Assembly: GCA_029959195.1 (NCBI GenBank)
Contig: CP114117.1
Coordinates: 1,984,001 to 2,048,000, forward strand
Reading direction: 5' to 3'
Origin: Dictyophora rubrovolvata
Lineage: Eukaryota > Basidiomycota > Agaricomycetes > Phallales > Phallaceae
Length of the DNA stretch: 64,000 nt
The notes below the pieces were generated by a model. The model had not been told where the DNA came from. It ran no database searches and saw nothing but the letters and a program-made list of their open reading frames with translations. This document shows positions 1-64,000 of the stretch, one piece after another. Numbering within the stretch: the first letter of the stretch is position 1; each line of letters starts with the position of its first letter. A program made the translations under genes and the position numbers.

Positions 1-284
1 TTCACTTGTACAAATTCCTAAATGCGGTGTGATCAACATCCCTAAAGGACAAAACAGTAATTATTTGGACTAAAGATATGCCTACTTCGCCCTGGGTCAA
101 GACGCTCTTGGATCCATCATCCACGCCCGGTGCGTCTAACAACAAATTTCCTGACGTCGTTTGGCGAGTGTCCTGGAGTTTGGCGGGAAACATCTTGGCT
201 GTTAGCTGTGGTGACGGCAAAGTTACGCTATGGAAAGAAAAGCTGCAGGGAGGGTGGGAATGTGTTAGCGAAATGTCGAGCTGA
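1..284 (+). CDS. SEC13: SEC13, COPII coat / nuclear pore WD40 protein, 3' end only
   Basis: Partial gene: only the last exon (48-284) is in the window, and bases 1-47 are the end of an intron closing with AG at 46-47. Reading starts [12 protein letters not shown], a WD-repeat strand, then a serine-rich loop, then a last blade with [18 protein letters not shown] and [10 protein letters not shown], ending SEM. That order is typical of the Sec13 C-terminus. Sec13 forms the outer COPII cage with Sec31 and is also part of the Nup84/Nup107 nuclear pore complex (family knowledge). The gene converges with HSP90. The family call is firm; the rest of the protein cannot be judged. Confidence 0.9.
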
Positions 285-644
285 TGAAGCTCCTTCCGTT
301 GCTTTGTAAAATTCCGGCATTTACATCCACGTCGACCGCTTTTTATGACACATTAGTCCATCAATTGTCTACCAGAAAGCGCGGGTGAAGCCCGCTGGGG
401 ACCTTACTTCCTTTCATGTTAAATATTATTACAGATAATTGTTTTTCGGACAAAACAACCCTATTCAAAGTCGAAATAACAATACTATGTACCCCACTTC
501 ACCAGTCACCCCTAGAAGTGAGCTTGCTCTGCAAGGCGATGCAGCATGTAAATATATGTTGATTGATGTGTAGAGTACGAAACAAAATAGAAACTAAAAG
601 AACGAAAAACCGACGCTAGGATAGGCAAAGTTCCAAATGAAACT
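285..644. other. Convergent 3' intergenic region SEC13 / HSP90
   Basis: About 360 bases between two convergent stop codons. It is AT-rich and holds only short open frames. It most likely contains the two 3' UTRs and poly(A) signals. I see no gene here. Confidence 0.6.
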
Positions 645-3090
645 CTAATCGATCTCCTCCATGGCAGATGTAGTGGCTCCTTCTGAGGCCGCAACTTCCT
701 CTACACCAGATGGAGCGGGCACGGTCTCTACCTCCTCATCGTCAACATCTAAACCTAGAGAAATCATGCGGTGGATACGCTTCGCGAAGCTCATGGGTTC
801 GTCGAGAACAAAACCGGAGGTAAGCAAAGCTGTCTCGAATAGCAGATACGTCAAATCTCGAGCGGCCTTGTCACCCTTGTCCGCTGCGACCTTTTTCCTC
901 AACTCTCTGACGATGGCATTATGAGGGTTGAGTTCCAACGTCTTCTTCGAAGCCATGTACGATGACATGGAGGAATCTCTTAAAGCCTGAGCCTTCATTA
1001 TACGTTCCATGTTGGCACTCCAGCCGAATTGGCCAGTGACGAGAACGCATGGGGAGTCAGCAATACGATTCGAGACGACAACTTTCTCAACCTTATCACC
1101 GAGAACATCCTTAACGACTTTGCACAAGTCTTCGAATTCCTTAGCCTCTTCCTCGCGCGCTTTCTTTTCTTCTTCGGTCTCCTCCAACTCCAGACCCTCT
1201 TTGGTAATGCAAACCAACTTTTTGCCGTTGAATTCCTTCAATTGAGTGATGGCATATTCATCAATTGGATCCACGAGCAGTAAAACTTCAAACCCTTTCT
1301 TCTTCAGAACTTCCAAAAACGGAGAGTTCTTGGCAGCAACCAAAGACTCGCCAGTGAGATAGTAAATGGATTTTTGAACCTCGGGCATGCGAGTAATATA
1401 ATCTGAAAACGAATAAGAGATTCCATTTTTTTAAAGACTATATATCCAACATACCGTTGAATGAGGTCATTTCATCGTTGGATTTGGTGGAATAAAAGCG
1501 CAAAAACTCGGCGAGTTTGGAACGATTTTGGGCGTCTTCATGAATACCCAATTTGAGATTCTTACCAAAACCTAATAGCAAACAGCGAGTTTAGGGACAT
1601 GCGAAAAGATAGATCGTACAACATACCTTCGTAGAACTTGTTGAAATTTTCCTTATCCTCTTGTATTTCAGAGAACAAATCCATGCACTTCTTGACCAAA
1701 TTCTTACGAATAACCCTGAGGATCTTGTTCTGCTGCAGGGTTTCACGAGAAATATTGAGAGGTAAATCTTCGGAATCGACGATGCCTTTTACGAAGTTAA
1801 GGTATTCAGGAATAAGATCCTCGCAATCGTCCATGATGAAGACCCGACGAACGTAGAGTTTGATATTGTTACGCTTCTTCTTAGTCTCGAAGAGATCAAA
1901 AGGCGCACTGTTACGTAGACCTTCTAGCGACGACACACGATACAGATCAGAACAACGCTTACCGTTTTGGTATGAAAAGGATAGCTTTAAACTCCAATTG
2001 ACCCTCTACGGAAAAGTGTTTAACCGCAAGGTGATCCTCCCAGTCATTAGTGAGACTTTTGTAGAAGGAGGCGTATTCCTCCTGGGTGATATCTTGAGGG
2101 TTACGCGTCCACAAGGGTTTGGTCTTGTTCAATTCTTCGTTTTCAACTGTCTTCTCCTTAATCTTCTTCGTCTTTTTGTCCTTGGGCTTGTCTTCATCAT
2201 CCTCGACCTCTTCAATCTTGGCTTCTTTGTCTTCCTTGTCTTCGGCTTCTTCTTCTTCTTCTTCGACATCCTGAATTTTAGTTCGATTAGAGATTTTCAG
2301 CTAAAAACGGTCCGCTACATACCTTTTCAACTTCTTTAGTAACAACTAATTGAATAGGGTAAGAGATGAATTCGGAATGTTTCTTGACGATATCCTTGAT
2401 TCTCTTTTCCTGCAGATATTCGAGTTGGTCTTCCTTGAGGTGAAGACGAATCTCGGTACCACGATGCAGCGGTGGATTGACGGTGTCGAGAGTGACGGTG
2501 AATGTACCACCAGCCGCAGATTCCCAGATGTACTGTTCGTCATCATTATGTTTAGTAATGACTTGAACACGTTCTGCGACGAGGTATGCCGAATAGAAAC
2601 CAACACCGAATTGCCCTATCATTGAAACGTCGGCTCCGGCGTTCAAGGCCTCTACAAAGTTCTGAATGAGACGTCAGCACACGGAGTACTATATTAAAAA
2701 GAGAGAAGGAAGAAAAAGAAAAAAATCAACCTTAGTTCCAGATTTTGCTATGGTACCGAGGTTATTGACGAGGTCGGCCTTCGTCATACCGATACCAGTG
2801 TCACGAATGGACAAAATTTTGTTCTCCTGGTCAGGAGTGATACGAATGTACAAATCCTTCTCGGCCTCGAGAACAGAAGGATCGGTCAAAGAGGCGTAGC
2901 GAATTTTGTCTAAAGCATCAGAACAGTTGGAGATAAGCTCACGAAGGAAAATTTCCTTGTTCGAGTAGAAGGTGTCTCAAGAAAATAATAGTGAAAATCA
3001 ATGACACAGAAACGATAGACTTAATCACATACTAATGATCAAGTCGAGGAGCTGGCCGATTTCAGCTTGGAATCCAAAGCTTTCAGACAT
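645..3090 (-). CDS. HSP90: HSP90 cytosolic molecular chaperone (Hsp82)
   Basis: ATP-dependent chaperone for kinases and other clients. The start (ATG at 3088-3090) gives [18 protein letters not shown], and an intron leads into [17 protein letters not shown], the GHKL ATPase helix. The N-domain continues with [20 protein letters not shown] and [15 protein letters not shown] charged acidic/lysine linker lies at about 2130-2280, then the middle domain with [19 protein letters not shown], and the dimerisation domain. The protein ends MEEID, a conservative variant of the MEEVD that TPR co-chaperones bind. Several short introns interrupt it. A heat-shock element and a TATA box lie upstream. No missing key residue seen. 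Confidence 0.97.
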
Positions 3091-3230
3091 TTTTTGCTAA
3101 TTTTAGAAAGCCTTTGCACTATGATGAGAGAGTGCTTAGCGAGTAATGTAAAAAAGCCGAACGTACGGTGGCGGAAGGGAGAGATGAAAGGTAAAACCTG
3201 AAGAAAAAAACGGGCAGTGCATACGCGTCC

Positions 3231-3240
3231 CCTTTATATA
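3231..3240 (-). promoter_or_regulatory. TATA box of HSP90
   Basis: On the minus strand this reads TATATAAAGG, about 140 bases upstream of the HSP90 ATG and about 80 bases downstream of the heat-shock element. That spacing suits a TATA-driven, heat-inducible promoter. Assignment rests on sequence and position only. Confidence 0.6.
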
Positions 3241-3321
3241 CAATCTGAAAGCTTAGTTTCCAGCACTTTCTGAGATTAGGCGCCAGCTTGCTCTGAACAT
3301 TTCGCCTGTTCTCGTGAAACC

Positions 3322-3339
3322 TTCTCGAACATTCTGGAA
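3322..3339. promoter_or_regulatory. Heat-shock element (HSF binding site) of HSP90
   Basis: The sequence is TTCtcGAAcaTTCtgGAA, four perfect inverted nGAAn units with exact 2-base spacing. Further GAA/TTC triplets (3295-3303, 3309-3318) extend it imperfectly towards HSP90. Heat-shock factor trimers bind such arrays (established knowledge). It lies about 230 bases upstream of the HSP90 start and also about 235 bases upstream of ALKBH1, so it could act on both. Confidence 0.85.
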
Positions 3340-3573
3340 ACTTGCGCATTGTTCCCAGACGACAAGGAGCAGTTGCATGTCGTACATTGACAAGTTTATC
3401 GTGTCCATGTGTTGTAAAGAAAGGAATGATTATGTTCTATTAGGGCACAGAGCTAAAGTAAAATTCACAAAGGAATCGGAGAGCCAGCAAAAAAATAAAT
3501 AATATTAAACACGCTGGCTGACGTAATCTTACATCCTTTTTTGAGTGACGCGACGAGGCAGATACTGTAGTAA

Positions 3574-5160
3574 ATGGATGCTGAAGAAAAGGCCCTCAAA
3601 AAGGCGGTGCGAAGGTATCTCAAGAACAAAAAACAAGTGCCCGAGCACGAATGGACTGCCTTCCGTGCCGCAGAGAAACGGTTCAAAGCCCAGTTCCCGC
3701 CTCCTGATCTTCAGACAGTCCTCGATCTACGGGCGTTATCTACACCATCATCACCCGACAGCAATCAAGGTGTGACCGGGAACCCACATTTCATTCCTAC
3801 CAAGGTTGTCGGTACCAGTCCCGATCAGAAGGCAGCCGCATACACAGTTCCCGAAATACCCGGTACTAATTCGTCGTGTTCCTCGGTGTCGTCTTAATTA
3901 ATTGAATTCTCTTTTTTTCTGACTCACAGGCCTGATTATTTTGCCTAATTATCTGACCAGCGACCAACAAAAAGAGCTAATCAGGTGGAGTCTGTGCACC
4001 CAGGCCCGCGGAGTCAACGGCACCAATCTCGACATCCACTACCATGTTCCCCAAGAGGGTATATGGAGTTATTATACCAGGTCTCTCGACACCTGTCACG
4101 CTCAAGACTTGTTCGTCGTACAGCCTAAACGTCCCTCGGATTCTGACCCGTTGATTTACTCCCTCGAAGGGCCACGGCCATTAATCGAGAACATCCCCGT
4201 TGACACAGACAATTTTTACACAATTTCTGCTGAACCCAAACCCCTTCCTTCGCCGTCCGTGCATCTTCCTTCAATACACGTGTCAAAGCTTCTCACAAAA
4301 CTCCGCTGGGCCAACGTTGGTTATTATTACCATTGGGGTGCAAAGAGCTACGATTTCACAAGGCCCAAATCCGACTGTCCCGAGTTCTTAAAGGACATGT
4401 GTCAGACCATTGTAGCATCCATCGATTGGAAGGAGGTGTGGAATCGTGAAGACGTCCCTGAAGAAGAATGGGGAAAGCACGGTCCCGATTGGGAACTATG
4501 GCCCGAGAGTTATGGTCTGTACCTCTTTGATCAATTTTTCTAGAGTGCGTTCATGTCCTTTCGTTAGAACCCGACGCTGGTATCGTCAATTTTTATCAGC
4601 CGGGCGTGGGTCTTAATAATCGTTCTGTACCTTTTCAATTTCTAACACACTAGTTCTCTTAAAGGATGTTCTTTGCGGGCATGTGGACCGATCAGAAGTT
4701 TGCGCTACATCCCCTCTTGTCTCCATTTCGTACGTACTCAAAACATTTTTCCTATTTCTCATTCATTTCTCTTCATCCAGGTTAGGAAATTCAGCTATTT
4801 TTTTAATGGGTGGGCTCACCCGGTCGGTGGCTCCTGTACCCATCTTACTCAGGTCGGGGGATATAATAATAATGTCAGGGCCCAGGTGTCGTCGAGCCTT
4901 CCATGGTGCGTCCTTGATTGTCATATATATATATATATAATATAGTTACACCAGGTCGCTTGCTTAATACCGCTAAAGGTGTCCCAAAAGTATTTGAAAA
5001 TACCTCTCCTAAACACCTACAACGTCAAGACGACAGATCTTGGGAGCCATTCGCAGACTATCTTCGGACTACTCGTATCAATATTAACCTTCGGCAAGTA
5101 TTTCCCCGTGGATTCAATCCTTTGACCGACCCTATTTGTGCATCGAGACGGAAAGATTAA
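3574..5160 (+). CDS. ALKBH1: ALKBH1-like Fe(II)/2-oxoglutarate dioxygenase (AlkB family)
   Basis: AlkB-family oxidative demethylase, acting on nucleic acid in ALKBH1 relatives. The N-terminus is basic and helical (MDAEEKALKKAVRRYLKN). The core follows: LPNYLTSDQQKELIRWSL, LRWANVGYYYHWGAKSYDF, then the iron site GHVDRSEV (HxD), IFLMGGLTRSVAPVPILLRSG, AFHGR (distal His) and RININLRQVFPRGFNP, which holds the 2-oxoglutarate-binding arginines. Introns at about 3871-3930, 4517-4566, 4605-4664, 4731-4781 and 4905-4950 join in phase, e.g. SY|EPDAGIVNFYQPG and PG|DVLCGHVDRSEV. It diverges from HSP90 and its stop lies 50 bases from the convergent MRPL10 stop. Substrate (tRNA, mtDNA or other) cannot be told from sequence. 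Confidence 0.88.
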
Positions 5161-5210
5161 GTAGTATCTATTTACATACAAAGCGGAGAGATGCAACCAA
5201 TTCTTTAACT

Positions 5211-6114
5211 TCACTTTTTTGCCCGGATCTTCATCATGTACGTTTGTTCACGATAGCGGTTAAGCTGCTCAGATAGGATCTTCCAACGTGGGTCCACTAA
5301 GGATGTTGGAGCCTTCTCAACGGCTTCCGGGGAAAGATAGCCACGGTTTTCCCACTTGGTGTAAAACACTGCGGAGGGTTTACAAAACATCCCGCGTCGG
5401 ATAGAATATATACGACTTACATATGTCAGTTTTACGGGTTGGTGCTGCCTTTAGTCGTTCGAGGTTGCCTTTAACACAATCTCGTAGTGCAAGATTGTTG
5501 TAATATTGGCATAGAACCGAGCCGCCCTTATTTTCAATAGCTTCTATAGCAGATTTGGATGCTCGAGAGGCAATAATATGAATAGGAGTTGTCAGCCGAG
5601 ATGCCCCGTCTCCCAGGATTTTTACACCATCGTGGACATTGTGTACACAGCCTGAAAGAAGCAATTCACGGGCAGTAATGGGCTCTGTGGAGGAAGATGC
5701 AAGACGGCCTTGATTGACCCATTCTTGGATGCGGTCGAGGTTTACTGGTGCCCAAGTTCGGCGGTTTCTGGACGGCAAAATGAGTTAATTATTCAAACGA
5801 CAAAGCTCTCGACCTGCATACTGATTTACGAAACCACGCTTAGGAAGCCGCTTTATAAAAGACGTCTGACCTCCTTCAAAACCCGCTTTAGGTTTTCCGT
5901 TCCCTGAGCGAGCTTTTTGACCTTTGTGACCTCTACCGGAGGTTCCTCCATAACCAGAGCCTTGACCACGTCCCACACGTTTTTGCTACACGAGTTACGA
6001 AGAAATTAGAATCAGGAGTGTATTATATATATGTATATCTTTTAAATTAGTCCTCACGTTTACTTGGGACCGCGGCGCTGCTCTTAGCGTAGTTAGGGTC
6101 ACTCGGGGAGGCAT
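5211..6114 (-). CDS. MRPL10: Mitochondrial large-subunit ribosomal protein uL15m
   Basis: Component of the mitochondrial 54S/large subunit. Start ATG (6112-6114) gives a short basic presequence-like end, [19 protein letters not shown], then an intron, then [22 protein letters not shown], the glycine-rich signature of bacterial L15. The middle carries a typical L15 fold ([50 protein letters not shown]). The C-terminal extension ends MMKIRAKK. A longer open frame upstream of this ATG lacks L15 similarity. It diverges from the kinase gene across 143 bases. Confidence 0.92.
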
Positions 6115-6257
6115 TTGGCGAGGTTTTTTCTTTTGTGACACTGTGACGGCGTTCAGTTTACTCGTCTCTCTTTGCCATCGCGGGCACGACGAGAACGCTT
6201 CGTCCGTTGCCTCGACCGCTTTTACCACGTGTTGTATAATAATTTCAGTTGCGTTCC

Positions 6258-9200
6258 ATGTCGACTCCGAGTGGGTCTTCTCGTACAGAAAGACCATCGA
6301 ATTTGGACATTGGATTTAGTACAGATTCTGAGGTAGGCCTTCTTCATTGTCTCCATTTTCTGACACTCATGTTCAAGAAACATTCTCTTAGCCATTATTG
6401 CCTCCTCCGCCTCCCCTTTCTGATACTGAACGCGCATCGTCGTCGGGTTCTTTCGGCTCTTCGTCTCTAGATCCATATTACTTCTCTATTGCGGACCCAA
6501 ATTCAACTACTCCAGACCCCAGGCCTGAGCATTCTCCAGTGACCCCTGTGCGAGATCCCTCGACTATCGACAGACGCGCACTCGTTGGCGTTGGTGAATT
6601 GGCCACCCCGCGATGGGCGAACAGGGAGAGTGGATATGCGCAATGGATGTCAGAACCACATCGCCATTTGCCCGGCGTTCCTGAGAGTGCGGCTACGGCA
6701 GACGATCACGCCAGTGGTTCCAGTAGTCCATGGACCATTGAAGCAATCGACGGCGAGGGTGATGAGCCAGAGGTATTGATGTTTCTTTACCAGTATGTAT
6801 TCAATTAATCTTGACCATCCATGTATTAGGCATTGTCCGCCAACATGCACGAACATGTTACCCATGTCAAATCGTCCATTACGGAGGAGAGTGGTGGGGA
6901 AGAGATTCTCTATCCTCGTCAAACATACCCCTCAGATACTAAGAAAAAGGGAGACGGTCCGCCACGTGCCCCCGATTCCCAGGCTCAGCTTCTTAGTGCA
7001 ACTGTTCCGTCGTCGCCAAACGCGATTCCCCAAGATTCAATTCTGCCCGTACCACCTGAACAAGCATCTCCACCTAGTGCCTTTTCTCCTATCCTGAAGG
7101 CCAAGAAGAGGACATCGGACGAGTTTTTAATGGATCAGACATCAGGTCATATTGCCTCAAAATCCGCTCCAACAAAGGACGAATCTAGTTCGGCTTTAAG
7201 TCCGAGTACTGTTGCTCGCAAACACCGAAGTTTGGGTACATCTTCGTCTCCATCCATTCGTGCTAATAGACGTAGGGTTACTGGTACTGGTGTGGTGGTG
7301 GATTTGGATGAACTCCATGTGAAAACTACTCTCACGTCTTCAAGTCCTGGAAAACATATTAGACATGCTTCAGCCTCAACATCTTCATCCTCTTCCGATG
7401 CACCTAGCCGACGAAATTTTAATCATAATCATGCCGATTTCTCTCATCTACCTCCTTCTCCATCTTCATCTTCCATTCAACAGTTTTTACGAGCAAATCC
7501 CAGCAATGGACAAATGACAAATGTACCAGCATCGAACAATAATGACCTTCTTCCTTCTCCTTCTACTATAAAGCCCCCCTCAATACACTCGTCGCCTTCT
7601 GCTGTCGCACATTCCCTTCTTCGAGGCACTCAAGAGGGCTGGCCCGCCTTGGATGATAAAGACGCTACGGAAGTATTACGCAAATTGGATGGTCTCTCTG
7701 GCAAAACGATCCATGCTAGGTCATCAATGTCTTTCAAGTCTACCAGCAGGCCTGGTACGCCAGGGCGAGGCGGAATGTCCTCTCAATGGGAAGGGATTGA
7801 AACAAGAGATAAGCTGAAACGTCATAGCTCGACGAGCAGCAAAACACCTGATGACGTAAAGAGTAGAAGGAGTAGCGCAGGAAGTGGTAAGGATCATGAA
7901 CAACGCGAGACGATCTCAGGTGATGGTAATGACGTGTTGGGACATCTATCCTCTGACGAGGTCTCACAAACTATCCTAACATCTGCAACACCGAGCCGCT
8001 CAGGTCGCCCAACGAGTGCTAAGGAGACGATTACGACGAATGCACGATCTAGCCTAAGTGCTAAAAGGGGCTCGGCTTCGTCTACAAATTTCGGTAGCAC
8101 CCCTACGACAAGCTCTCGAGATTCTACAACATTCTCTACCAGTACGAGCGCAACTTCGGCTCGGTCTTCTTTCAGTAAAGCAAGGCGAAATAGCGGTGGA
8201 AGTGACGCATCTAGTATCCACTCTAACGATGCGGGCAGTCTGCGAGATAGAGTTGCCGGTCTTGCTGCAATGGGCGGAGACAATACCGAAGAGCAAAGAG
8301 TGCCACCCGTACCACCGCTTCCCAAAGATCTGGGTTCATACAAACCGGCAGCTACTGCCCCTGTTACCACTATCAACTTACCCTCATCCAACGTTCCCTC
8401 TTTTGAAGATCAAGAAAAAGCGATTTTACAGGATGCTTCTGGTGTTCCGTCATTGAAAGGTCCCGTTTCACGGCAATCTATTCCATCACCTATTGCCGTG
8501 TCTCAAGCTGTTAGGTCGCCTTCAAAAAAGTGGAGCATTTCTGGTGCTCTGAACAAACTGCAATCTGCTTCATCTCGCGAGTTTCGCCAGACAACATCAA
8601 TCTCTACAGAGCGACCAATATCTTTGGCGTACACGAGTGACAACGTTAACGTGAAGCATGATGATAGCAATGTTCTTGTTGCAGCTATACCATCCAATCC
8701 ACCCTTTGACGGACCGATAAATCATCAGCGAACGTTACTGGACAATGATAGTTTAACAGCTCGCTCATCGATGTCTTCTCTACGTGTTCCAATATCTGCT
8801 TCTACCTCACCTGCTGGGTATCGGGACAGATCACCCTCATTTTCCAGCTCACAGACTCCCGATAGGCCAGAAACGGCTTCTAGTGTCGGTACCCACACTA
8901 CTGGACAGCCCTCTCTCAGTCCCGGGTTATTTCCGTCACAAAACAATCGACTTACCCCATCTGCCATTCCTTATGCACGACGACCATCGAGTCAATCTAG
9001 TCAAAGCTTGTACCAGCAGGCGGAAAGAACTTCAACATCAACTCTACCTTCTGTTACTAGCACTCCCGTAACGAACGTTAATGTTCTCCCGTCTAAAACT
9101 GTTTCGCCTGCACAGCCTTCAAAGGCGGTCTCTCAAACTCCACTTTCTCCGACGACTAGAAAGAGTGTCTTTTCCTTATTAAAAGTTTCTAGCTCACGGA

Positions 9201-12200
9201 AAAATCTCCTGTCTCAGCTGGAAAAGGAAAAGGACCGGGAAGAAAAAAGAGAACGACAGTCTGAAAAAGAGAAAGAACGTCGGCAAAAAAAAGAAGATGA
9301 CAAGGACAGAAGTGAGAGCCGAATATCGGTGCTTATGGGTCGTAAACGTGGAAAAGTAAGCCAGACTTTTAACGTAATTAGAGGTAGTCGCTTATGTTAC
9401 TCGTGCAGACCCTTTCTTCGACAGATCAGAAGTCGAAAGAGATAAAGGTAGCTCCTCTGCCTCCCATACAAATGTCAGCTATCCCACCTGCGACTGCTCA
9501 GCGTGTTGCTAACCTAGCCGGCGAACCCAGCTCCGCTACAAACACACAGTCTTCCGTCACTCGAAGTTCGACTACTTCTCGAGTCAGCGCATCTACGATT
9601 AGCTCATTGAACAAACAGTCGGACATCACTCGTGTTACTCGAGCTCAGTTACCTACGATCGCTGGATCACCATCCACCACTCATAATGGTGTTCAGACAC
9701 AACAAGGATCCGTATCGTCTTTGAACAATCTGACCAAGGATACACCGACCAAAATCCCCCGCATGGCCAGTCGGTCCTCAACTGTCCATTCGCCAACCAC
9801 CTTGAAGTCAATTACGTCAGCCCTCAACGCTCGGCGAACCAGCCTCAATCTCAGTAATTATAACGGTCCGGGAGATAGTAGTCATGCATCATTAGATGAG
9901 TTTGGTATCCTCGAGAGCGGCGATTATTCGAAAGTTCAGAGTACTCCTACGATTCGTTCCACCGCACGAAGCTCGCCGCAGTCTGTATCTCGTGTGCCCC
10001 GAACTGGGCCAACCTCAGTTTCTACTACCGGTTTACCTCGCAAGAAAAACCGAGACTCAATGTCCTTTGGAAGTCTGCGCAAGCAATCAACTGGCTCAAT
10101 CGCAATACCTTCCTCGACCGAAAGTGCCGCGCCAACCGTTGCGTCTACCTCCCGGTCCAATAGACTCTCCATGCTTTCGCCTTCGAAATCCTTAAAGCTA
10201 TTGACTCCCAAACTTTCATCCTCCATGCCGTCCAAATCCCACACGTCTTCGTCGACTTACAATGGCGTCTTCAAAAGTACCTCTGCCTCCTCCAGCCGGC
10301 AATCGCTCTCTTCGACTTCTCCAGTACAGTCTGCTGTCACGGTGGATGAGGACGAAATTTTGGGTGATGAAGAAATGCTAGCCTATATAAAGCGTCAGCA
10401 AGCTCGGAAATTGGCAAACGGGGCGAAGAAGGAAGAACTTGAAGAGATGCTAAAATTACCCGAACCAACTGCGCCTGTTCCCCCCATGAGTCCCAATGGT
10501 ATATCTTTTGATTTCACCACCCGATAGATTACTGATAATCTTGCAGGTATTCTCAGTAGTTCCTTGGGAGAAAGCCTCTCTCCGTTTGAGCGTCAGGAGA
10601 TTCTTGACTACCCTTCCGTCCATTACGTTGGTCAAGGGAGTAATAAAGTGATGGCAACTCCTGATCAAACAGCGAATAATCATGGGTATGATGATGAGCG
10701 AGGAGACTACTTCGTGATAAATCATGATCATTTGGGATATCGTTATGAAATTATCGACTCTTTAGGTAAAGGGTCATTCGGTCAAGTCTTGAACTGCAGG
10801 GACCACGCCACGGGTCAATCTGTTGCCGTCAAGATTATCCGTAACAAGAAGCGGTTTCATCACCAAGCCTTGGTTGAGATCAAAATCTTGGAGAGCTTGC
10901 GTAAATGGGTGAGTTACCTTTCACGGTCTTCTTTCGCACCCTATGAAAGTTATCTATAGGATCCTGACGAAAAATACCACGTTATTAAAATGACTGAACA
11001 CTTCTATTTTCGGAACCATCTTTGCATCGCAATGGAACTTTTAAGCATTAATCTTTATGAGCTCATCAAGGCGAATGGATTTGTTGGCTTCACCACAACA
11101 CTCATTCGACGTTTTACAACCCAATTGCTATCTTCTTTGATATTAATGCGGCAACATCATATCGTACACTGTGATTTGAAGCCAGAGGTATTTTTGTTTT
11201 CACTTTATATTAGTATTGTTTTCTAACTTTCGTAGAATGTCCTCCTTGGACATCCTTGTAAAAGTGCCATAAAGGTGATTGATTTCGGCAGTAGTTGCTT
11301 TGAGCATGAGAAAGGTCCGTGTACGTTTTTCTTTTTATACATAGCAGTGTTTAATATCTAATATTCTGTTTTTTTAGTGTATACATATATCCAATCTCGT
11401 TTCTATCGATCACCCGAAGTCATTCTGGGCATGAGCTACCACACCGCTATTGACATGTGGAGTCTTGGTTGCATTCTCGCCGAATTGTACACTGGTTATC
11501 CTATATTTCCTGGTGAAAATGAGCAAGAACAATTGTCGTGCATTATGGAAGTGCTGGGTTTGCCGGACAAAGATTTAATTAACCGCAGTTCTCGGAAACG
11601 TCTATTTTTTGGTATGATTGTTCTTGGAAGTCAATCTTGGACCTTACAAAGTTTCTGTTTGATTAAACAGATTCTAATGGCGCTCCAAGACCTGTCGTCA
11701 ATTCGAAAGGTCGTCGAAGGCGTCCCGGGACTAAAACGCTGGCTCAAGTGCTTCGTTGTGATGATGAATTGTTTGTAGATTTTGTCGCCAAATGTCTTAT
11801 TTGGGATCCAGATAGACGGATGAAACCACAATTAGCACTCAAGCACCCATTCCTTACTCAATCGCGGACTCGTTCGAGCAAGTCAGTCGTGAATACCACG
11901 ACCCCTTCCAAGAATTTGGCATCATCGACTTCTCTCAGTGGGAGTGGAAGCAGCAGCAGTCGAAATGCTAGTAAAGTCATTGAGACCCCTAAAAAATCCC
12001 AAATCGGGGCACCAACCCCTCTAGCAGCTAGAAACCCAAGAGCGCCCACAACAATGGTTCCACAAACTCCTGTTGGCTCTACCGTTCTTCAAACCCTCGG
12101 TCCTCGTTATAGGGCGTCTGTTTCCAGCAGTCATACTTCGGCGCGATACACGGTAAGTATCTGATTAATGAGATACCTGTTGCTCATTGACCGTTTTGTT

Positions 12201-12227
12201 ATTTAGGCCACTACTGTTTCCAAGTAA
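6258..12227 (+). CDS. Pom1/DYRK2-type dual-specificity protein kinase
   Basis: Ser/Thr kinase that autophosphorylates tyrosine; fungal relatives such as Pom1 act in cell polarity and size control. Roughly the first three-quarters of the protein (about 1,700 residues) is low-complexity, Ser/Thr/Pro-rich and predicted disordered, with a Lys/Glu/Arg coiled segment near 9220-9350. Next come a DYRK homology box ([13 protein letters not shown]), the P-loop LGKGSFGQV, the VAIK lysine as [54 protein letters not shown], the activation loop [17 protein letters not shown] with the YxY motif, and [15 protein letters not shown] Ser/Thr-rich tail ends at 12227. Exons join in phase, e.g. [13 protein letters not shown] (about 9357-9408) and HCDLKPE|NVLLGH. 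All catalytic residues are present. Confidence 0.92.
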
Positions 12228-12626
12228 CTGTCCCAGATATGTTCACAGTCGGCAGCTGATTGAGAAGGTTCAGGCAATAATACCCAAATATCATTTGTTA
12301 CCACAGTGCAAATTCCCAGTTTCAACCTTTTATTTCAAATACAATACTTGTTCGTATATAGCAATACATACATTTCTTCCGGCATTTTTTATATATTCGA
12401 TATCCCTCTCAGTGTGTGAGACAGGCGGCTTTTGATTTCTTATTTTGGATGACAGTGTGCATTGGATTTAGATGTAAATCCATCGCGGAAGACCCAACCC
12501 GGTCCGCTGACCTTGGCATGGAGGATTACACTCGAAAAGAATCTTAGGAATCACCACGTATTCATGAAATTTATGGTTCATTTTGATCCGAAAGCCCATC
12601 AAACAGCATCCATGAAAACTGTACGT
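12228..12626. other. Convergent 3' intergenic region, kinase / MCMBP
   Basis: About 400 bases between two convergent stop codons. AT-rich, with no convincing open frame. Probably 3' UTRs and polyadenylation signals only. Confidence 0.5.
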
Positions 12627-14928
12627 TTAGTTATTGTTTAGACGAACTTTCCTTCGTTTTTCCAATTCCTTCGCCTGAGACCAGATGTCGACGGTTACAT
12701 TTGTTTGGTTGTATGAGAGAGCTAATAATCTTTCCAGAGAAAAAAAGGACATCTTCAGTATTGGTCCCCAGCTAAAACACTGTGATATAACTACCTTGAG
12801 ATGTTAAGCCAAGATATTAAATCATCAGGCGTCGTTTCTTTATCTCTCTGCCGCTCCAAAACGAAATCGGATTGAATATACTTTGAAAGGTAATTAATAT
12901 TCAAACAACTAAGATGGGCCGCGGAAGAAGTAACCTCAGATACGTCTTCGGCAATTTGAACACCTCCCATTTTTGCATCGCGGAATAAACCACGGAATGC
13001 GGCTATTTTCCCAGGCGGTGTGCAATTTCTCCCGACCTCAAGGGTCGTTTCATCATATTTCAGCGGGACATTCACCTGTGTCTACAACAAACAATTACTT
13101 TCTTATCTCTGAAAATTAATTCTTCTTACCGGAACAAATAGACTAGACTCGCCATTAGTTAACGCAATTATCACCAAGTCCGTTGGGAACGGATAAGGCG
13201 GCACGAATGGGAATCTGTAACTGAGCGCTTGAGATTCAACAATCTCTTTCAGTGCCTGTATATTTTGAACTCCTAATAAGGATTCAATACCAGTTACATG
13301 AACATGGACCATGACCACACACCGCGGTCATTAATGACACCTTCTTGTACTTCAAATTCAGAAAATAATATAATTGTTCCGGCAGGTAGTTGAAGGAGAC
13401 CGGAGTGCAAATCATCATTCTGGCATTCCGGGTAGAATGAACGAGAATTTATAAAGGGGAGCGATAAGGAGACATCTAAAAATAAAGGCAGAATCAGTCG
13501 CAAGACACTGGCAAGTGAGGGTCGTTTAGTTGAGTTCTCAGGAATTGGACATTTGGAAATCGTCAGGGATAGTGGCATAATGGCAGGCTGTTTTGAAAAG
13601 CTAGGTCCCAGTAAACACTGAGCAAGCGGAACGAACGCAAAGGGTTTACTCACACTCTCGAAATGCAGGCCAATAACACCCAAACAGCAGCGTCACGATC
13701 ACCGCCTAAGCCCTCGGTCGCTATCCAATCAATAAGCTCATTCCTCAGCACATTAAATGGGGGGCTTGATGAAAGCGAGTTATCTATTCCCATCGGCTTG
13801 AAAAAATAACCAGAAGAGTGACTGATGGTGAACAGAACATGTAATGCATACGAATCTGAGCCGGGGTCTGAATCAATAACTGATAACGGGCCATCAAGGG
13901 TAATGCTGATTATGCCGAAAGGCTTTGGTTTTCAGGGAAAACAACAGCAGCTGCAAAACACGCACTGTTGTCGGGTTAAAAAACCAACGAAAGTGCATAT
14001 ATCGGTGGGCTTAAGCGGTGTGATGGACGTGTCGTAAATCTATAGCCGGGCTTTAAGAATGATAATAGAAAGAAAGGAAACAAGTGGTTCGGGTCAAATC
14101 GCATCTACCTTTACTTGCAGCCCTACATGGGACGTGCGCAGCAACGGATCCTTATGGCGTTTTTTCAAGATGGAGCTATTACGAGGGGCCTCTGACGCTA
14201 TTGCTTCTAAAAGAGAGAAGGTACGTGATTGAAACAAACATCTTCACAACGCACGGTTGATGGATGAATTGACTGACTCGGAGAAGGTGCATCGTCCAGG
14301 AGCTAAAAATCCCCGTTGATGGCGAATTTTTTAAATGTAGCTTTAAATAGGCCGTAGTCTCGTGGACTTACCTCTGAAATGAACGGAGATTCTCCCGGAA
14401 CTGTGACAGCCCAGATGACTTCTCGTTGCCTTAAGGATTGGAGATCAGGCAAGGAGGAATCAATAAGGACAGTAGATTCGGCCAGTCCCCAAGCGCCTGG
14501 ACTGTCGTCCGATAATACAGAAGGGTAAAGCTCAGGAGATATGGAAGTGTCTTGCACCCTGAGTAAGGTTCCAGCGTCTACACATACACAAGTAAAAGGA
14601 TAAAGGCGGAGATGCCGATAATTACATTGCACGAAAGCGAACCAGGGGTGGAGATGTGGAATAGGGATGACACTCCGACAAATAGGAAAATTCCAAAGGA
14701 GTAATCTAACATTCGTTACGCGAATTAGTTGAGAAGTAAACACGAATCCTGAGAAGAAAAAAAATCCCAAGAGATTCTCACTTGTTTCAGTTGTTCATGG
14801 TCTTTGAAAATGTCTAGAAAATAAGCTGCTATTTCTGTTGGAAAATTAGAAGCGGAGCAGTCAAGCTTTTTCCTCTCCATGACGGCCTTGATGACTCCGA
14901 GAGGATTGGTGAGTGCGTTGTCGAGCAT
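12627..14928 (-). CDS. MCMBP: MCM-binding protein homologue (MCMBP)
   Basis: MCMBP binds MCM3-7, helps assemble or unload the replicative helicase and is nuclear (family knowledge). Start MLDNALTNPLGVIKAVME matches the family N-terminus. Then come GTLLRVQDTSISPELYPSVL, VTVPGESPFISE, ISKCPIPENSTKRPSLASVLRLILP, SGLLQLPAGTIILFSE, QEGVINDRGVQNIQALKEIV and LKYDETTLEVGRNC. A further last exon can be read: after DDLISWLNIS an intron (12725-12789) leads to LLALSYNQTNVTVDIWSQAK and a basic end, matching the vertebrate LSLSAGQTTLSRERWLRAK. Without that exon the protein would end early at 12791. Confidence 0.87.
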
Positions 14929-15400
14929 GGAGCGTGCGTATTAACGAACAAGCAAAGCGAGGCGCGGTTCCGAGCTGACGTAACGCAGTCCCTATGTTTG
15001 ACAGACCAATCACAGGGCTCCGGATGGGGCCTGGCTCCGTTGCGACCTTGTTATATACATTATGTAAGGAATTATTATGTACGACGAAACGCTCAATCAA
15101 GAATGGCACGTGATGCAGGGTTGATTTACTTTAGCGCATTGGGTGCTTAAATAAATAAGTGAATTGATACGATACCATGGAGAGCTGCCATCAAGTATAA
15201 ATTATTATTTTCAGAATTATTTCCATAATTTTTTTGAATTGTAAGGTCTGTTGCTTTCTCCTCTTCCTATCTAGGCCCCTCCCAACATCAGATCGGGCGT
15301 TCAGCTCTAACGGGCGATAATTGATGGTCTCTTTCTTTTATTAAGGTATAAAAGTGCTCGTGGGGAGAAATCCTTGTTCTATGCTACTTCCCTGTCTGTT
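14929..15400. promoter_or_regulatory. Divergent promoter region, MCMBP / Zn2Cys6 regulator
   Basis: About 470 bases between two divergent start codons. The plus-strand gene has a TATA box (15347-15354). The MCMBP side is more GC-rich with no clear TATA. No gene seen. Confidence 0.5.
15347..15354 (+). promoter_or_regulatory. TATA box deciding the start of the Zn2Cys6 regulator
   Basis: TATAAAAG lies 54 bases upstream of the ATG at 15401. Transcription would begin at about 15375-15385, so 15401 is the first usable ATG. The in-frame codon at 15374 is TTG, not ATG. Confidence 0.55.
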
Positions 15401-17754
15401 ATGGAGAATTTCCGTTTTATCCTCGAAAATCCCCACCCGAACGCCAATAGTAATAAACAACGAAAGCGGGCCCGTCTAGTTACTGCCTGTGATTCATGGT
15501 TTGTATTTTCTCATTTCCCCCTGTGGCCTGTTTCCCCCATCTCACTTTACCCCAGCCGTGTCAAGAAAATTAAATGTCAACAAACGTCACCTAATGGCCG
15601 ATGTGAGGCATGCAAAATTGCTAAAACACCATGTCTATTCGGTGACAGGGATCGATATCAAGCCGAGCGTGGCGTCTCCTGTGCTTGGTCCCCTCCAGTG
15701 CAAGATATCGGTCCTTTAACCATGCCTTCATCGTCTACTCTCATCGACCTTTCCTTTCGACAGCCTAAGCTAGCCTATTTGCCTTATGCCACGGCCCAAT
15801 CTCCCAAGCAAAGACTAGAGTCTACATCTATGTCAGAGACGCCCTCTAGTTTCCCTTCGAGTCGCGAGTCGTAAGTTCTACTAGGTTTATTCAGTTTAAG
15901 TCTGCCCAACTTAATTCTACTCACAAAAGCCCCCCCGCCATTTTGCCCCACTCCTCCACAATGCCAAAGAGTTTTCTGCAGACCCATTATCAACAGCATC
16001 AAACCCCCAGTTCTCTCAGTAACAGTAACTACGCTGCCTTCGACAATATTTTTTCCAGCGACATGTCGCTTTCGAATTCTCAGCAGTCGAGCTTTGTTTA
16101 TCCCCAGCGAATGCATTTACTCGCTACGCTTTTCTTTGATACTATCGGCCATTCGTTTCCATTTCTGGACCGGATAGATATCCTGCATCGCATCGAACGA
16201 AAAACATGTTCACCTATTTTGGCAAATTGCATCGCCAGTCTTGCTTTACGTTATACGAGCAATCCGGAAGACTTGCCAACATCGTCAAAATTTTATGAAA
16301 TGGCTAAGAACCTCGCAGCTGATATCGTATCCATTCCAAGTATTGAGGCCCTTCATGCCTTAATTTGCATCACCTGGACCGAATATGGAATGGGACGAAT
16401 CGACACCTTTTGGGTATTTTCCCGCATGGTCATCACTATGTGCCTGGATTTGGGTCTCGGCCGCGAGACCACTATTCAGGTTGCGGTAGCCCCCGAAATC
16501 AGAACACGTCTACGTCTCACTTGGTGGACAGTTGTTTGTATTGCCGATATCGCAGCGTCTTGGGCCACTGGCCGTCCTAGCATCATCGATCTAACTAAAT
16601 ATGATACAGAACTGCCTCAAGGAGATGATGAAAGGATCATTTTGTTCCGCAGTATGACACAGCTATATTTATTGCGGAATAGGGTCCGTCGAGTCGTCGA
16701 GTCGTACCTTAGGGACCGCTCGAACTCTTCTTTTGACTGGTCGATTTCCGAATTACAGTCGGGACTGCAACAAATGATTGACTCCTTGCCATTTTCACTT
16801 ACTTTCAACATAGAAAACCTGGCACACGCAAAGGATTGCGGCTTTTCTGTCACCTTTATCCAAACCCATTTCTTCATACATGCCATGACCATCCTAATTA
16901 ACCAACCCTCCCTATTGGCGCCACACGACCTGCCCGTGAGCCTACAGAGTATTCAGATCGAGAAGGCGCGTTCATCTGTCAAGTATCTCACGGAGATTAT
17001 TATGATTCTTCAAGATGTCATACCCATATCTTTGCAGGAGCCGTTCATGGACCTTCCGCTTCTTGTAGCAATTCGATTTCTAATGATGGACGCTGAAATT
17101 TCTCAAAATTCGAACAATAACGGTAAACCTTGGCAAATGGTGCTGCTCCATATTTTCAAGGACACCCTTGTTTCTCTCTCCTCTCATTTTGGAAACAATG
17201 TGTCGTTTGAAACATTACTCCAGGACAAAGGCGGATGTTTTCAATCGAAAGCGGCTCTATTACCCGATACCCAAGGTAAGCTATTTTTTTTCTTGGTCCA
17301 AAATTTTCCCCCCCCGTGCTTCAACCTTATTTCAGTAACGGGACAGTTCACCGTTTCTGACAGTAGCTTGGACTGGTTCCTCAGACCAGCTCCCACTGAC
17401 GACAGCTCAAGCGATACGTCCGGTTCCTTTCGTTCCTCCTCCTCTCGAGAACTCTCACCTCTCATCCCGCCCGACCCAATCCCTTCCCGTGAATCTCCCT
17501 TTATACGGACAGTCTCTCCCTTGGTCCACGCCATAGAGACATACTCGATGTCTACTGCAATGCAGCCTGATTTGAATTATGGCTCAAGTTTTCTGGCCAT
17601 GACCGACACCCCTCCCTTTTACCAATATGGCAACTGCACAGGTGCGGCCGGGCAAGTCTTATCCGCAGATAATCAACCAGGATTTGCAATCCCCCTACAC
17701 TCAGAGCGCGACTTGCAAAAGCCTTTCACATATCAGCATCCCCTCTCTTGGTAG
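15401..17754 (+). CDS. Zn2Cys6 fungal transcription factor with fungal_trans domain
   Basis: Binuclear zinc cluster DNA-binding regulator. Splicing out 15499-15555 restores the full motif: CDSCRVKKIKC, then QQTSPNGR, then CEACKIAKTPC (CX2CX6CX8CX2CX6C). The fungal-specific regulatory domain follows from about 16090: MHLLATLFFDTIGHSFPFLD, ILANCIASLALRYT, WTEYGMGRIDTFW, RLTWWTVVCIADIAASWATG. The tail is Ser/Pro-rich. A 60-base intron at 17276-17335 contains no stop and is a multiple of three. Target genes are unknown; neighbours give no clue. Confidence 0.88.
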
Positions 17755-18388
17755 GTACTTGACTAAAAATTCTCCTTTCTCACTGGTTTACGTTGATCTG
17801 GATTTTCTGTTTATTGAGGCCTTTGACATCGTAGTTCTCAGGCTACATATGTTGACGTTTTACTCTTAATTTAATACCATTGTACTTCAGAGGTATTCAA
17901 CTGTATTTGGTCAATATTCTATTTGTAAGTCATGATTCATTACCGAAATACCCACTGAAGTTGTTCCGTTGTATAACGGATCGTTTCGAGCTTTCAAATA
18001 TGTTTTTTTTTCTCAAGGCCCGGAATACTATATTAAATTTACACTGGCCATTCATTCCGAGTTGTATAAAAGCTTTATGACTGCTGAAATTGTCACTGTA
18101 GCTGCTAGCATAATCACCCCCCGTAATTATAATAATAATAATATTTGAAATGAACTTAACTATCAATCATTGTACACGGTTGCTTCGAATACTTACGTAT
18201 TTGTTATGATATCAATATATATCTATATTTAAGCCTTGAGGATCTGAGGGTCCAAGCTATAAGCCCCACCAGAGAACTGAATCAAGCACAGGTCCGGTTA
18301 CTTCCGTATGGATAGAACCGAGTGCGGTATGATCGGGACTGACGCCTAGCTTACGTACCCATTACTTCACAGCAATTCCACTTCCCTC
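17755..18388. other. Intergenic region, tandem (regulator 3' / Ytp1-like 5')
   Basis: About 630 bases, AT-rich, with a short (taa/ata) run near 18129-18145 and TATA-like stretches near 18215-18232. It should hold the 3' UTR of the regulator and the promoter of the next gene. No coding signal recognised. Confidence 0.45.
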
Positions 18389-20538
18389 ATGCACAACAGA
18401 CAGCTATTCAGCTTATTACTTTGTTTTCTTGTTGCTCTACCGCTCATTGCCGCGCATTTGCATTCTGATATAACTGAAGATGAATTGAGTGCTCCAATTG
18501 ATACGATATTGTATTTGCACATCGCTGTCCAAGCTTTGGTATGGGGTGTTCTTTTTCCTGTGGGTATGTTACTAGGGATTGTTAGGTTCTTGTGGTTTTT
18601 CCGTTTATGCAATAAAAAAAAAAATAATGTTGTTTCCAAATTTATAACCAGATCACGGTGGCATGTACCCGTTCAAAGCCTGTCACTTCTCATGACGGCA
18701 GGAGGTTACATTCTCGGTCACAAGCATGGCGGACGAATGTTTCCAGCATCCCTACATGGGGGATTTGCAAATATAGTTTTAGTCTTTCTACTAGCCCAAA
18801 CAGCCATAGGAATCTATCTTAAACTGCACATTCACGAGAAGACAACTCGCCCTTATGCAGTTATTGCCCATGGTGTTATGTACGTATTATTCACTAAATC
18901 AGTTTCGCTTCGAATTGGACGTAACCTCGCGAAAATTGAAGAGGCAAACTGTTTCCGATCTTAGGATGGTGTCAAATGCTCTTTGGTGCGATTGTTTTAG
19001 GACAGTATTGTTTGGATGGTGCTTTAGGGCAATGTCTAGGTCCGTAGCTTCACCCGACTTCATGCACAAATGCGAGTGACACCCATGAATCTAGCTCATT
19101 ATATCATGGGAAGGTAAGCCATATATCTCCTTGGTGAGGGAACCCCATCAGTTGATTCCGTATGAAGCGCCTTTATCGCTTATGGTATTATTATGTGCAT
19201 ATTGCTCCTCGCGGCTCAAGGATGGGTGAAACGAAGCAAACGTGAGTTCAGTAATACAAGCGACGTATCATCTTATCTTTTATTTAAGGCTCGCCTGAAT
19301 GGTGGGATTCGTGGGTCATATTTTTATGGGTAAGCATGCTTTTGAATTTGGTGCTTATCAGGGGGTCATTTTGTTTAACTAGGGAATGTGTACGTATACT
19401 ATCACTTCGGCTAGCTTTTATCCCTTCGAACTCCTTTTCAGTCAATACGTTTACGGAGCACCATGGTGGTGCCTGGAGTCACAAGGATCTACAGCATACT
19501 ACCCTTGGAGTTTTATGTGAGAGACCGCAACGCTCGTCATCCAATTGGTTTACTTTACGACCTGCATTACTCACTTATATTATGGTAGGGTGGACTGGTG
19601 GCGCTTTAGGAATTCTCCTTTCTCGTCGTAAAACCAGAAATATTATTCCGTCTATAATGTTAGTTGTAATTTATTGATTTGTCTACGTTCATTCGAACTT
19701 TTATATATTCTAGCGTAATTATAACAGGTTGGGCGATGTCGGCTCATTCACAAGCTTCGCAATATTCCTCCAAAGTAATTTTCTGCGTCGTCAATGTTGT
19801 GACTATGTCCATTTATTTATTCTCATAATTACAGATTCACGCAATTTTCGGTTGGACGCTCATGTCAGCTGGTGCAACCAGGATGGTCGAAGTCTGTTTC
19901 GTTGTCCCCTACCTACGAGAGAATTCCACAACAGGAGATGTTAGTCCTTTTCAGCATCTGCCTCCATTCGTGGGTCCACTCCACTCCTTTTTTTTCCGAG
20001 TGTACATTAAGGTTTGACGATATTGGTCTAAGTTACTAGTTGCGGCGGGGTAAGTTCAGCCTTCTTTTTCGCGCTGTTTTTGTTTTATAAGCACCCCTCT
20101 ATAGGCTACTTTTCATGTCAGCAACCGATGAGGAAATCAAATACATTGAAAATGTCGGGTTGGATCATGTCACTTATGTTTTAATATTATTCAGGCAAGC
20201 TGAAAATTTGAAATTATTGACAAATCATGTTTTGCTGATAATCGATTTTTTTTTATGGCAGCACCGCATTTGTGATTTATTCCCTGACCGTTTTCCTTCT
20301 CAATTATTACAATGTTGTGTCGGATGGAAAGGCGAGTAACACGGACAGAATTGCCAATCCAGAGACATCCACAGAGGGTTATTATCGGATTGTACCTGAC
20401 ACAGCCAACCTTTTCAGCGGACACACATTAGGACCTGCTGTCTTACGTGATGAAGAAATATACGAACTCGGGGAACATGACCTGGAGGAAGACCCTTTCG
20501 ATGATGAGCGTCGGTTGCCACAGACTCGGATAGTCTGA
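18389..20538 (+). CDS. Ytp1-like multi-spanning membrane protein
   Basis: Starts with a signal peptide ([23 protein letters not shown]) followed by an extracytoplasmic acidic stretch. Many membrane segments follow ([73 protein letters not shown]). A second half has [31 protein letters not shown] and [20 protein letters not shown]. This is the DUF2427 plus Ytp1 C-terminal layout of fungal Ytp1 proteins, whose function is unclear. At least seven introns. Near 18870 the reading frame is kept only if the donor is GTGTTA, giving [13 protein letters not shown]. The cytosolic tail is acidic and ends PQTRIV. Confidence 0.8.
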
Positions 20539-22469
20539 CATATAACTTACCACGATGCGCACTTGCATATATTCATGCTTGAGCTCGAGGTTTCCAGTTC
20601 CCTTGACCGAAGTCCAAAATTCATGGTTCATGGTGATGTTTCGACGACGCTACGTCTTTGAATCACAGGTAACCTCTCAGGGGGCAGGACCTTTGGACCC
20701 GTTCGAAATTTGTACTAGCATCCTAATTTGTCTGTAAATTCAATCGTTGTATTCCACACCAAGACCTGTAAGGCCGGTATTGTTCTGTTGTTTCCCCGTT
20801 TAAAAGCACACATTTTATTTCGGGATTGTGTCTATTCTCACAGTCAGGTTTTTTACGTGTCCAACAGACCCGGAAATTATGTGGTGATGCTACTTCCAAC
20901 TGCGGTGTTATCTCACGAAATGTTATCCTCGTCAATTCAAATAAATCCGATCTTTGAACGCAGACGGGTGCCGAGTCTGGAGAAGCCTTCGACTCGACAA
21001 CGTTCCCATTACTTTAAGGTATGCATAAAGGAAGACTATTCACAGTCCGATTTCTGCTTGATGATCGGACAGTTTTAATATCTCTGAGCAGACCTAGCGC
21101 ATTTACATTGAAACCCTGGGGCAGTCGACGGTATCCTCGGTTTCACCTAAGGAATTGGAGCATTTATCTTGGTTTCCCGAGGATCAGGACAACGCTGAGG
21201 AGCCAAGCTAGCGGAAAGCGAATCAATGAGAATTCAATATGTATGTCAACCATCTAGTGAGTATTACACATGGCCGGTTAAAAGAGTCGGAGTTGGGTTA
21301 ATAGGAATCAAAACAATATGTGGAAAATTAGGCTTTAGAGCGACAACGATAACCTTCCATCAGATCCGCGTATTAAGATGTAAATATAAGCAAATCTCAA
21401 CAATGCTGAATGCTCGTCTGCCAATCGCTTTAACGCAGAATTAGCGGTGGATTCGTAAGTGCTGCGTAGCATGAATATCACTGGATGTATGTGCAACTGC
21501 GCATTGCTTATTCAGAAGGGCACCGTATTCACCGACGGATCACATCAGATTTGATTAGATCCAGAGATGTTTGAATTAGTTAAGATGAGCCTGGTGTGGG
21601 ATTACCTGTCGCTGGGGCGCTGGAGGATTGATAGCGTCGCGACGAGGAAGTCAAGAGTCAAAACTAGTGACTCTTATTAATCCACATGCGATGATGATAT
21701 TACCTGTAATTGTGTCTTATTTGACTGATATACCGGTGTCTACGCCGTACAAAGCTCTATATAGATTCCTTAGATATCTTGGGGAGGTGCGCAGTATTCT
21801 TGACAAAAGCCAGTTGTGTGTGCACCTGTACCTGCGCATTCCAATACTAGTAGCTGATATTCATTACAAGTCTTTATGATTATTCTTAAATCGGGGTTCA
21901 ATCGGAAATCAAACTTTCGGAATACATACAAGGTTCGGTTGAAATAACCGGGAAAAGCTGGACGCGTAATGAATTATCGCCGTGTGGCACTGCTTGTTCC
22001 CTCAGGCTCCTATTCCTCACGAATCAGAATCATCATGATATGATGCAAAACTGAAATTTCAATTTCAACCCTTCTTGAATAGCTTGGGTTAAGTAAATGC
22101 CGACAGTACTGCTCGCCAAAGCCTGTCCATGGGTTTGTGGCCCTAATTTTGTAAATGACTCGTGGATATGAGTGTTTCCTTCACTTAGCAAATTTTCATT
22201 CAAATTATTATGATCCGGTGCCTTCTAGCCGAAATGGAAACTTTGGCCAAGTCGAGTTCAAAAATTTACTTTGTGTCGTTTTTTTAAATTGTCATTTGTT
22301 ATGGCACATGGCACAAGCACAAGCACAACGCTCAGCTGCTCTTCCAGATCCTTCCGACGGGCCGATCGATCCCTCGCGGCAAAATTTTAAATTTATAAAT
22401 TTACACCATAACCTAGTAAGCAGGTAGAAGAAGATAGATTCGAATCAGATCCTCTAAGCAAAATTTAGC
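20539..22469. other. Gene-poor interval of 1.9 kb
   Basis: The largest stretch without a recognised gene. Open frames are short on both strands. The best is 20728-21078 (+), which includes SNRPGNYVVMLLPTAVLSHE and ends near a possible donor (GTATGC at 21020), but it has no similarity I recognise. Composition is AT-rich and resembles decayed or non-coding DNA. It could hide a lineage-specific small gene, a relic, or a long promoter for the serine dehydratase. No terminal repeats or transposase motifs seen. Confidence 0.4.
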
Positions 22470-23961
22470 ATGTCTTCTCTTCCTTCCAGCGTTCCGCTCT
22501 GGTTGCACACCCCGTTGTTCTTTTCCCAGCATCTTTCGAACATTTTAAATGCCGATGTTTACCTAAAACTCGAGGTGTGTGCATGCGAAAAGCCGAGTAT
22601 GATGTTTCAATGAATCTTGTTGCTATTGGTTAGAATGTGCAGCCATCGCAGTCATTCAAGTTTCGAGGAATATCCTTGATTGCGCAGAAAGCAAAAGACA
22701 GGTCTCCCGACGCGCACTTAGTTATTGCCTCCGGTGGCAACGCTGGTTTAGCTGCTGCTTGTGCTGCAAAAGCCGTCGGCTTAAAGTGTTCCGTTTATCT
22801 ACCCGTCGGTTTGGATTCCAAATTTTTGGAGAGACTAAAAGAACAAGATGCTTACGTTTTCGAACACGGCGTGAATTATGACGCAGCCTACAAGAAAGCT
22901 CAGCAAGTTGTGAGAGAAGATGAAAGAAGGTTAGTTTATATTGGAAAAAGAAAATAAGAGATGAAAGGAATCAACTAACTCGTTCAAAATCCAGCGTTTC
23001 AGTGTCTGCTTATGGTATAGTAGTGATTTACTTACTACATATCGCCCACTCGACTTGTCTCATTGGTTCAACGTTTCCTTCTTCAGACGACGAAACGTTA
23101 TGGGAGGGCCATGCTTCCATGATTGGCGAAATATCATCAGATTTGAAGGGTATCAAACCTGACGCTATATTTTGTAGTGTAGGCGGTGGCGGTCTCCTTG
23201 CTGGTATCATAGTCGGTTGCAAGAGAATCGGCTGGGACGATGGTACGAACATTTTCTCGTTGTCTTTTCTTGCCTTTAACCCCTGGTCTTATAATACACA
23301 ATCAAAGTAACTATCGGCGCGTTGGAGACTATTGGAGCAGATTGTTTCTATCATTCAATTAGCGCAAATCGCCATCCCCGTCCTCATTCCGTCTCGGAAA
23401 CGAAAACAAATGGCAATGACGCCACGTGCCCCGCCATATCTTCAACGCATCCGATGACTTTCCTTGATCCTGTACATCGAGTAGAAGTGGCTCGTCTAAA
23501 CGCCATCACCTCAGCAGCCTCCTCTTTAGGTGCATCCAGTCCAGCTCCGGGCGTAGTTCGAATGTCACTGGATAGGAAAGGTCCCGTCAAGTGCATCTCG
23601 GTGCCTGACTCACTCAGTATGTACATCGCAGTAAAATTCGCAGGTAGAAAGCAGCTTGTTGCATTTTCTTTTCTTCAAACATAATGTTTATAATGCTTTT
23701 TTCCCTTTTATAGAGGATCATAAATTCCTAGTCGAATTGGCTTGCTCTACCACTCTCGTTCCTGCGTACAACAAGAAGGTCTTTGAAAAGATGGTTCCCG
23801 CCACACCTGATACGAAACGCAAAATGGTCGTTTTCATTGTATGTGGTGGCAGCAAAATATCGATGGATGATTTGGCTAAATATCGTAATGCGGTCAATGA
23901 GCAAACCGGACCTTGGAAAGTTTTCATAGAGGGAGAGGGAGAAGTCGAAGTCGGCAAATGA
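22470..23961 (+). CDS. PLP-dependent L-serine/threonine dehydratase
   Basis: Deaminates L-serine to pyruvate and ammonia, and often threonine to 2-oxobutyrate. Fold type II PLP enzyme. Start MSSLPSSVPLWLHTPL is a typical dehydratase opening. The intron after VYLKLE joins NVQPSQSFKFRG, which carries the Schiff-base lysine. Then come ASGGNAGLAAACAAK (phosphate/substrate loop), DDETLWEGHASMIGEI, CSVGGGGLLAGII (PLP phosphate-binding glycines), FLDPVHRVEVARL-type middle, and FIVCGGSKISMDDL, whose Cys/Ser region contacts the cofactor ring. Length and order match fungal Cha1/Sdh enzymes without an ACT domain, so it is catabolic rather than the biosynthetic Ilv1 type. Confidence 0.9.
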
Positions 23962-24035
23962 GAGGATTCCATGACAATACGATACGACCGCAGTTAATAA
24001 TGCAGATATATCCAGTTATATAAATAAGACTTCTT

Positions 24036-24409
24036 CTAATCCTGCTCTTGCTGGGTCTCCGATCTACGACGTTGTCGTTCCGCTTTTCGTCGTTCCAGTT
24101 CTGCAACAACTCCCGAGTGTGTATGTGGTAGCTTTCATCAATTGAAAGGTATGGGCTATTGTTCTGAAAAATTGACTCCTAACCTACTCACTTTCGTGTC
24201 TTTTTCTTTAGGCATTATGCGATCTTTGTACTGCAATAAAGAAGTCATTGCCCCCGGTTTGTTCATGAACAGATAATAATAGCCTTTTCAGTACTCACAG
24301 GCAGCACATTTCGCTTATACCAATCCGGATCCCCAAAATGGGCCATTATTACTAAAGGAAAAAACAGATAAAACCCAAACCGAAACACTTCAAGTCTCGG
24401 TCCAGCCAT
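24036..24409 (-). CDS. PET100: PET100, cytochrome c oxidase assembly factor
   Basis: Small inner-membrane protein needed for complex IV assembly. Three exons give about 81 residues. Exon 1 is MAGPRLEVFRFGFYLFFPLV, IMAHFGDPDWYKRNVLP, with the single N-terminal membrane helix. The intron ending at about 24232 leads to YKDRIMPKEKDTK. The last exon begins after AG with LPHTHSGVVAELERRKAERQ and a polar tail. This matches human PET100 in order (KLEIFRMIIYLTFPV, then a W-x-x-x-x-V motif, then a Lys/Arg/Glu helix). Converges with the serine dehydratase, 74 bases between stops. Its small size and split frames make it easy to miss. Confidence 0.82.
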
Positions 24410-24591
24410 CTCTTGTGTGTAAAGATGAAGTCGTTTAAAGGTCAGTGACTGACGGCTGAATCATCTACATGTCACAGCGGCGGGATTGAAGTAGCTATGG
24501 GTTCTTTCGTGGATTATACGTTTTTTTCAAAATTTTGAGTGGAGATAATTAATAGAGGTTATACATAAGCACAACCGTGGTTATATCAAAA

Positions 24592-27028
<2,437 letters not shown>

Positions 27029-27096
27029 TTGGCTGCAGACTTTCGAGAAGAAAAGTAGACTTTGGAGAGACTTACGTATTAGCCGCACTTGAACTT

Positions 27097-27109
27097 ACGC
27101 GTTACGCGT
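27097..27109. promoter_or_regulatory. Paired ACGCGT (MCB-like) boxes upstream of LETM1
   Basis: The sequence reads ACGCGTTACGCGT: two perfect ACGCGT hexamers with start-to-start spacing of 7 bases, about 69 bases upstream of the LETM1 ATG. ACGCGT is the binding core of the MBF (Mbp1-Swi6) G1/S factor in other fungi. Whether it acts here is inference. Confidence 0.4.
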
Positions 27110-27266
27110 TACAGGCAATCTTGCCGTGCCGAATGGACCATAGGCGAATTAAACGAGCATGTGAGTAGGCACCAAATTCTTTTCTTTTCTTTTTTGTACA
27201 GACTGTAATCAACAACATTGCATTCTACGTTCCAGATGGAAGATTTAATTTCTAATCCGAGATTAT

Positions 27267-27957
27267 CTATTCAAAGATCCAGGCACTCTGGTTGAGATTA
27301 TATTGAACAATGCCTTCAGGGAACCATCTGAAGAGAGAATGCATTAGCATACAAAGAAGTAGAACGTTTGTTATCAACCTACAATGCAATTTCCTTCTCT
27401 GCGCTTTCGACAGAGTCCGAGCCGTGGCATACGTTCCGTCCAACAGCGAGAGCATAATCTCCACGAATGGTGCCTGGACGAAAATAAATAAATAATTAGT
27501 ACCACCCTTGGCTTTCAAATCGCTGATCAGCAACTCACCAGGTGCCGAGCTCAATGGGTTAGTAGCACCGAGCATTACACGCCCGGTTTTAACGGCATCA
27601 AGACCTTCCCAGACCATGGCAACCACAGGCCCAGATGCCATGTACTTGATTAAGCCGGGGAAGAATGGTTTCGAGCTGAGATCAGCGTAGTCTACAATAG
27701 ATGCATCGGTTATCACGTTAATTCAAATATTGTGAATTGTTACATACGTTTTTCAAGATGCTCGACAGTAGCATGAACCAGTTTTATAGCCACTAATTTG
27801 TAACCACGATTTTCAAATCGTTTAAGGATTTCGCCAACAAGCCCACGTTGAACACCATCGGGCTACATATACCCAGTGTCGTAAATCATAATGCATCTGC
27901 GACACTTGTGTATTGGCATACCTTAATCATGATGTAGGTACGCTCGCGAATAGACAT
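27267..27957 (-). CDS. NDK1: Nucleoside diphosphate kinase
   Basis: Transfers the gamma-phosphate from ATP to NDPs through a phosphohistidine. Exon 1 is [12 protein letters not shown], then [101 protein letters not shown] (catalytic His) and [19 protein letters not shown]. About 150 residues, the normal NDPK length. All active-site residues are present; the usual NIIHGSDS reads NVCHGSDS, a mild change. No targeting signal seen, so cytosolic. Confidence 0.96.
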
Positions 27958-28237
27958 TTTGTTTAACAAATAAAGAGAGAGAGGTTATCAGAACAGATCT
28001 AATAAAGAGCAATCTCAGAAAGAGCGAACGGTCGAGAGATTATATAAGCGAGCGTCAAATCTGTTAGTGAGGCCCGGGCCAATGCTGTCTGGTCATCTAA
28101 TTCGCCTATCTCTCGCTGTTAGTGTAATGACAATGAAAATTTACTATTTAAAACGTCATAATTAAGTCTTAAAACTGGACAATCTAAAACACTTGAAGCT
28201 GTCCGTAAAGAGAAAAAGGGCATGCAACCCTGCTAGG

Positions 28238-30004
28238 CTAATCATCCACCAGAACGATCGAGTCCAGGACCGAAAAACCAACAGCAACACCACCTTCATC
28301 ACTTTCCCTTCCTTTGGTCCGAACCAGCCAACCAGCTTCCCTCTCAGCCGTCCGCCTACCCTTTCCAAACAAGGCCCATCCAAAGATTCCGACTTCACTA
28401 ACAACGTCAGCCTTCACACGACCGGCCATTCCACCTCCAGCTCTAATAAGCCAATTATGAACATCTTGGGGTGGTTGTATCAATTTCATAGCGATCCAAG
28501 CTTCCCTTTCTGTTTCTTTCAACGAATCCAGGAACGAAGGAATAGAGTCCTTATAGACGTTATTACCCCCTCCTTCTCTTTGTGGTTTCAACACGAGGTT
28601 TGCATGCTCGTTACGCGCATCGGTAACACCCTGGTCGCCGTTCAAATCCAAAGACCACATATCCATCCAGTTCGCTCGAAGTTGCTCAACATCTTCCGAT
28701 GAGAATCTTTCAGGACCTCTCGATTCATCCAACAAAAACTGTTCAACCACTCCTGGGCGGCCTAAAACTTCTTGCACCTTTTTACCGCCAGCCAATTGCA
28801 AGGGAATGGAAGGGCATTGAATCGCCTGTGAACTGTTCAGTAAAAATCGCGTCTCATAATGGGCTTCTGTAGGATAGTCGGTGGGGGTATATCCGGCGCG
28901 ATAGTAAACCACCGAGACTTCGAAGGATTGTCCATCTGCATCGGAATGAACTAGCAAAATGTTATTCTGTCCAAGCGTGGCAGTTGTACCGAGGACTGTG
29001 ATGGACTTTCGTAGAATGCGAATCGAGTGTCTGAAGATAATTAGTACAAACTTCTTTTGGGGGGCAGAGTGTTTTGTTACTTTTCCAATAACTCATACTC
29101 TAACCACCTTTGATCAAACACATTTCGTTCCCCATCTTGAACCACAAAAAGTATACGCGCACTCGGTAAATAATCAGTTGCGTTGCCATCATAGCCGCAG
29201 GAAAAGATGATTTACCTCTCATTATCATAGGCTTTATGCGCAGCAGCTAACCCTTCAACTAATGACGAGAGTGTATTATTTTCGGGAAAATTTGAAAGAT
29301 TTAAAATGGGACTTGATTTGTAGTATTCTGTAGAAATAAGAAGGTACCTAGTGCAAAAACGCCATTACGACTACCTTAGGGAAGGTTATGATTGCTAATG
29401 TATGAATCGTACCTGTGCATACATGCCGTCTGATTTGATAGAGGGCCGAAAGACGACGAAATTGTGTTGAATTCAACCTGTTTGAAAGTCGGTCCTCCTG
29501 ATTGATCATCGTGTAACAGATAATCAGACCGGAATAATCCCAGATGTAGCGGCTACAGCGACGAGAACAAGCAAGCTGAATTGAAACTATTTAAGCGAGA
29601 AACATCCAGACAGCACACACCTGAACCATCGGATGCTTTTTCCAACCTTGCCATAGTGTGCCAACGAAGTCGTCAACTTTACCAACACCTTCATTAGCAC
29701 CCATGACCTTATCCAAAAAATGCTCATCCAGGGCCACACGAGCGTATAAAACATTGTAAATGCTTTGAGACCTTTGAGCTTCTTCAAAAAGTTTTCGTGG
29801 AATCGGGGCAGGGAACAATGTTATGGGTGCGTGTATGGCCGAGGTCGGTGTGGTAAAAGTAGACGGTTCTGTCGACGCGGCTCCATTTGAAGGCGGGAGA
29901 TATAGTAAGCCATGAGAAAGAGCGTACGTCGTTGCCAACAGAGTCAAAGAATCAAGTTGCGACTCTGTTAGCTGAGGCGGCCATTTGGGTAGGGATATGG
30001 TCAT
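28238..30004 (-). CDS. GSH2: Glutathione synthetase (eukaryotic type)
   Basis: ATP-dependent joining of gamma-glutamylcysteine and glycine, the second step of glutathione synthesis. The first ATG is at 30002-30004 (MTISLPKWPPQLTESQL); the frame upstream begins with TTG. Then LFRSDYLLHDDQSGGP, QVEFNTISSSFGPLS, VVQDGERNVFDQRWLEYELL and VVYYRAGYTPTDYP (substrate loop). The ATP-grasp signature VLKPQREGGGNNVY follows, then LIQPPQDVHNWLIRAGG and the C-terminal SEVGIFGWALFGKG. Complete and in the usual order. Diverges from QCR7 with 170 bases between start codons. Confidence 0.95.
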
Positions 30005-30174
30005 CGTTTCATTATCTTCAGCGCTTTTCAGATCTCTCACCAAAGAAAGCGCGTGACGCGTGACGTGATTTTACAAATCAAGTGTCACTACTGCCCCAGG
30101 GAATCGGCGTCAAACCCCTCCGTCAAGAACAAACACCGTCTCGTTTCCATCCTTTCAACTACAAAACATTTGTC

Positions 30175-30742
30175 ATGTGGGGTCCTCTTGGCTATAGCCT
30201 TGCTCCATATGTTAAGCAATCAAAATTCTGGACTCGAATTCTTACGCCGTTCTCCAAGTGGTATTCCGAGGCCGCCGGGTACAGAAGAATGGGCTTGAAG
30301 TACGATGATCTCCGTCAGTATATATTGATTTTATAAGCTGTCGAACAACTGAACAATGTCGTCGCAATATAGTTATTGAGGAGAGGGAGGATGTACAGAA
30401 GGTACGCCCGAAGGTTTTCCTCCAGTTTGAGCTGTCCAGTTCATGGCGGATGATATGACAGGCTTTATCCCGCTTACCCCCCAAAGAGGCCTATGACAGA
30501 ATATATCGTATTCGTATTGCTTCACAGTGCTCGGTCCTACACAAAGATTTACCGAAAGAGCAGTGGGTTAAGCCATCCGAAGTACGTGTGGTTCTTCCTT
30601 ACCTATTATTTCTCTCAATGTTCTCAACCTTTGCCGACAGGACGTTAGGTATCTAACCCCACACGTCGAGGAAGTCGAAAAAGAAGATCAAGAACGAGCG
30701 TTTTGGGACACTATTCAAGTCTCAAAAAAACCCTCCCATTAA
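30175..30742 (+). CDS. QCR7: Cytochrome bc1 complex subunit 7
   Basis: Small matrix-side subunit of respiratory complex III. The start at [19 protein letters not shown] is diagnostic; a longer frame from 30082 is not supported. Four exons by phase: [12 protein letters not shown] | [10 protein letters not shown] | [35 protein letters not shown] | [18 protein letters not shown], ending KKPSH. About 129 residues, as expected. The first intron uses a GTCAGT donor. Confidence 0.93.
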
Positions 30743-31102
30743 CTATTGATACTATCCGTCAGCACGAGAATCTGAGAAATGCACCGAGTTTTTAGACGTG
30801 TATAACTATATAGTTATAAGAGCAAGCGCGATTTAATTGCAGTATCCGAACGATGGTCATCTGAAGGAAGAAAGTCTAGAAACTTATTCAGTTGCGTAGT
30901 ATATAGACTCTACTTCGTATACACTCGATCGAGTCCACACTACCATCGCTCGAATCAAGACATACTTTTCGGTTTTATTAAAGCCTAGTTTAAGGGGTAT
31001 CCTAGTCTGAAGAAGAACTATGGTGGGACAGCGAAAAGTTATCGTACGCGAAGGGTGCAAAACTTAGGCAAAAGTGCTATATCACATGACAATACTCCGA
31101 GA
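30743..31102. other. Convergent 3' intergenic region, QCR7 / acyltransferase
   Basis: About 360 bases between convergent stop codons. It contains the 18-base palindrome described separately, and no convincing open frame. Confidence 0.5.
30801..30818. repeat. Perfect 18-base palindrome
   Basis: TATAACTATATAGTTATA is identical to its own reverse complement. It sits 60 bases past the QCR7 stop. It could form a weak AT hairpin or mark a 3'-end region. Chance in AT-rich DNA is also possible. Confidence 0.5.
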
Positions 31103-32551
31103 TCAACAAATGATTTTTCTATGCCAGAGACTTCGTATCAAGCTCAACGGAACAACTTTGGCATCATTATTGAAAAATCCGCTGCGTATCCATTTATTTG
31201 TCCATCGTCTTCCGGTCCAAGCAAGAAATGTCCAGGTGAAAACACGCATTGTCACCACTTTTCCCCACCGCGGCGGCGGTGGGTTTGTTCCTGCCTGGCT
31301 TTGCACATGACCGGAATGGACAGTGTTTGTTGTCCTATCACCATTTACTTTTTTTTGAAGAGATTCGTTGGGTTCTTTGGCGGTATGATAGAATAGGGAA
31401 GGGAACATTTGATCGACGATAATGGCTTCCAAGATGCATGTCTCGAAGATCATACCGAATGGTTGTGCCATGAAGAAGAATATTACATCGACGTCCCAGA
31501 AATCCACTCTATCAATATTACCATCGCCGTGTTTGAGAATGGACCACCGTTCAGCGTGATACATGATGAAGAGGTGCAACATCGTTGAGATACCAAATGC
31601 ACAGAATATGCGAGTAAAGGTGACTGGCAGGCCGCGCTCGCCCCGAAATGATCTTTGGACGAATCGAACCGCTGGAATAGAAAACTGAGTGAAAACATGC
31701 CGAAAGAGCTGGTGCCATCTGTTTGACCAAAAGTCCGAAACAGAAGTAGCTTGAAAAGGGGAGTCAAACAGAGGTGGCCAGTTGTCTGGATCGTTGCCTA
31801 ACCAAACTGCAAAAGCTGAAAAAGCGGTGTAATGAATATCGAGTGTGATGGAGGTGCCAAAGCAAAGCGCGATTGCGAAGATGCATTGTTGCCAAATAGG
31901 TATCGTATACAACCGTGACGGTCCACGTGCTTGTGAATCCCAATCTCGGCACTTGACAATGGTGTCAACAATATCCAAGAGTACAAACAACTTGATTGCC
32001 TTCTTGAAACTCTCTATCAAAAAGTCTCGACGACGAAGACACCGAGTACTTTTGCATGCGACACCATTCCAGGACTTTGAGTACAAGCTCCAGTCCCATT
32101 CCCAGTTGGAAATCCAACTCGTGCCTCTCAAGGAACAGAACAAATCGAATACGTAGAAAAATCGTTCCAAAAAGGCTTCGGGATTACGGTGAACCACAAT
32201 AATTTTTTCGCCGTCTTTTTTCCTTATCAACCAGCTCGGTCTCGTAATACTAGAATGCCAGAACTGCAAATCCGTGAACTGCAATGCTAGGAAACATCCA
32301 TAACACGCCACAGTTGCTACGCCAGACGCCACGAAGCAGCTGGAAAACAGATGATACAATGAACATGCTTTCCAAAAGTAATAAATTATTGGAGGAAGAA
32401 GGATGAAGCGAAGCAAACGGTGGCAAATGGCGTCGTCAAATGACAAAGTGAGCAGCGAAAGACAAAGCAGCAGAACGGCATACGAAAATGGCACCCCGAC
32501 ATAAAGCAGTTGCACGAGTTCTAGTGGTGATGGGAAATAACCTGAACCCAT
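31103..32551 (-). CDS. Wax-synthase-domain membrane O-acyltransferase, single exon
   Basis: 482 residues in one uninterrupted frame from a clear ATG (MGSGYFPSPLELVQLLY). Multiple membrane segments (VPFSYAVLLLCLSLLTL, LLRFILLPPIIYYFWK). In the middle lies the wax-synthase signature region DFWSNRWHQLFRHVF, followed by a histidine-bearing membrane segment (IFCAFGISTMLHLFIMYHAE) that probably supplies the catalytic His. Fungal relatives acylate sterols, terpenoids, trichothecenes (Tri7) or fatty alcohols; substrate is unknown here. The absence of introns stands out in this region. Confidence 0.82.
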   Translation of the reverse strand: MGSGYFPSPLELVQLLYVGVPFSYAVLLLCLSLLTLSFDDAICHRLLRFILLPPIIYYFWKACSLYHLFSSCFVASGVATVACYGCFLALQFTDLQFWHSSITRPSWLIRKKDGEKIIVVHRNPEAFLERFFYVFDLFCSLRGTSWISNWEWDWSLYSKSWNGVACKSTRCLRRRDFLIESFKKAIKLFVLLDIVDTIVKCRDWDSQARGPSRLYTIPIWQQCIFAIALCFGTSITLDIHYTAFSAFAVWLGNDPDNWPPLFDSPFQATSVSDFWSNRWHQLFRHVFTQFSIPAVRFVQRSFRGERGLPVTFTRIFCAFGISTMLHLFIMYHAERWSILKHGDGNIDRVDFWDVDVIFFFMAQPFGMIFETCILEAIIVDQMFPSLFYHTAKEPNESLQKKVNGDRTTNTVHSGHVQSQAGTNPPPPRWGKVVTMRVFTWTFLAWTGRRWTNKWIRSGFFNNDAKVVPLSLIRSLWHRKIIC

Positions 32552-32744
32552 AATAAACCACCAACTCAGGAATAAAGTGGTCTGCGCTACTCGTACCTCC
32601 GATGATATTTTAATGTCGGGCTCCCAAAGCGATTAAATTGCACTAATGAGTTTTAGATTTTCAAGCTGTCTGTCATTTGCAAAGTTGGACTTATGCTTGT
32701 TATTGCATCTTCAAGTATATATTAATAACTTATGACTGTTCTGG

Positions 32745-35725
32745 CTATGTTAACCCATTTACAACAGCTTGCATCCAGTTTGTTTCCAGCTCTTTCACCA
32801 CTCGTTCAAGCATATTCTTCACAGTACCTGAATCCTTCCCTTCACCTTCCAAATAATATTTGATCTGCATGGAACTTTCTTTAGAAAAACAATCTAAACC
32901 AATACACCCACCTACCTTTGGTTCAGTCCCACTAGTTCTAAGTTTGATCGTTTGAGATAAGTCAGTTATTCCATTTATATGAAGAAAACAAATGCTATAG
33001 TTATACCGCAGAGTTAAGTAGACACCGTCGGATCCCGATAGTGATTCTGCTTTAAATTGAACCATATGACCAGACGACAACGGTAATTCTGGAAGATATG
33101 AAGGTGGGTTTCCACTATCATATCCTATCGTCAGATCTCGCAACCATGTAATTGTTAAGCCCCCTATTTCACGGGGGTATCTACGATATATTCCCTGTTA
33201 ATTGAGTGAAAGGGTGAATAACCAAGCAAAACATTAATCCGCGAGTTGTGTAGATCGAGTACCTCTTCATTTGCTTCGTAATTCCGCAGCCGTGTGAAAA
33301 TTGCATTGATAATTGGAGGGGAGTCGCATACATAATAGCTATTCCGTGTCTGAAGAGAATATGTGGATCCAATTTTTCTGCTTGTCAGGGGGGGGACATA
33401 CCTCGAAATAGCCATATCTACGCTATGATTTAATCTACAAGCAAGGGAGAAAAAACATAGAAAGGACGTACTTTCCATAAAGAGACGTCAGATATTGGGA
33501 AACGGTCATACCGCGTCTCTCTAATTCTACAGCTAATCCCGCGAAAAATACCTGAAAGACATGAGGCGACGTATCATAGGGAAGAGAAGAGGGACGTACC
33601 GTCGCGGCGACACCATCTTTATCACGAATCTCGCTTCCTATCATGAACCCAATAGCCTCTTCGTATCCAAAAGGAACCTAAACTCTCAGAACGGATGGGG
33701 TTTCCAAATGAGAAGGAAGCAAATTACTTCATGACCCTGCTTGACCATGTCCAGCGCAGTATTACCAATGTATTTAAACCCAGTTAGGCATTCAACGTAT
33801 TTGAAATTTTCTCGTTTAGCCATAGCTTTCAACATCTTTGAGCTGACAGTCGAAGCTACCATCGCGAGTTTATCTTGAGACGTCAAGCATGTCAGCAATG
33901 AATAATCGTCCATATACACCATAATTCAACCCTTACTTAGAGGTTTGCCAGATGCAATGTACAGCTAATCAGAAAATTAAGTTGCCATAAAAACATTCAG
34001 TACACAAGAGTCACCTCAAACACACGAGCAGCGAATATGGTACCTAGCATATCACCGGAGAAGATTTTCCAATCCCCGTTTTTACTGACAGGATCACAGA
34101 TTGCGAGGTCGGTTTGCTTCGACGATGATCAGTTTGGATGATAGTGACTTACAGTCTTTCGGCAGCTACAAATCGGTCTGCATCTGGATCTTGGGCTAAA
34201 ACATAATTTGCTTTCTCCTCACTCCCCTTTCGCAAGGCAAGGTTCTGCCGCCGTTTTAGTCGATAAATTGTCTGGTGTTAATAAATTTCATGATAATAAC
34301 CCACCAAGGCACCTTTGCCCCAAATCAAATCAGCTGTGATTTTCATGATATATTATATAGGTCTTACCATTTTCTTCAGGATTAGGAAACTTCACTGTCG
34401 GAAATTTCGAGTCTGGCAGCTTCTGATTTTCTACCGGAATAAAGGGTGACAATCCAACAACCTCAAAAGCTTTAGAGACGTAAGAATTGCTGACACCGTG
34501 CATCGAAGTGTTGACAAATCTGAGTCGAGTTGAAGAGTTTAGTTTTCTATAAAAGATCAATATTGGTTTAATTGAATGAAGATATTTGAGTGAATACCTA
34601 GAACTAGCATCCGGAATTAGATATGAAAAGTAGCTTTCAAGGAGACCATCAGGAAGTGGATGGACAAGGGAGGAGTCAATTATATCTTTCATGCCCCAAA
34701 CTCGTGGTTCTAGGTTGCGATTGATGGCTTCAGCAATCCCTTCATCATTTGGCGGTATGATCTGGGAGGAGATGAGCTTTTGAGCAGAGAGACTTTTTTC
34801 AGAAGAAGAAATACCTGTATTGCGTTTTCCCAGTACACTTTGTAACCGTTGTCATCCTTCGGGTTATGACTCGCTGCAACAAATCTAGGTCGATACCTTA
34901 GGCTCGGATATGGCAGCATCCCGTACCTGTAATCATGACCCCTGCGGCGGCTTTCAATTTTGAAATTGAAAATGGTACCCTACGCGCGTTACAGTCAGAA
35001 CAAGATTCATTAGAGCCGAAAAAGTCCCAACGCTCTTACAATGGGGTCATGGCAAGGCCAGGCAATGGATAAACAACAAACTCAAAACTCAAAAAAACAG
35101 CCTGTGCAAGTTCTGCCCAGTGCTCCGAATTTTCACGGTGATCATGACCTTTTAAAAGTTGATTATAAACGGTCACCACCAAGAAGGGGGCCGGCCCATC
35201 TTAAATTTTAGGTTTACCTATGACGACGCCTTTGGTTCGTGCATCAGGAATTGTTTCCAAAAGGTATGCAGCGAGTCCCTCCAGAAGGCATTGCATTAGG
35301 GGCTTGTAATTGAAGATAGAAAAACATCACCTGAGAGGCTTGGATCACCACCAGGCTGTTCATTCGAGAAAATCCTGCTTCCATTCGACCTCTAAGGCGT
35401 AGAGGAAGAAGCTTTCAGATGGAGACGATTGTCAACGATCAGAAGCGGGTAGACTTATCTGCTGTACCAAACTCGATGCGGAATCTGTTTGCAGAGACAA
35501 AGGCGTTGAAGGAGTAGAAACGCGAAAGATAATGCGAACCGGAGTCTCTTTTCTAAGCCGGCCAAATCCCTAGCATCCCAAAGCTGTTCGATTTCTTTCC
35601 TGGTATGCTCTTCCTGAGCCAAGATCTGAATGATGATGCACATAGGATTGAATTGACTGTAAGTGCATTACCCTATCGAGACGCAGCCAATTTTCGACAA
35701 GATCTTCCAAGGACGTCTCCAACAT
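32745..35725 (-). CDS. PRM15: Phosphoribomutase / phosphoglucomutase, PGM2-PGM3-Prm15 type
   Basis: Alpha-D-phosphohexomutase superfamily. Yeast Prm15 (PGM3) and human PGM2 interconvert pentose-1-P and pentose-5-P and some hexose phosphates. Start ATG at 35723-35725 gives MLETSLEDLVENWLRLDR, ILAQEEHTRKEIEQLW, then FGTAGLRGRMEAG (residues joined across an AT-AC intron, see 35399-35458). Next are SRMNSLVVIQASQGLAAYLL, HDHRENSEHWAELAQAVF, VMITASHNPKDDNGYKVYW (phosphoserine), VNTSMHGVSNSYV, the metal loop DPDADRF, FGYEEAIGFMIG (sugar-binding) and the phosphate-binding LRTSGTEPKIKYYLEG. About fifteen exons. Complete. Function in ribose-5-P supply fits the pentose genes at 47-58 kb. Confidence 0.88.
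35399..35458 (-). other. Probable AT-AC (U2-type) intron, 60 bases
   Basis: On the coding strand the intron begins ATAAGT and ends CTCTAC. Removing exactly these 60 bases joins TTT GGT ACA GCA G and GC CTT AGA GGT CGA ATG, giving FGTAGLRGRM, a strongly conserved motif of this enzyme family. The best GT-AG reading (GTCTAC to TTAG) would give FGTADKGRM and lose the Gly-Leu-Arg. The 5' end resembles the U2 donor GTAAGT with G1 to A, not the U12 ATATCC. A pyrimidine run and CTGAA precede the 3' end. Confidence 0.7.
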
Positions 35726-36165
35726 TTCTACAATTTGCACATAAAAGTAACGAAGAAAACTACCACTGAGTTCATTTATCTAGCGCAATAGGCGCTCGTG
35801 GTACCGGAGTTTCGCTTTTGGACAACTTTTGGACCTGGTGGAGCCGTTAGCTTTGAAATTGTCCATAGAAAGAATGTACATATATCTGAAATCTTTGTAT
35901 AAGGCATCGGCAGCTTCTTCGGGGGTCGTTCTCATTGCAATTGCAACTCCCATCACGACACGACTCCTCTAGGGGCCCAGTTTTACAGTGACTCAGTTCT
36001 ATCTTTTTTAGGGCAAGTACTAAGCCTTCATTATTAAGGGGAAAAAGGTCTTAAGTTAAATATTATCTAAATTATACAGCCTCTTGAACGGGATACAGTA
36101 CAGACTATGCAGGAAGTTAAGGGAAGAAAGCAATTGGACAACCGAAGTAAGGACAGACTAACTAG
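35726..36165. other. Intergenic region, phosphoribomutase 5' / regulator 3'
   Basis: 440 bases between two minus-strand genes. It should hold the mutase promoter and the 3' UTR of the regulator. A short minus-strand frame opens near 35954 but has no recognisable similarity. No gene called. Confidence 0.45.
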
Positions 36166-39100
36166 TTAGTACGGGAGACCCAGCTGCTCCATGTGGTTTT
36201 GCCATGCTGCGTACTGGTTTTGTTGGGGTTGGGGCTGGGACTGTGAATCGGTTCGATCGACCATTGTCGTAGTTAAACCTGGTATAGCAGCGGCTAAGGA
36301 TGACGAACTAGTTGAATTGATGTTTGATATGTAATTAAATGAGCTATGTTGTACATGTGCCGTGGACGTAGGGCCAGTTGATGACATATGTTGTTGCTGA
36401 TGTTGAGGTAGTTGAGTATATAGATTCCCATGCTAAGAAAATACGCATAAACTCAATAAAACATTTGGCGGAATAGCCAACATACCATAACCTGATCAGC
36501 CAGATTGGCAGAAAACATCATTGGAGATTGTGCGATGTATTGTACGAGCGATGGATGGACGCTATCCAAGTGGTTCGTCGGTGGTAACTGTACCATGGCC
36601 GGAGAACGTGGGTAATTGCGTGGAGGGACCTTGCGAGTACTAGTTGCAGCATTTGGCGACGTTGATGCTGGCGTCGCTACAAGATTCGTCTTTCCGCCAA
36701 GAATATTCAATTCTTCGTCGTTATCTAGTAACAGGTTCTTGCGAGAAGCGGGATGCTGTCCGTTACGATATGGCGCATATGCCATCTGTGCCTTGTCCCG
36801 AAGTCGCGTCATGATCGGCTGACAGATTTAATTTGTTAATTTACATCAACGCTAGCTTGCAAGAGGACAAGGACATACAAGAGCTTTGATAGCTGGGGCA
36901 CAATCCTCAGTCGCCGCTTTTTGAAAAAGTTCGTAAGCCAAGTCCAATTGACCTAACGCGTAGGGTGCATAAGAAGAGCGGGTAGCTCGAGTAATTATCA
37001 GGCATAACGCAATCTAAAGAATATAGCTAATAGGCAATCAAATGTCGTTGAGAAAACCTACTGATGCAGAGAACCCATTTGACCAAAAAAGTCCAAACCG
37101 ACAAGCCAAAGCGGGTTGTTTTGAATAGACATTATTCAATGCCATGACAATATAGCATGCGCTGCGATATGTTGCCAGCACTGATGGTGCGAACCGGGAC
37201 TGCATTGGATCTGCCTTTTCACTCAGTGCTTGAGCAAAGTAACCGCGATGAAGAAGTAAGACGCCTGCGTATGAACGTAATATAGTCTTTGTAAAGTAGG
37301 GGGCGTAAGAAAACTAACAGGTAAATCGTCCTTGCACTAATAACCACCGTTGCATTACTGAAGTAACAGTTTCAGGTTGAGCATTTGGATACGGAAGTCC
37401 ATTAGCAAGTGCTTCGGTCTCCGCAGGCATAGCATACGCATGGATCGCTCGGTCAATCTCGAGTATATCATCATATGACGGTGTCTGCGGGTCTAACGCT
37501 TTTGTAAGGACACGGTTGAGCAATTGAGCAAAACCATATTTCCAAGTGTGCCACGTATGTACTAGAATTAAAAATAAATCATAATCATCAAAGTATGCAC
37601 AATATGAAGACATTTACGTTCAGGATTTTGCATTGCATTGATTGAAGCTGCCGGCATTTTACAATCAATTTGGGAGAAATGGATCGTAGCCGGGCGACCC
37701 AAACCCAGGCTCTGCCAAGGTTTCAGAATGAGCATTCGAAACGGTCATAATCAACAGGAAAAAAAATGTTCACCATCCAGCCTTCTAAAGTAACTAGCTC
37801 CCAAAATACTTTTCTCCGGGCCTCGCCGTGTGACCGTTTATCTTCCGCATCCCAATACTGAAGATCGCGATCTATAACCCCAATTGGCCCGAGTTCAGGT
37901 TATGGCTTTTATGACATTTCATACTTACGTAGCCCCAACTAATTGGAACAGAAAGACTGCGTCAATAACCCTGCGCATTGATTGAAGCACTGAATGCCTT
38001 ACCACTTCCGCCAACTAATGATTGAGATATGACATAGCCAGAATATTAAAGATGGAAAGAGGAAAAAAAAGCTGCCCACCTTGCAGTTCAATCCTTGCAG
38101 TGCCCAACCAGTACTAGCAGCTTCTTTCCGATTTATCAACACCAGATAAAAGCCAATCAAGAACTGAAGGAAAAGTTAGTCCTCAAGACAAAGATTTCAA
38201 TATGCGCGAAGATTTTACCATGGCTTGTATAACGGGTAAGGTGGGTTCTAATCAAGAATTAGTTTTTTTTTCTTGTCGATGCATTACACCTAAAAACGAG
38301 ATATATACCTTGCAAAAAAGGTGACGCTGCTAACGAAGCTTTTGCTAATTGGTGCAATTGCTCGGCATATGGCGAGTATGGAGGTATACGAGTATCGACC
38401 AAGACACCATGCGACAGCACGGCGTAAAAGAGAGCTAGGCGATGTGGCAATATCGTTTCTGGGTGTGAAATATGTTCGTAGACATGTCTGAAAATCTCTT
38501 CTTCGAACTGCGGTCTCGGGCAGGGCTCGTACCTAAAAAATGTCTGATAGGAAAAGGGGGCAAAGCAATATAGAAAATTACCTACATCCACGCAGAATGA
38601 GTGAAATAAAGGTCAACCAGTGTCTTGGCTTCGTTTTTAGACGGGACGAAATCAAGAATAAGCTGCAGTAATTGTACTTCTTGGGTGCAAGAGCCGAATG
38701 GAAACGCTTGACATAGATGGAGTATATCTGAGGGAAGCAAATTTTGAACTTCAGGTACCTCGGGCAAGTCCGTCTCGTCCTGGTATAAATACATGAACGC
38801 TTATCCAACTTTTATTACTCGAGAAATATAACCAAGACCATACTTTGACAAAGTGCTAGGGAAAAGTAACGAGTTTGAGAAATGGCGCGCAAGCTAGATA
38901 ACTTCTGGAAACCAACCTCGGTTCGTGCTGTTTGACCGAAAAATCTGGAATGACCATCAACACCAATCTTGAGAGTACCAAAGGCATCCAATAGTGTCGG
39001 AAATGCATCCTTGTCCCTCGGAGGAGATTCCGCAGTTGGTAATTTAGGAGACGAATCATTTCGAAACTCGATGGGGACTTTTATTAAAAGCAAGTCCTCT

Positions 39101-39772
39101 CTGAGAAGAGGATGAGGTTCTTGACCCTGTGCGGAGGACGAGATGGCGTTTTCGAGTTGCCTGATGCGCTCGCTCATTTCCAGGATTTTAGTATGTAGTT
39201 CTTCTGTGTTGGCCAGTACAAATCGAGTCCCTTTTGTCATTAGAGCACCTGGTGAAGGACGTTGTAGAATGATGAAAACACCATAAGGCACCCTTCTTAC
39301 GAACCTTCCGGACAGATGGCTGTAACGTATTTGTGAGTGACGATGCACAAGCTAAGGTCTATGTCTGACAAACCTGCACATCCTCTCTTCCTACACGACT
39401 CGCAAGGAAAGACTCTATCGCATCTGAATAAGAGATATCAGAAGCCATGTCATATGTAATGTGCGAGAACGAACACACCGTAGCTATAGATAACAGAGGA
39501 CCGGTGAGCAATCCAGCACAAGCAGATGAGGAAATAAGACACATACTTTCAGCCGCCGACATTCTAATGAGTACAAAAAAGATTGAGACGAAGTGGATAT
39601 ACACAAATTTGCAGCATATGAACGCACCAGCGCAACTTAATTGGTTTCTTCGACGTTTCGTTTCCTTCTTACCTTCTTCACCAGACAGGGCAGTGGGCGT
39701 GGTATTCGTTCCAGGGCCATGTCCGCTCAGCGACACGGCTTTCACGTCCTTGACGGACATAGCAGAGACCAT
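36166..39772 (-). CDS. Zn2Cys6 fungal transcription factor with 5-base microexon
   Basis: The start ATG (39770-39772) opens a basic, Ser/Gly-rich leader ending KKETKRRRNQLS. The zinc cluster is spread over five exons: SCA|ECRRLK|LR|CDRVFPCESCRKRGCA|AICPE|GALMTKGTRFVLANTEEL. This is the cluster common in basidiomycete regulators (CX2CX6CX5CX2C..GC..IC). A leucine-zipper-like helix follows (LHTKILEMSERIRQLENAI), then TLKIGVDGHSRFFGQTA and a fungal-type regulatory domain (FEEEIFRHVYEHISHPE, LALFYAVLSHGVLVD). The C-terminus is Gln/Ser/Pro-rich, ending QLGLPY. Target genes unknown. Many short introns. Confidence 0.85.
39479..39483 (-). other. 5-base microexon inside the zinc cluster
   Basis: CTACG on the coding strand, flanked by CTATAG upstream and GTGTGTTCG downstream. 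It supplies Leu and two bases of Arg. Including it restores CRRLKLRCD, the core of the zinc cluster; leaving it out shifts the frame. Both flanking introns (about 60 and 55 bases) have good ends and candidate branch sites (CTCAC, CTGAT). Confidence 0.72.
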
Positions 39773-40472
39773 TTGTTAACGTCAGCAACGGAATAGTTCC
39801 AGGTCTCGAAGCAGGTCTTTATGGTGGAGCAACTTGAAATTAGTCTAGCGAGACGGCCTGGAGGGCTTACATATACGTGCGGCCAAATTACAGCGCTCCG
39901 CGTCTAATACTTTCCTTTTTGCTTCTGCTTCTGAGAGCGGAACTTTGGCGACTGACGTTGGCACTGTTTGTTCCTTCGTGATGCAAATAACCAAATTAAC
40001 TTTCAATTTATATACGCACATCAACAAAAAACCTGGCTTCTTGATACATGCACAATACGGTCGATTCAATTCATCGCGGTACTAATTATTGTAACTCGAA
40101 GTTATTCATATTTATGGCAATAGCACTCTTTTGGGACGTTGCGAGATTTTTTTCTTGTCCAAAGACTTGCATTCAGTATATTATGACGTTCATGACCCTG
40201 AGTGAATCAGAAGTATTGCTTTGGCTTGGCGTCACTTTCTGCCAGGTTTCCGACAGACATCTTGTAAATACATGCCCTAGTGCCAGTATACATACTAAAG
40301 TGAAAGAATGACTTTTGGTGCAGTGGAACCTGTGTCCGGTAACCAAATATAAATATTATACAGGAAATAGATATACGACAACACTTATGAGGATTCCAAA
40401 CGGCACCCTCCAAGTCTCAGCTTTTCAATAATACATATTTAGATTATTATCATGGTTACCCTGGTGCTATCT
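39773..40472. other. Intergenic region, regulator 5' / CoA-ligase 3'
   Basis: 700 bases. A minus-strand TATATAAAT at about 40007-40015 may be the regulator's TATA box. A minus-strand open frame (to 40069) contains a Lys/Ala/Glu-rich stretch but lacks an ATG in a sensible place. No gene called. Confidence 0.4.
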
Positions 40473-42962
40473 TTACAGCTTGGCTTTAGCCTTCGCCTCA
40501 CTTTCCATGACTTGTTTCACGAGTGCATCTTTGACATGCCTTCGTTGGACTTTACCGGTCGCTGTCTTGGGTATGGCTGGCACTATGATTATCCTGTGAA
40601 ATATTATCAAATTAGAATAAGCATGGCAGAAAGGACAAGATCGAGGTGAAAAGTTGAAAGTTGAAACGCCACATAAAAGGTGTAGCAAAGAGAAGAAAGA
40701 CTACGCTTCGTCGTCTTAAGCCTTGCGTTCGACCCGTAAATTGTCCTAGAATCGCTCTAATAGTCTATACTCATCTTCATCGATGATTTAGCTCATGCAC
40801 CAATCCGGATGCGGACTGTCTTCCAGTGCGATATCAATGAATCGACGCTAAGGTCAACGAAACAGTCTCCCGCATTATATAGGCTGAAATTAGGCTACCT
40901 CCTGTGATTCTATATATCACATGCCAAGTCAAAGCGCATGCAAATACGCAACCGCCAAGTCGATTGGCAGCGACATGATGGGACAGAAAAACCAAAGATA
41001 CGCAATGTTTCGAATAAAAAAACCCACCTTTCTGGGACTTTGAAACCGGTTAAAATTTTACCGACCTCACTTCTGATACCATTTTCTTTGGAGGCAGGAG
41101 GCGTTATGTTTCCATCAAGCGCAACAGCTGCCCATACAATTTCACCATATTTTCCCTTGGGGTCGGGAACACCAAATGAGACAGCCTCTTTCACACCTCG
41201 CACACGTAAAAGCGCGCTGTCAATCTCTATGGGTGAAATTTTTTCTCCGCCTCGGTTAATTAATTCTTTTAGACGGCCAGTGAGGCGCAAGGTTCCGTCC
41301 GAAGTGTTGAGAATTCCTTGATCGCCTGTCCTAATACATGATAAATCATAAAAAGATGTCATGGAAAATCGTGACTCAGACCTAAACCAGCCTTCTGCCC
41401 AGAAACTCTCCTTATTTGCCTTCTCGTTGTTCCAATACCCTTTCGTAACATTCGAGCCTCTAACACAAACCTCACCAACTTTACCTCTGCCGAGATCGTG
41501 GCCGTCTTTCTCACAGCGTACGCTCACTTCTACGCCGACTCCCGAGCCAACACTACCCGGTACGCGAGGATAACCCGGAGTCGGTAAGGTGGACGTCATT
41601 TGATGAGCGGCCTTTAAACAAGGTCAGAGTTCTAATTATCGGAAGAGTATATGAATAAATAAATAAATATTTACTTCAGTCATAGCATACGCTTCGCATA
41701 TAGGAACAGTCAATTTTTTCTGGAGCCGTTCGAAGACGATGGGTGGAAGACTGCTGGAGCAGCTCCTTACAAACCTCAACGATTTGGGCACACCATTGTG
41801 GGGAAGTTCTAAACCAAGCACAATACTATGTATGGTTGGAACAGCAGTATAATACGTGCAACGCCATGTTGTCATATCATCCCAAAATCTCGATGCGCTA
41901 AACTGACGTTGAAAGGGGATGACAACACGTGCGCATGCTCTTAAAGGTGCGAGAAGGGCGGCAAGAAGACCATGGACGTGGAAGAGGGGCATAACCAGGT
42001 AAGAGGCGTCAGCGGCAGTCAAAGAATATGTTTTGATTATATTGCGAGTTGAGGCGAGGAGATTTCGGTGGCTTAATGGAACTGACTTGGGTCGTGAGGT
42101 GGTTCCACTTGTATGGAGAACTAGAGTGATATCTGAAGGGAGAGGTGATCCATTAGTGACTACGGGTCGTTTCATCTGAGTAGCCGCTGCGGACTCTAGG
42201 CGCAAATGTACTTTGCCTGACTGGGGATGTATATATGTCCAAACAATGGGGACATTGCATTTCTTTGCTGCCTGACACGCAGCTTGAACGCCGTTTTTGA
42301 TTCCCTTGTCGTCGTCGATTACTTTGCTGAGATCGACTGACAATGCATCCAAGTCAGGAAGGAGGAAGAATGTGGGTTTCGTATCTTGGAGATAAAATTC
42401 GAATTCGGAAGTGGTATAAGCCGGGTTTAGAGGAGCTGCAATTGCTCTGCATGTATGTAATATATATATATATATATATTTATGTTTCAATCCGTTTGTG
42501 GTGGCGTTGTTGGGGGTAAAGCGCGGCGTGGGAATTGGAAGTAAATAAGGGTATGAGGGTTCGAAGCGGGGACCATCAAAGAAGAGGCGGGACGGGATAA
42601 ACGAACGGAAAGAGACACGGAGCCAAGAAAAAAAAACGGGTCAATTGAATAAGAGAAGAATTGAGGATATACTTGTTGAAAGGAACAGACCTTGCGACGC
42701 CAATACCCAGGAACACGACAACGAACTCGAGAGAATTGGGGAAAGCCATTGCTACAACGTTGCCTGTACCAACGCCGAGATCTCGGACGAGATTTGTCCG
42801 AAAGGCATACACAACTTCCTTCAGGTTTAGATATGATAGAGTAGCATTTAGCGGCTTGGGAAGAACAAGCGCAATTTTGTTCGCATTCTCGCTTTCGCTG
42901 GGGAAGTCAAGTAACGTGGCGAGCGTCTCCAAGTCGTTCGAGACATTGTCGGCGTTGACCAT
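40473..42962 (-). CDS. PCS60: Peroxisomal acyl/oxalyl-CoA synthetase (Pcs60-like AMP-binding enzyme)
   Basis: Adenylate-forming ligase; yeast Pcs60 and plant AAE3 are oxalyl-CoA synthetases in oxalate breakdown. Start MVNADNVSNDLETLATLLDF. Then AAPLNPAYTTSEFEFYL, the AMP-binding P-loop LVLHTSGTTSRPKSVPLSH, MPLFHVHGLLAALL, EAYAMTE (A5), GYWNNEKANKESF, TGDQGILN, LTGRLKELINRGGEKISP, and the C-terminal lysine in IPKTATGKVQRR. The protein ends AKL, a canonical PTS1 peroxisome signal. The last intron is unusually long (about 40597-41028). A (TA)n run lies in the first intron (42460-42480). Exact acyl substrate cannot be fixed by sequence alone. Confidence 0.9.
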
Positions 42963-43993
42963 GGCTGAGTGATATTCTTCGTAAAGATGGTCGATGAGTA
43001 CGATGAAGGAGACGTTGTTGAGCGCAGAGACAAGGTTTTGACTCTTGAGAAACGTGAGAAAACATACATGGCAAGTGAGTACATGCTAGGCCGACCGGGG
43101 TTTGTTGATTCGAATTTCGGATAAGGCTAGACTCGGAAGAAAATTAATACTTTAATTTTTATAATTGGAAAATGGTCAAGAGAGTTCATCATTTGTATAA
43201 AAAGAGTAGCGATTTATGAACACTAATTTGACAGCTGTAAGCTATTCAAAAATCATTTCTCATTGAACACCGCGACAGTAAACTGCTCATGAGTCTTCAC
43301 TGGTAAATTTAACGAAGTGGTGGCTCGGGAGTTGTTAGAGTTTCTACACGCCTTTACTTTTATTACATATGTATCCATCATATTATATGATGACAGAAAC
43401 GGAATATCCTTGTATTTATCAAACAGCTCAAGAGTTTTACTAACATATCGCCTCCGAGTTTTCCTTTTGTCCATTGGCACCGTGATCTTCAGGTCGCGTC
43501 ACGACAAAACCAACAAGATCATTTTCAACGCGAGTGTCACTTCGATTTAATTGTTTCTTATTGATTGAACCTTTTGTATATGCTACTGTATCATATTTCG
43601 CGTTCCACGTTTTTAACCGTATTATTCAACATCTCAAACATAGTTTATTTGACAATAAATGTAACGGCTCGCAAAGGTTCATTGCACTCCGAATAGATCT
43701 CTTCGTCCCCCCCTGCATCTAACATACTACACAATTTGAAACATCCACCGCCACAAGCCTGAGGCCGGTTCTACTTACATAATTGGTTTACATAACAAAT
43801 AAAGTAGTGTCCCATAGTCACGTGCATGTATCACTCGTGGCCACTGCCCCAGCGCCGAGTCCGGCGACTGCGAAGGCAACACTTGAGTAAATACCTAACT
43901 CTCATCAGCCACTCATCCCCCTCGCAAACACGACGCTTTAAATATCATACCTTTTTATCACTATTCCCTCTTAATACTTCTTTTTATCATATT
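42963..43993. other. Divergent intergenic region, 1.0 kb
   Basis: Between the divergent CoA-ligase and UPF0658 genes. AT-rich with short frames on both strands. A 75-codon minus frame at 43253-43480 starts with GTG-Pro-ATG and overlaps an equally long plus frame; neither is convincing. No repeats or RNA gene recognised. Confidence 0.45.
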
Positions 43994-45838
43994 ATGACTG
44001 CTGAGCCCTTTTTGAGCACTCGAGCCCAACGAGGGTTTATGGGCACAAGTGAGCTTGATTCCTCAACTTGAGTTTTAGCACATTCTGGCTGATGCTCTTC
44101 TCTCTAAGCCATAATTCGTTGAGTATTATTTACATAAATTTCCGTGTTCAACCACTAATTGCTTTTGGTTATAATCAAACAGAGGCTATCGCCGTGCTCG
44201 TTTTGGTTGCAGTTGTCTTTGGCAAGGTCCGACTAAGTTGTTTTTGTGTTGGCAAAAATTCGGCTTGACATTATCTTTGTAGGTTCAAGCAGTCGTCGAC
44301 ACCAAGGTGGGGAATTACAAGGTGTGTTGTTTGTTGGTTGTGGTGTGCCACACTCATTCATCAGCTTCTATATAGACATTGCCATGCTACTTTTCCCTAT
44401 TTGCTTTGGCCGAGTATTATATACCCTTTTCACATCTTTTACTTTTTTTTAATACATTTTGCAGAATCTTTATCCTGTTTATTACTCTCGACGCACTCAA
44501 GTTCCGAAATATCATCCAACTACGTATGTCAATCATTCGTCTTACCGCCGACTCGCTAATCGGTCATTTCAGTTGGAATTTTAGGTATCCTTCTTGCTTT
44601 TCAAGTGTCTTTGGCGGTTCACCGACATTCAACCTAGTCTTCGAGGGTGCAATGGTTTTGTTCTCTGCCCTTCAAATACATGAAACAAGGGCGGCTATCG
44701 TTTTAAGCCCGGGAAGCAGTGATTTCAAAGTACGCAAATTGTTTTTTTTTTTTTTTTTGCTGTGATACTCAGCGTCACATACGTCTTATTTCGTAGACCG
44801 GGAACGGTCCAAATTCCTTATGGCATAGCATCGAACCACCACTTATCACTGTCTGTGCTCTCATCGGCGTAGCGTGGCTGTCTCTCATTTATTGGACAAG
44901 AGCGCTTTATTTCGAATTCGGGTGAGTTACCCATTTTCTTGTGATTACTGAAGAGTTATGAATGTCCGATATATTTAGGTGGGCAATATTCCATACAGTT
45001 GGTGCTAATCCAGTTCTCAAAAGTACGTCCCGTCCATGAATGAGGCCTGGTTATACCATGATTTCCCTTCCGCCGATTAGGGATGTATGAGTATTATCAA
45101 ATCTGGATATGTCTTCTTAAATTCGATTTCTTCGCCTTCATCGGCTTAACAATACAGGTATGATTCGCTTGGGTTCCTTGTGCAAGTATTAAATTTGTCT
45201 TAGCTCCTTATCTTGGTCATTCAACCTTCATCGCCCGAATTTGCAATCACCATCGCCGCTATTCCGGTTGTCCTCGTTCTTTTGGTATCGTGTGGTATCG
45301 CCGTAAGACGTGAAATCAAATGGTTCGTCGTTTTCAGCCTTTAGCGCGAAAAGAAACTTACGAGAAGAAATAGGCTGATGACTATATCACTTGTACTCAT
45401 GGCTGCCGCGCTGAGTTACTTGTAGGTCGTTAATAAATATCGATGCTACTATGACTGATTTTATTTAGCATATTCAAATTCGTCCGGTACTATTCTCCTC
45501 AAACTGAAGGACAGTATGAGTCAACACGGAATACACTTACATTCTTCAGTGTGTACTTTCCGTAAGGTGTTATTGATATGAAAATTAACGATTATGTCTA
45601 GCCGTCGTGGCGTTCCTCCTTGTCTTTTCATCCTTTGGAGTCGGTCTGCGATGCTTTTCTGACTTTGACAAAGGGCTTAAGGACGCGAAAACAGGAAGTA
45701 AGCCTTCGGTCAAGGTTATTTCATTGTTACATGTTAATTTGACACCTAGATGGCCGGGGACGAACAAGGCGGAAGAGTGCTCTTGATGGCTCATATGACG
45801 GGGGAGAAGGCGAAATCCATCGAATGACTATTGATTAA
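43994..45838 (+). CDS. UPF0658-type Golgi membrane protein
   Basis: Multi-pass membrane protein of the family that includes S. pombe SPAC1952.10c; molecular function unknown. Splicing gives MTAEPFLSTRAQRG|TFWLMLFSLSHNSL|KAIAVLVLVAVVFGK|VQAVVDTK, then FILFITLDALKFRNIIQLLG, VFEGAMVLFSALQIHETRA, GVAWLSLIYWTRALYFEFGW, the family hallmark YYQIWICLLKFDFFAFIG, SSPEFAITIAAIPVVLVLL, MTISLVLMAAALSYFIFKFV and RNTLTFFSVVAFLLVF. At least ten short introns; the first two junctions are inferred from phase. The cytosolic tail is basic then acidic, ending MTID. Confidence 0.75.
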
Positions 45839-46305
45839 CATTGATGCAGAAGAGCATAGCACCATATACACTCGACATACCAAGCTTCCATTGACCGCCT
45901 TATTCCGTCCTAATTCTGTATGACTCGCCTGTTATCTTTACTCTCATATTCCCGAATCCACCTGAATAAACTCGGAACTGATGGTTTACGCATCACCTTT
46001 CATCATCGTCCACTGGTAGTGGTTGATAAGATGATCTGACTATCACCTTTGTCATTTCTAGCCGTACATTCGCCTTTTCTTCAGTTATGGCGACCTTCGG
46101 AACTAATTATGTTTTTTTTTGCTTAATATTTGCTTTTATGATGTGTTATATATATATTATTAGATGGATAAAAAACCCATTCCTTCGTTGTTCCTTCGTG
46201 ACACTGACCCCGCGCGCCTGAAGCACACGCGTGACGCGTACTTACGGCATCGCGAGCGCGACGGTGACTGCTGCTGGTTCTTGACTCTAACAAATACCCT
46301 GCCAA
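45839..46305. other. Intergenic region, UPF0658 3' / DNAJC9 5'
   Basis: 467 bases. AT-rich, with a TATATATATATTA stretch at about 46148-46160, then a GC-rich block at 46208-46262 carrying two ACGCGT boxes. It holds the UPF0658 3' UTR and the DNAJC9 promoter. Confidence 0.5.
46227..46239. promoter_or_regulatory. Paired ACGCGT (MCB-like) boxes upstream of DNAJC9
   Basis: ACGCGTGACGCGT, two perfect hexamers with start-to-start spacing of 7 bases, about 67 bases upstream of the ATG. ACGCGT is the MBF core in other fungi, and DNAJC9 is a histone H3-H4 co-chaperone in animals, so S-phase expression would make sense. Inference only. Confidence 0.5.
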
Positions 46306-47285
46306 ATGGACGACTCCAATCCGCTCGCACATTTTTTCCCTGATGAGCCAAATGTAAACTTATATGATGTTCTTTGTCTTAAATATGATGCAACAATGGC
46401 CGAAATCAAAACTGCATATCGCAAATTGGCCCTAAAGTATCACCCAGATAAACACGACGCAACTTGGAGCGAAGAAGAGAAATCTCGCGCTTCTACGCGA
46501 TTTCAGCAGATCGGGTTTGCATATGCCGTATTGAGTGACGAGAAAAGGAGAGAGAGATACGACAAGACTGGGAGCGTTAGCGAAAGCTCGTGGAAAGGTC
46601 GCGATGAAGAGGGCTGGGAAATGTATTTTGCTGAGATATTTGAGAAGGTCACGAGAGCACGGCTAGACGAGATGCGGGAGGCGTATCAGGGTAATAATCT
46701 GACTCTGTTGAATTTCTTACCATGACTTTACTTATGCTGTCAACAGGCTCAGAGGAAGAAATGAACGATCTAAAGGCAGCGTATGAAAAGACGAGTGGCT
46801 ATATTGACCGCATTTTGAACGAAATACCGCACTCGACATATGAAGATGAAACGCGATTTGTGGAGATAATCAACAAGCTTATTAGAGAGGGACAATTGAA
46901 AAGTCTACCTAAATGGACTATAGGACTTAAAGATCGAAAAGCGAAACAAGCGCGTAAGAAGAAAGGAGAGAGCGAATCTCGTGAGGCGGAAAAACTTGCA
47001 GAAGAACTAGGCGTTTGGGACGAATTCTACGGAAGTGGAAAGGAAGGCAAAAGAGGGACAAAGAGAAAAAAAGGCCAAGACAAGGATGTGGAGAAAGATG
47101 AAGATAGCGAGGCTGTTTTAAAGGCGCTGATTCAGAAACGACAAAAGAAGTTTGACGGATTTTTGGATAATCTTGCCGAGAAGTACGGCGCAGTGGAAGA
47201 GGATTCAAAGGGTAAAAGACAAAAAGCAGAAGAAGACACGGTGACAGCTAACAAACCACCCCATAAAAGGACTAAAAAACGATAA
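46306..47285 (+). CDS. DNAJC9: DNAJC9-like J-domain co-chaperone
   Basis: Nuclear Hsp70 co-chaperone; in animals DNAJC9 also binds histone H3-H4. The J domain occupies about residues 18-85: [33 protein letters not shown] (HPD present) and [21 protein letters not shown]. One intron (about 46691-46746) joins REAYQ to [15 protein letters not shown]. Then [37 protein letters not shown] and a Lys/Glu-rich nuclear tail ending PPHKRTKKR. This arrangement matches DNAJC9 and its S. pombe relative rather than a type I/II DnaJ (no zinc fingers or Gly/Phe region). Confidence 0.9.
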
Positions 47286-47383
47286 AAAGCGGGATTCATC
47301 CCAACCAAGCATATTTCCATACATCAACTACCTACTACAACTGTGTACAGCAGAACAATACTATGTAATGTCTTTATATCCCA

Positions 47384-50300
47384 TCAATCAAATTTTGGAG
47401 CATCATAAGTTCCCGGAACATCAATACCATGTTCGAAAGCGAACTTGCGGTATTTCCTTACTTCATGTAGCAGGGAGGCGACGAGCTCATGTTCAACTAC
47501 CGACACCTTCGGATTCACCTTCGCTCCACCTTGTATAGCAGCGACCGCGACATGGAATCTCGAGGTGCGATTGCATAACATCATCTGGTAAGGGTTTAAG
47601 GGAAGGTGATGAAAACACAATTGAAACAAAACACCAACGTCAAAAGGAGTAGTCGTGGTTCCCTCCTCGTTATATCCCTCTATGGTTATACGATCCAAAT
47701 CCGGACGTCCAAACAATAACCCTTTCAGCTCGATTGGATATCCATGCTATTTTTTTCAAAAATTGAAAAAGCAACGATTAATGACGATCAGCGACAAATC
47801 GGTAGAGCCCCGAAGACCCAACCTTACATAATTAAAATGAATGCATTTATCCTTCGTAAACAAACCTTCAAATGATTCCGAAGTCAAACCGTGAGGATGA
47901 AGCCCAGACGTCGCAAGAATCATCAAGTCCGTCACATTGACAACACGGACACACAGTTGGGGACATATCTGTCGCAAAATTGAAGCTGCACAAAGGACCT
48001 CCATCATCATTTCCACCCCGATGCCGACCAATACGCTGTAGACCAAATCTTGAACCGCTGTTTTCGTTTGTACCTGAATGTTAGTACTTACACATCAGGA
48101 TCAACTCCACCATCGACACTAGCGAACTTCCATACGGAAGCACCAGCTATACAGTGCTATGAAAAGACCCTTAGTTCAAGGCATGACGATATCGATGAAG
48201 CAATACCTGATCTGCCTCTTCAGATGATAGCCAAACAGGAGTTGGATGCTTGGATCCAACCACAAGGTTGACATAGTTCTTCGCTCTCAGACAATGAGCC
48301 ATAGTGGACAAGAGACAGTTTGAATCAGGAGGCAAATAAACCCTGGCAATTGATGACTTGAGATTCAATATTGCCCCAATGAATGAGGGGTTTTGATGCG
48401 AGAACCCATTGTGTTCTTGACGTGTCCATGTACTTGTTTCAATATAATTGATACTTGACACGTCTCTTCTCCATGGAACTTCACGCGACTTGTGATGGTT
48501 ATGCCGGACAATTAGATAGACGTTAGACGGTAATAGATGAGGGAATGGCGTACCATTTTCATAAATTTACTGTACTGAACTATCTAGGGGGCAGTTTTGT
48601 GAAACCGGAGTAGACAACCTGAAATCACGAACCATAGTATGTATGATACCCATGAATGACTCGTACGAAGGGAAGAGGCCTGTCCTGCCAGTAAGGGTGT
48701 AGCCTTGCAGCATTCCTTGACAAGTATGTTCCGATAGCATTTCAATTACACGACCAGCTGGATGTCCACGAGACATGGCATCCCATTGCAGGTTACGACC
48801 ATAATCCTGTAAGGTCGCACCAAGCTTATTACTGACAAGTTCATCCGGAGACCAGATCCGGAAGGTCTTGGGATTTCTGTATCTCATTAGGGATTGCGTA
48901 TGTGTAAAAGTAAACAACTACTTACGCCTTAATGACATCACGCAAAAATTCACCAAGTCGCTCCATGCAGCTATCCTGGGTTCCCTTCTTGACAGTATAA
49001 GGCTTCCAGTCAGGAACATCGAGAGGCTGATAGTTCGCGTAACATTCTTTTCTCATACCCATACGCTTCTCCTCATCAGGCGGGATGATCGTCAATATAT
49101 CCTCGATGGGATGTCCTTCAGAATCGAATAGCTCACGCGGTTTATAGCTTTCGAGCCACTTGGCTAGAATGTCAAATTCTTCTTTGTCGTCCAATACGTG
49201 TTGAAGAGGGACACCGTGAGATTCGAAAGACCCTTCAATAAGTATATTATGAGCCTTTTCGGGTCCAGAGAATCCCTATATATAATGATAGAGTTTAAAA
49301 ATTAGGCTATCCAGGGAAATATGTTACCTTGGGTGTTCTAAGGATTATGAGCGGCCAACGTGGTTTAATGATGGGTTTTCCAGAACGGGCAGCTTTCTGA
49401 ATCGCGCGTATTTCAGACAGGGCCCATTGCAGGCTGGCGGCCGTATCATTGTCAATATCATCGAGGTCTTCGACGAACCGAACTTTATATCCATAACCGC
49501 TTTATTGACATTTATTAGTGCTTAATCATCAAGAACGGGATACGACTTACGTGAACAAAGTCACTAGCTCGAGATTATCCATACACCCATAAAGAGTACG
49601 GTTACTGATCTTGAATCCGTTGACATGGATAATAGGAATGATAGCACCCGATTCAACAGGATCGATAAATTTATAACCATGCCAGGCCCTAGAAAATCAG
49701 TGAGGAGGGTACATCTTTTTTTCTGCAAGAGAAGAACTTGTCATACGTGGCTGTCGGGCCAGTCTCAGCTTCACCATCGCCGATAACCACTGGCACGATC
49801 AGATCCGGATTGTCGGTAATTGCCCCAAATGCGACAGACAGGGCATAGCCGAGCTCACCACCTACATAAATGGTAACGTGCTTAGGGGATAGATGGCCTG
49901 ATCTTGGCTCATTTACCTTCGTGGATAGAACCAGGGGTCTCAGCATTGACGTGACTAGTTGAGGGTATCAAAACATGAATAACAAAAGATTTATGAAAAA
50001 GTGTGGACCTTGGGAAACCAGAAGGCTGAGAAAAACCAGCACAAAGTTTATGAACGCCCTTTTTGTCGAGGGAATATTCAGGGTAGAAGCGTGCAAGGGA
50101 GCCCTCAAGCCATAAGCAGGCGAGAATTCCCGGTGCACCATGGCCTGGTCCAGTTATGAACAGGGCATTGATATTGGTCTTCTTGATGAGGAGGGAGCAG
50201 TGAGCGTAGCAGAGTACGAGGCCAGGATCGGTGCCCCAGTGTCCCAAGACACGAGGTTTGATATCCTGGTTTTCTAGAGGACGCTCGAGAAGGGTGTTGT

Positions 50301-50540
50301 GTCTAAGATAAAGCATTGCTGCGAAAGATGTTATGACCGAGCCCAAAAGACGATGTAGATGCGCATACATGCTGCTAAATAGTTACCAGCGCGCCGATAA
50401 AGCCGCACTGCTCGCAACTCTGAGGCAGGAAGTGCATTCTGCCCGTGGTAGTCGACTTTGACAGCAAGCTCAGCGAGCGGCGGAGGGAGCTGTGAAGGTT
50501 CTGGGGGAGGATTCGCTCTTTGGAGAAGTTGCTCAGGCAT
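47384..50540 (-). CDS. XFP1: Xylulose-5-P/fructose-6-P phosphoketolase
   Basis: ThDP enzyme: xylulose-5-P plus Pi gives acetyl-P and glyceraldehyde-3-P; fructose-6-P gives acetyl-P and erythrose-4-P. The ATG is at 50538-50540 ([18 protein letters not shown]); an upstream GTG frame is not a start. Signatures: [85 protein letters not shown] (ThDP), [88 protein letters not shown]. About 800 residues, complete. Divergent partner of acetate kinase. Confidence 0.95.
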
Positions 50541-50640
50541 CGGAGTGGGGGGGTGACCGGTGACGAGAGAAACGGGGCACTGAGGCGTGCTCTCTCTATA
50601 TATATCGCTCACCCGGATAAACCGTTTACTTACATAATCA
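50541..50640. promoter_or_regulatory. Bidirectional promoter of phosphoketolase and acetate kinase
   Basis: Only about 97 bases separate the two start codons. It contains TATATATAT at 50597-50605, 36 bases before the acetate kinase ATG, and a direct repeat of GGTGAC (50552-50557 and 50559-50564) near the phosphoketolase side. Such a short shared region makes co-regulation likely. The protein-binding sites are not known. Confidence 0.6.
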
Positions 50641-52303
50641 TGTCTCCCACTTCCGACTCCCTCATCCTCGCGGTCAATGCAGGCTCCTCGTCCCTCAAAC
50701 TCGCGTTATTCGCCGCCACTGTAGACCCTCGTTTGCTTTGTACCTGGTCCGTCTCGGAAATTGGCTCCGAGAATGTCCGCGCCAAGTACTCCGGGCGGGG
50801 CAAGATCGACTCGGAGCCTGTCCACATTGACAGTCATGTGCATGCATTCGAACGCTTTTTGAAAGTGCTCGACAGCGACGACGAGAACGAGTGGAAATCT
50901 GAGCAGATTTCTCATATCTGCCATCGTGTCGTTCATGGGGGGTCATATACCGATCCAGTCCAGATAGATAAATCAACTCTTGACCGATTAACCGCTCTCT
51001 CGGATTTGGCCCCCCTGTATGCTGCCCTTTACTATAATATTTTCTTCTCCCTTGTTCACAACCAGTTAATCCATCTAGCCATAACGATCGCGCCTTAAAT
51101 ATCATATCTTGCTGCCACAATAGCCTTCCCAATGCTCGCTCAATCGCTTTTTTCGATTCTGCGTTTCACAGTTCTCTGCCAGTACATGTCTATACCTATC
51201 CTATAAATTTGGCTGTCGCACGTCAGAACAATCTCAGGAAGTACGGCTTTCACGGCCTGAGCTGTATGGCATGTTCTTTTGTTTTCAAATTGTTTCAGGA
51301 CATCAGCAGTTTGGTCTTCTAACTTCATTAAATTATGTTTCAGATGCCTTCATTCTCAGATCAGTTGCCGTATTTCTCGATAAGCCAAATTTTCACACTT
51401 CTCTCATTGTTCTTCATCTAGGAGCTGGTGCTTCTGCATGTGCCATTCAGAATGGCTTGTCTATCGATACTTCTATGGGCCTCACCCCCCTCTCCGGTCT
51501 CCCAGGTGCCACGCGTTCAGGCGACATTGACCCTAGTCTTATATTTCATTATGACGCTGAAAGTCGCGACGTTGGTCGTATGAGCCACGATAAAACGCGG
51601 TCCATGCATATCACAGAGGTGATCTATCGAGAAATCAAAGAAAAAAGCCATTTCATCTAACTTCCCGTATCCACCTAGGCGGAAAAGATCCTGAATACAG
51701 AGGCTGGTTGGAGATCACTTACAGGCACATCAGACTTCCGTGAAATCGTATCTTCCCAGGAACCATCCCATAGACTCGCCGTTGATATTCTCGTGGATAG
51801 GATTTGTCACTATATCGGTAGGCTTTGCTCCGTCAATCCTTTTTTTTCCTTTTCCTCCCAATTTAGTAAACAACTCGAATATCAGGTGCATATTTCGTAC
51901 AGCTTCAAGGTACGTCCATTTTTCCCGTCCCTGTCTTGTGCCCTAATATCGTGCTTCTCCAAGTCTAGGCAGCATAGACGCTCTTGTGTTCTCAGGTGGC
52001 CTCGGAGAAAACTCAGCCTATTTGCGACAGAGGGTTGTTGAGCGTTGCAGATGCCTTGGATTTTCTCTGTCTCGTGAAAAGAATAATAATCCTCCGGCGG
52101 ATAAAATTGTATTTGATATCGGTGGCGCAGGTGGCAAAGTTAAAGTGATGGTTTGCAAGACAAATGAAGAGGTACATATGTAGTTGATTGCTTTCCCAAT
52201 CTTCAATCTTATGATTTCTTTTGTTACTTTGCGTTTATCTTTTCCTTCATTCTAGCTTGAGATTGCGCGACAATGCGTCACGAAACCTGAATTTTGGAAT
52301 TAA
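50641..52303 (+). CDS. ACK1: Acetate kinase
   Basis: Acetyl-P plus ADP to acetate plus ATP, the second step after phosphoketolase. ASKHA fold. Start [20 protein letters not shown] (phosphate-1 loop), then [82 protein letters not shown] (catalytic Arg region), [20 protein letters not shown] (adenosine loop) and the end VCKTNEELEIARQC. The last exon lies after an intron beginning near 52172; ignoring it would end the protein at VHM. Complete; all key motifs present. Eukaryotic acetate kinases are restricted, mainly fungal and algal. Confidence 0.94.
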
Positions 52304-52367
52304 TTTATTCAAGATACACAATGTGTACTTCCGTTCTAGTACATCGTCTGTTCTTACATGAATTCCC

Positions 52368-55300
52368 CTATATTGCTTTAACCAACGGCGATATAATCTC
52401 TCCTCCCTTGTTCCTATAAAATACGATAATTTTTTTACCCAACTCGGCGACATCTGGCGAAAACATTTATGCACGGGGTGCAATAAAGAAGAACTAAAAC
52501 ACGTACTAGCAGCAGTAAGGCCATGCTTCTGATAAACTTTTTGATACGGAGCCGATGCACCAAAATCATCCAAACCAAATTGCTAATAGGTTTTTTCAGG
52601 AACGTAAAACAAGGGAGGGTCGCTGAAACCTACTTCATGACTATATTTAGCCCATCCCAATGTCTGATTTCAGGTATGAGCTTCCATTTTCATATAAGAA
52701 CAAAAAAAATCAAACTTACGCTAAGCGCCTCCAACGACAAGATAGGTGCACCACTCCTCAGAACGCCCAACCTGTACTCAGCATCTTGTGCATCAAATAC
52801 TTCCCAACAAGGCAACGATACAATTCGAACCCTCAGACCTTCCTTTTCTAGCAATTGGGTGGCTTCTATAGCAATGCTGACTTCACTGCCAGTGGAGACA
52901 ATCGTTAGATGTTCCGTTCCACGTTCAGCCTCCCGAAGAACATAACCACCGCGTGAAGCGCGTTCGATAGTCGACCCTTCTAAATTAGGAAGATTCTGAC
53001 GTGAGAGGCAAAGGACCGATGCCGTATTTTTCGAGTTTAAGGCAGCAAGGTAAGATGCGCTCGTTTCATTTCCATCGGCAGGTCGCCAGACCACAAGGTT
53101 CGGAATAGCACGCAAGTGTGCAATAGTCTCGATAGGTTGATGGGTAGGGCCATCTTCACCCAGACCAATGGAATCGTGAGTAGCTATGGTCATGTTTCAT
53201 CAATATCCCCAAGAGGACAGGTTGAGTTTGACTACGTACCGACCCAAATAACTTGATGTCCACTCAGCGCACTTAAACGTACAGCACCAGCTGCATAACT
53301 GACAAAATTCTGCGTGAAAATAAAATTGACATTAAGCAAGTCTCCTTGACTAGTACATGAAGCTGAACAACATACCAGAAATGTGCCCCCGAAGGGTATG
53401 ATACCACCATAAGCGGCAATGCCATTCATGATAGCCCCCATACCGTGCTCACGAACACCATAGCGAATGTATGTACCTTTGTACGAGCCTAATCCTGTCC
53501 TGGGATGTTGGAAATCTTCAGCTTCCTTGACGCGAGTCAGATTTGAATTGGTCAAATCGGCAGAACCACCTTGGAAAGCTTTAGCTTTGGTATTGATAAT
53601 TGAAAGAATGTGTACCTAATAAATCAGGCAATACGGGGCTTATTCTGGACAAAACAATCTCTGACAACTTCCTGGAAGCTGTGGGAGGATCTGATGGTTT
53701 GTATACAGGAAGGTACTTCTCCCAATCGTGGGGTAGCTCGCCTCGAATCCTGCGAGTAAGCTCTGCATGTTCTTGGGGGTATTTCTGTTTATAAGAAGCG
53801 AATAGAGCCTCCCACTCTTTTTCGGCTTTTGCACCACGCTCAGCTACGTCCGCATAAAAAGCATAAGTAGCAGCGGGGACTTGGAATGTCGCCTTTGGAT
53901 CTAAGCCGAACTTAGCCTTCAATTGTTCAGTGTCATCAGGCTTCAGAGCTTTATCGGAACTATATTAGCTAGAAAATTTTTATCTAGGAACTAGGGGGAC
54001 GAACGGGATCCATGAATGCCGTAAGTTCCTTGTTGTTTACTTCCATAACCAATGATGGTGCGTAAACGAATAATCGTCGGTTTGTCTTTTATTTGCTTAG
54101 CTTGCTCGATGGCATCATAAATGCCTTGCAAATCGCTGAATCAAGGTGTGAGCAACGACAGACGATGAACCCACTAGATTACGTACCGGTCACCATCATT
54201 GACATATAATACATGCCAGTTGTAAGCCCTGAAACGTTCTTCTACATCTTCTGTGAACGCTACAGCCGTGTCGCCATCAATGCTAATATCTGATCCACGG
54301 GTTTCAGTAACTCAGTAACACATCATTCACTAGATCTGCTGTCAAAGACCTACGATTGTCATCGTAAATCTAAAAAGAAGCACTTGAGAATTCTTGAACA
54401 GCAAGGATAAGAAAAACTGCACAGCTATCAGATTGCCCAAACGCAGGTGACCAGCAAGACTAGCGGCTTCAGAGGTTACACCCTCCATCAAGCATCCATC
54501 ACCAAGAAAAACTAAATTTGGGGGTAATCGACGACGAGATAAGTCCAGATGAGCGTGAGTCTTACCGTATGTATAATTCGTAATAAGATCAAATCCAGGC
54601 TTGTTGTAAACTGCGCCCAAGTGTGCTTGGGCAATGGCAAGACCAACCGCATTGGAGAAACCTTGACCCAGAGGACCCGTGGTTACCTCCACGCCTAAGT
54701 ATTGTCTTTTTAACACGAAAACTCACTAAACACATAGCATGAATTATTCACCATCGGTGTGACCATGTTCAGGATGCCCAGGGGTTAGACTGTCCAGCTG
54801 ACGGAATTGCTTCAAATCATCCAAAGAAAGTTTATATCCAAGGAGATGTAAAACGATGTATTGCAAAGCACATCTTATTGAAGATAGAGCCATTATTTGA
54901 TTTATACCAAAGCAGAAACTCACCCGTGTCTGTAGCTCTCGGTTAGATTACTTGTTTTGAACGGGAAATGGAAGTCTTACCCATTAGAAAGCACGAATCT
55001 ATCGCGGTTAAACCATTTGGAATGCTTGGGATTCGCGTTGAAGAAGCTAAAATACCAGCATCGGGACTGTATTGTCGAGGATCTATGACACACACGTACC
55101 GGGTAAATAATATATGTGCAACAGGAGCCAACCCCATAGGAGCCCCTAGACAGAAACACTAAGCTTTCGCCGCAGACTCCTGACATGAATGATAATAGCT
55201 CGCCTGGATGACCAGAATTGGCTTTATTAACAACATCTGCTGCCAATACGCGGATAGTATTAAGGGAGAGATCATCGATATCTGATTTTCGGAAGGTCAT
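52368..55300 (-). CDS. TKL1: Transketolase (canonical)
   Basis: Moves two-carbon units between pentose, tetrose and hexose phosphates; makes the phosphoketolase substrates. ATG at 55298-55300 ([20 protein letters not shown]). Then [70 protein letters not shown] (ThDP), [66 protein letters not shown] (catalytic Glu), [31 protein letters not shown]. The last exon gives [19 protein letters not shown] and ends KAI. The SGHPG codons can only be joined through a GC-AG intron (55146-55203). Converges with acetate kinase, 64 bases between stops. Confidence 0.96.
55146..55203 (-). other. Probable GC-AG intron in transketolase, 58 bases
   Basis: On the coding strand the donor reads CCAG|GCGAGC and the acceptor TCTAG|GGGCT. 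Splicing gives SGHPGAPMG, the invariant transketolase motif that holds a catalytic histidine. No GT donor nearby keeps this motif. GC-AG introns are a known minor U2 class. Confidence 0.75.
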
Positions 55301-55561
55301 TCTTGCTGAGATATCCAAATCGAAGCTTCAGAACGGAGAGTGAGTATTCTTATGGGGAAACTTAGACAGACAAAAGTCGAAAAGTAGCCCTACTACATAA
55401 TACCAATATTACGTGATGACACTACACTTTGCGACTATAAATAGCTGGCCTGAGAGTTTCCCATTCGATTATCATTTATTCTGACGATTCCTATCGTGTT
55501 ACAACGAATCTATACCTAGTCAATTTCTAATACAAGTACATCTATTCACACCATGACCCCG

Positions 55562-58039
55562 TTAGCGCCTGCCAGAGGTTGCATGGGCGAGTTTGTTGAT
55601 ATTGAGGATAATGGCTAATTGAAACGTATCAACTGTGATAGGTCAATCCATAAATGAAACATACGCACACTGAGGATCCAGATTTTGGTGGGGAATTTGC
55701 TCAGACAAACCACCACATCCTATTCCGGATCGTTAAAGATCTCAGACTATTGATGAATTTTGACGACATACCCTCTTTGGTAACGCCCATATAACTGTAT
55801 CTGGGTGCCAGGCTACGTTCAAGCAACCAAGTCCCATATTTTGAGCCAAGCTGTATATAAATACCCAATCAACAAGTGAAGCAGACCAGACCAGATGTTA
55901 CAACGTACTCCGGTTTTCTGGTTCAAGGATTCGACGACCAACGCGAAAGGTGAAGTGCCCACCTTGCGGAGCACGTCTTCATCGATGATATTAAGTGTGG
56001 GCTTGTTGATAAGACCAACATCGATTCCAGATTCACGACAACGTAGAACCGCATCGTACGATCTGTGGAGCATATCCCCGTAAGACACCACGTATCCGGC
56101 AGTACCCTCGAGAATAATCTCGTCTTTTCCTGGAATGAATTGATACCCCTCGCCATAAAACCTAGTGCCATCAGCTTTCAAAATCCACGGTACTTTAGAT
56201 CGCGTGGAGAAGACGAATCGTATACCCGTTTCACGCATTGTACACTGGACAACGGCATCCATTTGGGCCGGATCAGCTGGGAAATACAACCAAGATTGCG
56301 TATCCGCAAGTCCATTGTCAGTGAAAAAAGGGTTAATTCCGAAATGCTAAGAAAGATATCATTAAATTCATGATCCAATTGGAAACAATACTTACGCAAG
56401 TGTTATCCGCCATATCATCAACACCCGAGTGAGAAAAATGGACCAAGAGGTTGCAGAAATTCAAACGCGCCATAGTTATTTCAGAAAGGACCATTTCCTT
56501 TAGATGAGTCAGACCTTCATTCAGCATACAAACAAATAGCTATACCGAAAATGCGCAGAAGGTAGCCGTTATGCCGCATTTCTGTTTGTCGAAACCAAAT
56601 CCTGCGGCAGCAGAGAAATTTCCACGCTCCATGATCCCAGAAGGAATGAATATCTCCGGATACTTTTGATGTATGGCTTTGATTCCAGTCGATCCTTCCA
56701 AATCATCTATTTTTGGGTTCATTGAGTCACCTTGAAAATCCGGAAAGAGTGAACTGAACGGCTTACTATCAATACACATATATCTCTCAACTGCCTCTTT
56801 CTTGCTGAGTTTATTGAGATAGCGAACAACAGCTTCACCAAATTCTACGCGATTTGCGCCTTTTTCCTTGGTAGAACCGATGTATAGGTACGGTACTTCA
56901 GCTGGCTTGATGTTGTTAAAGACATCGGTGACAGATTGAGGGTAACCACGTCCTAATAGATACTTGACGGCAGTCTTCACAGGAATCACATCGTGACCGT
57001 GACTGCTGCCTTCGAGACCTTCAACGCCAGGACACATTTTACGTTTGACGACAACTATGATGCGACATTACAGTCGAAATGGAGAAATAAAATAAAAAAC
57101 CCTCACCTGCCACCGGTCCGCTTTGAACGATAGCTGCAGAAATTTTTGCCCATAGATCATCAATGTTTTCTCCATCAGCTTGAAGGACTGTAAGGCCATG
57201 ACCCGTCAAGGTTTTGGTAATATCGTAGCCTTTTTGATACTCCGATGGATGACCAGCGATAGTGACATCGTTGTCATCGATTAGTAATTTGACATTAAGA
57301 TTCTGAGCGACGGCAATGCGAGCGGCCTCTGCGTCGTTGCCCTCTTGTTGTGACCCATCTGATCCCAGACAAAAAACGGTTTTATTGCGATTGGCCAAAG
57401 CTATTCCGTTGACTAGGGGCCACATGTGTCCAAGACGACCTGAACTGAATTTAACCCCAGGTGTGAGACCTAACTCAGGATGTCCGGGAAGTTTTGAATT
57501 AGCCTCGCGATAATGGACGAGATGTTCAGCGGGAATGTCGTTATGGAGAGCCGAGAGAATATATTGCGTAGCAACGCGGTGGCCTAAAAGATGTAATCGA
57601 AGTGAAGTGTTAGACTGGACGTTGATATATGCGCAAGGAAACAGTGGTCGTACCAGCTTCATCGAAATGGATCGGGACATAACTCTTTTCATCGTGTGTA
57701 AATAAGGCTTCGAGGATACAAACTTCAGGAGCCGTGTCGTATGGTCCGCCAGTATGTCCCGATACACCTCGAGCAGCCCCTAGTGAAACCGCTATTATTA
57801 CTCGACGGGATAAAGCTCATAAACGAAGGAGCGCGCACCACATGCAGTAAAAAAGACTATTGCATCTCGAAGGAGCTGAACGTTCTGAAGAAGCTTCTGT
57901 CTGTTGATGTCCGATAATTGCCCAATTCTGGGATCAAGCTTGATGCTACAGAATAAAATTGTTCTCAAACAGGCAAGAGTATAGTGTACGATAAGTCCTA
58001 CTCTTTATGAAAATTGGCTAGGGGGATGGGGAAGGCCAT
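55562..58039 (-). CDS. Divergent transketolase-family ThDP enzyme
   Basis: Second transketolase-like gene, next to the canonical one and on the same strand. Splicing gives MAFPIPLANFHKE, RGVSGHTGGPYDTAPEVCIL (SGH histidine kept), IHFDEAGHRVATQYILSAL, HPELGLTPGVKFSSGRLGHM where transketolase has GPLGQG, then FCLGSDGSQQEGNDAEAARI and DDNDVTIAGHP (a ThDP/metal motif with Ser-Asp-Gly), SHGHDVIP, SGIMERGNFSAAAGFGF (catalytic Glu) and SHSGVDDMADNTCHFGIN. C-terminus: LGSKYGTWLLERSLAPRY, EGCGGLSEQIPHQNLDP. All three transketolase domains are present. Substrate probably differs; dihydroxyacetone-synthase-like activity or another ketol transfer is possible. The last short exon (ending at 55562) is inferred from phase. 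Confidence 0.75.
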
Positions 58040-58204
58040 TCTGCTGTGTTGATTGAAAATGACCCAACGACAGCCTGAGTGCCTTTTTATGATACCGGCT
58101 GTTACGTCACACACTCCCAAGAATGAGCGTGAATGTAACGCACGTAACGGCCAGGCGAATGAGATGCCGAGTATCTCACCGTATGGGAACTCGGCGCACG
58201 AGAG

Positions 58205-61200
58205 ATGGAATACTTCAGTAAGTTTTTACGAGCAGGCACTCCACAACAGCCCAAATCCGAATACGATAGAGTGCAAGAATTTCACAAAGCATGGCAGATT
58301 ATAAAGGTGATCAATCACACGTGTAGAAAGATAGTGCTATTGACCGTTTTGGATGTAGAACACGCTGCAATTCCCTGATGAAAGACAATTGACAAAGGGT
58401 ATCATGTCAACGGATGTTCCTTCTCAGCTGCGGCTGATAGTGGACTCGTTGGTTTGGGAATCAACTCGTGCAGACGAGGGGTCCGCTTTTTCCAATCCCT
58501 TAGTAGTTTAACACCTGTCTCATCGCTTTATTTTCTCAGAACCACTGGCCAGTGTCTTGAATATCTCCTTAAAAACGGTACGTACGTTTGCATCATGTTC
58601 CCAGAATGCAAAATACTCAAACTAAATGCCTAAGACGTTGTCGGAAATCTTGTCCGTCTAAGTGAGACCGACCGACCATTTGGAATTCAAGCACTCGCGC
58701 TCCGTTCGGTCGCCAATCTCGTCGTCCTTCTCGATGAACAATTTCTTGTCCATTCTGTCGTCCACAAGGCTGTCTTACGATTACTTCGCAATTGCGTTGG
58801 AGATCAAATTGAAGAACAAGTGGATGGGAGGGCTAAACTCATGGGCGCCGCAAGTAATCCCAGACGTACACCCCCCTCAGAATATGAAGAAGACCGTAAG
58901 TATGATGGTCCACGATTTTCCTGTGCAAAAGAAACAATATTTTATAGTTGTCGACTTGCTTTGTATTTTGTGCAGCCGAATTCGCAACCATAGGGAACTA
59001 CTGATGATTTTCTTTCATGACAAACATTGGTATCAGACGCATTTGCAAGCCGTTGTCGAAGAAGAAGAAGGCACAGAGTATGAGGACGAAAATAAAGATG
59101 ATAACGCTATATCAAACCCAGAAAATTCTTCAATTCGTTCAACATCCCCTACACCTTCCGAAGCAACCATAAATTCTGGGCGAGATTCCTCTACCAAGCA
59201 AAAAGTTGAATATGAATTTCTTTTATTTAACTATTTGCTTCGTTTCCTACATCGCGAAGGACGCATCGGTGACTTTGCACGGGCTGGTCTCTTATTCCTA
59301 ATGGACGTCGCCATGTCAGCAGGCGATAATCCTAGTGCTAGCGTCTCTGACCCAATGGCTGATGCAGCGTTAGCTCTTGCCGAATATGTCTTAGACGGCG
59401 ATTTCTCTGATGTATTAGGTGCTGGTCTCGGGGCCGTGTATTCCGTTCTACCTTCAAAAATTATCGTTCGACCCGATTTTTCCCAGAGTAATCACGGAAT
59501 GGTCCTGGGGATGTCCACTCTTAACTTTGACGATAAATCTCGGAAAGTGGAATATGAACTAGGTTACAGTTTGGGCATAGACAATACTTCCGGTCCTGAT
59601 TTCAAGGCTCGATTAGATCATTTCCTGAAGCTTTTGAATTTTCTCAAGGATGTCCTTCGTCGAAACGAAACCTCTAATACCGACCTAGCCCCTACATCCC
59701 TGGTTGGTTCAGCCATCGTTCAATCTATTCTCAGCGCTGTTAAATCTGTTTTTTTGGAAAATATCCTTTATACATCCATCCTCGAATGTTCAGATACAGA
59801 TGGCAGTGCGGTTGCTGTCATGACGTATATTGATGTCATGATTCGTGTATGGGCCGGAAGCCAGTTGGGGGATAATCTGGTAGAATTCCTGATGAATGAA
59901 GATGAGCATGATTTTCGTCGGTCGCATTTGCGGTCCTTGGATTATACGAGATGGGAGAGAAGTCGTATCAAGAAGCTTAGACGGAAAAGCAGCGCCATGG
60001 CATTTCTAGAAATGGATACTCCCGACGCTCGTCGTAAGCCATCAGGATATATCACTTCAGTTGGCCGTTTTACTTTGAAAGATCTTATTTTCTCAAATCT
60101 CCAGTCGTCTTCTCCCGGATCTGTCGTATCTGCGTTATATCTTCTACAGTCACTGCTCACCTATCATCCTACCATCTCTACTGATAAATTATTAATGTCT
60201 GTTAGAGACCCCAACGCGACGAACTTTCCTCAGCCTGCTCGATCACACGATCTGGAACTTCCTCTTGAATCCTCCTATGATTTAGACGAAGATATATTCA
60301 TGTATCCCGGGGAAGATACCATTTCTCCTATGAAAACTTCAATTCTCTTTAAGGAACCCGATATGACTTTCCCTATACATGGTTTGGAAATGAATATGTA
60401 TCATGGACTGGTGTCACGTATAGGCTCTGGCGATACTCAAGCCTCGTTCAGTACGGGGTATACTCATTACCTTCACGATGCACTGGTACTCCTTCAGTCT
60501 CATCGCGCTTTTCAGGAAAACTTTTTGAATGAAAGAGTTCCGGGTTTCTCTTTACACCATCACTTGGATCCTAATGATCCACTTTTAATTCCTGTTCTTG
60601 GCAGCCTGCAGGACTTTTTCCGACATTCTCCAGAATATAATATTGCGTTAACGGGTGTGTTAGCCGCGCTGGCCTTGGATCCCTATCGGTCGCTATCTGG
60701 TTGGTTAACATTCTCTGCACCCAAGAAAGCCCCCGATGATCAAATGCTTTCCTTCGATGCCTTCAATGGCAGCGACGATGAATCCATTGACAATAATTAC
60801 AACCGCCACTTGTCTTCTGAGGCTGATCATGACCTTCGCGCATTGCCTTTGAATGAGGCACTCCGGCCGATTGTATACTCCTTATACTCAAGTCTAATAT
60901 CTCAATTAGACCGTTATCGCTCTCAAATTTCGCACTTCGACAAATACTTATTGGAAAGACGCCAAGGTCTACTGTTTTCGGAAAATCTGAATGATGCTCT
61001 TAGTCTGGCGTTAGGGCCACCGGAAGAAAAACTTAATCTCTCCACGAGTCCACCCGACACTCCACGCCCGAAGGTAAAGACTGTGGGCAATAGCTTGGTT
61101 GCATTTTTATCTCCCAAGAAAAAGTCAACCCCTCGGTCCCAGGATCAATCAGCCGAACCACACATTCCCCAAAATAAGGCCATTTCTTTCAGGCCATTCG

Positions 61201-61526
61201 GTTCGCATTATCAACAAACGAGTACAATATCAGTCTTGCCGCATTCGGCACAATTGCCTGCTACTGGGCCTTGGTCATCAGCCAAGAAAACGGCATGGTC
61301 AGTCGTCAAAGAAGATAGTGTCACAGGCGGTAAACAGTGGGATGATGACGATGAGATTGATCAAACATTCCATACCGCAGAAAATCCCAAAGACAATGCT
61401 GAAGAGAAAGTAACATTGTCTCAATTATTGGACAATATAGTCATACTGGAAGAGAGCATCAAGGAGTTGTCAGCTATTATCCATGCGCGCCGGAGCTTAG
61501 GAATCGATGGTGTCCGTTATGTGTAA
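58205..61526 (+). CDS. FHIP / RAI16-like (FAM160) FHF-complex subunit
   Basis: FHIP proteins bind Hook and FTS and link early endosomes to dynein. The true start lies upstream of the long exon: ATG 58205 gives MEYFSKFLRAGTPQQPKSEY, then NTLQFPDERQLTKGIMS, VPSQLRLIVDSLVWESTRAD, TTGQCLEYLLKN, DVVGNLVRLSETDRPFGIQA, LRSVANLVVLLDEQFLVHS and, after an intron at about 58894-58945, VDLLCILCSRIRNHRELLMI, FFHDKHW. The long last exon has FLLFNYLLRFLHREGRIGDF, ARAGLLFLMDVAM and the C-terminal domain ALVLLQSHRAFQENFLNERV. A disordered Ser/Pro segment precedes the end. About 1,040 residues. Fungal FHIP (Aspergillus FhipA) serves the same transport role. Confidence 0.86.
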
Positions 61527-61585
61527 CACTTTACTGCCCTTTAATTATGCATGCTCTTTCGTTTTATACGAATCCATAAACCACC

Positions 61586-63799
61586 CTAATACCATAATTC
61601 ACTGCCTGCCGAGGCAATTGGACTGAAAAAACGTACTTTAAGATACAACGTCAAAGAGGCTTTTGGCCAGCAAGGCACTCTGTGAAGTCCCTGGAGCCCC
61701 CTCCTTTGTAAAATGTTAGACGGTAAAGAGGCCGGAACGACAGTGATTTGATCAAATGTTGTTAATAATCGGAGGATAACATACGAGCATTCGATGTAAG
61801 CATATTGTTGCCCCAAACACTACAACAGTTTCAGTTCTCTTCGGGAATTATTCGTGACAAAGCCATATTTACCAACCGTGGTCCTCCGTGAAATGGATGG
61901 AAAGCGAAAGTATGGAGAAAGGGGGACCTCGACGAATCAGTTAACCACCGTCCAGGATCAAATGACTCAGCATCTTCTCCCCAGAAATTAGCTCGCCGCT
62001 GAATTATGAGTGGGACATAAGTAACAGATACACCCTTCTTAATCGGGAATGGTCCAGCACTTGATAGCGGTGAGGGCAAATTGCTATCTCGAAGACCTAT
62101 AAGAAAAGTTAAAATGGTATGAGATATGAAAATGCATTCGAGATTTGGGGCATACTGCGACGAATGTTGTATGGTACGGGGGGGAATAGCCGAAGAACCT
62201 CGTTCAACACAGACCGTACTATAGAGCGCGATTATTGAACCAAGCCCATGAACAACAGGAATTCGCTTACAGTACGGCATACGCTGAATGTCATTTGTGG
62301 CAATCCCTTCTCTGTCTCCTAGGATGCTATTAATTTCAGCACGCAGTTTAAGAGTTACCTCAGGAAACGATGCAAGCATGTATGTCGTGAAGGTCAGTAG
62401 TGAAGCTGTCTGTGGTCGTCAGATTAGAAATATACGCCTGTGGAACAATGAACGTACTGTATCTCTTATTGCCAACAGAAAATTCAGTAGTTCGTCCTTC
62501 ACAGCTTTGGGAGCTACGAACAGAGGGTGTTCAGTCAATTTATTTGGGTATAGAGATAGATGCCCGAAGTACTCTTATGAGTTGCAATCAAGTGCTTTAG
62601 GAACGAATTGTCATTTGATTCTGCTCCAGGAAGTGACTCCGAAAGCGCCTTCTCAATAATAGGTTCGATAAATGAATTAATGACCTTCATCGGGCGCTCC
62701 ATTGGGTCAAGTCCAAACTCAAACAAACGCCAGTTAGAGCCTCTATGATGGTAATCAGTTTTCCAACCATCTCCATCTCTAACCAGAACAGCCTTTACTG
62801 ACATCCTGATTCTTCGAGTCGCAATCTCACTGACAGAAGTGAATGCTTCTGCAAAACGCAAGTAACCGCTGTCTTCTGGGGAGACGTAATCGCCAAATAA
62901 GAAATTTGTTCCAATGTCAAAAGTCAGCCTAAAATAACTTGGGATGTTTCAGCATTCAACAATAGAACCTAAGGGAAACAGTGATACAGGTCCTTGACAA
63001 ATGATTAAACCAAGTACACACGAATAGAGTCAATAATACAATACTATACTTGGATATTGAAATCCGCATCCGACCGAGCATGGTGTGACATAGCGTCCAT
63101 TGCCTTCGATACGTGAAATTCTAGAGTTGTTATATGATCATGTCCGAAGAGACGTTCGTTCGAGAAAAAGGGTTTTGCCAACATCCTTCGTGATTTCCAC
63201 TCTTCACCATCAACAGAAAAGATCCCGTTCCCAAGAAAAGGTTCGAGCATCTGCTGAAAGCTACTCCCCTTTCCGAAAGAATCAAAGTCACTAGCGAGTA
63301 TATGCTTGACATTTGCGGGATCAACTAGAGAACCAGATAAACTTTGAGGCTCATTGGCAACGGGTCGTACCTGTCACAATCTAATGAAGTTCGAGATTGA
63401 CGTCACCAGGTCTCCAGAAGGATGAATCATTGAATATTGAGCATTTACCTGATGGCCCCATAAAATGTTCATATCATATGTAGGGCCCCATATCTCAGAC
63501 CAATTTCTGAGGGTTTCCCCGCAGTATTCATATGAATCGTAGTAGACCAACCTCCACAAGACATCGATATTACCAGGTAGCCAGCCGCGCACTTTAGGCA
63601 CGGCGGGAGTAGTATGCGACTGCTTTGGGGACCTCCGAAACCATAGTAAAGACCCGGTCACTAGACTCAAAGAAACGAAGCATTGCCAGTACCCTAAGCG
63701 TTGAAGTAAGGTATCAAGAGAATAATACACCGATGGCAAGATCATAGCGGTGGTGGCAGCAGCTTGAAGCGCCGACGGGTGCTTACCTCTATTACGCAT
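61586..63799 (-). CDS. Cytochrome P450, CYP63/CYP52-like monooxygenase
   Basis: Membrane-anchored haem monooxygenase. The N-terminus has a hydrophobic anchor (YWQCFVSLSLVTGSLLWF). Then GNGIFSVDGEEWKSRRMLAK (C-helix), FLLAIRDTTASLLTF (I-helix oxygen-binding, joined across an intron), MPYLRSVLNEVLRLFPPVPY (ExxR), VTYVPLIIQRRANFWGEDA, ESFDPGRW and FHPFHGGPRLCLGQQYAYIE, with the haem Cys supplied by the last exon after a GTAAAT donor. The C-terminus reads WPKASLTLYLK. Relatives hydroxylate fatty acids, alkanes or aromatics. The substrate is unknown. The N-terminal start could be shifted by an intron at GTAAGC (about 63786). Confidence 0.88.
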
Positions 63800-63857
63800 A
63801 ACCGCTCCTTGTTCATATACCGTCCCTACTCTTCCTGAAACTTTGTCATATGCAGTG

Positions 63858-64000
63858 ATGTCCGATCATCGTTTGTTTCGTCTTTTCTCAAGTTGTGGAC
63901 TGCGACGGGGGTTATCCACTGCAGTCTCCTCTCCACCACGGGCATTCAAGTTTCATATTGGAGCGAGTTTTGCTGGAAAACCAGAGAATTCCCGTGGTCA
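63858..64000 (+). CDS. PTC7: PTC7-like mitochondrial PP2C phosphatase, 5' end only
   Basis: Only the first 47 codons are inside the window. MSDHRLFRLFSSCGLRRGLS is an Arg/Ser-rich presequence, and FKFHIGASFAGKPENS matches the conserved opening of the Ptc7 phosphatase domain (FxFHVGASFAGKP). Ptc7 acts in coenzyme Q synthesis and mitophagy. The start lies 58 bases from the P450 start, on the other strand. Partial, so the call is moderate. Confidence 0.6.
   Translation, partial: MSDHRLFRLFSSCGLRRGLSTAVSSPPRAFKFHIGASFAGKPENSRG

Follow-up and report, generated by a model that had tools for sequence, protein, structure and literature searches.

Whether a protein-coding gene of Dictyophora rubrovolvata, a stinkhorn mushroom of the Phallales (Agaricomycetes, Basidiomycota), is interrupted by an intron with AT-AC rather than GT-AG ends, and which spliceosome would remove it, is the question raised by a gene on the minus strand of the window analyzed here (the whole 64-kb stretch G000:C1:1984001-2048000, taken from a genome whose 11 contigs total 28,239,528 bases). 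The gene very probably contains such an intron at 35458-35399, as judged from genomic sequence and protein homology. From the ends, reading frame, protein motif and splice signals observed at this place, we infer that it would be removed in the cell as a U2-type AT-AC intron by the major spliceosome, with a probability of roughly 0.87.

Gene structure and the probable AT-AC intron

The exons were placed by reading frame, splice sites, and conserved motifs, and 20 of the 21 introns have GT-AG ends, the remaining one being AT-AC. The features needed at the outset are as follows.

32745-35725, minus strand: PGM2/phosphoribomutase-type gene, 22 exons, 593 amino acids plus stop, intact
35459-35484, minus strand: exon 3, 26 nt, which codes for FRIEFGTA and contributes the opening base of a Gly codon
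35399-35458, minus strand: AT-AC intron of 60 nt that interrupts the second Gly codon of FGTAG/LRG in phase 1
35331-35398, minus strand: exon 4, starting with the GC that completes the Gly codon, followed by LRGRMEAG

Judged by its four PGM_PMM domains, the predicted protein is a PGM2/phosphoribomutase-type alpha-D-phosphohexomutase. All four PGM/PMM domains exceed the curated Pfam cut-offs and together span the whole protein, in agreement with the gene family originally proposed, and 40 distinct solved sequences, mostly of phosphohexomutases, match it at E 0.001 or better. The gene's presumed name, phosphoribomutase (PGM2/PRM15 type), is based on family resemblance, and the activity is a predicted one.

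Preceded by CAG, the intron starts with ATAAGT and ends with CTAC. When donors from 35510 to 35401 were combined with acceptors to about 35341, allowing any dinucleotides and introns of at least 25 nt, exactly one of the pairs tried, 35458-35399, restored FGT[AS]GLRG. This bears out the original prediction, according to which excision of the 60 bases from ATAAGT to AC restores FGTAGLRGRM and no GT-AG choice does so: splicing at 35454-35392 yields FGTADKGRM, and splicing at 35539-35392 loses the motif. The GT-AG example offered there, 35453/35394, was slightly misplaced: the intron would run from the GT starting at 35454 to the last base of the TTAG, 35392, and measure 63 nt. Retention of the AT-AC intron introduces an in-frame TGA, and joining the AT donor at 35458 to the downstream TTAG shifts the frame.

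Other short exons occur in the same gene. An 8-nt microexon, GTGCCTTG (34312-34305, minus strand), is required for PEENGALNL, and NPE..GA[LMI] is found at its place in 78 of the 80 bacterial homologues described below; another exon, at 33417-33402, measures 16 nt.

For comparison with other introns, a gene finder was self-trained on 337 kb of fetched sequence, from which nine duplicate loci had been taken out and in which some overlap remained; there it called 525 GT-AG introns with a median length of 57 and a 95th percentile of about 166.

Homology evidence for the splice junctions

Homologues were sought with six peptide patterns, none of which includes the FGTAG motif, and 80 of the 295 relatives found were kept, all of them bacterial and intronless. 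FGTAG[LIM]RG is present in 80/80 (67 with L, 10 with I, and 3 with M), and the Gly, Arg, and Gly recovered by AT-AC splicing do not vary across the alignment, although the set comprises many close relatives from few genera and does not amount to 80 independent witnesses.

The best-placed alternative is a conventional GT-AG intron overlapping the AT-AC one.

35392-35454, minus strand: rival GT-AG intron GTCTAC...TTAG, 63 nt; rejected

This intron keeps the reading frame, and its acceptor is adequate (56th percentile of called introns). However, its use deletes Gly-Leu-Arg, of which Gly and Arg are invariant in all 80 homologues, and the AT-AC version scores higher against every one of them, by a median of 10 bits. 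For the N-terminal piece, the Pfam profile PGM_PMM_I gives 114.7 bits to the AT-AC version as against 103.5 and 102.3 bits to the two GT-AG versions, the 35454-35392 rival thus being 11 bits lower. Its donor, at -0.6, ranks under every one of the 525 called donors, though by construction, since the finder calls no donor under 2. Splicing at these sites therefore appears quite improbable.

Splice signals

Apart from its terminal dinucleotide, the donor of the AT-AC intron has the context of an ordinary U2-type intron, and a likely branch site can be proposed near the 3' end.

35453-35461, minus strand: 5' splice site CAG/ATAAGT, matching CAGGTAAGT at 8 of 9 positions
35415-35418, minus strand: likely branch site CTGA(A), its A lying 16 nt before the end of the intron
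35399-35402, minus strand: 3' splice site CTAC, with a pyrimidine-rich stretch before it

Only 19 of the 525 called GT donors match CAGGTAAGT at 8 or more of 9 positions, and none of the 525 outscores the donor of the AT-AC intron when its A1 is read as G. The U2-type context A+4, G+5, and T+6 is present. At the other end, the pyrimidine tract lies at the 96th percentile, and the acceptor, read as if it were AG, at the 67th percentile of called introns. In called introns, the distance between YTRAY motifs and the 3' splice site peaks at 10-17 nt, and CTGAA is enriched 3.9-fold near the 3' end. The candidate branch CTGAA fits this peak by its distance, although a pyrimidine after the A is absent. 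TTGAC and CTGAT, which lie at 33 and 40 nt, respectively, are further candidates; CTRA occurs in 98 of 446 introns at 8-20 nt and in 40 of 446 at 25-37 nt.

An error of sequencing or assembly within a GT-AG intron would be suggested by the donor, which is one base away from a perfect GT donor. However, the intron end CTAC also lacks AG, so that two independent errors would have had to fall exactly at both ends, and the published assembly is reported to derive from circular consensus reads with short-read polishing (PMC10411574). Such an error is accordingly rated as very unlikely.

A minor-spliceosome (U12-type) AT-AC intron is likewise very unlikely. AT-AC ends are typical of that class, and its branch consensus is matched at 7 of 9 positions within the intron. 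In this match, however, the A stands 1 nt before the end of the intron, and one as good occurs somewhere in 180 of 446 GT-AG introns; between 8 and 20 nt from the end, the best match to the U12 branch TTCCTTRAY is 4/9, a level reached by 444 of the 446. The donor ATAAGTCT agrees with RTATCCTT at 4 of 8 positions, which is background level (mean 3.8 in 446 GT-AG introns). The description of the donor as U2-type in the original prediction is thereby sustained. Moreover, U11, U12, U4atac, and U6atac all remained below cut-off in the 11 contigs.

Spliceosomal RNAs

Rfam families with their cut-offs were searched in the 11 contigs, and U2 was found over cut-off at six places, U6 at four, and U4 at two. 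For U12 there was no match at all in these contigs. The best U6atac match reached 18.1 bits (cut-off 33), and several of these weak hits are in fact U6; the best U4atac match reached 33.7 bits (cut-off 53), both places being U4; and the best U11 match reached 18.4 bits (cut-off 39). Similar weak matches below cut-off were obtained in prokaryotic control genomes, in 7 to 11 of 14 for U12, U6atac, and U4atac, and in 3 of 14 for U11. The original prediction had suggested that the minor spliceosome be excluded by such a search, and the outcome points in that direction, although U1 was missed as well (best 17.8 bits, cut-off 69.5); 26 copies of a U1 5'-end sequence are among the matches listed. Since fungal U1 is itself described as deviant (PMC3033335) and was missed by Rfam here, failure to match an snRNA family counts for less than it might seem to.

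The published assembly is described as comprising 132 scaffolds, with 11 chromosomes totalling 28.24 Mb, a scaffold N50 of 2,711,256, and a share of complete BUSCOs of about 80% (PMC10411574); the search covers the 11 contigs, and the published assembly contains further scaffolds. Taken together, the minor-spliceosome RNAs are likely to be absent from the genome.

Within the 64-kb window, no Rfam family exceeded its cut-off. Elsewhere, two equal-scoring U6 genes lie about 240 bases apart on opposite strands at G000:C10:915018-915485, and C7 and C4 each carry a further U6 gene. Two U4 genes, also on opposite strands, are located 29 kb apart at G000:C4:891799-920845 (L161 and L162) and give the weak U4atac matches.

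Gene finding and search for further AT-AC introns

Restricted to GT-AG introns, the finder lost the whole N-terminus of the gene, including the catalytic motif; once the AT-AC intron was favored by a bonus of 6, it reproduced 12 of the 22 placed exons exactly. GT-AG-only gene finding can thus deprive a protein of its N-terminus, catalytic motif included, which is a practical risk for annotation. An annotation pipeline might draw a GT-AG intron at 35539-35392 that skips the 26-nt exon, but this is scarcely credible: although its ends are canonical and it remains in frame through a chance LRG repeat, it deletes the FGTAG motif, scores lower than the AT-AC version against 80/80 homologues (median 21 bits), and at 148 nt is long for the called introns of this genome.

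Ab initio, the AT-AC intron gains 2.9 nats when no penalty is set, and a penalty of 3 abolishes the gain. At its donor, AC gains 2.9, TA 2.8, and TC 3.0; with TA and TC gaining about as much, the finder by itself shows no preference for AC. In view of this small gain, the case for the intron rests on homology to the bacterial proteins.

With the penalty set to 3, the finder made 6 AT-AC calls across the fetched sequence (overlapping loci counted twice), as against 3 to 10 calls for nine control dinucleotide pairs; the present intron is not among the 6, so that this is a weak test. The word CAGATAAGT occurs at 137 places genome-wide, of which 57 distinct ones were tested and about 80 left out. 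Without penalty, a gain above 1 was seen with AC acceptors at 3 of these places, one of them being the present intron, and with other dinucleotides at between 0 and 2 places; the summed gain over the 57 was largest for AC among 16 dinucleotides (15.0, the next being 10.4). The other two AC gains above 1, at L049 and L024, were rejected as ordinary coding sequence, which by eye appears to be trehalase-like and oxidase-like, respectively. No second AT-AC intron was found among the 57 of 137 CAGATAAGT donors tested.

Two further observations were made along the way. The 137 genome-wide occurrences of CAGATAAGT compare with 270 for the same word read backwards. At L059, 1091-1197, the finder strongly favors skipping about 62 bases with non-canonical ends (gains of 13.0 nats for AT-AT, 5.2 for AT-AA, and 3.7 for CT-AC), and this stretch may represent a frameshift, an erroneous gene prediction, or an unusual intron.

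Proposed mechanism and origin

In a U2-type AT-AC intron of this kind, U1 and then U6 would recognize CAG/AUAAGU through the bases around A1, and as these otherwise form a perfect consensus, the single A1 mismatch would be tolerated. The most likely site of branching would be the CUGA located 16 nt before the 3' end of the intron. At the second step, pairing of A1 with the terminal C would replace the contact that normally joins G1 and G. An A1-C contact of this type is known from intron mutants. Here it would select CTAC over the TTAG ending seven bases downstream, and would thus explain the bypass of that TTAG, which shifts the frame when joined to the AT donor.

As to origin, the intron may be a fossil, namely a former AT-AC intron of the U12 type that gained U2-type donor bases and was trapped after loss of the minor spliceosome, its AT-AC ends having persisted because both would have to change at once. 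Such a history is considered unlikely; it resembles the proposal made in PMC2831892 that U2-type AT-AC introns are trapped descendants of AT-AC U12-type introns. If it were true, close relatives would be expected to have AT-AC at the same place, and a lineage with the minor spliceosome to have an AT-AC U12-type intron there. In the original prediction, a GT-AG ancestor would instead have undergone a joint change of its first and last bases. By a rule for introns of the major spliceosome, the first base can change only in company with the last. A U2-type AT-AC intron at this site would put that rule to a clean natural test, in a genome without minor-spliceosome RNA over Rfam cut-offs.

Comparison with known AT-AC introns

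No title or abstract opening dealing with the present intron was found in the literature, which does not prove its absence there, and a fragment search of solved structures gave no match. Among some 2.3 million annotated introns of fungi, 0.019% are reported to be AT-AC (PMC7072748, section 3.1 and Table 1), a set from the same kingdom and with the same dinucleotides that is apparently not sorted into U2 and U12 types; for used splice sites in fungal pathogens, the reported share is 0.09-5.19% (PMC6176087). The statement that such introns are very rare in fungi fits the former figure but not the latter.

Among animals, the class II introns of sodium-channel genes provide a close parallel. Intron 21 of SCN4A has AT-AC ends with G at +5, as found here, and is reported to need the major spliceosome (PMC2831892), whereas the present intron is fungal, is 60 nt long, lies in a metabolic gene, and is known from genomic sequence. 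In C. elegans, 59 AT-AC introns were found, at least 42 of which are thought to be real; they share the AT-AC ends and are attributed to the U2-type spliceosome, with U11, U12, and U4atac seemingly absent (PMC3033335). That work drew on sequence alignments and hand inspection, in contrast to the genomic and homology evidence used here. AT-AC introns listed as not U12-type, identified through transcript-to-genome matches, number 3 in Rhizopus oryzae, itself a fungus, and 10 in Monosiga brevicollis (PMC2846911, Table 2). Rhizopus is reported to possess U12-type RNAs (PMC2846911), unlike the 11 contigs examined here, in which none exceeds its cut-off. AT-AC introns are thus already known in fungi, and on the genomic evidence the present intron is a further, well-supported member from a stinkhorn.
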